Assembly (NCBI GenBank): GCA_021786845.1
Contig: JAJYMO010000067.1
Location: 1-46,727, forward strand
Direction: 5' to 3'
Source of the DNA: Pseudomonadota bacterium
GTDB taxonomy: Bacteria > Pseudomonadota > Gammaproteobacteria > Burkholderiales > Sulfuriferulaceae
Length of the DNA: 46,727 nt
Numbering within the stretch: position 1 is the first letter of the stretch; the number at the start of each line of letters is the position of its first letter. Of the stretch, positions 1-46,727 are shown piece after piece. Position numbers and translations under genes: made by a program. The notes under the pieces were generated by a model. The model saw only the letters and a list, made by a program, of their open reading frames with translations, searched no databases and was not told the DNA's origin.

Positions 1-21
1 GTCACAAATTTACATACCCAC

Positions 22-50
22 TTGCGCCAATGACATATCTGCCTCATAAT
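22..50 (+). promoter_or_regulatory. Candidate sigma-70 promoter of rpmE
   Basis: TTGCGC at 22-27 and CATAAT at 45-50 are separated by exactly 17 bases. The -10 matches the consensus at five of six bases, the -35 only at TTG. Transcription would start near 57, leaving a leader of about 40 bases before the rpmE ATG at 100. An AGGA at 86-89 is the likely ribosome binding site. Inferred from motif and position only. Confidence 0.4.
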
Positions 51-99
51 TGTCAATCTTTTGCGTACTCGCCGCAAGTCATTACAGGACACATGCATC

Positions 100-303
100 A
101 TGAAAGCAAATATTCACCCGAAATACGATGAAATCAAAGTTACCTGCAGCTGTGGCAATCAATTTGTGACTCAATCTACAATGACGAAACCCTTGCATGT
201 TGAAGTCTGCTCGGAATGCCATCCTTTTTACACCGGCAAACAGAAAATTGTCGACACAGCGGGCCGTGTTGAGAAATTCCGCCAGAAATACGGCATGAAA
301 TAA
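100..303 (+). CDS. rpmE: 50S ribosomal protein L31 (zinc-binding type)
   Basis: Protein of 67 residues matching bacterial L31 along its whole length, starting [20 protein letters not shown]31 sits in the large ribosomal subunit and helps bridge it to the small one. The CSCG near residue 17 and CSECH near residue 37 supply the cysteines of the C+ (zinc-containing) form, so this is not the zinc-free paralogue made under zinc limitation. The reading frame stays open upstream to a TTG at 61, but the ATG at 100 has an AGGA ten bases ahead and gives the family length. The gene has its own promoter and terminator and so appears to be transcribed alone. Confidence 0.96.
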
Positions 304-331
304 TTCTCAACAGCCTCTTAAAAAACACTTC

Positions 332-365
332 AAAACAGGCGGCCATGCTGCCTGTTTTCTTTTTT
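332..365 (+). terminator. Rho-independent terminator of rpmE
   Basis: A 9-bp perfect stem, AAAACAGGC at 332-340 paired with GCCTGTTTT at 350-358, is followed by C and a run of six T. It lies 29 bases after the rpmE stop codon and before the next gene on the same strand. Confidence 0.85.
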
Positions 366-407
366 GCGGTAGAATCCAGCTTTTAACCTGATCGATCCGT
401 CCTTATC

Positions 408-2069
408 GTGTCCGAACCGTTACGCGAATCACAATTTGCTCCCTTCCTGCTAACACTTATTTTGTGTCTGGCATGGCTCGCGCCTGGTTTGGTCGGGCAT
501 GATCCCTGGAAAGGCGACGAAGCAGAAACCATGGGTTTGGTGCACAGCATCCTGTCAGGTGCGCCAGCGTGGCTACCCACATTAGCCGGGCAAACCAGCA
601 CCTCTGCTGCCCCACCTTTATACCCAATTGTTGCAGCCCTGTTTGCACAATGGTTATCACCTTTCTTTCCTGCGCATGATGGTGCCCGGCTGGCTGGCGG
701 CGCCTTCATTTTGCTCACATTGGTGTTTGCTTCACTGACCGGGCGTGAATTATACGGTCGCAAGCATGGCCGATTGGTGGTGCTCACTCTGGTTGGCAGC
801 ATCGGCCTATGGTTAAGTGCCCATGAATCCATTCCCCAATCTGCAATGCTCTGCGGCGTATCCATGTTTGGTTACGGTGTCGCCACCTCCACGCGACGAG
901 CTTATCTCGGCGGCGCGATAGCCGGCACAGGTTTAGGCATTACTTTTATGAGCAGCGGATTGGTAGAGTCCGTCGCTTTAATTGCCACCTTGTTGGCACT
1001 GCCATTGTTCAGTCCTGTCTGGCGACGCATCGCCACGCTCCAATCGGCATTCACTACCCTCATTGCTGCCGCGCCCTGGCTCGTACTTTGGCCATGGCAG
1101 GCCATGCACTCTACACCGGACTGGTTTGTCCTGTGGTTACACACACAATGGCAACAATTTGTTTTCTGGTCACCCTCATCCGCTCATCCCACTTGGTACT
1201 ACATCAATTTTTTACCCTGGTTTGCGTGGCCTGCATGGCCCCTGGCGCTTTGGACGCTATCACAGGGACTTCGTCGCAAACAGATGCACAGCGCGGGGAT
1301 CGCTTTACCTTTGGTCCTGTGGGCATGTAATACGCTTATCCTAAGCTTTGCCATCCAACCCAGGGCAGACCTCGGCTTACCCTTGTTGTTGCCGTTGGCC
1401 TGGCTGGCCGCAGGAGACAGCGCCACACTGCGTCGCGGCGCAGCCAACGCACTGTACTGGTTTGCCATCATGACTTTTGGCGTGCTGGCTGCTGCGGTAT
1501 GGCTTTATTGGAGCGCACTGGATTTGGGTTACCCCGCGCAACTGGCGCACCACTTGCATGTCTTGCAACCACATTATCAAGGCCAATTTCGCCCCTGGCT
1601 CGTTGTGATGGCATTGTTGTACAGCATATCATGGCTGGCATTGCTATCACGATTAAGGCGTTCTGCGCACCGCCCCTTACTTGCCTGGGCTGCAGGCATG
1701 ACTTTGTCCTGGGGTCTGGTCGCCTTTCTGTTTGTCTACCCCATTGATCAACGACTCAGCTATTTTGACATGACACAGTCCCTGGCGCCACATTTGCCCG
1801 AGAATAATTGCATCTCAAGTTTAAACATCAATGCCAGTGCACGTGCGATGCTGGATTATTACCTTGACGTACAAACCCTGCGTGAATCGCATCCCAATCA
1901 ATTCACCTGTCCAGCCATGCTGGTCGAATACCCGGAAGATGTCATCACACCAGTTTTGCCGGGCTGGCACCTTGTCTGGCAAGGAAAACGCGAGGGCAAT
2001 CATGTGGAACACTATGCGCTCTACCGGCGCATGGTTTACAAAAAAACCGTGCGCAAATTGGTAAGATAA
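408..2069 (+). CDS. GT39/ArnT-like membrane glycosyltransferase
   Basis: A 553-residue protein made mostly of hydrophobic helices, with about a dozen predicted membrane segments and a soluble C-terminal tail of roughly 100 residues. Just after the first helix, HDPWKGDEAE (residues 31-40) carries the Asp-Glu pair expected in the first periplasmic loop of GT39/PMT/ArnT enzymes. These transfer a sugar from a polyprenyl-phosphate donor to lipid A, protein or another envelope acceptor. A GTG start at 408 is used. The neighbours are unrelated (rpmE before, convergent mtgA after), and no arn or undecaprenyl-sugar genes are present, so the substrate cannot be named. Family assignment is solid; L-Ara4N transferase activity is not supported. 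Confidence 0.8.
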   Translation: MSEPLRESQFAPFLLTLILCLAWLAPGLVGHDPWKGDEAETMGLVHSILSGAPAWLPTLAGQTSTSAAPPLYPIVAALFAQWLSPFFPAHDGARLAGGAFILLTLVFASLTGRELYGRKHGRLVVLTLVGSIGLWLSAHESIPQSAMLCGVSMFGYGVATSTRRAYLGGAIAGTGLGITFMSSGLVESVALIATLLALPLFSPVWRRIATLQSAFTTLIAAAPWLVLWPWQAMHSTPDWFVLWLHTQWQQFVFWSPSSAHPTWYYINFLPWFAWPAWPLALWTLSQGLRRKQMHSAGIALPLVLWACNTLILSFAIQPRADLGLPLLLPLAWLAAGDSATLRRGAANALYWFAIMTFGVLAAAVWLYWSALDLGYPAQLAHHLHVLQPHYQGQFRPWLVVMALLYSISWLALLSRLRRSAHRPLLAWAAGMTLSWGLVAFLFVYPIDQRLSYFDMTQSLAPHLPENNCISSLNINASARAMLDYYLDVQTLRESHPNQFTCPAMLVEYPEDVITPVLPGWHLVWQGKREGNHVEHYALYRRMVYKKTVRKLVR

Positions 2070-2263
2070 CTCTTTTACGATGACGGGCATTCTGGAAATA
2101 GCAGTCTGGCGAGAAAGAAGTCTGTCTCTTATAATATGAAGCAACGTCGCCCTGCGCCTCGCCAATTCAGCCAGCAACACCTTGCTGCCTCCCTGCTGCT
2201 GACCTGCCAATCCATCTATCTCAATCAACGCAGACTGACTAACAAGACAAGTAATGCTTCCAT

Positions 2264-2953
2264 TTACTTCGGCGCACTCACCTGATTCATCCGCGCCATA
2301 ATCGTATAAGTGCGGCGTTGCAATTCACGGCTGCCACGGTGGTCGTCGTAGTAACGTGGATTGGGCACCATGACGGCGAGTTGTGCGGCCTGTCTGTCAC
2401 TAAGGCGATTGGCACTGACATGAAAATAATGAGTCGCTGCAGCCTGCGCGCCAAACACACCATTGCCCCATTCGATCACATTCAGATACAACTCCAGAAT
2501 ACGGTGTTTGCTCATCATTTTTTCCAGCATCATTGTAACAGCCACCTCTTCAAGCTTACGCCACGGGGTCCGGTGATCTGACAACAGAAGATTTTTTGCC
2601 AATTGCTGGCTAATCGTGGAGCCGCCCGCCACAATTTTTCCATGCTTGAGGTCTTTTTCCGCTGCAGTTTGTATACCCTCCCAATCAAAGCCATGATGAG
2701 ATAAAAAATTCGCATCTTCGGAAGAAATGACGGCCCGTTTCAATTTATCTGAGATACGATTGTAAGGCACCCATTGGTATTGGAGTTGCGCATTGGCTTG
2801 GATCGCACGCATTTGGCTCAAGCGTTCATCCATCATGGCGCTGGAAGTGGGATTGTGATTCACCCACCACCAAACGTGTCCAAATAACCAGAGCTGATAA
2901 GTCAATACCACACTTAGGCCAATGAACAAGCCCCGTAAAACGATGCGCTTCAT
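2264..2953 (-). CDS. mtgA: Monofunctional peptidoglycan glycosyltransferase MtgA
   Basis: A 229-residue GT51 enzyme that polymerises lipid II into glycan strands in the periplasm without a transpeptidase domain. One N-terminal membrane anchor (about residues 5-28) is followed by the GT51 signatures: a Glu-Asp pair in SSEDANFLSHHGFDW near residues 77-91, and GGSTISQQLAKN near 110-121. The ATG at 2953 overlaps the TGA of aroE as ATGA, which fixes the start even though the frame is open further upstream. Length agrees with the family. Translational coupling with aroE is implied, an order common in proteobacteria. Confidence 0.93.
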   Translation of the reverse strand: MKRIVLRGLFIGLSVVLTYQLWLFGHVWWWVNHNPTSSAMMDERLSQMRAIQANAQLQYQWVPYNRISDKLKRAVISSEDANFLSHHGFDWEGIQTAAEKDLKHGKIVAGGSTISQQLAKNLLLSDHRTPWRKLEEVAVTMMLEKMMSKHRILELYLNVIEWGNGVFGAQAAATHYFHVSANRLSDRQAAQLAVMVPNPRYYDDHRGSRELQRRTYTIMARMNQVSAPK

Positions 2954-3777
2954 GCTGCTTGCAATTGAGTGCGCAACATTTGAAGGACAGGTTTCGTATC
3001 CGGCATGACCCCGCGCCAAATCGAAAAAGTGACTGCCGCCTGCTCCACCAGCATCCCCAAGCCGTCGACACAGCGGGTCGCACCATATTGTGCAGCAAAC
3101 GTCATAAATTCACTTGGCTTTGATGCGTACATCATGTCATAGGCCAAGCTATTCACAGAAAACAAAGTTTGCGGCAACGCAATCGTGTCATGATGAAGAC
3201 TGGCGGAAGTCGCGTTGATCACACAATCAAATGACTGCCCGCTTAGCGCAGCGTAGTCACAAGCACTGACGTGGCCCAAGGCGGAAAATTGTTGCACCAG
3301 CAACTCCGCACGGGCCACAGTCCGGTTGGCAATCACCAATTGCAAAGGAGATTCTGCTAACAAAGCTGCCGCCACACCACGAGCAGCACCACCCGCGCCC
3401 ATCAGCAAAATACGCTTTCCGACCAAAGAAAACCCCAAGTTGCCTCGCAGATCATTCACCAATCCGGCACCATCCGTATTATCGGCTTCGATACCCCGCT
3501 CAGTGAAACTCAGCGTATTAACGGCCTGCGCCTGCCGTGCACGCGGGCTGAGGTGGTCGGCCAACTGCCACGCGACCTCTTTAAACGGTACCGTGACATT
3601 AACGCCACGCCCACCTTCCGCACGAAATTGATTGAGCACGGTTTCAAAACCATCCAGGGGCGCAAGCAATCGAATGTATGACATATCCTGCCCGGTCTGG
3701 GCAGCAAATGCAGCATGGATCACAGGCGATCTGGAATGAGCAATCGGATTGCCGATCACGGCATAATGGTCGGTCAC
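2950..3777 (-). CDS. aroE: Shikimate 5-dehydrogenase
   Basis: A 275-residue NADP-dependent enzyme reducing 3-dehydroshikimate to shikimate in the chorismate pathway. Visible signatures are the substrate-binding NPIAHSRSP (residues 10-18), the catalytic Lys66 in VTVPFKEVAW, Asp102 in ADNTDGAG and the glycine-rich cofactor loop GAGGAARG at 127-134. It is the first gene of a two-gene unit with mtgA, which starts inside its stop codon. The 382-base gap upstream must hold its promoter. Length and motif order are normal. Confidence 0.95.
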   Translation of the reverse strand: MTDHYAVIGNPIAHSRSPVIHAAFAAQTGQDMSYIRLLAPLDGFETVLNQFRAEGGRGVNVTVPFKEVAWQLADHLSPRARQAQAVNTLSFTERGIEADNTDGAGLVNDLRGNLGFSLVGKRILLMGAGGAARGVAAALLAESPLQLVIANRTVARAELLVQQFSALGHVSACDYAALSGQSFDCVINATSASLHHDTIALPQTLFSVNSLAYDMMYASKPSEFMTFAAQYGATRCVDGLGMLVEQAAVTFSIWRGVMPDTKPVLQMLRTQLQAA

Positions 3778-4159
3778 AATAAAGGCGCTCTACAAGGCAA
3801 ATAAATCATATTGGTCAGATTCCTCATCGAAAAACAGCGTGGGATGATACAACCCATGTCAACTGAGCACAGTTTCAGTGAAGAGGGTTAATTTTTTGTC
3901 GCTCATACTTATCAAGAAATAAATATTTCAATTTAAAATCAATAATATTTAACCGATTAACGTCAAAAACAAAACTTGAATCAGTGACACAAAAATAACC
4001 CATCAGGACGCAAGGTGATGAGACAACTTGTGAAACAATTCTTGACTGGGAGAAGTCCATAGTGAATGACGGGTGCCGAACAATCCAGAAAAATGACAGC
4101 AAATTCCCCCTCAGCATTCGCATACGCCTGAAAAACCGCTTAATGGATTACGTGGATAA
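3778..4159. other. AT-rich non-coding gap between panC and aroE
   Basis: 382 bases without a convincing gene between panC and aroE, both on the minus strand. The part from about 3890 to 3980 is much richer in A and T than the flanking genes. A minus-strand reading frame of 82 codons spans 3875-4123, but it has no recognisable motif, domain or ribosome binding site and I do not call it a gene. The region should contain the aroE-mtgA promoter. No clear terminator hairpin for panC was seen. Confidence 0.5.
3902..3931 (-). promoter_or_regulatory. Weak candidate promoter for aroE-mtgA
   Basis: Read on the minus strand, TTGAAA (3931-3926) is followed after 18 bases by TATGAG (3907-3902). The match is moderate and AT-rich DNA gives such matches by chance. 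Position and direction suit aroE, with a leader of a little over 100 bases. Confidence 0.25.
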
Positions 4160-4984
4160 TCAACCCGCCTCTACATTATCAATCAAACGCGTATTGCCAA
4201 GTTTTGCTGCAGCCAGTACCACAAACTGCTGGCTGGTCTGCACGGGCAAACGCAAATCAGGTTCACGGATGCTGACATAATCGACTTGCCAACCGGCATG
4301 ATTCAAGGCTTTTCTTGCTGCAGTTTCCAGTTCAATATAGTCGCGATGTCCATGATTAAGATGGCGAGCGATTGTTTGCAAGTTGGCGTAAAGCTGAGGG
4401 GCAATTCTTCGCTCGGTGAGGCTTAAATACTGATTGCGCGAGGAGAGTGCCAGGCCATCGGCGGCACGTTCTGTTTCACCACCCAAAATCTGCATGGGCA
4501 TAAGAAATTCTTCGCTCATGCGCCGGATCAGCGTGAGCTGTTGATAGTCTTTTTTACCGAAACAGGCGACAGTGGGTTGGACAAGATGAAAGAGTTTCAT
4601 CACTACCGTGCATACGCCCCGAAAGTGTCCGGGTCGGTATTGCCCGCACAGTTCATTGGCCAAAAGGGAGGGCTCGATAAAACACGTTGGTTCGGTGGGA
4701 TAAAGTGCAGTCACTTCCGGGATAAACACGGCATTGACACCGGCGTTGCGCAACAAGGCCAAATCGGCATCCAGCGTACGCGGGTAGTGCGCGAAGTCTT
4801 CATTCGGCCCGAACTGCAAGGGGTTCACGAACAGGCTGACCAACACCTGTGATGCGTGAGCTTGCGCCAAGGCAACCAGGGACAAATGCCCTGCATGCAA
4901 ATTGCCCATTGTAGGCACGAAAGCCACTTGAGGGTGACTGGCTCGCCAGGCGTGAAGACTGTCCACATCGTTAAGTTGCAACAT
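4160..4984 (-). CDS. panC: Pantothenate synthetase (pantoate-beta-alanine ligase)
   Basis: A 274-residue ATP-dependent ligase joining pantoate to beta-alanine, the last step of vitamin B5 synthesis. The nucleotidyl-transferase signature TMGNLHAGH lies at residues 25-33, with FVNPLQFGPNEDF and KDYQQL further on, as in the family. The ATG at 4984 gives the usual length and begins four bases after the panB stop, although the frame is open another 69 codons into panB. Last gene of the minus-strand run from the HAD hydrolase through panB-panC. Confidence 0.95.
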   Translation of the reverse strand: MLQLNDVDSLHAWRASHPQVAFVPTMGNLHAGHLSLVALAQAHASQVLVSLFVNPLQFGPNEDFAHYPRTLDADLALLRNAGVNAVFIPEVTALYPTEPTCFIEPSLLANELCGQYRPGHFRGVCTVVMKLFHLVQPTVACFGKKDYQQLTLIRRMSEEFLMPMQILGGETERAADGLALSSRNQYLSLTERRIAPQLYANLQTIARHLNHGHRDYIELETAARKALNHAGWQVDYVSIREPDLRLPVQTSQQFVVLAAAKLGNTRLIDNVEAG

Positions 4985-4988
4985 GGGG

Positions 4989-5792
4989 TTAAATTCCGGC
5001 GGACATGAAACTGTGTGCCTCAGTGGGAAAATGTCCCTGTTTGACGGCCTGGATATACGCGCCCAGTGCGTGTTCAATATCCGCTGATTCTCGCAAAAAA
5101 TTGTGCGCAAAACGGGGGACTTTCCCCGGCGTGATGCCAAGCATGTCATACAACACCAACACTTGTCCGGAACAACCCGCCCCCGCACCAATGCCTATCG
5201 TGGGAATGGACAAGTGCTCAGTCACTTCTTTCGCTAGCGGCGCAGGAATCGCTTCCAGCACCAACATTCCAGCACCGCATTGCATGAGCATTTGGGCATC
5301 TTCATGTAATTGCCGGGCTGCATCCTGATTTTTAGCCTGGACTTTATAACCACCCAGTACATGAACGGATTGCGGCAGCAAACCCAGGTGTCCACAGACC
5401 GGAATACCGCGCGCAACCAGAAATGCCACTGTTTCCGCCATGACAGCACCGCCTTCCAGCTTGACGCAATGCGCGCCGGCAGCCAGTAAGCGCGCAGCCG
5501 ATTGCAGCGCTTGCGTCGGGCTCCCCTGATAGCTGCCGAAGGGCAAATCCGCGATCAAAAAAGTATGACGTGCGCCACGTGCAACAGCGGAGGTATGGTA
5601 AGCCATTTCGTCCAAACTAACCGGCAGCGTGGAAGCTTGGCCTTGCACCACCATACCCAGCGTGTCCCCCACCAGAATAGCATCGATGCCAGCCGCTTCG
5701 AGGCGTGTAGCAAAGCTGGCGTCGTAGCAGGTCAGCATAGCGAGTTTTTCGCCGTTTCGGGCACATTTTTGTAAACTAATCAGGTCAGTCAT
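4989..5792 (-). CDS. panB: 3-methyl-2-oxobutanoate hydroxymethyltransferase
   Basis: A 267-residue TIM-barrel enzyme that adds a hydroxymethyl group from methylene-tetrahydrofolate to ketoisovalerate, giving ketopantoate. Family signatures include MLTCYDASFA (residues 19-28), the metal-binding VGDTLGMV near 41-48, VKLEGG and the conserved IPTIGIGAGAG segment. The ATG at 5792 was chosen over one 13 codons upstream because it gives the standard N-terminus and does not run into the preceding kinase gene. Four bases separate it from panC, so the two should be co-translated. Confidence 0.95.
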   Translation of the reverse strand: MTDLISLQKCARNGEKLAMLTCYDASFATRLEAAGIDAILVGDTLGMVVQGQASTLPVSLDEMAYHTSAVARGARHTFLIADLPFGSYQGSPTQALQSAARLLAAGAHCVKLEGGAVMAETVAFLVARGIPVCGHLGLLPQSVHVLGGYKVQAKNQDAARQLHEDAQMLMQCGAGMLVLEAIPAPLAKEVTEHLSIPTIGIGAGAGCSGQVLVLYDMLGITPGKVPRFAHNFLRESADIEHALGAYIQAVKQGHFPTEAHSFMSAGI

Positions 5793-5805
5793 TATGTTGA
5801 AACGC

Positions 5806-6450
5806 TCATGTTGATTGATTAAGAAATTCACGGGGTCCGCGCATATTTGCGATTTTCCACATCAACAGCGCGAAGTGTTCATCATTGTCGACAAAATTAA
5901 AATGTTCGCAATTCACGATCAACAAGGGCGTGCTGTCATATTGGTGGAAATATTGCGTATAACGCTCCGCCAACCGGGTCAGATAACTCGTACTGACCGA
6001 ACCTTCATAGGCGATGGCCCGTTTACGTACCCGTTCAAGCAAAACAACCGGTTTGGCTTGCAAATAAATCACCAAATCCGGATGCGGCGCCTGGGGCTTT
6101 AACTCGTGATAAATGGTCTGATACAGACGAAACTCATCATCATTCAGGTTCAATTCGGCAAACAAGGGGTCTTTATCAAGCAAAAAATCCGACACAACAG
6201 ATTGACTAAACAGATTTTTTTGGCGCAAAGCATTCACTTGCGTACTGCGTTGAAACAGAAAAAACAATTGGGTGGCCAAGGCATAACGTTGAGGGTCACG
6301 ATAAAAATCGGCCAAAAAAGGGTTTTCATCCGCATTTTCCAATAGCAGTTCCGCGCCCATGTTTTCTGCCATACGTCGACACAAACTGGTTTTTCCAGCC
6401 CCGATTGGGCCTTCAACGGCAATGTAAGCTGGCTTTTCGTGAGGACTCAT
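5806..6450 (-). CDS. Deoxynucleoside kinase (dAdo/dCyd or dGuo kinase family)
   Basis: A 214-residue P-loop kinase of the dNK/thymidine-kinase-like family, which phosphorylates deoxyribonucleosides for salvage. The P-loop GPIGAGKTS lies at about residues 14-22, the RRM after it is usual, and the LERVRKRAIAYEG lid region resembles the family. Substrate preference cannot be read from sequence. The ATG at 6450 is preferred because it places the P-loop at the usual distance from the N-terminus; no strong ribosome binding site is visible. That start lies inside folK, giving a 38-base overlap and implying translational coupling. Confidence 0.85.
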   Translation of the reverse strand: MSPHEKPAYIAVEGPIGAGKTSLCRRMAENMGAELLLENADENPFLADFYRDPQRYALATQLFFLFQRSTQVNALRQKNLFSQSVVSDFLLDKDPLFAELNLNDDEFRLYQTIYHELKPQAPHPDLVIYLQAKPVVLLERVRKRAIAYEGSVSTSYLTRLAERYTQYFHQYDSTPLLIVNCEHFNFVDNDEHFALLMWKIANMRGPREFLNQST

Positions 6451-6964
6451 GATGAGAACCAAAAGAATTTTGAGCAATTCGCTCTATAGGTTGCTGAACC
6501 ACCGATGTCAAAAAATCACGCGCCAAGCCACGTCCAGGTATTTCAATATTGGGTGCGATTTCCAGTAGCGGTATCAAGACAAATGCACGTTCATGCATGC
6601 GCATGTGCGGCAAGGTAAGCGTGTCACTGTGCGAAACAACTTGATTATATAATAAAATATCCAAATCAATTTCGCGTGGCGCATTGCGAAAACTGCGAAC
6701 CCGTCCAAATTGCCGTTCAAGCTCTAACAACGCAATGAGTAATTGTTCCGGTGACAAGGCGCTGTGCACACAAACCACGGCATTAATGAAATCGGGCTGA
6801 TTCACAAACCCCATGGCCGCACTGCGATACAACGATGAACAAGCATGTAACCGGGTTTCCGGCAGTTGCCCGACAGCTGCCATCGCCGATTGAACTTGAT
6901 GGACAGGCATGTCCAGGTTACTGCCCAAAGCGACATAACATACTGAGGGGAAAGTATTAGGCAT
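6413..6964 (-). CDS. folK: HPPK, 6-hydroxymethyl-dihydropterin pyrophosphokinase
   Basis: A 183-residue enzyme transferring pyrophosphate from ATP to 6-hydroxymethyl-7,8-dihydropterin in folate synthesis. It begins YVALGSNLDMP (residues 9-19), has the RFGRVRSFRNAPREIDLDILL block that carries substrate- and metal-binding residues, then the LPHMRMHERAFVLIPLLEIAP segment. The first eight bases overlap the end of pcnB and its 3' end overlaps the deoxynucleoside kinase gene. The tail after about residue 160 is longer and less conserved than in compact HPPKs. Confidence 0.94.
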   Translation of the reverse strand: MPNTFPSVCYVALGSNLDMPVHQVQSAMAAVGQLPETRLHACSSLYRSAAMGFVNQPDFINAVVCVHSALSPEQLLIALLELERQFGRVRSFRNAPREIDLDILLYNQVVSHSDTLTLPHMRMHERAFVLIPLLEIAPNIEIPGRGLARDFLTSVVQQPIERIAQNSFGSHHESSRKASLHCR

Positions 6965-8456
6965 CTATCGTCCCGGGCGCAGTGGCGTTGGCGGGTTTCT
7001 TGCGTTTACGGCGCTTTTTCTGCGGCAGTGGCGCCAGATTTTCAATCATTTCTGTGCGTAACGTATCATCAGCAATTTGAAACTGAGTCCACCACTCCGC
7101 CAAATCTTGCTCAATTTCACCCGCTTCAGCGCGTAGCAATAAAAAGTCGTAACCTGCACGAAAACGCGGGTGGGCCAACAAACGCAAAGCCCTGACCTCT
7201 GTTCGCTGATTAAACCGTGGTTGAATGGCCCAAATTTCTTTCATGGTGCCATCCAGGCGACGGGGGATCGCCAACCGCTCACGTTGTTGATCAAGGGCAT
7301 CGTGCATGGCGTTGTACATCGCAGGCGTGCTGTCCTCCCCTGCCTCACATCGCCTGCCATGTTGCGCTTTTACTTCGTGCCACAACAAACTGGCGAACAA
7401 AAATGCCGGGGAAACCGTTTTACTGTTCTGGATGCGTCGATCAGTATTATTCAGTGCCGCCATCACAAAACGATGACTGTGCTCATTTTCAAGCATGGTA
7501 TCAAGCATGGGCAATACACCCTGATGCAGGCCTTCGGCACGCAATTGATGAATAGCGCGCACCGCATGTCCGGATAACAGCAATTTTAACATTTCGTCAA
7601 ACAGCCGCGCCGAGGGTACATTTTCCAGCAAACCCGCCAACTCCGGAATTGGCGCACGCGCAGCAACATCAATGCTGAAGTCCAGTTTGGCTGCAAAGCG
7701 CGCTGCACGTAACATACGCACAGGGTCTTCACGATAACGTGTGGCGGCATCACCAATAATCCGCATGGTTTTGTTGCGGATGTCTTCCAGACCACCGCAA
7801 TAATCAAAAATCTCTTCGCTACTTGGATCGTAATACAGGGCATTGACAGTAAAATCGCGCCGCGCCGCGTCACTGGCCTGGTTACCAAAGATATTGTCAC
7901 GGACGATCCGTCCAGTTTCATCCGTGGTTTGCGTATGGCTGTGTTCGGGTTTGCGGCGAGCACGTCTGGCTCGCGAACCCGGCTGAACGGGTTCGCCATC
8001 AAGGAGGAGATCAGATAACGCATCTTCATTCGTCAACCTGACTGCATGACCCGTTCCAGTTTCAAACGCCTCATTCGGGATTTCGTTTGCCAGGTTGCCT
8101 TCCGCATTCGCGCTCGCACGGAATGTCGACACCTCGATCGTTTCATTGCCACACAAAACATGAACAAGACGAAAGCGGCGTCCAATAAGGTGCGAGCGGC
8201 GAAACAAGGCGTGCACCTGTTCTGGCGTGGCATTGGTGGCCACGTCAAAATCTTTGGGGGGTTTGGCAAGCAACAGGTCACGCACCGCTCCGCCCACGAC
8301 AAAAGCGAGATAACCGTGCTGTTGTAAGGTATCGGTCACTTTCAGTGCACAGGGCGCGATTTGCGCACGGGTCAAACCATGCCGGCTAACAGGAATGCGT
8401 TTCAAACGTGGTGCGCCTTGCTTGCCAAGCAACCGCGCTATGAATCGTTTAATCAT
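6957..8456 (-). CDS. pcnB: Poly(A) polymerase I
   Basis: A 499-residue member of the class II nucleotidyltransferases. PcnB adds 3' poly(A) tails that promote RNA decay. The catalytic head shows GGAVRD (residues 55-60) and DFDVAT (69-74) with the two metal-binding Asp residues, then RRDFTVNALYYD and the RYREDPVRMLRAARFAAKL block used to tell poly(A) polymerases from CCA-adding enzymes. The C-terminal KKRRKRKKPAN tail is strongly basic, as in E. coli PcnB, and suits RNA binding. CCA-adding activity is the alternative but the length and tail favour PcnB. Confidence 0.92.
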   Translation of the reverse strand: MIKRFIARLLGKQGAPRLKRIPVSRHGLTRAQIAPCALKVTDTLQQHGYLAFVVGGAVRDLLLAKPPKDFDVATNATPEQVHALFRRSHLIGRRFRLVHVLCGNETIEVSTFRASANAEGNLANEIPNEAFETGTGHAVRLTNEDALSDLLLDGEPVQPGSRARRARRKPEHSHTQTTDETGRIVRDNIFGNQASDAARRDFTVNALYYDPSSEEIFDYCGGLEDIRNKTMRIIGDAATRYREDPVRMLRAARFAAKLDFSIDVAARAPIPELAGLLENVPSARLFDEMLKLLLSGHAVRAIHQLRAEGLHQGVLPMLDTMLENEHSHRFVMAALNNTDRRIQNSKTVSPAFLFASLLWHEVKAQHGRRCEAGEDSTPAMYNAMHDALDQQRERLAIPRRLDGTMKEIWAIQPRFNQRTEVRALRLLAHPRFRAGYDFLLLRAEAGEIEQDLAEWWTQFQIADDTLRTEMIENLAPLPQKKRRKRKKPANATAPGTIDA

Positions 8457-8465
8457 AGTATTAAA

Positions 8466-9134
8466 TTAGTCAGCATGCAGATCAAGAATGGGCCAATGGT
8501 GCGTTAATGCCTGTTGCCGCAGCACAACATCCGGGTTAACGGCTACCGGGTGAGTTACTTGTTCAAGCAAAGGCAAATCATTGCGTGAATCGCTATAAAA
8601 CCACGTCTGCTCAAACTGATTCAAATCGCGGCCCATACCATGCAACCATTCATTCAAACGTGTGATTTTACCAGACTGGAAACAGGGTATACCTTCAGAT
8701 TTGCCAGTATAACGACCATCACACAACTCAGCTTCCGTCGCAATCAAGTGTTTTACGCCAAACTCCTCAGCAATGGGTGCCGTCACAAAACGGTTGGTAG
8801 CAGTAATAATCGCCACCAAATCAGCATCATTTAAGGCATTATTGACCAACGCACGTGAACGCAACGTCATCATTGGCAAGATATATTGAGACATAAACTG
8901 CCGGTGCCAAGACTGCAATTGCTCAAGACTGTGCTCAGAAAGCGGTCGTAACTGGAAATCAAGAAAAGCATGAATATCCAATGTGCCTTGTTTGTACTGC
9001 TGATAAAAGCGCTCATTCTCACGTTCATATTGTTCGCGCTCAACAATACCCTGTTCAATCAAAAACAGACCCCATGCGTAGTCCGAGTCACCCGCCAACA
9101 GCGTATTATCCAAGTCGAATAGCACCAGTTTCAT
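8466..9134 (-). CDS. HAD-IB family hydrolase (SerB-like phosphatase)
   Basis: A 222-residue haloacid-dehalogenase-type hydrolase. Motif I, FDLDNTLLAGDSDY, supplies the nucleophile Asp7 and acid Asp9; a Thr of motif II follows in IITATN; motif III/IV is in FYSDSRNDLPLLEQV. These place it in subfamily IB with phosphoserine phosphatases and related enzymes. The substrate is not evident. The ATG at 9134 starts the protein directly at motif I; the longer frame runs back into bamD and is rejected. First gene of the run leading to pcnB-folK, separated from bamD by four bases, so it may be transcribed from the bamD promoter. Confidence 0.85.
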   Translation of the reverse strand: MKLVLFDLDNTLLAGDSDYAWGLFLIEQGIVEREQYERENERFYQQYKQGTLDIHAFLDFQLRPLSEHSLEQLQSWHRQFMSQYILPMMTLRSRALVNNALNDADLVAIITATNRFVTAPIAEEFGVKHLIATEAELCDGRYTGKSEGIPCFQSGKITRLNEWLHGMGRDLNQFEQTWFYSDSRNDLPLLEQVTHPVAVNPDVVLRQQALTHHWPILDLHAD

Positions 9135-9138
9135 ACAA

Positions 9139-9957
9139 TCAAGTCGCCCAAATTTTCCACCAGGATTTTTTGGGCAATGTGGCACCGCGCAACACCAAAG
9201 CGGTTTTTGGATTGAGATAAGCACTATTGGGGAAATTCAGTTTCAGCACACTCAGACTGTCCGCAGCAAGGTCTGGCGCGCCCACGGCGTTGTAGGCGCG
9301 GGTCATGATTGCCAGGGAAAGTTCATTGGTAGGCGATTGGGGAAAGCGTGTCAAAGCATCCTGGGAACGATCAATAGCGGCCACCCAGGCTTTGCGGTCA
9401 TAATAGTACAAAGCAATATGAACCTCATGCTCTGCCAGCAAGTTGGCGAGGTATTTCATCCGTTCCAAAGCATCTGATGTATAGCGGCTATTTGGGTATT
9501 TGGTCGTCAGTTCACGAAAAGAATCAAATGAAGCAATCAGCGGCTTGGGGTCACGCTCTGACACATCCTGAGCTGAAATGCGTGAAAATACCGTCTGATC
9601 GGCAACGAAGTTTGACAGACCTTTGAGGTAATAGGCATAATCCGCATCAGGGTTCTTGGGGTGCAATTTAATGAAACGCTCGCACGCATCAACGGCGGAA
9701 GTTGGCTCGCCATCCTTGTAGTAAGCGTACGCCACTTCCAGTTGCGCTTGTTGGGCATAACGCCCATAAGGGTAACGCGCTTCAATATCTTCCAATAGCT
9801 TAATGGCTTTGCCATAATTGGTTGCTTGAATTTCATCCATCGCTTGACCGTACAAACGCTGTGCGGACCAATTTTTGGTTGTATCCACCGCAGGTTGATG
9901 GGCGCAACCGCTGAGTAAAAATGCTAAAGTTAGCACAACTAACAGACCATGCTTCAT
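9139..9957 (-). CDS. bamD: Outer membrane assembly lipoprotein BamD
   Basis: A 272-residue lipoprotein of the beta-barrel assembly (BAM) complex, anchored in the inner leaflet of the outer membrane. The signal peptide ends in the lipobox LLSGC with the lipidated Cys at 18. Tetratricopeptide-like helix pairs follow, including the conserved ARYPYGRYAQQAQLEVAYAY and DADYAYYLKGL segments and RYPNS-like repeats. Length agrees with beta- and gammaproteobacterial BamD. The start codon overlaps that of rluD on the other strand (CATG at 9955-9958), so its promoter must lie within rluD coding sequence. Confidence 0.94.
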   Translation of the reverse strand: MKHGLLVVLTLAFLLSGCAHQPAVDTTKNWSAQRLYGQAMDEIQATNYGKAIKLLEDIEARYPYGRYAQQAQLEVAYAYYKDGEPTSAVDACERFIKLHPKNPDADYAYYLKGLSNFVADQTVFSRISAQDVSERDPKPLIASFDSFRELTTKYPNSRYTSDALERMKYLANLLAEHEVHIALYYYDRKAWVAAIDRSQDALTRFPQSPTNELSLAIMTRAYNAVGAPDLAADSLSVLKLNFPNSAYLNPKTALVLRGATLPKKSWWKIWAT

Positions 9958-10951
9958 GATTTCTTCCGAAAAACAGTTGACTGATTATACATTAAACCCG
10001 CCAGACAATCGCGTCATCCGCATTGAAATTCCATTGATCCATGCAGGTGAGCGCCTGGATGCTGCTTTGGCATCTCTGTTACCGGATTATTCGCGCAGCC
10101 GTATTCAAACCTGGATTCGGGATCAGGGGGTACGCGTGGATGGAAAGCTGGCCAACGTCAAAGACCGTTTGCGCGGAGGCGAGCAGATTGATCTTGAAAT
10201 CGAACCACACCCCTCAGAAATGGCAGCAGAACCAGAAGCCATGTCTCTGGATGTGGTGTATGAAGACGACAGTATTCTGATCATCAACAAGCCGGCGGGT
10301 TTAGTCGTCCATCCGGGTAGCGGCAATTGGCAAGGCACGCTCATGAACGGATTGCTGCATCACGCCCCGCAATTGACACATATCCCCCGGGCAGGCATTG
10401 TCCACAGGCTGGATAAAGACACCAGCGGGTTGATGGTGGTGACCAAAACATTGACCGCACAAACCCATCTGGTACGCCAATTGCAAGCTCGCACGGTCAA
10501 ACGTGAGTATCTGGCCGTCACGGAAGGCTTGGTCACGCGAAATGGCCGGATTGAAGCCCCCATCGGCCGACATCCTGTCCAGCGAACCCTGATGGCCGTT
10601 CACCCCAAAGGACGCGAAGCAGTGACTCATTATGTTGTGCTGGAACGTTTTGAGCGTCACACACTGCTACGCTGCGCATTAGAAACAGGGCGTACCCATC
10701 AGATTCGTGTGCACATGCAGCACATTGGGCATCCCCTGGTCGGTGATCCAACGTATAATCGACACGCCAAACAAACTTTACCGGACGGGCGGGCCTTTTC
10801 ACGGCAGGCGCTGCACGCGATTCAGTTGGGTTTATTGCATCCGGAAAGCGGTGAATTAATGCAATGGCAGCAAGAACCCCCAGCAGATTTTTTGTTGCTG
10901 CTGGAAGTGTTAAGAAACACACACAACGCGTCACAACGCACCATTTTATGA
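9956..10951 (+). CDS. rluD: 23S rRNA pseudouridine(1911/1915/1917) synthase
   Basis: A 331-residue pseudouridine synthase of the RluA family; RluD modifies three uridines in helix 69 of 23S rRNA. An N-terminal S4 RNA-binding domain (about residues 31-90) is followed by the catalytic domain with HRLDKDTSGLMV, whose Asp153 is the expected nucleophile, then the GRTHQIRVHM segment. No other good start exists before the S4 domain, so the ATG at 9956 is kept although it shares bases with the bamD start codon. pgeF overlaps its stop. RluD is favoured over RluA/RluC by the S4 domain and the bamD neighbour. Confidence 0.92.
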   Translation: MISSEKQLTDYTLNPPDNRVIRIEIPLIHAGERLDAALASLLPDYSRSRIQTWIRDQGVRVDGKLANVKDRLRGGEQIDLEIEPHPSEMAAEPEAMSLDVVYEDDSILIINKPAGLVVHPGSGNWQGTLMNGLLHHAPQLTHIPRAGIVHRLDKDTSGLMVVTKTLTAQTHLVRQLQARTVKREYLAVTEGLVTRNGRIEAPIGRHPVQRTLMAVHPKGREAVTHYVVLERFERHTLLRCALETGRTHQIRVHMQHIGHPLVGDPTYNRHAKQTLPDGRAFSRQALHAIQLGLLHPESGELMQWQQEPPADFLLLLEVLRNTHNASQRTIL

Positions 10952-11685
10952 TGACTTCAAACTGGATTTATCCTGACTGGCCGACACCAAAGCATGTCAA
11001 ATCATTGGTCAGTACCCGTCAGGGTGGTGTCAGTTGTGGTGGGTATGCCGGACTTAATTTGGGTGACCACGTGGGTGACCATCGCATCAACGTGACGAAA
11101 AACCGTGCGCTGTTACGCGCACAATTGCCCAGCGAACCTGTTTGGATTCAGCAGGTACATGGCACGACCGTGGTGAACGCAGACGAAGTGCACGGGGCAG
11201 TAAAGGCCGATGCCACCGTGGCGCGCCAGGCCCATCACATCTGCGCCATATTGACTGCCGATTGCTTGCCTGTATTGCTGTGTGCCCATGACGGCAGCGT
11301 TGTCGGTGCTGCCCATGCCGGTTGGCGCGGATTAGCTGCCGGCATTCTGGAACAGACCGTGTCGGCAATGGCGCATCCGGCAGGTCAGATCATGGCTTGG
11401 CTAGGGCCAGCCATCGGACCGGAAAGTTTTGAAGTGGGGAATGAAGTTCGATTGGCTTTTGTGAGCGATTTACCAGAATCAACCCATGCATTTCGGTCTC
11501 ATGGTAAAGGGAAATGGTTAGCGGATTTGTATCAACTGGCGCGCTTGCGACTTCTGCGCGCAGGTGTCACACAAGTTTTTGGCGGCGGTTTAAACACCTA
11601 TCGCGACAGTGACAAATTTTATTCTTATCGACGCGACGGGACAACGGGGCGTATGGCCAGTTTAATCTGGATTGCAGAAAAATGA
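10948..11685 (+). CDS. pgeF: Multicopper polyphenol oxidase/purine nucleoside phosphorylase (YfiH/PgeF)
   Basis: A 245-residue YfiH-family protein. Members are annotated as laccase-like but have been shown to act as purine nucleoside phosphorylases/adenosine deaminases, and as PgeF, which removes mis-incorporated L-Ser from peptidoglycan precursors. Metal-site motifs are visible: VHG (His71), TADCLP (Cys106) and AAHAGWRG (His123). The ATG at 10948 overlaps the rluD stop as ATGA; a second ATG follows directly. The rluD-pgeF order next to bamD is shared widely among proteobacteria. Confidence 0.9.
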   Translation: MMTSNWIYPDWPTPKHVKSLVSTRQGGVSCGGYAGLNLGDHVGDHRINVTKNRALLRAQLPSEPVWIQQVHGTTVVNADEVHGAVKADATVARQAHHICAILTADCLPVLLCAHDGSVVGAAHAGWRGLAAGILEQTVSAMAHPAGQIMAWLGPAIGPESFEVGNEVRLAFVSDLPESTHAFRSHGKGKWLADLYQLARLRLLRAGVTQVFGGGLNTYRDSDKFYSYRRDGTTGRMASLIWIAEK

Positions 11686-11722
11686 CCCCCGCTCACCCGG
11701 AGCTGACATGAATTCCGAATGA

Positions 11723-11899
11723 TCAATCCTCGTCCTGATGGCGACGTAACCGTCGTCGCGCGGGGGTGTTAAGCAGGTAATAAACCAGCGATATCACCAT
11801 ACCGCCCAGGAAAAATGCAAGGAAAGCATCTGCCAGGCTTGGTGAGGCAACAATCAGCATAAGCCAAATATAAACAAGTGCAATCAATATAATATACAT
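11723..11899 (-). CDS. Small two-helix membrane protein, unknown
   Basis: I do not recognise this protein. From the ATG at 11899 it would be 58 residues with two hydrophobic stretches (about residues 1-19 and 21-40) and a basic then acidic tail [11 protein letters not shown], a plausible topology for a small inner-membrane protein. The frame is open back to 11989, but that extension is the antisense of the conserved RimO N-terminus and looks like a shadow. No good ribosome binding site is seen. The start codon shares CATG with the rimO start on the other strand. It converges on pgeF. Real gene or chance frame remains open. Confidence 0.45.
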
Positions 11900-13244
11900 G
11901 GTGAGCAATGTGTCCAATACAAATTTAGTGCCACGTGTCGGCTTCGTGTCTTTGGGTTGCCCCAAAGCAACTTCAGACTCAGAACGCATTCTGACGCAAT
12001 TACGCGCAGAAGGCTATGTGATTTCAGCCGATTATCACCAATCGGATTTTGTGATCGTCAATACTTGCGGTTTCATTGATGATGCCGTAGCAGAATCTCT
12101 GGATGCCATCGGTGAAGCCCTGGCAGAAAACGGCAAGGTCATTGTGACGGGTTGTTTGGGCGCAAAATCGGACATCGTCCGTTCAGCTTACCCCGAAGTT
12201 CTGGCAGTAACAGGCCCTCATGATGTGGATGGCGTCATGGCTGCAGTTCACGCGCACAGACCTCGGCCCCACGACCCTTTTATTGATTTGGTGCCACCGC
12301 AAGGGATCCGTCTTACGCCTCCTCACTATGCCTATCTAAAAATTTCTGAGGGTTGTAACCACCGTTGCAGTTTTTGCATTATCCCCAGTATGCGGGGCGA
12401 TTTGGTGAGCCGTCCGATTGGTGATGTCATGCAAGAAGCCGAACATTTGGTCGATGCAGGCGTGAAAGAGTTGTTGATCATTTCTCAGGATACCAGTGCT
12501 TATGGCGTGGATGTGAAGTACCGTACCGGCTTCTGGCATGGTCGCCCGATCAAAACCCGCATGACCGAGTTGGTGGATGCCTTGTCGCAACTGGGTGTTT
12601 GGGTGCGTTTACACTATGTCTATCCCTACCCCCATGTGGACGAAGTATTGCCATTAATGGCACAAGGCAAGGTATTGCCATATCTGGACATCCCTTTTCA
12701 ACACGCGAGCCCACGGATTTTACGTGCAATGAAACGCCCCGCCGCTGCCGAAAAAGCCTTGGCACGCATACGAACCTGGCGCGAAATTTGTCCGGAATTA
12801 GTCATTCGTTCGACCTTTATCACAGGCTTTCCAGGTGAAACCGAAGCTGATTTTGATGAACTGATGGATTTTATTGATGAGGCGCAATTAGACCGGGTAG
12901 GTTGTTTTACCTACTCACCGGTCGAAGGTGCCACGGCCAACGCACTGCCGGATCACGTTCCAGATGACATTAAAGAGGAACGCAAAGCACGTTTGATGGA
13001 ACGACAGGCAGACGTCAGTGCAGAACGCCTGGCACAACGCATTGGTCAACAATTAACCGTATTGATTGATGAAGTCACGCCTGAAGGTGCCATTGCACGC
13101 AGCTATGCTGAGGCCCCTGAAATTGATGGGGTGGTCGTGATAGAATCAGCAAATGGTTTAGAGGTGGGCCAAATGATCACCGTACGCGTGATTGACAGTG
13201 GCGAGCATGATTTATGGGCTGAATGTGTGACGGAACGCCCATAA
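11898..13244 (+). CDS. rimO: Ribosomal protein S12 methylthiotransferase RimO
   Basis: A 448-residue radical-SAM enzyme that methylthiolates a conserved Asp of ribosomal protein S12. The N-terminal UPF0004 domain holds cluster-binding Cys21, Cys57 and Cys86 (SLGCPK, NTCGF, TGCLGA). The radical-SAM motif CNHRCSFC at residues 153-160 binds the second 4Fe-4S cluster, and a C-terminal TRAM domain covers about residues 375-445. [11 protein letters not shown] is typical of RimO as opposed to MiaB. The ATG at 11898 lacks a clear ribosome binding site; a GTG at 11910 preceded by GGTGAG is an alternative start giving a protein four residues shorter. Confidence 0.95.
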
Positions 13245-13321
13245 TTCATTTTTTTCAAATTGATTATCCCGTTTAAAGTTACACCGGATGAAGTCAACAA
13301 CATCTTGATTAAAAATTATCA

Positions 13322-14896
13322 ATGACACATAGCGACCTCAACACCCTGGAATTTGACGGCATTCGACGCATCTTAGCGCGCTTGACGCTTACACCCTATG
13401 GCGATGAAGCAGCGCGAACTCTGGCACCGGCGCCAGACTTGGCGATAGCTCGCCGGATGCAACTTTCGGTCAGTGCAGCCAGACACATTGTTGATGCAGG
13501 GGATCAACCCCGCCTGGGCACGGTACCGGACGTTCGGGCCGCATTGCGCCAAGCCGCGCAAACCGGTGCCGCCTTATCCGCCAGCGCATTGGCTCATTTG
13601 CGAACATTGACGCATGTGGCCGGAAAATTATCGGCATTGGCAGCGTCTTATCCCGATGTGAGTCCGGAATCGGGAGATTTATTGGCGCCTCATGCTTTCA
13701 CAGAGGCCATAGACCACATCATTAATGAGCAGGGACGACTGCGTGAAGATGCCAGCACACAGCATGTAGCGCTATATCGTCAATTTCATGCTGCAGAATC
13801 GGAAGTCCGCGCACAACTTAAGGCGATGGTTGCCTCACCTGAGTATGCGGGTGCATTCAGTCATCAGGAACCAATACAATGGCAAGGGTTCCGGGCGGTG
13901 TTACTGGTCAAACCAGGCTTTTCGGACCGGATGAAAGGCGTGCGGCGCGGCACGTCGTCTGGTGGTCGCGATGTACTGATTGAGCCAGTTGCGGTGGTCA
14001 TGCACAACAACCGCCTGGAAGCCATTAACGGACAAATCGAAGCACAAAACCAGGAAGTTTTACGACAAACTACCGACATTGTCCGCGAGCACACACCTGC
14101 CATTCAAAAATTAATTGATGCCATCGCCTGGACAGACATGGCATTGGCTGGAGGGCAATTTTCTGCCGCACTCAATGCGATTGCGCCTGAACTGGTCGAT
14201 ACGCCCACACTGGCACTGACTCAAGCTTATCATCCGCAATTGTTATTGCAATTTCAGCAACGTCAAATCACACATGTAGTGCCACTGAGTTTGGTATTGG
14301 ATGACAGTCAAGCCATGCTGGTCATCACCGGCCCCAATACCGGGGGCAAAACCGTGGTATTGAAAACAGTGGGGCTGTTGGTGACCATGGCGCATTGTGG
14401 TTTGCATTTGCCTGCAGAAGGTGCTTGCGTGGTAGGCAATTTTGACCGGGTCATCGTAGATGTGGGTGATAAGCAGAGCCTGCATCATCACTTGTCTACC
14501 TTTGCTGGCCATGTTACCGTATTGCGCCGTTTACTGGAAGAAGCGGACAGCCGCACTCTCGTACTCATGGATGAGTTGGGAACAGGAACGGATCCTGAAG
14601 AGGGTGCCGCGCTGGCGATGGCCGTACTGGATGAACTGGCCACACGCAAAGTACGGGGTATTGTGACCACACACCTGCCGCCACTAAAATTGTTTGCCAG
14701 CGAACACCCTTACCTCCATAATGCGTCGATGCGCTTCGATTACAATACATTGACACCGACTTATCAAATTGAAACAGGACAAGCGGGCTTATCACTGGGT
14801 TTGATTATCGCAGAAAAAAATGGCTTACCCGCCATGCTGTTAGAACAAGCGCGTCACCATTTGGAACGTATCCGACAAGGTCAAATATCCCATTGA
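13322..14896 (+). CDS. MutS2-like ATPase lacking the Smr domain
   Basis: A 524-residue protein of the MutS2 lineage. The N-terminus (TLEFDGIRRILARLTLTPYG) and lever/core regions resemble MutS2, and the ABC-type ATPase has Walker A GPNTGGKT (337-344), an STFAGH signature segment (392-397) and Walker B LVLMDELGTGTDPEEG (413-428). It stops about 70 residues after Walker B. Usual MutS2 proteins are near 780 residues, with a linker and C-terminal Smr nuclease domain, all missing here. The DNA after the stop holds glnA control sites, so the tail is not simply frame-shifted. MutS2 proteins act on stalled ribosomes or recombination intermediates; the role of a tailless form is unknown. Confidence 0.8.
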   Translation: MTHSDLNTLEFDGIRRILARLTLTPYGDEAARTLAPAPDLAIARRMQLSVSAARHIVDAGDQPRLGTVPDVRAALRQAAQTGAALSASALAHLRTLTHVAGKLSALAASYPDVSPESGDLLAPHAFTEAIDHIINEQGRLREDASTQHVALYRQFHAAESEVRAQLKAMVASPEYAGAFSHQEPIQWQGFRAVLLVKPGFSDRMKGVRRGTSSGGRDVLIEPVAVVMHNNRLEAINGQIEAQNQEVLRQTTDIVREHTPAIQKLIDAIAWTDMALAGGQFSAALNAIAPELVDTPTLALTQAYHPQLLLQFQQRQITHVVPLSLVLDDSQAMLVITGPNTGGKTVVLKTVGLLVTMAHCGLHLPAEGACVVGNFDRVIVDVGDKQSLHHHLSTFAGHVTVLRRLLEEADSRTLVLMDELGTGTDPEEGAALAMAVLDELATRKVRGIVTTHLPPLKLFASEHPYLHNASMRFDYNTLTPTYQIETGQAGLSLGLIIAEKNGLPAMLLEQARHHLERIRQGQISH

Positions 14897-14920
14897 CACA
14901 CCGAATATTCATATTATATA

Positions 14921-14984
14921 GCACCATTTTGATGCGCTTTTTTCCCATTCGCACTATTTAAGTGCAAAGCTATCAATTGGTGCA
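14921..14984. promoter_or_regulatory. NtrC binding sites upstream of glnA
   Basis: The NtrC consensus is GCACC-N5-GGTGC. GCACC-ATTTT-GATGC at 14921-14935 matches at nine of ten positions. GCACT-ATTTA-AGTGC at 14951-14965 is a perfect palindrome with the same spacing, like the second strong site in enteric glnA. A weaker half site (TTGGTGCA) ends at 14984. They lie about 110-155 bases before the -24/-12 promoter, the distance expected for an enhancer. ntrB and ntrC lie just downstream of glnA. Confidence 0.75.
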
Positions 14985-15076
14985 CGGTGATGACACATCA
15001 AGTTTTTTTTGCATCTGGCAAATTAAACAAGCATAATCGGGATGTTCAGGCCGCGTCAGCAGATTCGCAAAAGAAA

Positions 15077-15093
15077 TGGTACATATTGTGCTT
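15077..15093 (+). promoter_or_regulatory. Sigma-54 promoter of glnA
   Basis: TGGTAC-ATATT-GTGCT has the invariant GG (15078-15079) and GC (15090-15091) of a -24/-12 promoter with exactly ten bases between them. The consensus is TGGCAC-N5-TTGCA. Transcription would begin near 15103, about 50 bases before the glnA ATG. The upstream NtrC sites support the call. Confidence 0.7.
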
Positions 15094-15153
15094 GTATGAC
15101 TAGCCGCTATGGGCTGGATTGATGTTTTTTATTTTTCGCGTAAGGAGATACTT

Positions 15154-16563
15154 ATGGCAGTCGCCGCAGTAATGCAGATGGTTAAGGACAATGAAGTACG
15201 GTTTATCGATTTTCGTTTCACCGACACCCACGGCAAAGAGCAGCACGTCAGCATACCCATTTCACAATTTTCCAAAGAGAAATTTGTTGAAGGCCATGCT
15301 TTTGACGGCTCGTCGATTGCCGGATGGAAGGGCATTGAAGCTTCTGACATGATTTTAATGCCCGATGCAGGCAGTGCTTGCATGGATCCTTTCCGTGACG
15401 AATCCACCATGATTCTGACGTGCGACGTGATCGAACCTTCGAGCATGAAAGGTTATGACCGGGATCCACGCTCTATTGCCAAGCGTGCCGAGGCGTATCT
15501 AAAATCAACTGGCATTGGCGACACTGCATACTTCGGTCCAGAGCCTGAATTTTTCATTTTTGATTCAGTGTCATGGAAAACCGACATGTCTGGCAGCATG
15601 TGTAAAATCAGCGCTGAAGAAGCCGACTGGAGTTCGGATTCAAGCTATGAAGGCGGCAATATGGGGCATCGTCCACGGGTAAAAGGCGGCTATTTCCCTG
15701 TACCTCCCGTTGATAGCCTGCAAGACATTCGTTCTGCCATGTGCATGACCCTGGAAGAAATGGGTGTGGAAGTTGAAGTGCATCACCACGAAGTGGCCAC
15801 GGCAGGACAATGTGAAATTGGCACGCGCTTCAACACATTGACCAAACGTGCCGACTGGACACAGATTCTGAAATATGTGGTGCACAACGTGGCGCACAGC
15901 TATGGCAAAACAGCCACATTTATGCCTAAACCTATCGTGGGCGATAACGGCTCTGGCATGCATGTGCATCAGTCCCTTTGGAAAGACGGCAAAAACCTGT
16001 TTGCTGGTGACGGCTATGCGGGCTTGTCTGATTTAGCGCTGTATTATATTGGCGGCATCATCAAACACGCCAGGGCGTTGAATGCCATTACCAACCCAGG
16101 CACCAACTCTTACAAACGTTTGGTCCCTGGTTTTGAAGCACCCGTCATGCTGGCTTACTCAGCACGCAATCGTTCCGCATCAATTCGAATTCCTTTCGTT
16201 CAAAGTGCAAAGGCCCGTCGCATTGAGGTGCGTTTCCCTGACCCTTCCGCCAACCCTTATCTGGCTTTTACAGCCTTGATGATGGCGGGTTTGGATGGTA
16301 TTCAAAACAAAATTCATCCCGGTGAAGCCTCAGACAAGAACCTTTACCATTTGTCACCTGAAGATGAAGCAAAAATCCCGAAAGTCTGTCACTCGCTTGA
16401 CATGGCCCTGGAAGCTTTAGACAAAGACCGTGAGTTTCTTACACGAGGCGGCGTGTTCAGCAATGAAATGATTGACGCCTACATTGAATTGAAAATGGAA
16501 GAAGTCACTCGTTTGCGTATGACGACACACCCCATCGAATTTGATATGTATTACTCGCTCTAA
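15154..16563 (+). CDS. glnA: Glutamine synthetase, type I
   Basis: A 469-residue GSI-beta enzyme that makes glutamine from glutamate, ammonia and ATP as a dodecamer. The DGSSIAGW latch, EPEFFIFD metal-site segment, the [13 protein letters not shown] block and NRSASIRIP are all intact. Tyr398 in [12 protein letters not shown] corresponds to the tyrosine adenylylated by GlnE in enteric bacteria, so covalent control is likely. The ATG at 15154 is preceded by a strong TAAGGAGA; the open frame upstream of it is not used. Two NtrC sites and a sigma-54 promoter lie upstream and a terminator follows the gene. Confidence 0.97.
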
Positions 16564-16637
16564 GTTTACTGGAACCCAATCACGACGCCATTGAATGTAT
16601 GCCGCCGTGATTGAAAATTTCGACGCCATGGCATCAC

Positions 16638-16670
16638 AAAAGGGACGGTTTTCCGCCCCTTTTGTTTTTT
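16638..16670 (+). terminator. Rho-independent terminator of glnA
   Basis: AAAAGGGACGG (16638-16648) pairs with CCGCCCCTTTT (16653-16663) around a TTTT loop, with an AC/GC internal mismatch, followed by G and six T. It lies 75 bases after the glnA stop and separates glnA from the DUF4124-ntrB-ntrC genes. Confidence 0.8.
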
Positions 16671-16915
16671 ACGGTTTACGGCTCAAGTTGTATGCGCAAG
16701 CCTAAATCAAAAAATTACAGCCAACCTCATGGTGTGCAAACAAAGTCCATTTTTACTGCTTCACCGCTCACCCGATTGGTGAGTACGCTACAAGTTGAAT
16801 TGCCATGTATGGGTTAAACTGCGTTTTTGGTGTAAGCTAATCTGAACCGTACAATGATGAAAGCGCTTATCACGCAACCCCATACCGAATCAATCAATTA
16901 ATTTAGAGATGCCCT
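16671..16915 (+). promoter_or_regulatory. Leader region of the DUF4124 gene with candidate promoter
   Basis: Non-coding stretch after the glnA terminator. The only signal I can support is TTGGTG (16827-16832), 17 bases, then TACAAT (16850-16855), a fair sigma-70 promoter for the gene starting at 16916. No NtrC-like palindrome was seen in this gap. Confidence 0.35.
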
Positions 16916-17386
16916 ATGGATTTTTCGATGAAACGATGGCTTCTGTTTGCCTCGTGCTGTGTTGCTTTGCAGGCACAGGCAGAAATTTATAAAAGCGTGG
17001 ATGCTTCCGGCAATGTGATGTACACCAATTATCCAGGCAAAGGCGCGAAACCACTCCACATTAAAGACGCTGCAACCACAGAAACAGCACCCCACAAACC
17101 CACGCACAGTGCCAGCGGCGAGCACTTGAATATCCCGCACATTGATGCAACAACCCAGGAAAAACGTGACAACTTACGCCGAACCGTCATTGAATCAGAA
17201 CTAAAAACCGAACAACAAGCACTGAATGATGCGCTGGTCGCTCAAAAGCAGGAATCCCCACATGCCGGTGAACAAATCAATAACCCAAGCTATTTACAAC
17301 GCGTATCCAGATTGAATGAGGCCGTCAAATTACATCTCGACAATGTCACCGCCTTAAACAAGGAACTGGCGCACCTCAAACAATAA
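16916..17386 (+). CDS. DUF4124 domain-containing secreted protein
   Basis: A 156-residue protein of unknown role with a signal peptide (about residues 1-22, cleavage after LQAQA) and an N-terminal DUF4124 domain, recognisable from AEIYKSVDASGNVMYTNYPGKGAKPL. A Pro/Thr-rich linker and a charged, probably helical segment rich in Glu, Lys and Gln (about residues 80-156) follow. The ATG at 16916 has an AGAGA about eight bases ahead; the ATG at 16928 (MKRWLL) is an alternative with a shorter signal peptide. It sits between glnA and ntrBC on the same strand, an arrangement I recall from other betaproteobacteria, though no link with nitrogen control is shown. Confidence 0.8.
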   Translation: MDFSMKRWLLFASCCVALQAQAEIYKSVDASGNVMYTNYPGKGAKPLHIKDAATTETAPHKPTHSASGEHLNIPHIDATTQEKRDNLRRTVIESELKTEQQALNDALVAQKQESPHAGEQINNPSYLQRVSRLNEAVKLHLDNVTALNKELAHLKQ

Positions 17387-17700
17387 GGTTCGGCGCGCCT
17401 GCCAACCCAAAGACAAGGTTAATAAACCGGCAAAAGTAAAAGCCCAGGCAGGGAGGGTGCATCGCACCAATTCGCAAAACCATGGCTTGGTTCCATTGGT
17501 ATAACAATTGCTTATTTAAATATATAAACATTTCTTGACATCTTTTTTGCTCTATTTTGGTGCGAAGGGCTCTCAGCATTGCGCACAAAGACAGCAACAG
17601 GGTCATTGCCCTTCAGACCGATGGATATATTCAGTCAGGGTGGAGCCCGGCATTCCTGCCGGCCTGAAGGCCGAGAAGAAGGATAAACCTTAAGGTAGTT
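17387..17700 (+). other. 314-base gap before ntrB with short hairpins
   Basis: No gene seen. Contents: GGTGC-ATC-GCACC (17456-17468), an inverted repeat of NtrC-like half sites in the wrong order and spacing for a normal site; an isolated TTGACA at 17535-17540 without a good -10; and two adjacent leader hairpins, CCGGCA-TTCC-TGCCGG (17647-17662) and GGCC-TGAA-GGCC (17661-17672), just before the ribosome binding site AAGG at about 17692. The two hairpins share two bases and so cannot both form fully. Promoter position remains unclear. Confidence 0.5.
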
Positions 17701-18756
17701 ATGGATTCAATTAATTTAAATTTTGCAGGTTTGGAGTATTTGGCTACTGCAGTGCTGGTCCTGGACCAAACACGTCGAGTAATTTATATCAATCCGGCAG
17801 CAGAAAATTTGCTGGCTTTGAGCTTGGGAAAGGCGTTTGGCCTAACGCTTGATGCCTTGTTTCACCAAGCAGCACCCCTGCATGCGGCTTTGGATTATGC
17901 TTTGGCGCACAACGCCAGCTTTACCGAACATGGCTTACAGGTGCATACGGATGAAACGCAACTGCAAATCAGTGCAACCTTCACTTCGCTGGAAAGCCCG
18001 GTAAATCTGTTCATGCTGGAATTTCATCCGATGAACCAGCAATTAAGGGTTGTACGTGATGAACAGCGCTTGTTGCAACAGCAAGCCAACCGTGATTTGT
18101 TGCGTAATCTGGCGCATGAAATCAAAAACCCTTTGGGGGGTATTCGTGGTGCGGCACAATTACTCGAACTTGAATTGCCGCCTGAGACACGCGAATACAC
18201 GAATGTCATTATCCACGAATCAGACCGTTTGCAATCACTGATGGACCGGTTACTGACGCCGCACCGGCTACCCAAAATTGGCGCATTAAATATCCATGAA
18301 GTTTTAGAACGCGTACGCAGCGTGAGCTTGGCCGAAATACCCCAGGGACTGATCATTCACCGCGATTACGATGTCAGCCTCCCTGATGTCATTGGCGATT
18401 ATGAACAACTGATCCAGGTTGTGTTGAATATTGTGCGCAATGCAATACAAGCGCTGTCCGGGCACGGTGAAATCAAACTGCGCACCAGAGCAGTGCGTCA
18501 GGTGACTTTAGCCATGAAGCGACACCTCCAGGCAGTACAGATACAAATCATCGACAATGGTCCAGGCATCCCGGCGACGATTCGCGACAGGATCTTCTTT
18601 CCTCTGGTGTCTGCACGAGAAGGCGGAAGCGGGTTAGGTTTGACCCTGGCACAAACTTTTGTGCACCAGCATCATGGCGAGATTGACGTGGAAAGCAAGC
18701 CCGGACACACCGTATTTACCATTTTATTGCCATTAGGAATCGCTAATAATGAATAA
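17701..18756 (+). CDS. glnL: Nitrogen regulation sensor kinase NtrB (NRII)
   Basis: A 351-residue soluble histidine kinase/phosphatase acting on NtrC, normally controlled by PII. It has an N-terminal PAS domain (about residues 10-115), a dimerisation/phosphoacceptor region with His139 in NLAHEIKNPLGG, the same residue number as in E. coli NtrB, and an ATPase domain with N box NIVRNAIQAL, G1 DNGPGI and G2 GGSGLGL. No membrane segments are present, as expected. The stop overlaps ntrC by eight bases, so the two are co-translated. Confidence 0.95.
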   Translation: MDSINLNFAGLEYLATAVLVLDQTRRVIYINPAAENLLALSLGKAFGLTLDALFHQAAPLHAALDYALAHNASFTEHGLQVHTDETQLQISATFTSLESPVNLFMLEFHPMNQQLRVVRDEQRLLQQQANRDLLRNLAHEIKNPLGGIRGAAQLLELELPPETREYTNVIIHESDRLQSLMDRLLTPHRLPKIGALNIHEVLERVRSVSLAEIPQGLIIHRDYDVSLPDVIGDYEQLIQVVLNIVRNAIQALSGHGEIKLRTRAVRQVTLAMKRHLQAVQIQIIDNGPGIPATIRDRIFFPLVSAREGGSGLGLTLAQTFVHQHHGEIDVESKPGHTVFTILLPLGIANNE

Positions 18757-20149
18757 ACCCGTTTGGATTATCGATGATGACCGCTCCATCCGATGGGTGT
18801 TTGAAAAGGCCCTTCAGCGTGAAGACATCGCTTTCACCAGTTTTTCCTCCGTACCCGAGGTGGAGGCTGCATTGGAATACGCCACCCCTCAAGTGGTCGT
18901 CAGTGACATCCATATGCCCGGAGGATCAGGATTGGGGTTGTTGCAGCAATTGAGTACCCGTTATCCACGCGTTCCAGTCATCATCATGACGGCATACTCT
19001 GATCTGGAATCGGCCGTCGCCGCCTTTCAGGGCGGTGCGTATGAGTATCTGCCCAAACCATTTGATGTGAGCTATGCTGTGGAGCTGATTCGTCGCGCCA
19101 TCGATGAAAGCCTGCGCACCGAGCAAACCGAAGATACCACGCAACCCACTGCAGTACCTGAAATGTTAGGGCAAGCGCCCGCTATGCAGGACGTATTTCG
19201 AGCCATAGGCCGCTTGTCACAATCGCATACAACCGTGTTGATTACTGGTGAATCCGGCACTGGAAAAGAATTAGTCGCCTCGGCCCTTCATCGGCACAGT
19301 GTGCGTGCTGACCGGCCATTTATTGCAATCAATACCGCAGCCATACCCCGTGACTTACTGGAATCAGAGTTGTTTGGTCATGAACGTGGCGCGTTCACCG
19401 GTGCGGCAGGACAGCGTCGCGGACGCTTTGAACAAGCCGATGGCGGCACTCTGTTTCTGGATGAAATTGGCGACATGCCTTCGGAGCTGCAAACCCGTTT
19501 GTTACGCGTACTGTCGGATGGCCAGTTTTATCGGGTAGGTGGACAGCAACCCGTCAAAGTCAATGTACGGGTGATTGCAGCCACACATCAAGATTTGGAA
19601 TCAAGGGTTCAAGCAGGTTTATTCCGTGAAGACCTGTTTCACCGCCTTAACGTGATCAGACTACGCTTACCTGCTTTGCGCGAGCGCAAGGAGGACATCC
19701 CTCTTCTCATGCGACATTTTTTACAAAAAAGCGCTAAAGACCAAGGCGTAGAGGCAAAAAAACTTTCAGAAGCTGCGATGCGAAAACTCAGTCAATTTCC
19801 TTGGCCGGGTAACGTGCGTCAACTGGAAAATGTATGCCATTGGCTGACCATTATGGCAGCGGGAAACACGGTTGATGTTGGCGATCTACCGCCAGAGATT
19901 TTGAATGGTGTGCCACCAGAGGTCATTGTGAACAGCTGGGCACAAAACCTGGCGCAAACTGCGAGTGCGGCACTCAAGCGTGGCGAAACCGGTATTATTG
20001 ATGGGCTCAATGCAACATTTGAAACAACGCTGATTGAAGTCGCCCTTAACCATACAGGTGGACGACGTATCGAAGCGGCACAGTTATTAGGTTGGGGACG
20101 TAATACCTTAACGCGCAAAATCCAGGAGCTGGGACTGGGGCCAGAATAA
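18749..20149 (+). CDS. glnG: Nitrogen regulator NtrC (NRI), sigma-54 activator
   Basis: A 466-residue response regulator in three parts: receiver domain with phospho-acceptor Asp53 ([10 protein letters not shown]) and Lys103 in YLPKPF; AAA+ sigma-54 activation domain with Walker A GESGTGKE (167-174), the GAFTGA loop that touches sigma-54 (214-219) and Walker [13 protein letters not shown]; and a C-terminal Fis-type helix-turn-helix (about 425-464, [21 protein letters not shown]). All key residues are present. It should act at the palindromes before glnA at 14921-14965. Confidence 0.96.
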
Positions 20150-20263
20150 AATGAGTGGCGCGCCAAACGATCAGGAAGTCTCTCAACCCTTTACGAGGAA
20201 GACTTATCAATGACTTGTTTTGGTTTAATTCAGAAATCCACCAACGAAAACGATCAATACGAA

Positions 20264-20310
20264 GGGGAAGCCGCCCTGGTTGACTTGGTAAAAGTCAGAA
20301 TCGGCTCCCC
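20264..20310. terminator. Long stem-loop between convergent ntrC and SYLF gene
   Basis: GGGGAAGCCG (20264-20273) pairs with CGGCTCCCC (20302-20310) with one bulged A, and inside it TGACTT (20281-20286) pairs with AAGTCA (20292-20297). It lies between the 3' ends of two convergent genes. No clear T run follows on either strand, so intrinsic termination is only possible, not shown. Confidence 0.4.
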
Positions 20311-20321
20311 ACTCTACGGCA

Positions 20322-20888
20322 TTATGGCTTGTTGATACGGGTAATTTTCGTGCCTTCGAGACTGAGACTCGCCATGAGCCCCTGCTGGTCAAAGATAAAG
20401 GCATAAGCATCATCTTTCAATGTCGTCGATGACAGATTCTTGGCTACGCCTTCATTCATTACAACGACCGTCGGCCCTACACCCACTTCCCATCCATCTG
20501 ATTTGTGAAGATATTTCATAGCCTTATTGTTCATAAGAAACACCACATAACTGTATGACTGAGCACCAGCCTGCCAGCCCCAGGAAGCTGAAACAGTATT
20601 GTAGTAGCCGGCGACTTTCGAGCCCTTGAACAAAACACCTTCACCATAACTCCCCCCGAACACCAGGCCCGCCTTGATCACTTTGGGGAACACAAGCACC
20701 GCATCTGCATGCTTTGAAATATCTTTTGCAATAGGATGCGTTTTGTATAAAAGTTCTAGCGCCTGGGTGGAATCCCTGGTCAAATCCTCTGTGGTGGCTG
20801 CATTCGCAGGGCCAGTTAATGCGCTCAGTGACAAAGCGGCGACCGCCACAAGAAAGAAGTTACGTAATGTATATCGTATATTAATCAT
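20322..20888 (-). CDS. SYLF (Ysc84-like) domain exported protein
   Basis: A 188-residue protein with a signal peptide (about residues 1-30, ending GPANAA) and a SYLF/Ysc84-type lipid-binding domain filling the rest. Recognisable segments are KHADAVLVFPKVIKAGLVFG, GEGVLFKG, YYNTVSASWGWQAGAQSYS and GVGPTVVVMNEG. SYLF domains bind phosphoinositides in eukaryotes; the role of bacterial exported forms is not settled. The ATG at 20888 has GGGAGA eight bases ahead (20895-20900) and starts the signal peptide; the open frame further upstream is not used. Monocistronic between convergent ntrC and the end of purC. Confidence 0.85.
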   Translation of the reverse strand: MINIRYTLRNFFLVAVAALSLSALTGPANAATTEDLTRDSTQALELLYKTHPIAKDISKHADAVLVFPKVIKAGLVFGGSYGEGVLFKGSKVAGYYNTVSASWGWQAGAQSYSYVVFLMNNKAMKYLHKSDGWEVGVGPTVVVMNEGVAKNLSSTTLKDDAYAFIFDQQGLMASLSLEGTKITRINKP

Positions 20889-21103
20889 GATAAATCTCCC
20901 GACATAAAAACCAGGGTTAAAAAGCAAAATGCTTAAGAAACGAATACCGCCACTTACACGGCAACTTGTCATCCTACGCAGACAAACCCGGTTATTCTGT
21001 ACGTTAGCGCACAGAATGCAATGAACTGCACTCAAATATGGCGCCGATTTTATCCCAACGGGTTTTCAGCGTACTTGCAACACTCATTGGCACCAAATCA
21101 AAC

Positions 21104-22033
21104 TCATTTTAGAAGATTATTGCATAGGCCGATTGATTTACTCGCACCCTGATCGGACAACAAACGCGTCATGGCCTCCTGGTATTTTTCAGCAGTTTTA
21201 AGGGCGATTTCTTCTGGCAATTCAGGCGCAGGCGCGACCTTGTTCCAGCCGGACTGTTCTAACCAGTCACGCACAAATTGCTTGTCAAAACTGGGCGGCT
21301 GATGACCGGGCTGGTGCTGATCCACCGGCCAGAAACGTGATGAATCGGGCGTTAATACCTCATCAATCAGATGTAATTGCCCTGCCTGATCAATGCCAAA
21401 TTCAAATTTGGTGTCTGCAATAATGATTCCGCGAGACAGCGCCCATGCTGCCGCCTCGGTATAAAGTGCTAAACTGGCATCACGCACACGCGCTGCCAGT
21501 GATGCGCCCAACAACAGCTCTGCCTGGGTATAAGCGATATTTTCATCGTGCTCACCTACCGCCGCTTTGGTCGAAGGCGTGAACAAGGGTTCCGGCAATT
21601 TGTCCGCCAATTTTAGTCCAGCAGGAAGTACTATGCCGCACACACTGCCACGTGACTGGTATTCTTTCCAGCCAGAACCGGCCAAATAGCCCCGCACCAC
21701 GGCTTCAACAGGCAAAGGCGTCAGGCGTTTCACCACCATGGCACGCCCTTTCACCTGGTCAACTTCATTGGGTAGCACAACTGACTCTGGCGTGTCGCCA
21801 GTTAAATGATTGGGTAACAGATGGGCCAACCTGTCAAACCAAAATTGCGAAATCGTGGTCAGCACACGCCCTTTTCCGGCTATCGGTGTCGGTAAAATCA
21901 CATCAAATGCCGATAAACGATCCGTTGCCACCATCAACAAGCGTTGATCATCAATGGCATACAAATCACGCACTTTGCCGCGTGACAATAATTGCAGGGA
22001 AGGGATTTGAGAAGTAGAAAGCGCAGCAATCAT
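21104..22033 (-). CDS. purC: SAICAR synthetase
   Basis: A 309-residue enzyme of purine synthesis joining CAIR and aspartate with ATP. The N-terminal [11 protein letters not shown] and [11 protein letters not shown] segments, [24 protein letters not shown] and the C-terminal [10 protein letters not shown] and [13 protein letters not shown] blocks are characteristic. Length fits the long bacterial/yeast-like form rather than the roughly 237-residue E. coli type. It is divergent from purM across 163 bases. No good ribosome binding site is visible before the ATG. Confidence 0.95.
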
Positions 22034-22196
22034 GATAGAGAAAACTGTTGGATAAAATTTAGACCATCAATTATAACCGACTTGCCGATAATATTTATGT
22101 CATTGAAATGCCACCCTTGGGCGTAAAGGGCTCAAACAGTAGAAATATGCGGTAGAATATCGACTATCTGTCACAGAATAATGGATTGGTCAGCAG
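22034..22196. promoter_or_regulatory. Divergent purC-purM control region
   Basis: 163 bases between two purine genes transcribed away from each other. For purM, TTGGGC, 17 bases, TAGAAA (about 22117-22145) is a weak sigma-70 match. For purC, a TATAAT on the minus strand occupies 22075-22070, with no clear -35. No PurR-like palindrome was recognised by eye. Confidence 0.3.
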
Positions 22197-23240
22197 ATGT
22201 TAAAGAATATGGGGACAGGCGCCCTTTCTTACCGGGATGCGGGGGTTGATATTGACGCAGGCGACAGCCTGGTAGAACGCATCAAACCGTGGGCAAAGCG
22301 CACAATGCGCCCAGAAGTATTGGGTGGAATTGGCGGATTTGGTGCATTAACCCGCCTGCCAGAACGCTATAAAGAACCCATATTGGTATCCGGCACTGAT
22401 GGCGTAGGCACCAAACTCAAATTGGCCTTTACGCTCAACCGGCATGACACCGTTGGCATCGATTTGGTGGCAATGAGTGTGAATGATATTTTGGTTCAAG
22501 GTGCAGAACCGTTGTTTTTTCTTGATTATTTTGCATGCGGCAAATTAGATGTAGACATCGCCGAGCAAGTCATTCGTGGTATTGCTACCGGTTGCGAGCA
22601 GGCAGGTTGCGCCCTGATTGGTGGCGAAACCGCTGAAATGCCCGGCATGTACCCTGCTGGTGAATATGATCTGGCCGGTTTTGCCGTGGGTGTGGTAGAA
22701 CGCGCTGAAATTCTCGACGGCAGTCAAATCAAACCCGGCGACGTCTTGCTCGGCTTGGCCTCAAGTGGCGCGCATTCGAATGGCTATTCCCTCATTCGCA
22801 AGGTCATTGAAAGAACCCGGATGGACTGGCTGACTGATTTTAATGGCCGCCCCTTTGCCGATGTCATCATGGAACCCACCCGAATTTATGTTAAACCGCT
22901 GTTGGCCCTGATGCAAGCCATGCCGGTTAAAGGCATGGCACACATCACTGGCGGCGGTTTAATCGGTAATATACCCCGCATTCTGCCTGAAACAGTGGCG
23001 GCAAAAATTGACGCCACAAGCTGGACAATGCCCCCCTTGTTCACATGGTTGGCACGAGAAGGACAAGTCGCACAGGATGAAATGTACCGCACTTTCAATT
23101 GCGGCATCGGCATGGTTATCGTGATGGCTGCTGAACACGCCGATGCAGCGATGCAGCACCTGACTGTAGCGGGTGAACAGGTTTACCGTATGGGCACTGT
23201 CGTGCCACGGAACAATAATGAAGCAGTATTAATTCGATAA
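22197..23240 (+). CDS. purM: Phosphoribosylformylglycinamidine cyclo-ligase (AIR synthetase)
   Basis: A 347-residue ATP-dependent enzyme closing the imidazole ring in purine synthesis. It opens [20 protein letters not shown], has the [10 protein letters not shown] loop, [29 protein letters not shown] and [15 protein letters not shown], all typical. The ATG at 22197 is used; an in-frame ATG four codons later (22209) is equally likely and gives the N-terminus closer to known PurM. The Fe-trafficking protein gene follows after 12 bases on the same strand. Confidence 0.95.
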
Positions 23241-23252
23241 TGGAGTAACACT

Positions 23253-23525
23253 ATGGCTAGAATGGTCAATTGCATCAAATTGGGTCGTGAAGCGGAAGGT
23301 CTGGATTTCCCCCCTCTACCAGGTGAAATGGGACAAAAACTGTACGCCAACGTTTCCAAAGAGGCTTGGGCGGCGTGGTTGCGCCAGCAGACCATGCTGG
23401 TCAACGAAAACCGGCTCAATCTGGCTGAAGCACGTGCCCGCAAATACCTGATGGAACAGGTGGAACAGTATTTCTTTGGCGATGGTGGCGACAAAATTGA
23501 AGGTTTTGTGGCACCCAGCCATTAG
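23253..23525 (+). CDS. yggX: Probable Fe(2+)-trafficking protein YggX
   Basis: A 90-residue protein matching YggX over its full length. YggX protects iron-sulfur clusters from oxidative damage and is thought to help move iron. The N-terminal [20 protein letters not shown] contains the conserved Cys7 needed for function, followed by GELGQK-like GEMGQKLY, and the [14 protein letters not shown] and YFFG segments. A TGGAGTAA ribosome binding site lies about seven bases before the ATG. Here it lies between purM and the iron-sulfur enzyme miaB; elsewhere it is often beside mutY. Confidence 0.95.
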
Positions 23526-23530
23526 GCGAT

Positions 23531-24901
23531 TTGATACGTTCACCGGCTATTCAGGCTAACGAAAGCGCAAAACATTCATTGAAAAAAGTTTACATCAAAA
23601 CATTTGGTTGCCAAATGAACGCTTACGACTCGGACAAAATGGCCGACGTATTGCGCGAATCCGAAGGGATGGCGCCTACTGACGACCCACTGGATGCAGA
23701 TGTCATTCTGTTTAACACTTGCTCGGTACGCGAAAAAGCGCAAGAAAAAGTGTTTTCCGATTTGGGGCGAGTGCGTGAACTGAAAGATCTCAAACCCGAC
23801 TTGATCATTGGCGTAGGGGGCTGTGTCGCCAGTCAGGAAGGTGAGGCCATTTTCAAACGCGCGCCCTATGTCGACGTGATATTTGGCCCCCAAACTCTTC
23901 ATCGTTTGCCTGATTTGATTGCACGACGGCGCGCAACAGGCCAATCACAGTGTGATATTTCTTTTCCGGAAATCGAGAAATTCGATCAGCTTCCGGTTAC
24001 ACAAACAAAAGGTGTCACCGCCTTTGTGTCCATTATGGAAGGTTGTTCAAAATATTGCACGTTCTGTGTGGTGCCTTACACACGCGGCGAAGAGGTATCG
24101 CGCCCTTTCGACGACATCCTGGCTGAGATAGCAAGCTTGACGGCACAAGGCGTAAAAGAAATTACGCTACTTGGGCAAAACGTCAATGCATATCGCGGGT
24201 TGTTAGCGGACGGCGAACAGGCTGATTTTGCCTTGCTGCTCGAATATGTCCATGAAATTCCCGGGGTTGAGCGCATACGCTTCACTACCAGCCATCCGCG
24301 CGAATGCACACAACGCATGATTGATGCGTATGCACGCTTGCCTAAATTGGCCGCACATTTACATCTGCCCGTGCAATGCGGTTCCGATCGGATACTGACT
24401 GCCATGAAACGCGGCTATTCGGTGGTGGAATACAAATCTGTTGTGCGCCGCCTGCGCGAAGCACGCCCGAATCTCAGCATTTCTTCCGATTTTATTGTCG
24501 GTTTTCCGGGCGAAACGGAAGCTGATTTTGCTGGCACATTGCAGCTTATCGCTGACGTGGGTTTTGATATTTCCTACTGTTTTTTATATAGCCCGCGTCC
24601 TGGCACACCCGCTGCCGAGTTAAAAGACGATGTCGACCTCGCTCAAAAACAAAGCCGTTTATTGCAGGTTCAGGCCGCGCTTCACCAGGGCGTGATTACG
24701 GTATCTGAGCAGATGCTCAACACGGTACAACAGGTACTTGTGGAGAATGTGTCAAAGCGGGATGAACGAGAATTGACCGGTCGCAGCACCAATAACCGCG
24801 TAATCAATTTTATTGGGGATAAAAGCCTGATTGGGCAATTTATCGAAGTACGCATCACCGCAACCAATGCGCATTGGTTGCGTGGCGAAAGGCTGTTGTG
24901 A
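23531..24901 (+). CDS. miaB: tRNA-2-methylthio-N6-dimethylallyladenosine synthase MiaB
   Basis: A radical-SAM methylthiotransferase modifying A37 of tRNAs that read UNN codons. Numbered from the TTG at 23531 (456 residues), Cys27, Cys64 and Cys98 bind the auxiliary cluster and CSKYCTFC (172-179) the SAM cluster; [13 protein letters not shown] and a C-terminal TRAM domain follow. An in-frame TTG at 23579 would start the protein [20 protein letters not shown], matching typical MiaB N-termini; neither start has a strong ribosome binding site, so the true start is open. Its stop overlaps the phoH start by one base. Confidence 0.94.
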
Positions 24902-25839
24902 TGCACCTTACCTTGTCTCCAGTGGACAATCATCGTCTGGCTAATTTATGCGGGGTTCTTGAAGAGAACCTGCATCAACTTGCCAATGCGCTCAACGTAA
25001 CCATCACACGGCACAGTGAGCATTTTAAAGTTGATGGCACTCAAACCGCCATGCGACAAACCATTACCTTATTGAAACGTTTTTATCAGCAGGCAGAACA
25101 CAAGCCCATTAGTGTGGAAGATATTCAACTTGCACTGGTTGACATCGCCTATCCGGAAAATGATGATGCCGCCGTGATATTGCACACACGGCGCAGTGAT
25201 TTACGTGGTCGTACCCCACGTCAAAACACTTATCTCACCCAGATACAGTCCCACGACATTACCTTTGGCATTGGCCCTGCCGGCACAGGGAAAACCTATT
25301 TAGCCGTTGCCAGCGCAGTGGATGCTCTGGAACGGGATGTTGTGAAACGCCTTATTCTTACTCGCCCTGCGGTGGAAGCAGGTGAACGGTTAGGTTTTTT
25401 ACCTGGCGACCTGGCACAAAAAATTGATCCGTATTTGCGCCCTCTTTACGATGCGCTGTATGATCTGATGGGTGCAGACAAAATGGCGCGTTTATTTGAA
25501 AGCGGCATCATTGAAATTGCCCCACTGGCATATATGCGCGGGCGTACGCTGAACCAGGCATTTATTATTCTGGATGAAGCGCAAAACACCACATCCGAAC
25601 AGATGAAAATGTTTTTAACCCGAATCGGCTTTGGCTCACGGGCAGTCATCACAGGCGACATGACGCAAGTGGACTTGGCCAAGGGCATTAAAAATGGCTT
25701 ACTGGATGCCAGCGAAGTACTGCGCGATGTGCGCGGCATTGCATTCAGCTGGTTTCAAAAAGAAGATGTCATGCGTCACCCATTGGTGGCGAGAATTGTC
25801 CATGCGTATGAACAACGAGATCAGGAAAAAGCCAACTAA
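24901..25839 (+). CDS. ybeZ: PhoH-like ATPase (YbeZ)
   Basis: A 312-residue PhoH-family protein with an N-terminal KH-like region (about residues 1-75) and a P-loop ATPase domain: Walker A GPAGTGKTYLA and Walker B FIILDEAQNT are intact, with ITGDMTQVDL following. YbeZ works with YbeY in rRNA processing and is probably an RNA helicase-type ATPase. The ATG at 24901 shares its A with the miaB TGA, implying coupled translation; a longer frame starting in miaB is rejected. The miaB-ybeZ-ybeY-corC order is that of E. coli. Confidence 0.93.
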   Translation: MHLTLSPVDNHRLANLCGVLEENLHQLANALNVTITRHSEHFKVDGTQTAMRQTITLLKRFYQQAEHKPISVEDIQLALVDIAYPENDDAAVILHTRRSDLRGRTPRQNTYLTQIQSHDITFGIGPAGTGKTYLAVASAVDALERDVVKRLILTRPAVEAGERLGFLPGDLAQKIDPYLRPLYDALYDLMGADKMARLFESGIIEIAPLAYMRGRTLNQAFIILDEAQNTTSEQMKMFLTRIGFGSRAVITGDMTQVDLAKGIKNGLLDASEVLRDVRGIAFSWFQKEDVMRHPLVARIVHAYEQRDQEKAN

Positions 25840-25840
25840 C

Positions 25841-26293
25841 ATGGTGTTTCCATTAAATCTGTCGGTGCAACGGGCGGTGCGCGCACCCGGCGCACCATTG
25901 CGGCCACAAATGATGCGCGCGGTACGCGCAACGCAAGAGTGTGCGGCAGAAATTACCATACGCATTGTGGGTGAAGCTGAAGGATTGGAATTAAATGAAA
26001 CATTCCGTCATCAAAATCATGCTACAAATGTGTTATCGTTCCCCTATACGGGTACGCCCATGGTCAGCGGCGACCTGGTGCTGTGCGCCGCCGTAATCGC
26101 GCGCGAAGCCCGGGAGCAGCACAAATCTTTACAGGCACATTATATGCATTTAATTGTACATGGTGTATTGCACTTACATGGTTATGATCACGAACAGAAA
26201 GAGGACGCAGCACGTATGGAAGCGCGAGAGATAGAAATCATGACAGGTTTTGGTTTTGCCAATCCGTATTCAGAAACGGAGCACCTGTCATGA
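25841..26293 (+). CDS. ybeY: Endoribonuclease YbeY, rRNA maturation factor
   Basis: A 150-residue metalloprotein of the UPF0054 family involved in 16S rRNA 3'-end processing and 70S ribosome quality control. The zinc site HGVLHLHGYDHE carries the three conserved histidines, preceded by TNVLSFPY and GDLVLCAAV. The ATG at 25841 comes one base after the phoH stop and has AGGAAAAAG upstream; the open frame overlapping phoH gives no family similarity. The stop overlaps the corC start (ATGA). Confidence 0.94.
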   Translation: MVFPLNLSVQRAVRAPGAPLRPQMMRAVRATQECAAEITIRIVGEAEGLELNETFRHQNHATNVLSFPYTGTPMVSGDLVLCAAVIAREAREQHKSLQAHYMHLIVHGVLHLHGYDHEQKEDAARMEAREIEIMTGFGFANPYSETEHLS

Positions 26294-27111
26294 TCGATGA
26301 GCCCCCCAAACCGAACTGGTTTGAACGTTTAGGCACATGGTTAAGTCCTGAACCAGAAACCAAGGATGAATTGCTGGATATTCTACAGGGCGCATTTCAA
26401 CATAACCTGCTCGATGCCGAGGCCCTGGCGATGATAGAGGGTGTACTGGATGTGTCTGAGCGCCAGGTGCGCAGCATCATGATTCCGCGCGCACAAATGG
26501 ATATGATTGACATCAACGATACCGTCGATGAAATTATTCCCGTCATCATTGAAACCGCACACTCAAGATTCCCCGTCATTGATAAAAACAAAGATGATGT
26601 CATCGGTATTTTATTGGCCAAAGATTTATTGCAATATTATGCCAACAGCGGATTCCATCTGCGGGAAATGCTGCGCCCAGCGGTATTTATCCCTGAGTCG
26701 AAAAGATTAAACGTGCTCTTGAAAGAGTTTCGTGCCAGCCGCAACCACATGGCGATTGTGGTGGATGAATATGGTGGGGTATCAGGATTGGTCACCATCG
26801 AAGATGTATTGGAGCAAATTGTAGGCGATATCGAAGATGAATATGATTTCGATGAAACCGAAGACAACATCATTCAGGACAAAGGCGGGCGTTATCGCGT
26901 CAAAGCGCTTACTGAAATCGGGGATTTTAATGCGTCATTTGGTACAACATTTCCAGATGACGAATTCGATACCATCGGTGGTTTGGTACTCAACCATTTT
27001 GGTCACATGCCAAAACGTGGCGAGTTCATTACATTTGAGGGCTTGCGGTTTGAAGTTTTGCGCGCAGACAGCCGACGGGTACATACATTATTAGTGGAAA
27101 AACAGGCTTAA
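26290..27111 (+). CDS. corC: CorC/HlyC family CBS-domain protein
   Basis: A 273-residue soluble protein: a short N-terminal region with a typical LLDAEALAMIEGVLDVSERQV segment, two CBS domains (about residues 60-185) including MIPRAQMDMI and VDEYGGVSGLVTIEDVLEQIVG, and a C-terminal CorC_HlyC domain (about 200-273). CorC was named for a role in magnesium/cobalt efflux with CorA; the biochemical role is not settled. In E. coli lnt follows, but here the operon ends at a terminator. Confidence 0.92.
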   Translation: MIDEPPKPNWFERLGTWLSPEPETKDELLDILQGAFQHNLLDAEALAMIEGVLDVSERQVRSIMIPRAQMDMIDINDTVDEIIPVIIETAHSRFPVIDKNKDDVIGILLAKDLLQYYANSGFHLREMLRPAVFIPESKRLNVLLKEFRASRNHMAIVVDEYGGVSGLVTIEDVLEQIVGDIEDEYDFDETEDNIIQDKGGRYRVKALTEIGDFNASFGTTFPDDEFDTIGGLVLNHFGHMPKRGEFITFEGLRFEVLRADSRRVHTLLVEKQA

Positions 27112-27136
27112 ATCCAGACACTCATTGCACACAATC

Positions 27137-27182
27137 CACGGACGTAAAAAAGGCAGCCCAGGCTGCCTTTTTTACGTCCGTG
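27137..27182. terminator. Perfect 22-bp palindromic terminator, bidirectional
   Basis: Bases 27137-27158 are the exact reverse complement of 27161-27182 with CA between. The core GGCAGCC/GGCTGCC is flanked by A6 on the left and T6 on the right, so the structure reads as a GC stem followed by T6 on both strands. It lies between convergent corC and fba and should stop transcription from both sides. Confidence 0.92.
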
Positions 27183-27259
27183 CAAGAACATACGCCTTGC
27201 GAGTCCCTCGCACACCAATAACTTTCCAACAGAACACATGCGACAGCCTGTTTTGGTAT

Positions 27260-28324
27260 TTACTTTACCACAGCGTTCAATTCACCTTTGACATATTTAC
27301 TGGCCATTTTTTCCAGGTCAACCGGTTTTATTTTCGCTGCCTGACCGGCCGAACCGAAAGCTTCATAACGTAATCTGCAAATTTCCTGCATGGCTTTCGT
27401 TGAAGCAATCAGGAATTTACGCGGATCAAATTCCGAGCGGTTTTCTGCCAGAAATTTACGCACTGCCCCTGTAGAAGCCATACGCAAATCGGTATCAATA
27501 TTCACTTTACGCACGCCATGCTTGATGCCTTCAACAATTTCTTCCACTGGCACGCCATAAGTTTCGCCCATATCACCACCGAACTCATTGATAATTTTAA
27601 GCCATTCTTGTGGCACTGAAGAAGAGCCATGCATCACCAAATGGGTGTTAGGAATACGCGCATGAATTTCTTTGATGCGGCTAATGGCCAAAATTTCGCC
27701 CGTAGGTGGGCGAGTAAATTTGTACGCGCCGTGAGAAGTACCAATCGCAATCGCCAAGGCATCAACACCTGTTTTTTTCACAAAATCAGCAGCTTCTTCC
27801 GGATCGGTCAACAACTGGGAATGATCCAGCGTACCCTCTGCACCAACACCGTCTTCCTCACCGGCCAAGCCTGTTTCCAGTGAACCCAGGCAACCCAGTT
27901 CGCCTTCCACTGAAACGCCCACAGCATGAGCAATTTCAACCACACGGCGGGTAATGTCCACGTTATATTCGTAACTGGCGGGTGTTTTCCCATCTTCTTT
28001 CAGCGAACCGTCCATCATGACCGATGAATAACCATCGGCAATCGAACGCACGCACACAGGCATGCTTGCACCATGGTCCTGGTGCATCACAACAGGAATG
28101 TGTGGATAAGCTTCCACAGCGGCAGTAATCAGATGCCGCAAGAAACTGCCACCCGCATATTTGCGCGCACCAGCAGATGCTTGCATGATTACCGGGCTAC
28201 CACAGGCATCCGCAGCCTGCATAATCGCATGTACCTGTTCCAGGTTGTTCACATTGAATGCGGGCAGACCATACTGATGTTCTGCGGCATGATCCAAAAG
28301 TTGGCGCAATGAGACGAGTGCCAT
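27260..28324 (-). CDS. fba: Class II fructose-bisphosphate aldolase, Calvin-cycle subtype
   Basis: A 354-residue zinc-dependent aldolase cleaving fructose-1,6-bisphosphate (and, in Calvin-cycle organisms, sedoheptulose bisphosphate). It begins [30 protein letters not shown]; the HQDHG and HGSSSVP metal-ligand segments and [11 protein letters not shown] phosphate-site segment are intact. The length and N-terminus match the Calvin subtype (CbbA) rather than E. coli FbaA. AAGGAGAA precedes the ATG. Last gene of the tkt-gap-pgk-pyk-fba run, closed by the palindromic terminator. Confidence 0.95.
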
Positions 28325-28363
28325 ATAGTTCTCCTTGATAAAGTTAGATATGAATAGACGGAA

Positions 28364-29809
28364 TTAGTGAGCGCCCTGTTTTTTGTAAGCACCCACTTTA
28401 ACTATTTTCATCGTATTGGTTCCACCAGATTGCCCTATGGGTTCACCAATGGTCAACACAATCAAATCGCCTTCACGCACAGCGCCGCGGCGACGCAATT
28501 CCTCTTCCGCCGCAATCAACAGCGCTTCGCGGTCATTGGTGTCCTGCTGAAAATTGACAGGATAAACACCGCGATAAAGCGTGACTTTACGACGAGTCGC
28601 TACCTCTGACGTTAAAGCATAAATCGGCACCGCAGTGCTCATCCTGGACATCCACAAGCAGGTAGAACCCGATTGCGTCAGGGCGGCAATCGCACGCACA
28701 TTGTCTAAATGCGTCGCGGTAAAAATCGCCGCCAAAGCAACAGATTCATCGACCTTTCCAACATGGCTTTCCAAACGCTTGCTTTGGAACTCCTGTTCGC
28801 GATCCTTCTCTGCTTCCAGGCAGACTCTGTGCATGGCCGCTATGGCCTCAACCGGGTAGCTGCCCGCTGCAGTTTCTGCGGACAACATCACAGCATCCGT
28901 ACCATCCAGCACTGCATTGGCCACATCCGAGACCTCGGCACGCGTGGGAATAGGACTTTGTATCATGGACTCCATCATCTGTGTCGCAGTGATGACTGGT
29001 TTGTTGTGTTTATGCGCCATGCGAATAATTTTCTTTTGCAATGCCGGCACCGCCGCATCACCCACTTCCACGCCCAGATCGCCACGCGCCACCATCACAG
29101 CATCGGAAGCCATCACCACTTCTTCCAGCGCAACAATGGCTTCAGCACGCTCAATTTTCGCTACCAACATGCCATTACCGCCTGCTTCGCGCAACAATTT
29201 TCGGGCATAATTCATATCATCTGCAGAGCGCGGAAATGAAATGGCAACATAATCCGCCTGTAGCGCTGCGGCAGTTTTTAAATCTTCTTTGTCTTTCTCG
29301 GTCAAGGCATCCGCAGACAATCCGCCACCTTTACGGTTGATACCCTTATTGTTTGATAAGACCCCACCCTGTACCACGCGGCAGAAAATTTCGGCACCGA
29401 CCACATCTTCCACCCACATTTCAATGCGCCCGTCATCCAGCAACAACGTCGCTCCGCGCTCCAAATCATTAGGCAGTTCTTTGTAATCCAAACCCACCCG
29501 TTCCTGGTTACCCAAGGCACAATTCGCATCCAGAATGAATGCGTCACCAGGTGCCAAAGTTATTTTTCCGTCAGCGAACTTCCCAACGCGGATTTTTGGG
29601 CCTTGCAAATCTGCCAGCACCCCGATGGCCCGCCCTCTTGCACGGGCCAGAGAACGCACCAGCTCGGCACGATCAATATGGTCTTGCGCTACGCCGTGCG
29701 AAAAATTTAAACGGACAACATCCACTCCGGCTTCCATCATTTTATCCAGCGTTTTCGCATCAGAAGAAGCGGGACCAAGTGTGGCAACAATCTTTGTTCT
29801 ACGTATCAT
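28364..29809 (-). CDS. pyk: Pyruvate kinase
   Basis: A 481-residue enzyme making pyruvate and ATP from phosphoenolpyruvate. Visible are the N-terminal RRTKIVATLGPASSD, RLNFSHG, the active-site AKIERAEAIV (with its Lys) and MVARGDLGVEVG, ATQMMESMI, then the allosteric C-terminal domain. The family usually has 470-480 residues. It lies in the same run as pgk upstream and fba downstream, with a 39-base gap to fba. An AGG nine bases ahead supports the ATG at 29809. Confidence 0.96.
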   Translation of the reverse strand: MIRRTKIVATLGPASSDAKTLDKMMEAGVDVVRLNFSHGVAQDHIDRAELVRSLARARGRAIGVLADLQGPKIRVGKFADGKITLAPGDAFILDANCALGNQERVGLDYKELPNDLERGATLLLDDGRIEMWVEDVVGAEIFCRVVQGGVLSNNKGINRKGGGLSADALTEKDKEDLKTAAALQADYVAISFPRSADDMNYARKLLREAGGNGMLVAKIERAEAIVALEEVVMASDAVMVARGDLGVEVGDAAVPALQKKIIRMAHKHNKPVITATQMMESMIQSPIPTRAEVSDVANAVLDGTDAVMLSAETAAGSYPVEAIAAMHRVCLEAEKDREQEFQSKRLESHVGKVDESVALAAIFTATHLDNVRAIAALTQSGSTCLWMSRMSTAVPIYALTSEVATRRKVTLYRGVYPVNFQQDTNDREALLIAAEEELRRRGAVREGDLIVLTIGEPIGQSGGTNTMKIVKVGAYKKQGAH

Positions 29810-29863
29810 GTCATTAACCTGAGTCAGTCTAAGAGGGGGAAATGTCCCCGGTATCCCTGTTAT

Positions 29864-31045
29864 TTATTTTACGGCGCGTTGTTCCAAAATTTCGACTGCG
29901 GGCAATTTCTTGCCTTCCAAAAACTCAAGGAAAGCGCCACCTGCTGTTGAAATATAGGAAATTTTGTCATAAATACCATATTTTTGTATGGCCGCGATGG
30001 TGTCGCCGCCACCTGCCAAGGTAAATGCCCTGGTATGAGCAATCGCGTGGGCAATGGTTTTTGTGCCTTCACCAAACTGGTCAAATTCAAAAACGCCCAC
30101 TGGGCCATTCCATACCACAGTACCCGCTTTCATAATAATGTCAGCCAATACCTGTGCGGATTGCGGACCAATGTCAAAGATCATGTCATCGGCTTCAACG
30201 TCATCCGCAGATTTCAGTACCGCAGGCTCATTGGCATCAAAACGCTTGCCACACACCACATCCGTGGCGATAGGAATACTGGCGTTGCGTGCATTCATTT
30301 TAACCATCAATGCCTGCGCTACAGGTAACAAATCATCCTCACACAGTGATTTCCCCACAGACCTGCCTGTGGCACGGATAAAGGTATTCGCAATACCGCC
30401 CCCCACCACCAACTGATCCACTTTTTCTGCCAAAGCCTCCAGCACGGTTAATTTGGTTGAGACTTTTGAACCGCCAACAATTGCCACCATTGGACGGGCG
30501 GGGTCTTTCAAAGCGCGGGTGAGTGCGTCCAGCTCCTCAGTCAATAACAACCCGGCTGCAGCAATTGGCGCAAATTTTGCCACGCCATGGGTGGAGGCTT
30601 CTGCACGGTGTGCGGTGCCAAAGGCATCCATCACGAACACATCGCACAACGCCGCATATTGTTTTGCAGTGGCATCAAGGTTTTTCTTTTCACCGACATT
30701 AAAACGTACATTTTCCAGTAACACCACTTCGCCTTCAGCCACATCAAAACCACCATTGATCCAGTCTTTGATCAAGCGAACGGGGCGGTTAAGTTTTTTA
30801 CTCAACACATCAGCGACGGGTTGAAGTGAATTTTCAGCGGAGTATTCACCTTCTGTCGGCCGACCAAGGTGCGAAGTCACCATCACTTTTGCGCCCGCTT
30901 TCAAGCAGTATTCAATCGTACGCAAAGAAGCCGTGATCCGCGCATCAGAAGTGACTTTACCCCCGCTGACTGGCACATTCATATCAGCACGAATAAAAAC
31001 TCGTTTTCCCTTAAGGTCAAGATCGGTAATACGGATGACAGACAT
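29864..31045 (-). CDS. pgk: Phosphoglycerate kinase
   Basis: A 393-residue enzyme interconverting 1,3-bisphosphoglycerate and 3-phosphoglycerate. [19 protein letters not shown] (about residues 19-37), [18 protein letters not shown], and the nucleotide-binding [13 protein letters not shown] near the C-terminus are typical. GGAGAA precedes the ATG. A 13-bp inverted repeat lies in the leader between gap and this gene. Small GGGGA-AATG-TCCCC hairpin (29836-29849) follows its upstream neighbour pattern between pyk and pgk. Confidence 0.96.
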
Positions 31046-31065
31046 TCATTTCTCCAATGCAGGTA

Positions 31066-31103
31066 ACTATTCAGGATTAGAAATAATTCCAATCCTGAAT
31101 AGT
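31066..31103. repeat. 13-bp perfect inverted repeat between gap and pgk
   Basis: ACTATTCAGGATT at 31066-31078 and AATCCTGAATAGT at 31091-31103 are exact reverse complements around a 12-base loop. It lies in the 117-base gap between gap and pgk, 20 bases before the pgk start. No T run follows. It could be an RNA stem controlling processing or stability of the operon mRNA, or a protein-binding operator. Confidence 0.75.
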
Positions 31104-31162
31104 CACGACAACCGCGCTCCACACAAGCAGATTACCCCAGTGAGAACGCGGCAATCTGACAC

Positions 31163-32182
<1,020 letters not shown>

Positions 32183-32197
32183 TTAAAAAATGGGGCA

Positions 32198-32238
32198 AGC
32201 CGCAGCCGCGCACCATCCGTGCGCACATGGCTGCGGCT
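32198..32238 (-). terminator. GC-rich stem-loop between tkt and gap (possible attenuator)
   Basis: AGCCGCAGCC (32198-32207) pairs with GGCTGCGGCT (32229-32238), and inside GCGCAC (32208-32213) pairs with GTGCGC (32219-32224). Read in the direction of transcription (minus), the stem is followed after seven bases by six T. It follows the tkt stop and precedes gap, so it could end part of the transcripts and let the rest read into gap. Confidence 0.6.
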
Positions 32239-32246
32239 GACAAGAC

Positions 32247-34232
32247 TTACAGCACGCTCTTGACAGCGTTGACTACGTTTTCGGTTGTGATGCCAAAGTG
32301 TTTGTAAAGATCGCTGGCCGGGGCCGATTCGCCAAAGGTATCCATGCCCACTACAGCACCTTCCAGCCCCACGTATTTGCGCCAAAAATCGGTCACACCG
32401 GCTTCAACCGCTACGCGAACGATGCCTTTTGGCAATACGCTGGCTCGATAAGCGGCATCCTGACGGTCAAAAACATTGTTGGAGGGCATAGACACGACAC
32501 GGGTAGCAATGCCTTGTTCAGCCAGGGCAGCATGGGCCTTCAATGCCAATTCGATTTCCGAGCCGGTTGAAATAATGATTGCCCGGAAGTTCTCCATGTC
32601 TTTCAATACATAAGCACCACGTGTGATGTTTTTAATTTGCGCATCAGTACGTGGCACAAAAGGCAGATTTTGCCGACTCAAAATAAAGCAGGTAGGTCCA
32701 TTCATGCGACCAACGCCCTGGCCCCAAGCCACAAGGGTTTCGACCGTGTCGCAAGGACGCCACACATCCATATTGGGAATCATACGCAAAGTGGAGGTTT
32801 GTTCTACAGGCTGGTGCGTAGGGCCATCCTCACCCAAACCGATGGAATCATGGGTAAACACGAAAAGAACGCGTTGGTGCATCAGGGCGGCCATACGCAA
32901 AGCATTGCGTGCATATTCCGAGAACATCAGGAAAGTACCGCCAAAAGGCAATACGCCGCCGTGCAGCGCCATACCATTCATAATGGCTGACATGCCAAAT
33001 TCACGCACACCGTAAGAAATGTAATTCCCAACAGAATTACCGCGTATTTGATGGCAGCCGGTCCAATTGGTCAGGTTAGAGCCTGTCAAATCGGCAGAAC
33101 CGCCCAGAAACTCAGGTAAAGCCGGTGCCAATGCGTTAATTGCAATTTGGGAGGCCTTACGCGTCGCCACGGTTTCGCCTTTGGCGTTAATGGCAGCAAT
33201 GGCCTGTGCAAGAAAAGCATCCCAGTTTGCCGGCAATTCGCCCGCCATACGACGGGTGAATTCAGCCGCTTCATCAGGATATGCCTCGGCGTAAGCAGAG
33301 AATTTGATATTCCACAGGCTTTCCAGCCCTGCCCCTTTAATGCGGCCATCCCAACCCGCGTAAACATCCGCCGGAATTTCAAACGAAGGGTGATGCCAGC
33401 CAATATTTTCGCGTGTTGCAGCAATTTCAGTCGCGCCCAAAGCCGCGCCATGCACGTCATGGGTGCCCTCTTTATTTGGAGAGCCCTTGCCAATGACGGT
33501 TTTGCAACAAATCAGGGTGGGCTTGTCTGTCACAGCCTTGGCAGCCTTCAGTGCAGCATCCACAGCCACAGGGTTATGTCCATCTACATCAGCGATCACA
33601 TGCCAGCCATAAGCCTCAAAACGCATGGGCGTGTTATCGGTAAACCACCCCTCAACATGACCATCAATAGAAATACCGTTGTCATCCCAGAACGCAACCA
33701 GTTTACCCAAACCCCATGTTCCCGCCAGTGCACAGGCTTCATGAGAAATGCCTTCCATCAGGCAGCCATCACCCAGAAACACATAAGTGTGATGATCAAC
33801 GATATCGTGACCGGGGCGATTAAATTCTGCCGCCAGCAATTTTTCGGTCATTGCCATACCAACCGCATTGGTCACGCCCTGGCCCAGTGGCCCAGTGGTG
33901 GTTTCCACGCCATCGGTGTAGCCATACTCCGGGTGTCCGGGGGTTTTGGAATGCAACTGACGGAAGCGCCTAATCTCTTCTATCGGCAAATTGTAACCTG
34001 TCAAATGCAGCAAAGCATAAAGCAGCATGGAACCATGTCCGTTGGACAGCACGAAACGATCACGGTCCACCCACTTAGGGTTAGAAGGATTGTGCCGCAT
34101 ATGGTGATTCCACAACACTTCAGCGATTTCAGCCATCCCCATGGGGGCGCCGGGGTGACCAGATTTGGCCTGCTCCACCGCATCCATTGCCAGCGCACGG
34201 ATCGCATTCGCGAGATCTTTACGAGTTGCCAT
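32247..34232 (-). CDS. tkt: Transketolase
   Basis: A 661-residue thiamine-diphosphate enzyme moving two-carbon units between sugar phosphates (pentose phosphate and Calvin cycles). It begins [22 protein letters not shown]; the cofactor motif [28 protein letters not shown] near the N-terminus and the [22 protein letters not shown] region of the pyrimidine domain are typical. The ATG at 34232 has AAGGA upstream and gives normal length; the 22-codon extension is not needed. First gene of the run. Confidence 0.96.
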
Positions 34233-34346
34233 ACTCAATATTCCTTGGAAGTATAAAAAAGTTTTTGTTGCCACAGACCGTGGTCCCACCAACACCACAC
34301 AACAACGCTATGGCAATACCACGCCAAATGACGACGTAAATGTATA

Positions 34347-34375
34347 ATTATCGCTGAGCAGCGACATTTCGGCAA
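34347..34375 (-). promoter_or_regulatory. Candidate sigma-70 promoter of the tkt operon
   Basis: On the minus strand TTGCCG (34375-34370), exactly 17 bases, then GATAAT (34352-34347). Matches are four and five of six. Transcription would start near 34340, about 108 bases before the tkt ATG. No CbbR-type repeat was confirmed by eye. Confidence 0.5.
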
Positions 34376-34414
34376 GCACACCCTCATATTAATGTCATCG
34401 ATGCATCATGGATA

Positions 34415-34444
34415 TTGACAATATCGACACAAAAGCCGGATAAT
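34415..34444 (+). promoter_or_regulatory. Promoter of tRNA gene with GC-rich discriminator
   Basis: Perfect TTGACA at 34415-34420, 18 bases, GATAAT at 34439-34444, followed by GCGCGG. A GC-rich discriminator between -10 and the start site is a known mark of stable-RNA promoters under stringent control. The start would be about 15 bases before the tRNA. Confidence 0.7.
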
Positions 34445-34465
34445 GCGCGGCTTCGTAGTAATGTT

Positions 34466-34542
34466 GGTGATGTAGCTCAGATGGTTAGAGCGATGGATTC
34501 ATAACCCATAGGTCGGCGGTTCGACTCCGCCCATCACCACCA
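34466..34542 (+). tRNA. tRNA-Met (CAT anticodon, elongator)
   Basis: A complete 77-base cloverleaf with encoded CCA. Acceptor GGTGATG pairs fully with CATCACC; D stem GCTC/GAGC; anticodon loop TTCATAA with CAT at 34500-34502; T arm GGCGG-TTCGACT-CCGCC. The first acceptor pair is normal G-C and the anticodon stem lacks three G-C pairs next to the loop, so it is not an initiator tRNA. A tRNA-Ile2 whose C34 becomes lysidine also has a CAT gene anticodon and cannot be excluded. The anticodon stem has an A-C mismatch at positions 31-39. Confidence 0.92.
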
Positions 34543-34593
34543 CAAGCCTGTTTCAAACCTTCCCCCGCAGTGTATTGAAAGTACCTGCCAACA

Positions 34594-35829
34594 TCAGCAA
34601 TTACCTTTCGCCGCGCGATAAACCGCCGAACTCACCCGCTCTTTCAAACGTGGATCAGTCAGCTTGGGCAGAATATATTCGCGACCAAAGGACAGTTCAG
34701 TCAAGTGATAAACCTGCAGCACTTCGACAGGCACAGGCTCATGCGCAAGCTGGGCAATCGCATGTACTGCTGCCAGTTTCATTTCATCCGTAATCGCCCT
34801 GGCACGCGCATCCAGCGCACCGCGGAATAAATAGGGAAAACACAGCACATTATTGACCTGATTCGGATAATCCGAGCGGCCTGTTGCGATAATCACATCC
34901 TCGCGTGTGGCTTTGGCCAATTCCGGCGTGATTTCAGGATCGGGATTCGCCATCGCAAACACCACAGGGTTGGTTGCCATACTGGCTAGCATCTCGGGCT
35001 TGAGTAAATTCGGCGCTGACGTGCCAATAAACACATCTGCACCGACACATGCATCCGCTAGCGTACGGGCCTCGGTGTCTGCCGCAAAAAACGCATGATG
35101 GGGCGGCAAATCCGTCATCCCTGTATGCAATACCCCGACTCTATCAACCACCAGCAATTTGGCTTTGTCCGCGCCCAATGCCAGCAACAGGCGCAATGAC
35201 GCTGTGCCTGCGGCACCGGCGCCCACCAGCACAATCCGCACATCCGCCAATTTTTTTCCTGCAATTTTCAGCGCATTGATCAGGCCTGCCGCAACAATAA
35301 TCGCTGTGCCATGCTGATCATCATGAAACACAGGAATATCAAGCATCGCTTTGAGCCGGGTTTCTATTTCAAAACACGCGGGCGCTGCAATGTCTTCCAG
35401 ATTAATCCCGCCAAAACTCACGGCAATGCTGGCGATGGTGTTAATCACCATCTCGGTGTCTTCGCTGGACACCTCAATATCTATCGCATCAATGTCCGCA
35501 AATTTCTTGAACAACAATGCCTTACCTTCCATCACCGGCTTGGATGCCAACGCGCCCAGATTACCCAGGCCCAAAATCGCTGTGCCGTTAGAAATCACCG
35601 CGACCAGATTACCTTTCATGGTATAGCGGTACGCATTTTCAGGATCAGCCGCAATCTCCCGCACAGGCTCGGCCACGCCAGGGCTGTAAGCCAGCACCAA
35701 ATCACGCTGCGTTACTGCTGATTTTGACACTTCGATCGATAACTTACCCGGAGTTGGAAACTCATGATAATACAAGGCATCTTCGCGTAAATTGCCCGTA
35801 TTACCCGATTGTTTTACGTCATTGGTCAT
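34594..35829 (-). CDS. Malic enzyme (NAD(P)-dependent), short form
   Basis: A 411-residue enzyme oxidatively decarboxylating malate to pyruvate. Signatures are LAYSPGVAEPVREIA, NLVAVISNGTAILGLGNLG, the metal-binding DDQHGTAIIVAAGL and the Rossmann GAGAAGTASLRLLL. It lacks the phosphotransacetylase-like domain of the roughly 760-residue MaeB form. Three ATG codons stand close together (35838, 35835, 35829); AGGA at 35842-35839 is best spaced, nine bases, for 35829. It follows the TRAP binding protein on the same strand by 47 bases and so may share its transcript. Coenzyme preference is not clear by eye. Confidence 0.92.
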   Translation of the reverse strand: MTNDVKQSGNTGNLREDALYYHEFPTPGKLSIEVSKSAVTQRDLVLAYSPGVAEPVREIAADPENAYRYTMKGNLVAVISNGTAILGLGNLGALASKPVMEGKALLFKKFADIDAIDIEVSSEDTEMVINTIASIAVSFGGINLEDIAAPACFEIETRLKAMLDIPVFHDDQHGTAIIVAAGLINALKIAGKKLADVRIVLVGAGAAGTASLRLLLALGADKAKLLVVDRVGVLHTGMTDLPPHHAFFAADTEARTLADACVGADVFIGTSAPNLLKPEMLASMATNPVVFAMANPDPEITPELAKATREDVIIATGRSDYPNQVNNVLCFPYLFRGALDARARAITDEMKLAAVHAIAQLAHEPVPVEVLQVYHLTELSFGREYILPKLTDPRLKERVSSAVYRAAKGNC

Positions 35830-35876
35830 GTTCATCATTCCTAATCCATTTTTATTGTCTGTTCTGCCCAAACCCG

Positions 35877-36959
35877 CTATTTCACATAATCCATAAAATT
35901 CTCATAGGGTACTTCGGCAATTTTGAACCACTGTATCTCGCTTTCCAGAAATGGCAGCCATGATTTGTAAATGGTATGGAATATCGGGTTGCGCGCAGCT
36001 TCCTGTTCAAAAATCTCATACGCTGCACGACGGGCAGTAAGCATGACGTCTTTGGGAAAAGCATGCAAGGTAACGCCCTCCTGCACCAAACGCATCAAGG
36101 CCGGTGGATTTTTGGCATCGTATTCTGCCACCATCAGCAGGTTGGCTTCGGCGGCCGCCACCTCAAATGCCTGCTGGTATTGAACGGGCAAAGCATGCCA
36201 CTTTTGCAGATTGACCATAAAAGACAATTGCGGCCCACCTTCCCACCAACCCGGGTAATAATAATTTTTGGCGATTTTATGAAACCCCAGCTTCTCGTCG
36301 TCATACGGGCCGACCCATTCCGCCGCATCGATCGCCCCGGTTTCCAGCGCAGGATAAATATCGCTGCCCGGCAAAGTCAGTGGTATCACACCCATGCGCG
36401 CCATCACTTGCCCACCCAGGCCGGGAATGCGCATTTTAAGCCCTTTTAAGTCAGCCAGAGAATTGATAGGGTGTCGAAACCAGCCCCCCATTTGCGCCCC
36501 CGTATTGCCGCCCGGGAATTGAATGATATTGTAATTTTTAAATAAACCGCGCAACAATTGCAGCCCGCCGCCGTAATACATCCACGCGTTTTGTTGCCGG
36601 GTCGTCATACCAAACGGCATGGCGCAATCAAACGCAAACGCCATATTTTTGCCAACATAATAATAACTCGCGCTGTGGCCGCACTCCACTGTGCCGTTTT
36701 GCACCGCATCCAGCACCTGCAAGCCCGGCACCAGCTCCCCCCCCGCAAACGTACGGATTTGAAACTTACCGCCCGTTAAGGCCGCCACGCGCAGCGCCAA
36801 TTGCTCCGCAGCGTTATAAATCGTGTCCAGGCTTTTAGGGAAACTGGAAGCCAAACGCCATGATATCACGGGCAAATCTGCCGCCAAACTGGGCGCACTC
36901 ACAGCCAGCCCACCCAAACCCACCCCTGCTACCCCTTTGATAAATTCTCGCCGTTGCAT
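35877..36959 (-). CDS. TRAP transporter periplasmic binding protein (DctP/TakP-like)
   Basis: A 360-residue periplasmic solute-binding protein of the DctP family. The N-terminus MQRREFIKGVAGVGLGGLA is a twin-arginine-type signal, cleaved after SLAA. Later segments such as GGNTGAQMGGWFRHPI, LKGLKMRIPGLGGQV and ETGAIDAAEWVGPYDDEKLGF resemble the TakP group that binds 2-keto acids and related carboxylates. The small and large membrane subunits (DctQ, DctM) that a TRAP transporter needs are not adjacent: malic enzyme follows and glnS is divergent. GGGGA precedes the ATG at 36959. Ligand is inferred from similarity only. Confidence 0.85.
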   Translation of the reverse strand: MQRREFIKGVAGVGLGGLAVSAPSLAADLPVISWRLASSFPKSLDTIYNAAEQLALRVAALTGGKFQIRTFAGGELVPGLQVLDAVQNGTVECGHSASYYYVGKNMAFAFDCAMPFGMTTRQQNAWMYYGGGLQLLRGLFKNYNIIQFPGGNTGAQMGGWFRHPINSLADLKGLKMRIPGLGGQVMARMGVIPLTLPGSDIYPALETGAIDAAEWVGPYDDEKLGFHKIAKNYYYPGWWEGGPQLSFMVNLQKWHALPVQYQQAFEVAAAEANLLMVAEYDAKNPPALMRLVQEGVTLHAFPKDVMLTARRAAYEIFEQEAARNPIFHTIYKSWLPFLESEIQWFKIAEVPYENFMDYVK

Positions 36960-37004
36960 TACTATCCCCACTACTGTGTCAATATCCTCCAATTATACGT
37001 TTTT

Positions 37005-38690
37005 ATGTCCAACTCCACCGAAAAACACGCACCCGCTAACTTTATCCGCCACATGATTGATGAAGACGTCAGTCAGAACAAATGGGGCGGGCGTTTTGCC
37101 ACCCGTTTTCCACCCGAACCCAACGGCTATTTGCATTATGGTCACGCCAAATCCATCTGTTTGAATTTTGGTCTGGCACGTGATTATGGTGGCCAGTGCC
37201 ATATGCGTTTTGACGACACCAATCCGGAAAAAGAAGAACAGGAATATGTAGACGCTATCCTCGACGCCGTGCACTGGCTGGGTTTTGACTGGGGAGAACA
37301 TCAATTTTTTGCTTCAGACTATTTTGATCGGCTTTATGCCCTCGCCGAATTTCTGATTCAACAGGGCATGGCCTACGTGGACAGTCAAACCGCTGAAGCC
37401 ATGCGCGAACATCGTGGCACTCACCTCATTCCCGGCCAAAACAGCCCTTTCCGTGAGCGCAGCGTGGCCGACAACCTGGACTTATTTCGCCAAATGAAAG
37501 CCGGAGAATTCCCGGATGGCGCACATGTACTGCGCGCAAAAATTGACATGGCTTCGCCCAATTTCAACCTGCGCGACCCGGTTCTTTATCGCATTCGTCA
37601 TGCTGAACACCACCGCACAGGTAATCTGTGGTGCATTTATCCCCTGTACGATTACACCCACTGCATTTCCGATGCGCTCGAACGCATCACTCACTCCATT
37701 TGCACTTTAGAGTTTGAAGACCATCGACCGCTGTATGATTGGATCCTCGACCAATTGGCGCCACAACTCGGCTGGCATCCGCAGCAAATTGAATTTGCAC
37801 GACTTAATCTCACTTATGTGGTTCTGTCCAAACGCAAGCTCATCCAGCTGGTAGAAAGCCAGGCCGTAGACAGCTGGGATGACCCACGTCTGCCAACGCT
37901 GGTGGGCGCACGCCGGCGCGGTTTCACTGCTGCCGGATTTCAGCTGTTTACCGACCGTATCGGTGTCTCCAAAGCCGATTCCTGGATAGACATGAGCGTG
38001 CTGGAAGAATGTATGCGCGAGGATTTGAACCTGAGTGCCGAACGCCGCATTGCCGTGCTCAACCCGATCAAACTGATCCTCGACAATTATCCAGAAAACC
38101 TTCAGGAAGACTGCTTCGCCCCCAATCACCCACTCAAACCGGAACTGGGTAAACGGGCCATCCCATTATCAAAAGAACTGTGGATCGAGCGCGAAGATTA
38201 TATGGAAACGCCCAGCAAAGGATTTTTCCGGCTGTATCCCGGCAACCGGGTTCGACTGCGGTATGCCTACGTGATTGAATGCACCTGCGCAGATTATGAT
38301 GCAAACGGTCAATTGCTGACTGTACATGCCGAATACCTGCCCGACACCAAATCGGGCACACCAGGTTCAGACAGCGTCAAAGTCAAAGGCAACATCCACT
38401 GGCTGCCGGCAAAAAATGTCGAAGCGTGTGAAGTACGCCTGTATGATCGGCTGTTCAGCGTACCGCATCCGGGAACCGAACAGGATTTCATGCTCGACAT
38501 CAACCCCCACTCGAAACAAATCATTCAAGCCTGGATAGAGCCCGCGCTGACAGGTGCCCAGGCTGAAGAACGCTTTCAATTTGAACGTCATGGCTATTTT
38601 GTAGCAGACCGGATTGACAGCCAGGTTGGCAAACCTGTTTTCAATCGCACGGTGGGATTAAAAGACACCTGGGGGAAAACCCATGCTTAA
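37005..38690 (+). CDS. glnS: Glutaminyl-tRNA synthetase
   Basis: A 561-residue class I synthetase that charges tRNA-Gln. The HIGH-type motif is in PPEPNGYLHYGHAKS, MRFDDTNPEKE follows, and the KMSKS-type loop is VLSKRKL. The C-terminal anticodon-binding beta-barrels are complete. Length is normal. The ATG at 37005 gives the usual N-terminus; the longer frame upstream runs into the divergent TRAP gene, whose start is 45 bases away. GlnRS, as opposed to the amidotransferase route, is usual in beta- and gammaproteobacteria. Confidence 0.96.
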   Translation: MSNSTEKHAPANFIRHMIDEDVSQNKWGGRFATRFPPEPNGYLHYGHAKSICLNFGLARDYGGQCHMRFDDTNPEKEEQEYVDAILDAVHWLGFDWGEHQFFASDYFDRLYALAEFLIQQGMAYVDSQTAEAMREHRGTHLIPGQNSPFRERSVADNLDLFRQMKAGEFPDGAHVLRAKIDMASPNFNLRDPVLYRIRHAEHHRTGNLWCIYPLYDYTHCISDALERITHSICTLEFEDHRPLYDWILDQLAPQLGWHPQQIEFARLNLTYVVLSKRKLIQLVESQAVDSWDDPRLPTLVGARRRGFTAAGFQLFTDRIGVSKADSWIDMSVLEECMREDLNLSAERRIAVLNPIKLILDNYPENLQEDCFAPNHPLKPELGKRAIPLSKELWIEREDYMETPSKGFFRLYPGNRVRLRYAYVIECTCADYDANGQLLTVHAEYLPDTKSGTPGSDSVKVKGNIHWLPAKNVEACEVRLYDRLFSVPHPGTEQDFMLDINPHSKQIIQAWIEPALTGAQAEERFQFERHGYFVADRIDSQVGKPVFNRTVGLKDTWGKTHA

Positions 38691-38768
38691 TCGAAATAAT
38701 GTGTTGAAGTGCATCACACCACGGCCGTTACCCTGTATGCCACCGATTACCCGCCCCTGGGGAGCAAA

Positions 38769-39224
38769 ATGGATTTAATTTTATGGCGGCATGCGGATGC
38801 CGTTGATGGCGAACCCGATCTGTCGCGTGAACTGACGCCAAAGGGCCACCAACAGGCGAAAAAAATGGCGGAATGGCTCAAGCAACGCATCCCGAATAGC
38901 ACCCGCATCCTGGTCAGTCCTGCCGCAAGGGCACAACAAACTGCTGCGGCTTTACAACGCAAATATCAAACGATAAACGCCCTGTCGCCCAATGCCGATG
39001 CCATGACACTGTTATTGACTGCCGGCTGGCCGGATGGCGGCAGCACGGTGTTATTAATCGGACACCAACCCAGCCTGGGTCAAGCGGCTATGCTGCTGCT
39101 GTCTGGACAAGAAGCAGAATTGTCCATAAAAAAGGGAGGCATCATCTGGATCAGCAATCGGGTCAGAAAGGCAACTCAACAACAGCATATCCTGCGTGCG
39201 GCACTGTCGTCAGAGATGATTTGA
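38769..39224 (+). CDS. sixA: Phosphohistidine phosphatase SixA
   Basis: A 151-residue histidine phosphatase of the RHG superfamily. The catalytic histidine is His8 in LILWRHADA; the second catalytic His is in LLIGHQPSLGQAA. SixA dephosphorylates phosphohistidine proteins; in E. coli its target is the nitrogen phosphotransferase protein NPr. GGGGAGC directly before the ATG at 38769 fixes the start; an open frame 20 codons longer is rejected. It follows glnS and precedes nudB on the same strand with 13 bases between. Confidence 0.9.
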   Translation: MDLILWRHADAVDGEPDLSRELTPKGHQQAKKMAEWLKQRIPNSTRILVSPAARAQQTAAALQRKYQTINALSPNADAMTLLLTAGWPDGGSTVLLIGHQPSLGQAAMLLLSGQEAELSIKKGGIIWISNRVRKATQQQHILRAALSSEMI

Positions 39225-39237
39225 CCCCCATGCATCC

Positions 39238-39687
39238 ATGACTTACAAACGCCCCGAGTCAGTGCTGGTTGTGATTCACACCCCAACACTTGAAATTTTA
39301 CTTTTGGAGCGGGCTGATCACCCCGGCTGGTGGCAATCTGTCACAGGCAGCCTGGAGAATGATGAAACGCCCGGTCAGGCTGCGCAACGAGAAGTTCAAG
39401 AGGAAACGGGTCTGATGGTGTCGCCGGCCCATTTACACGACTGGCAACAGATTAACCGCTATAAAATTTACAAAGAATTTCTTTACCGTTATGCACCAGG
39501 GGTAACACATAATACAGAACATGTTTTCAGCCTGCAGGTACCGGCAACACTCAAAATCATCATCGCGCCCCAGGAACACCTTCATTATTGCTGGATGACC
39601 GCGAACGAGGCCGCAGAACGCTGCTTTTCACCCAGCAACGCCGCAACCATCCGTCAATTGCAGAAAACCCATTTTGGACCTGCCTGA
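39238..39687 (+). CDS. nudB: Dihydroneopterin triphosphate diphosphatase NudB
   Basis: A 149-residue Nudix hydrolase removing pyrophosphate from dihydroneopterin triphosphate early in folate synthesis. The Nudix box GSLENDETPGQAAQREVQEE (followed by TGL) fits Gx5Ex7REUxEExGU exactly. The opening YKRPESVLVVIHTPTLEILLLER and the LYRYAPGVTHNTEHVF segment resemble NudB rather than other Nudix groups. folK of the same pathway is at 6413-6964. Converges with the giant c-di-GMP gene. Confidence 0.9.
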   Translation: MTYKRPESVLVVIHTPTLEILLLERADHPGWWQSVTGSLENDETPGQAAQREVQEETGLMVSPAHLHDWQQINRYKIYKEFLYRYAPGVTHNTEHVFSLQVPATLKIIIAPQEHLHYCWMTANEAAERCFSPSNAATIRQLQKTHFGPA

Positions 39688-39761
39688 TTTAATTCCGGTA
39701 TCGTCCAAATTAATCTTGAAACAGCCATTGCTCCCGGATTTCACAGGCTCCCAGGTTCCAG

Positions 39762-42700
39762 CTACAACAGATTAAGTACTTTCCCATCTGTCTTCGCATC
39801 CTTCTGTACCAAATCAACCAGACAATTTAACAATGCCTGACTGGCCTCCCGGTTTTGTGGATCGGCGTGAACATGCTCATGCCAGTCCACGCTGTCTTGT
39901 AAATGGCGGGTCGCCAGGAATCGTGTCAAAGGACAATCCGCATAACTTTGCAGCTGCAAGGTCTTGTCATGAATTCTTTTCCAGTGATAGGCCAAAGCGC
40001 CAATCGACGTTTGAATCCGGTCAGGGATATAAGCCAGTTTAAAATTCTGCTGCCATACCAATAAATCCTGCGCCAACATAGGGTGCGCCAAACCATACCC
40101 CTGCCCATATGAGGCGCCCATCAGCGTAGCCGTTTCAATAAGATCGGCATTTTCCAGCCCCTCAATCACCACTTCGCAATCAAAATCCCGTCCCATTTGT
40201 ACGATAATGCTCAGCAAACTGAGGGTTTGAATGGGGTGCAAATAAATTTTGGCAAGTAAACTCTGATCCATCTTGATGCTGGTAAACCGGGTTTGGGAGA
40301 GGCGCTGCAGGCTGCTAAAGCCGGACCCAAGATCATCCATGGACATGCCCACGCCCAACTGGCGCAATTGCATGAAATGCTCGTCCTGCGTCGTGTGTTC
40401 GATTCGGTCTGTTTCCAGCAATTCGAGCGTCAAACGTTGCGGTGCTATCCCATGGTGACGCAATGCTGTTTCCACCCATTGCACACAATGTCCATCAAGT
40501 AAAGTGCCGGGAGGCAGGTTAACAGAAACGCCCACCAGGACACCCTGTCCCTCTAAAGCAGTCAAGATACTCAAAGCCTGATCCAAACCCAGACGAAACA
40601 ATTGATTCAATTCCACGCTACTCAACAAAGGCAGAAACACATTCGGCAAAACCACTTCGCCATCAGGCAGTTTCAATCGCGCCAAAGCTTCTACTTTGAC
40701 CAGCGCACCGGTATGCAAATTCACGATGGGTTGCACCAGCATCAGCAACCCGCCGGAAAACAATTGCTTGCGGTACATTGCGACCGTTTCCTGCGGCAAT
40801 GTCATCGTCAGCGGCTGGTTCGCCTGCCGCCACAGGGCGAACCAGCGCTGTTGTAATCCCAAAGTAAACTGGCGTGCCCAATGGGTAGAAAACTGATTCG
40901 GATAGCTGCCCTGGATCCCGAGTATGAAGCGGGTAATGCCATGCATGTCCACAACGGGTATCGTCACCATACTGCGTATCGACAAGGCGCGCAAACTTTC
41001 ATGCCAGGGACTGGTTTTCTGATCCTCAGCAAACGCCTCTGAGGTCATGATATGTCTACTGCGCCAAGCCGTGGCCACCAAACCTTGTCCCGCCGCCTGA
41101 TGCTCATCCAAAACTGGCGGTATCGCACGCACTGCTTCCCGGTATATTTCTGCGCCAGAACCGGCACTGGCTTCAACCATAAATACGCCTTGCACATCAG
41201 GACGCAGCACCTCGCATACGCGGACACCAGGCAGATCGGCAATGGCCTGCAATTCCATCTGCTGCAATTCCAGCCAGGGCAGGTTGCCTGGTGTACTTGT
41301 CCGCATCAACAGTTGTTGATAGGCTAACTGAGTGGCATCGCTGGCTTGCAATTCAATTTGGGTATCGTGCTGAATACGCGCATCAATCGTTTGAGCCAGG
41401 TAATAACGGTCTTGCGTGCGCAAAGGCACCGTCAGAAAGTGTTCATTCACCAGTTGGCGATACCGCGTACCGGCTTCCAGCAACGCGGCCCCATTGATAC
41501 CAACCAGGCTGTGCACCACACCCAGATGCTGCGCCCGCGCGGTGATCATTTCACGCGTGGTCTGAGGATTCAACAAAAAACAAACATGTTCAAACTGATG
41601 TGTTTTCAGCGCCTGCATCTCCGTTTCAGACAGCGTCTTTAATATGTTTTGGGTTTGCGGACTCAGTTCGGCATAAAAACGTTCGACAAATTGGCTGGTG
41701 ACACCATGGAGGTGGTCCTGCAGCTTATTCAACAAGTCAGTTGCCCCGGTGCCAAAAGGATCAAAAAGCTGCCCCTGTTTGGGCAATTCTTGTGGTGGTG
41801 CAGCGGCCATATTGCCCACACCGACTTGCCACCACTGTGTACGCTGGAGCTTGCGCAGTTTATTTTGGTACATCGCGGCATCAGCCTGGCGCAGCAGCGC
41901 ATCGGCTTCTTGCGCGTCATGCGGAAATAAGGCCAAACCTATGGTCATCCCCACCATCACCTGCGCCCCGGAATCCAGGGTGAAAGGAGATTCTACTGAT
42001 TGATGCAGACGGTTCATGCTCACGGCAATATCCGTCCCGATTTGCAAAGCATCAAGATCTTCCAGTACCACCACGAATTCATCGCCACCCAGGCGAGCAA
42101 TGAAATCGGACTCGCGCACGTCTGTGCGCATTCGTTGCGCAAATTCCCGCAACAACTGATCGCCAGCTTCATGGCCATACTGGTCATTCACCGGTTTAAA
42201 ATCATCGAGATCCAACAAACCCACTGCCAGCAGTTTATCGGCACGACGCATGCGTGCAAGGGCTTGCGGCAGATAATTTTCCAGCGCAAACCGGTTAGGC
42301 AAACCGGTCAATGAATCATGGCGTGCACGGTAGGCCTCTTCCGTTTGTAAGGTACTGAGCACGTGTTTGCGATCCAGTTCGTCCAGTCCATGGCCTAAAA
42401 AATCAGCCACGCGCCGGCACAGCTGTTGTGTTTCACTGTCAAATGCTTCGGCATGATCAGCCACAAAATCAATCACCGCCCACGGTTGGTCGCCACGCCA
42501 AACCGGGATCGCCAATGAAGACAACCAGCCTTGTGCACGCAAATAACTGTGCCAGGCAGCCATACGGGGGTCGGCAAGGTTGTCATGGTTATAGGCTATT
42601 TTGTGTTCTGCCCATGCCTGTGCCACCAGGGGCACATCGGTTAAAGTCAGATTGGTGAAGTGTTGCAAAGCGCTGGCACCTGCGCCCGCTTGCGCCAATA

Positions 42701-45194
42701 CGCTGATCGCGCCTTGTGCATCCGGTTGGCTAATCCACACCGCATGGAAAATATTATTCTGCGCGAGTTGAGTGCAGGTACTGGCCAGCATGTCAGCTTC
42801 GCCGCGCGATTGCAGCACCACATCACTTTGTGCCAGCAACGCCTGATACAACTGGCGTGTACGCTCCCGTGCCGTCACATCCTCTATCGTCCACACGGTC
42901 AGATTATCGTCTGCGCCCGACAACAGCGTACCCGACATGTCAACCAGCATCACCGTGCCATCCTGACGCATAAATTTCTGTGCGCTGACATGCGTGGAAC
43001 CCTGCTCCCGCAATATGTCATGCTGCTCACCAAAACGCTCGAATTCTGCCGTACTCGTAAAAAACAGACGCGTGTCACGCCCGCGCAAATCCTCTGCTGA
43101 AGCATAGCCCAACATCTTGGCATAATAGGCATTGCAACCCTGTATCACGCGCCGGCGCAACAAGATAATTCCCACCACCGAGCTGTTAAGCAAAGCATTT
43201 TGCACAGACCGGATCGCCAGCATATCCAAACCGTGCGACACATCGTCGACCAAATTTTGAAGCGTGGCTTTCAACTCGTCATCGTACAGATTTTCTTCGC
43301 CGTAAAATAAACTCAGCAATCCCCATATCTTGCCTTCGCGGTGCACAGGCAAGCATGTCGTGGCGGTTAAACCCGCGACCGATGCGCGTTCGCGCCACAA
43401 TGCCAAATAGGGCTCGGAATAGGATGCAGCGTAGATTGCCTGGTCTTCACGCCAGACACGCCCCATCCCGCCCTGGCCCTCTTTCAGCGCGGGATCAATG
43501 GAGATTTTCAAACCGTCCAGATAACCCACTGCGCCACTGGCTGCGGGGAAGTAAAATTGTCCTTGCGCATCAGGGCGAGCAAAACAAACCAGTTTGGCAG
43601 AGGTAAACTGAACAGCTAAATCACACAGCTGTTGTAAAAAACCGGATTCCTGGGTGGCATCCGCGATGGCTTGATTGGCCTCGGCCAGCAGCAAACGGAA
43701 CGCACTCAAGCGTTCAATGCGCGCAGCATTGGCCTGCAATGTCATGTGCTGAAACACCCGCATCAAGGCCAAGCCCAAAAATTGCACCAGTTGCGCCAGC
43801 AATTTCTGAATTTCCACCGTAAAATCATTCAGCGCGTTGGCGTAAACCACCAGCACGGCTACCGGAGTCGCCTGTGTCGCCATGACAACGGGGAAGGCCA
43901 TGGCGACATTTAACCCTGCCAATGCCGGGTGTGCTGCAATAATCAGCGAGCGCGCAGGGTTGCCATTCAAGTCTTCTGGACCGACAGGCCGGTTCTCGCG
44001 GAAGGCCCGGCTGGGTGGCATCGACGCATAGGGTTCATGCGTGCCGCTGCGCGAGAGCGTCAATTGCGCCAAAGCGTCACGCACATCTGCTTGTCCGGCA
44101 CCGACTGCCACCACCTTAAGCCACTCGGTGTCATTCTCGGGCACCGCCACAAACGCACTCCGTAAAGACGTATCAGTCACAATGGCTTCCACCAGATGCT
44201 GATACATCGCCTGCGGCTCATCCAGACTCATCAGCGCTTGCTGAATACGTAAAACGGCAGATTGATATTGCTGCAAGTTGTGCAGTTGCACATCAAGTCG
44301 CTTGCGAGCGCTGATATCGTGCTGCACCCCCACGTAATGTGTAATCTGACCTGTTGGGTTAAAAACCGGACTGATGCTCAATCTGTTCCAGAAAGGTGTG
44401 CCATCGTGACGGTAATTAAGAATTTCGCCCTGGAAGCAGGTGCCGTTTTGCAGTGCAGCACGAATTGCTGCCTGAGTTTCCACGCTGGTTTCCGCACCTT
44501 GCAATTGACAGAATTTTTTACCCAGCAAATCGTCCAGCGTATAACCGGTAAGCCGGGTAAACTCTGCATTGACAAACACCGTTTTCCGATGGGCATCAGT
44601 GATCAATACCCCTTCTGACAAGGCATTCAGGGCGCTGGCTTGTGAACGCGCCGCTTCGTCAAGCGCATCGCGCACCCACACTTTGCCGATCGCTGCAGCA
44701 ATGGTTTCCAACACGTCACACTGTTCGTCTGTAGGCATCCGGTGTACCCGGCTGGACAACGCGAACGTACCCATCACACGACCATGTGTATCTCGCACCG
44801 GCACCGACCAGCACGACATCATATTGAAATCAGCGGCGAGCAGCTTGAGTTGCTTCCATCGGGAATCGTTTAAGGTGTCCTCAACAAAAACGGGCTGATT
44901 TTGCACAATGACATTGCCGCAAGAACCTGATTCCAGGCCCGGCTGTAAATTGGCCAACCGGCGTTTCGCTTCGGCAGGAATGCTGGGCGCAGCATACACC
45001 TGCAACAAACCATTATCATCCAGGCACATGACAGAGGCCACTGTGTGTGGCAATATCTGCTCACCCAGCAGGCAGAATGCCTCAATCACCTTGCGCGCAT
45101 CTCGCTCGGTAAAAAAAAATTCGTAAATACGGTGACGCAAATCAGTCAGCGTGTTGATGGGTGGTTTATCCAAAATAAGACACCTGATAGTCAT
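39762..45194 (-). CDS. Giant c-di-GMP sensor enzyme: GAF/PAS/GGDEF/globin-like/GAF/EAL
   Basis: 1810 residues, soluble, no membrane segment. Order by motif reading: GAF (30-170), PAS (185-300), GAF (325-480), GAF (500-660), PAS (665-780), GAF (790-940), GGDEF (955-1120), globin-like sensor (1145-1285), GAF (1295-1455), EAL (1465-1715), His/Cys tail (1730-1800). The cyclase site GGDEF is at 1036-1040 with the inhibitory I-site RESD at 1027-1030. The EAL domain keeps VEALARL (1501-1507), SVNLP, LELLET, the MDDLGSG pair, IKMDQ and VIEGLE, so both synthesis and hydrolysis look possible. Globin-like candidate haem ligand is His1228. Start uncertain: no good ribosome binding site before the ATG. 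A membrane diguanylate cyclase lies 33 bases upstream on the same strand. Domain edges are estimates. Confidence 0.9.
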   Translation of the reverse strand: MTIRCLILDKPPINTLTDLRHRIYEFFFTERDARKVIEAFCLLGEQILPHTVASVMCLDDNGLLQVYAAPSIPAEAKRRLANLQPGLESGSCGNVIVQNQPVFVEDTLNDSRWKQLKLLAADFNMMSCWSVPVRDTHGRVMGTFALSSRVHRMPTDEQCDVLETIAAAIGKVWVRDALDEAARSQASALNALSEGVLITDAHRKTVFVNAEFTRLTGYTLDDLLGKKFCQLQGAETSVETQAAIRAALQNGTCFQGEILNYRHDGTPFWNRLSISPVFNPTGQITHYVGVQHDISARKRLDVQLHNLQQYQSAVLRIQQALMSLDEPQAMYQHLVEAIVTDTSLRSAFVAVPENDTEWLKVVAVGAGQADVRDALAQLTLSRSGTHEPYASMPPSRAFRENRPVGPEDLNGNPARSLIIAAHPALAGLNVAMAFPVVMATQATPVAVLVVYANALNDFTVEIQKLLAQLVQFLGLALMRVFQHMTLQANAARIERLSAFRLLLAEANQAIADATQESGFLQQLCDLAVQFTSAKLVCFARPDAQGQFYFPAASGAVGYLDGLKISIDPALKEGQGGMGRVWREDQAIYAASYSEPYLALWRERASVAGLTATTCLPVHREGKIWGLLSLFYGEENLYDDELKATLQNLVDDVSHGLDMLAIRSVQNALLNSSVVGIILLRRRVIQGCNAYYAKMLGYASAEDLRGRDTRLFFTSTAEFERFGEQHDILREQGSTHVSAQKFMRQDGTVMLVDMSGTLLSGADDNLTVWTIEDVTARERTRQLYQALLAQSDVVLQSRGEADMLASTCTQLAQNNIFHAVWISQPDAQGAISVLAQAGAGASALQHFTNLTLTDVPLVAQAWAEHKIAYNHDNLADPRMAAWHSYLRAQGWLSSLAIPVWRGDQPWAVIDFVADHAEAFDSETQQLCRRVADFLGHGLDELDRKHVLSTLQTEEAYRARHDSLTGLPNRFALENYLPQALARMRRADKLLAVGLLDLDDFKPVNDQYGHEAGDQLLREFAQRMRTDVRESDFIARLGGDEFVVVLEDLDALQIGTDIAVSMNRLHQSVESPFTLDSGAQVMVGMTIGLALFPHDAQEADALLRQADAAMYQNKLRKLQRTQWWQVGVGNMAAAPPQELPKQGQLFDPFGTGATDLLNKLQDHLHGVTSQFVERFYAELSPQTQNILKTLSETEMQALKTHQFEHVCFLLNPQTTREMITARAQHLGVVHSLVGINGAALLEAGTRYRQLVNEHFLTVPLRTQDRYYLAQTIDARIQHDTQIELQASDATQLAYQQLLMRTSTPGNLPWLELQQMELQAIADLPGVRVCEVLRPDVQGVFMVEASAGSGAEIYREAVRAIPPVLDEHQAAGQGLVATAWRSRHIMTSEAFAEDQKTSPWHESLRALSIRSMVTIPVVDMHGITRFILGIQGSYPNQFSTHWARQFTLGLQQRWFALWRQANQPLTMTLPQETVAMYRKQLFSGGLLMLVQPIVNLHTGALVKVEALARLKLPDGEVVLPNVFLPLLSSVELNQLFRLGLDQALSILTALEGQGVLVGVSVNLPPGTLLDGHCVQWVETALRHHGIAPQRLTLELLETDRIEHTTQDEHFMQLRQLGVGMSMDDLGSGFSSLQRLSQTRFTSIKMDQSLLAKIYLHPIQTLSLLSIIVQMGRDFDCEVVIEGLENADLIETATLMGASYGQGYGLAHPMLAQDLLVWQQNFKLAYIPDRIQTSIGALAYHWKRIHDKTLQLQSYADCPLTRFLATRHLQDSVDWHEHVHADPQNREASQALLNCLVDLVQKDAKTDGKVLNLL

Positions 45195-45227
45195 TCTATT
45201 TGTAAAACTCAGGGCAAATACACGCGG

Positions 45228-46376
45228 TTACTGAGACATCATTTTCGCCTTGCCGGACTCTTTTGCATGATACATGCGTGTATCGGCCAAATTGACTAAT
45301 TCCTGCCAGTCATGAACCGAATCTCGCGGCCATTGAGCAAGGCCACCGCTCCACGTCAGGGGCGTCCCGTCCGGGCGTTGCAAAATACGGCTGCGCGTGA
45401 TATCAGTCAGCCGTTTTTCTGCCTGCTCCAGTGTGGCATAAGGCATGACAATGAGAAATTCTTCCCCCCCCCAACGGATCAACACATCCCCATCACGCAC
45501 TGCCGATTGCAATTGATCAGCAACATGCAAAAGAATCGCGTCGCCCATCTCATGGCCATAGAGGTCGTTGATCATTTTAAAGTTATCCAAATCGATAAAA
45601 GCAAGGGTCAACGGAAATTTTTGCCTTTTGGCCTGGGCCAGCTGCAACTGTAAAAATTGTTCTCCACTGCGCCGATTGAGCAACCGGGTCAGCGGATCCA
45701 CAGAGGATCGCTTGAACAAGCTTTTCATGAGCTGTAGCTGACTCAGGGAAGCCATGCTGCTTACCGCAGAAATCAACAAAAGCAACCAAAAAACAACGAG
45801 ATCATTCAGGCCCGGCAGGATGCCATGCCCATGCACGAACTCGGAAATAAGGAACACAACCAGCATGGGCACGCTGAAAAGCATCGTTTCCAGTGCCACA
45901 AAAGGGAAAAGCGCCAAACCGGTGGCCAAAACGAAAGGAAGAAAAGTATAACCCGATGCCAGGGCCGTACCGAATGCATTCAGTTGTACCCCGGCAAGCA
46001 GCCAGCGGCTAAAAAGAAAAAAACTGGTGGGAACCGCCAAAAGGATGCCGACAGCGAGACGGGCGTTGCCCATTTTCGGACCACAACGACAAAAAATGGC
46101 CAAAAACGCAAACAGGATGGTCGCAACAATGCGGCCTCCCGCCAAAAAAAAAGCCACTTTCCCAGGGAAAACGCTAAAATCAATTGCCATCCACAACGGG
46201 GTCAGGACGGCAAAAACAGCCGCCATCATTCGTACCCGGGAAAGGATAAAACGCGCGCGGTAATGAGAAAACAACGCTGAATGCCGTGTACTGCTCAAAA
46301 AATCCCGTAATTCTCCCGGCCCAACAAAAAAGAATTGGCCCAATTGGATTTTAACGTATGCCAAAAAAGCCATCAT
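45228..46376 (-). CDS. Membrane diguanylate cyclase (GGDEF)
   Basis: A 382-residue protein with an N-terminal block of about six membrane helices (about residues 45-215) and a C-terminal GGDEF domain. The active site is RWGGEEF (GGEEF at 303-307) and the inhibitory I-site RDGD lies at 294-297, exactly five residues before it; SSVDPLTRLLNRR and FIDLDNFKMINDLYGHEMGD are intact. It should make c-di-GMP at the membrane under product inhibition. The ATG at 46376 has a GGAG nine bases ahead; an in-frame ATG five codons upstream (46391) has none. Same strand and only 33 bases from the giant gene, so probably co-transcribed. Confidence 0.9.
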   Translation of the reverse strand: MMAFLAYVKIQLGQFFFVGPGELRDFLSSTRHSALFSHYRARFILSRVRMMAAVFAVLTPLWMAIDFSVFPGKVAFFLAGGRIVATILFAFLAIFCRCGPKMGNARLAVGILLAVPTSFFLFSRWLLAGVQLNAFGTALASGYTFLPFVLATGLALFPFVALETMLFSVPMLVVFLISEFVHGHGILPGLNDLVVFWLLLLISAVSSMASLSQLQLMKSLFKRSSVDPLTRLLNRRSGEQFLQLQLAQAKRQKFPLTLAFIDLDNFKMINDLYGHEMGDAILLHVADQLQSAVRDGDVLIRWGGEEFLIVMPYATLEQAEKRLTDITRSRILQRPDGTPLTWSGGLAQWPRDSVHDWQELVNLADTRMYHAKESGKAKMMSQ

Positions 46377-46391
46377 GTGGAATTGCTCCAT

Positions 46392-46694
46392 TTATGAATC
46401 AGCCAACCACAATTTTACGAACCCGGCATTCAGTATTGCGGGGATAACCATAATCAGGTCAATGTCATAGATTAACGCCCATGCGAAAGATTTATTCAGG
46501 AAGAAGTATGCCTCCTCATTCTCAGCCAGGTCATGTCAATTCCGACCCTCGCAGGAATGCGGCATTTTTCCTGCGCCGGGGAGCGCGCTTTGACGCCAGC
46601 AGTAAATTTTGCCAATGAAATTTGTGGTAAGTTTATCATAAGTCGACGGTCTTTTAACAAGCCTTCGATATCCTCGCGTAAAGGATCAAGCCTC
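46392..46694. promoter_or_regulatory. Divergent intergenic region with stem-loop
   Basis: About 300 bases between the diguanylate cyclase (minus) and a gene that seems to start at 46695 (plus). CGCAGGAA (46550-46557) and TTCCTGCG (46568-46575) form an 8-bp perfect stem with a 10-base loop. I looked for the conserved features of c-di-GMP riboswitches and did not find them. No strong promoter was recognised for either direction. A 73-codon minus-strand frame (46496-46717) has no support. Confidence 0.4.
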
Positions 46695-46727
46695 ATGCAC
46701 ACGCAGGACAATACCATCCTGTTTGGT
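46695..46727 (+). CDS. Start of an unidentified gene, cut by window end
   Basis: An ATG at 46695 with AAGGA (46681-46685) nine bases ahead opens a frame that runs to the window edge, MHTQDNTILFG. Eleven codons are too few to recognise a product. The ribosome binding site and the divergent arrangement are the only support. Confidence 0.4.
   Translation, partial: MHTQDNTILFG

Follow-up and report, generated by a model that had tools for sequence, protein, structure and literature searches.

The window, by which we mean the whole stretch of 46,727 nucleotides that was analysed, contains a minus-strand open reading frame for a multidomain protein of 1810 residues, whose length and coordinates (Table 1) agree with those of a first-pass annotation made from the letters alone. 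The position of the start codon is known only to within about 7 codons, as the alignment to the 87%-identical orthologue in a related genome (G008) begins at residue 8. Over 1806 codons, the dN/dS ratio between the window gene and this orthologue is 0.135; the gene is under purifying selection, and the reading frame is therefore no chance frame. The hydropathy profile has weak peaks only, all within GAF2 (maximum 1.83), so that the earlier description of the protein as soluble is plausible. The source genome (2.19 Mb) has 16 EAL and 22 GGDEF matches; three of the 16 EAL matches lie in frames of more than 1200 aa, and the present frame is the longest of them.

A second gene, encoding a membrane diguanylate cyclase of 387 aa, lies upstream in the same orientation at a distance of 33 nt, and from this spacing the two genes are likely co-transcribed. 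Both genes also stand together in the orthologous locus L029, whose upstream cyclase shares 375 of 387 residues with that of the window. The remaining neighbours are house-keeping-like and include glnS, SixA, a Nudix enzyme of the dihydroneopterin-triphosphate type, a TRAP substrate-binding protein, malic enzyme, transketolase, GAPDH and PGK. The transketolase occupies 32247-34298 in the window; transketolase-like frames, recognised by their first residues, also lie a few kb from the related gene in L031 (13973-15961; G094) and L032 (200-2188; G050), and the neighbourhood is possibly common to these genomes. Across the locus, Rfam at gathering scores matched no RNA element, promoter-like sites number 2 (6.6 in shuffled sequences), and terminator-like sites number 12 (10.1 in shuffled sequences, standard deviation 3.3).

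Divergence from the orthologue is uneven along the gene. Over positions 39765-45194, nucleotide identity in successive stretches is 72-89% for roughly the first 760 residues, rises to 86-97% as far as about residue 1720 and drops again in the tail; synonymous divergence is 0.54-1.33 from GAF1 to PAS2 and 0.23-0.42 from GAF4 to EAL. This contrast suggests that the middle part of the gene has recombined. The source genome also encodes a 1403-aa paralogue (L040:5547-9758, contig C51) with four PAS and two GAF stretches, a GGDEF and an EAL domain, and no globin listed.

Table 1. Features of the 1810-residue protein, its gene and the adjacent cyclase gene; positions refer to the window.
Feature	Position	Strand	Residues	Details
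Whole ORF	39762..45194	-		1810 aa, ATG start; GAF-PAS(LOV-like)-GAF-GAF-PAS-GAF-GGDEF-globin-GAF-EAL-tail
GAF1	44685..45098	-	33-170	Pfam GAF_2 58.6 bits
PAS1, LOV-like	44295..44633	-	188-300 (Pfam 194-295)	Pfam PAS_9 78.1 bits; PDB sequence matches
Altered LOV adduct motif GKKFCQLQG	44496..44522	-	225-233	orthologue GKNCRLLQG
GAF2	43764..44216	-	327-477	Pfam GAF_2 38.3 bits
GAF3	43227..43649	-	516-656	Pfam GAF_2 57.9 bits
PAS2	42885..43196	-	667-770	Pfam PAS 26.2 bits, cut-off 22.6
GAF4	42387..42803	-	798-936	Pfam GAF_2 44.1 bits
GGDEF diguanylate cyclase domain	41850..42326	-	957-1115	Pfam 145.6 bits; PDB matches TpbB, PleD, others
Linker, predicted flexible	41784..41849	-	1116-1137	poorly conserved; low model confidence
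Globin, sensor type	41325..41783	-	1138-1290	proximal His1228, distal Tyr1174; Pfam match 1149-1280
GAF5	40839..41252	-	1315-1452	between globin and EAL; Pfam GAF_2 28.8 bits, cut-off 28.6
EAL phosphodiesterase domain	40080..40772	-	1475-1705	Pfam 156.4 bits; alignment to EAL structures
C-terminal tail	39765..40061	-	1712-1810	GALxxHW...CPLxxFL...WHxxxH
Membrane diguanylate cyclase	45228..46391	-		387 aa (GGEEF, RDGD); Pfam GGDEF 139.7 bits; hydrophobic N-terminal half

Domain architecture and catalytic domains

Pfam scans of the whole protein and of eight separate segments recover the five GAF and two PAS domains that had been read from motifs, and all five GAF_2 matches exceed the cut-off of 28.6 bits. 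The previous count of about ten modules was right for the GAF, PAS, GGDEF and EAL domains that it listed, and it lacked two further parts of the protein, the globin domain and the C-terminal tail.

In an alignment to TpbB, the GGDEF active site (residues 1036-1040) and the I-site RESD (1027-1030) are both intact, each at the position previously assigned. Similarly, an alignment to EAL structures, the EAL domain of DosP among them, finds E1502, N1559, E1591, D1620, D1621, K1641, E1678 and Q1698 kept, which we take to be the residues that act in catalysis; the EAL core is thus intact, as had been noted. Relative to the orthologue, EAL is the most constrained domain of the protein (dN/dS 0.066), and the GGDEF domain has a dN/dS of 0.146 and is 93% identical. 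Overall, the Pfam and motif checks support the earlier picture of many sensors attached to a tandem GGDEF-EAL pair with intact motifs, and the protein probably both makes and destroys c-di-GMP, a messenger in biofilm formation. Conserved motifs are no guarantee that both halves are active.

A globin domain between GGDEF and EAL

On the globin segment alone, the Pfam Protoglobin family scores 26.8 bits, above its cut-off of 25; when the full-length protein is scanned, the score is 21.9 bits, below the cut-off. Full-length scans of 23 relatives with the globin module put 12 over the cut-off, at 28.2 to 52.7 bits, and leave 11 below it or unlisted. A structural model of the segment, calculated from a 59-row alignment, has a pLDDT of 93.8, and its top 13 matches by VIA-align are bacterial sensor-type entries (Z 15.4-16.3, rmsd 1.8-2.7 over 137-143 residues); the next globins follow at a Z of 13.5. 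The sensor-type entries matched are HemAT, DosC, BpeGReg, AfGcHK and those of Geobacter and Thermosynechococcus, and the entry 8h17 is presumably a sensor globin as well. Foldseek E-values for the same model are weak, the best being 0.0039, to HemAT. At the level of sequence profiles, the 59 rows, conventional sensors included, match HemAT at 3.1e-16, and a profile restricted to the 11 closest rows matches HemAT at 0.0013, with no other match at 0.1.

In the alignment, His1228 stands at the proximal place and Tyr1174 at the distal place; we take a proximal His (F8) and a distal Tyr (B10) to be the characteristic residues of globin-coupled sensors. The domain would accordingly be expected to bind haem and oxygen, and judged from its sequence it probably lets oxygen control the EAL half. 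Oxygen had been proposed before as one of several inputs, and a globin with the expected His and Tyr between the catalytic halves gives that proposal a better foundation.

The domain does not occupy the N-terminal position that is usual for globin-coupled sensors: 1137 residues, with six sensors and the GGDEF domain, precede it, and EAL follows. In a separate model of the C-terminal half, which has a pTM of 0.55, a helix of 37 residues ends the globin and leads to GAF5, and model residues 1-23 (protein residues 1120-1142) have a pLDDT below 50; coupling between the domains is not visible in this model.

A LOV-like PAS domain without the photoactive cysteine

The matches of PAS1 among PDB sequences start at 1e-24, and most of the best ones are, we assume, LOV domains. 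In particular, PAS1 is similar to 6rhg (1e-24; presumably CagFbFP) and 8c05 (1.9e-22; presumably a LOV-cyclase), yet it lacks a Cys at the adduct place; 3ewk, which we take to be an FAD redox sensor PAS, is about as good a match (6.3e-24). The NCBIfam model YtvA_fam scores 100.7 bits on the window protein, below its cut-off of 250. The photoactive Cys of LOV domains belongs to the motif GXNCRFLQ; in the window PAS1, a Phe stands at its place, a Cys comes one residue later, and the adjacent Arg, to which we ascribe a functional role, is also lost.

The orthologue motif (GKNCRLLQG) is canonical and keeps this Cys. Between the two proteins, four codons in succession differ, each by one non-synonymous base substitution. 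The changes involve no indels, which disfavours a frameshift or a sequencing error as their cause. No other run of differences in the 1806-residue alignment is as long as this one, which lies in a domain that is 81% identical; a run of four differences anywhere occurs in 3538 of 10000 shuffles, and the probability that all four motif sites change at the PAS1 rate is about 0.001, for sites that were named after being seen. The motifs of relatives were read from a phmmer search; of two regular-expression searches for LOV motifs, one gave none and the other the window alone. Within the same family, L090, L091 and L096 have GRNCNFLQG, and in L033 the Cys is likewise gone, with an Ala instead; the first PAS of the source-genome paralogue L040 is also LOV-like and keeps its Cys (GKRCHVLQG). 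Most simply, the Cys-less state of the window protein would be a derived one.

In L090, L091 and L096, a single GGDEF-EAL protein carries both a canonical LOV motif and a globin, which would bring light and gas sensing together. The earlier suggestion of redox state as an input for the window protein finds only indirect support in the LOV-like character of PAS1, whose photoactive Cys is gone. LOV proteins that lack the Cys may nevertheless signal via flavin photoreduction (PMC4682037, PMC5645311).

The C-terminal tail

The tail was aligned across 19 proteins, namely the window protein and 18 relatives with more than 30 bits in a tail profile built for this analysis; the Cys is invariant across these score-selected tails, and several other relatives (e.g. 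L100, L103, L105, L127 and L129 to L132) have no match to the profile. The order of C1754 followed by HxxxH at 1772/1776 resembles the metal motif of CZB domains (H...C...HxxxH), and the comparison of tail and CZB profiles gives a probability of about 1%. This comparison used domains from 10 of 30 CZB loci against the 19 tails, after L163, L145, L154, L150 and L144, among the first 15 loci, had been dropped for stops or for lying on the wrong strand. CZB is unlisted among the Pfam families for the 19 tails at an E-value of 10, and has two matches elsewhere in the source genome. The window tail itself matches no Pfam family at an E-value of 10, and the tail profile matches no PDB chain at an E-value of 5. 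The commonest Pfam match, EAD7, occurs in 3 of the 19 tails (best E 0.0068) and was taken as chance.

The family across genomes

At an E-value of 0.001, the 11-row globin profile matches 47 of 399 genomes drawn from the order, 35 of 369 from the class and 19 of 398 from the phylum, with the source genome counted in each draw; apart from it, the best match in the phylum draw is 3.5e-9. Among 100 related genomes, 96 match the 1810-residue query, and G034, G057, G060 and G082 are without any match. A scan of genome contigs gave 13 loci, one of which (L043) is that of G008, and the other 12 align over GGDEF or GGDEF-EAL only.

Sorted by domain order, 64 globin proteins, chosen mostly by score, comprise 39 with GGDEF-globin-EAL, nine with the conventional globin-GGDEF-EAL, three without EAL, and 13 that have globin and EAL and in which the profile used here recognised no GGDEF. 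The 39 are spread over ten family codes (f1, f20, f28, f34, f42, f177, f198, f201, f206 and f208). Their lengths extend from 783 aa to the 1810 aa of the window protein, and contig ends or stops truncate some of them. Twelve of the 13 proteins without GGDEF are 632-761 aa long with the globin at the N-terminus (L036, L038 and L039 are among the GGDEF-less proteins), and the thirteenth, L135, has 1089 aa and its globin at 406-550.

The catalytic motifs are widely kept in the GGDEF-globin-EAL proteins, with ExL in all 39, DDxG in 38 and GG[DE]EF in 35; the four exceptions to the last are EGDEF (twice), SGDEF (once) and one cut-down domain. The proximal His is present in 34 of the 39, in 11 of the 13 proteins without recognised GGDEF and in all nine conventional ones; the corresponding numbers for the distal Tyr are 29, 11 and eight. 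The globin domain can thus persist without haem, because the proximal His is lost in 5 of the 39 and the distal Tyr in 10. One GGDEF-globin-EAL relative, L089:2818-5784 (G229; 988 aa), has a frame that stops inside EAL and is perhaps decayed or frameshifted.

A tree of globin plus EAL was built from 60 rows, which are the 61 proteins with both domains minus L089, whose EAL is cut short by its stop. One branch (support 95/83) separates 51 GGDEF-globin-EAL and GGDEF-less rows from the nine conventional globin-GGDEF-EAL rows, and the window protein falls within a set of 28 rows (support 100/95). The three architecture labels require 4 changes on the tree, and 20.1 when they are shuffled. Taken by itself, the GGDEF-globin-EAL order does not form a single clade; at least 2 of the 3 changes that it requires are forced by well-supported branches, and several end branches are long. 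By this tree, the order may have had more than one origin or undergone losses. In searches of open-access papers, a scope outside which most subscription journals lie, we recognised no description of a globin between GGDEF and EAL; within open-access work on c-di-GMP in Sulfuriferula, we likewise recognised nothing on such an arrangement.

Discussion

Parts of this architecture have counterparts in characterised proteins. The globins of DosC and BpeGReg have the same fold as the window globin (Z 15.4-16.0). However, these two proteins and the GCS-HD-GYP of Vibrio fluvialis differ in having an N-terminal globin and a single enzyme domain (HD-GYP or GGDEF), and we know of no GAF/PAS array in any of the three. 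E. coli DosP (9cmf, 9cdr) and PA0861 (PAS-GGDEF-EAL, 5xgb) are PAS-controlled GGDEF-EAL proteins and sequence matches of the window protein, with far fewer sensors than it has; the sensor of DosP is presumably a haem-PAS rather than a globin. In DcpG of Paenibacillus dendritiformis, the globin reportedly precedes the enzyme pair, whereas the window globin lies between GGDEF and EAL with a GAF domain of its own, and six further GAF and PAS domains stand before GGDEF. DcpG likewise combines a sensor globin, a cyclase and an EAL domain in one chain under gas control, and GCS-HD-GYP is a globin-coupled phosphodiesterase, as we propose for the C-terminal half of the window protein (both PMC10882959). 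Further, Table 2 of PMC6416229 counts, among Acidithiobacillus GGDEF-EAL proteins, 80 with Protoglobin and 62 with CZB, and the paper also names a GCS-EAL. These proteins, such as AFE_1712, are like the window protein in coming from acidophilic sulfur or iron oxidisers; the order named there, Protoglobin-GGDEF-EAL-CZB, is unlike that of the window protein, a distinction that follows the names in that text, and the tail of the window protein is not recognised as CZB.

We favour, with moderate confidence, a bifunctional c-di-GMP enzyme built from two modules under separate control, a cyclase governed by GAF and PAS domains and a phosphodiesterase governed by oxygen. The N-terminal module would be a diguanylate cyclase that takes its signals from four GAF and two PAS domains, with the I-site providing product inhibition; the C-terminal module would be a globin-coupled c-di-GMP phosphodiesterase, and a flexible linker would join the two. 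Gas bound at the haem would act through the long last helix of the globin on GAF5 and from there on EAL, so that the c-di-GMP level would depend on oxygen through breakdown and on several further signals through synthesis. Haem and oxygen binding are predictions here, as are the two enzyme activities with their direction and the autonomy of each half. Independent steering is favoured because the linker is unconserved and modelled with low confidence and because short globin-EAL proteins exist. For the latter reason too, two halves under separate control appear more likely than the first-pass notion of one enzyme that chooses between synthesis and hydrolysis.

Alternatively, the globin could steer both halves in opposite senses, so that a single gas signal switches between synthesis and breakdown. 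DcpG offers a precedent, as it has both activities and oxygen favours its EAL while NO favours its GGDEF (PMC10882959), and a globin between GGDEF and EAL adjoins both in sequence. However, sensor globins signal via a C-terminal coiled coil (PMC8846402), which here leads to EAL; the GGDEF side is joined to the globin by the unconserved, low-confidence linker, and the conventional globin-GGDEF-EAL proteins branch apart on the tree. We therefore regard shared control as unlikely. It is quite unlikely that the protein is mainly a phosphodiesterase or a c-di-GMP-responsive scaffold, in which GGDEF only senses GTP or c-di-GMP on behalf of EAL and several sensors are vestigial. The four family members without GG[DE]EF, the stronger constraint on EAL than on GGDEF and the separate membrane cyclase just upstream are consistent with this reading, but in the window protein the GGDEF motif and I-site are intact and the domain is strongly conserved in the orthologue. 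Finally, this could be an ordinary multi-sensor GGDEF-EAL protein whose globin and LOV-like domains are cofactor-free dimerisation spacers; some relatives lack the proximal His, and the window LOV motif lacks both the Cys and the adjacent Arg. The retention of His1228 and Tyr1174 in the window protein argues against this last explanation, which we consider highly improbable.

Beyond the two-module reading, we advance a broader proposal tentatively, with more doubt than belief: GGDEF-globin-GAF-EAL-tail proteins could form an undescribed split-control family, in which haem signals to the phosphodiesterase half only and LOV and haem sensing are combined in one chain, and in the window species the LOV domain could, through the shift of its reactive Cys, have given up photochemistry in favour of flavin redox sensing. 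The window protein and its orthologue form a natural experiment on LOV domains, with four consecutive differences placed exactly on the photochemical motif. The internal globin is of more interest than the size of the 1810-residue protein. Futile cycling in tandem GGDEF-EAL proteins is a standing question, and a haem-type sensor placed between the opposing domains, together with the existence of free-standing globin-EAL proteins, makes this question testable by truncation.
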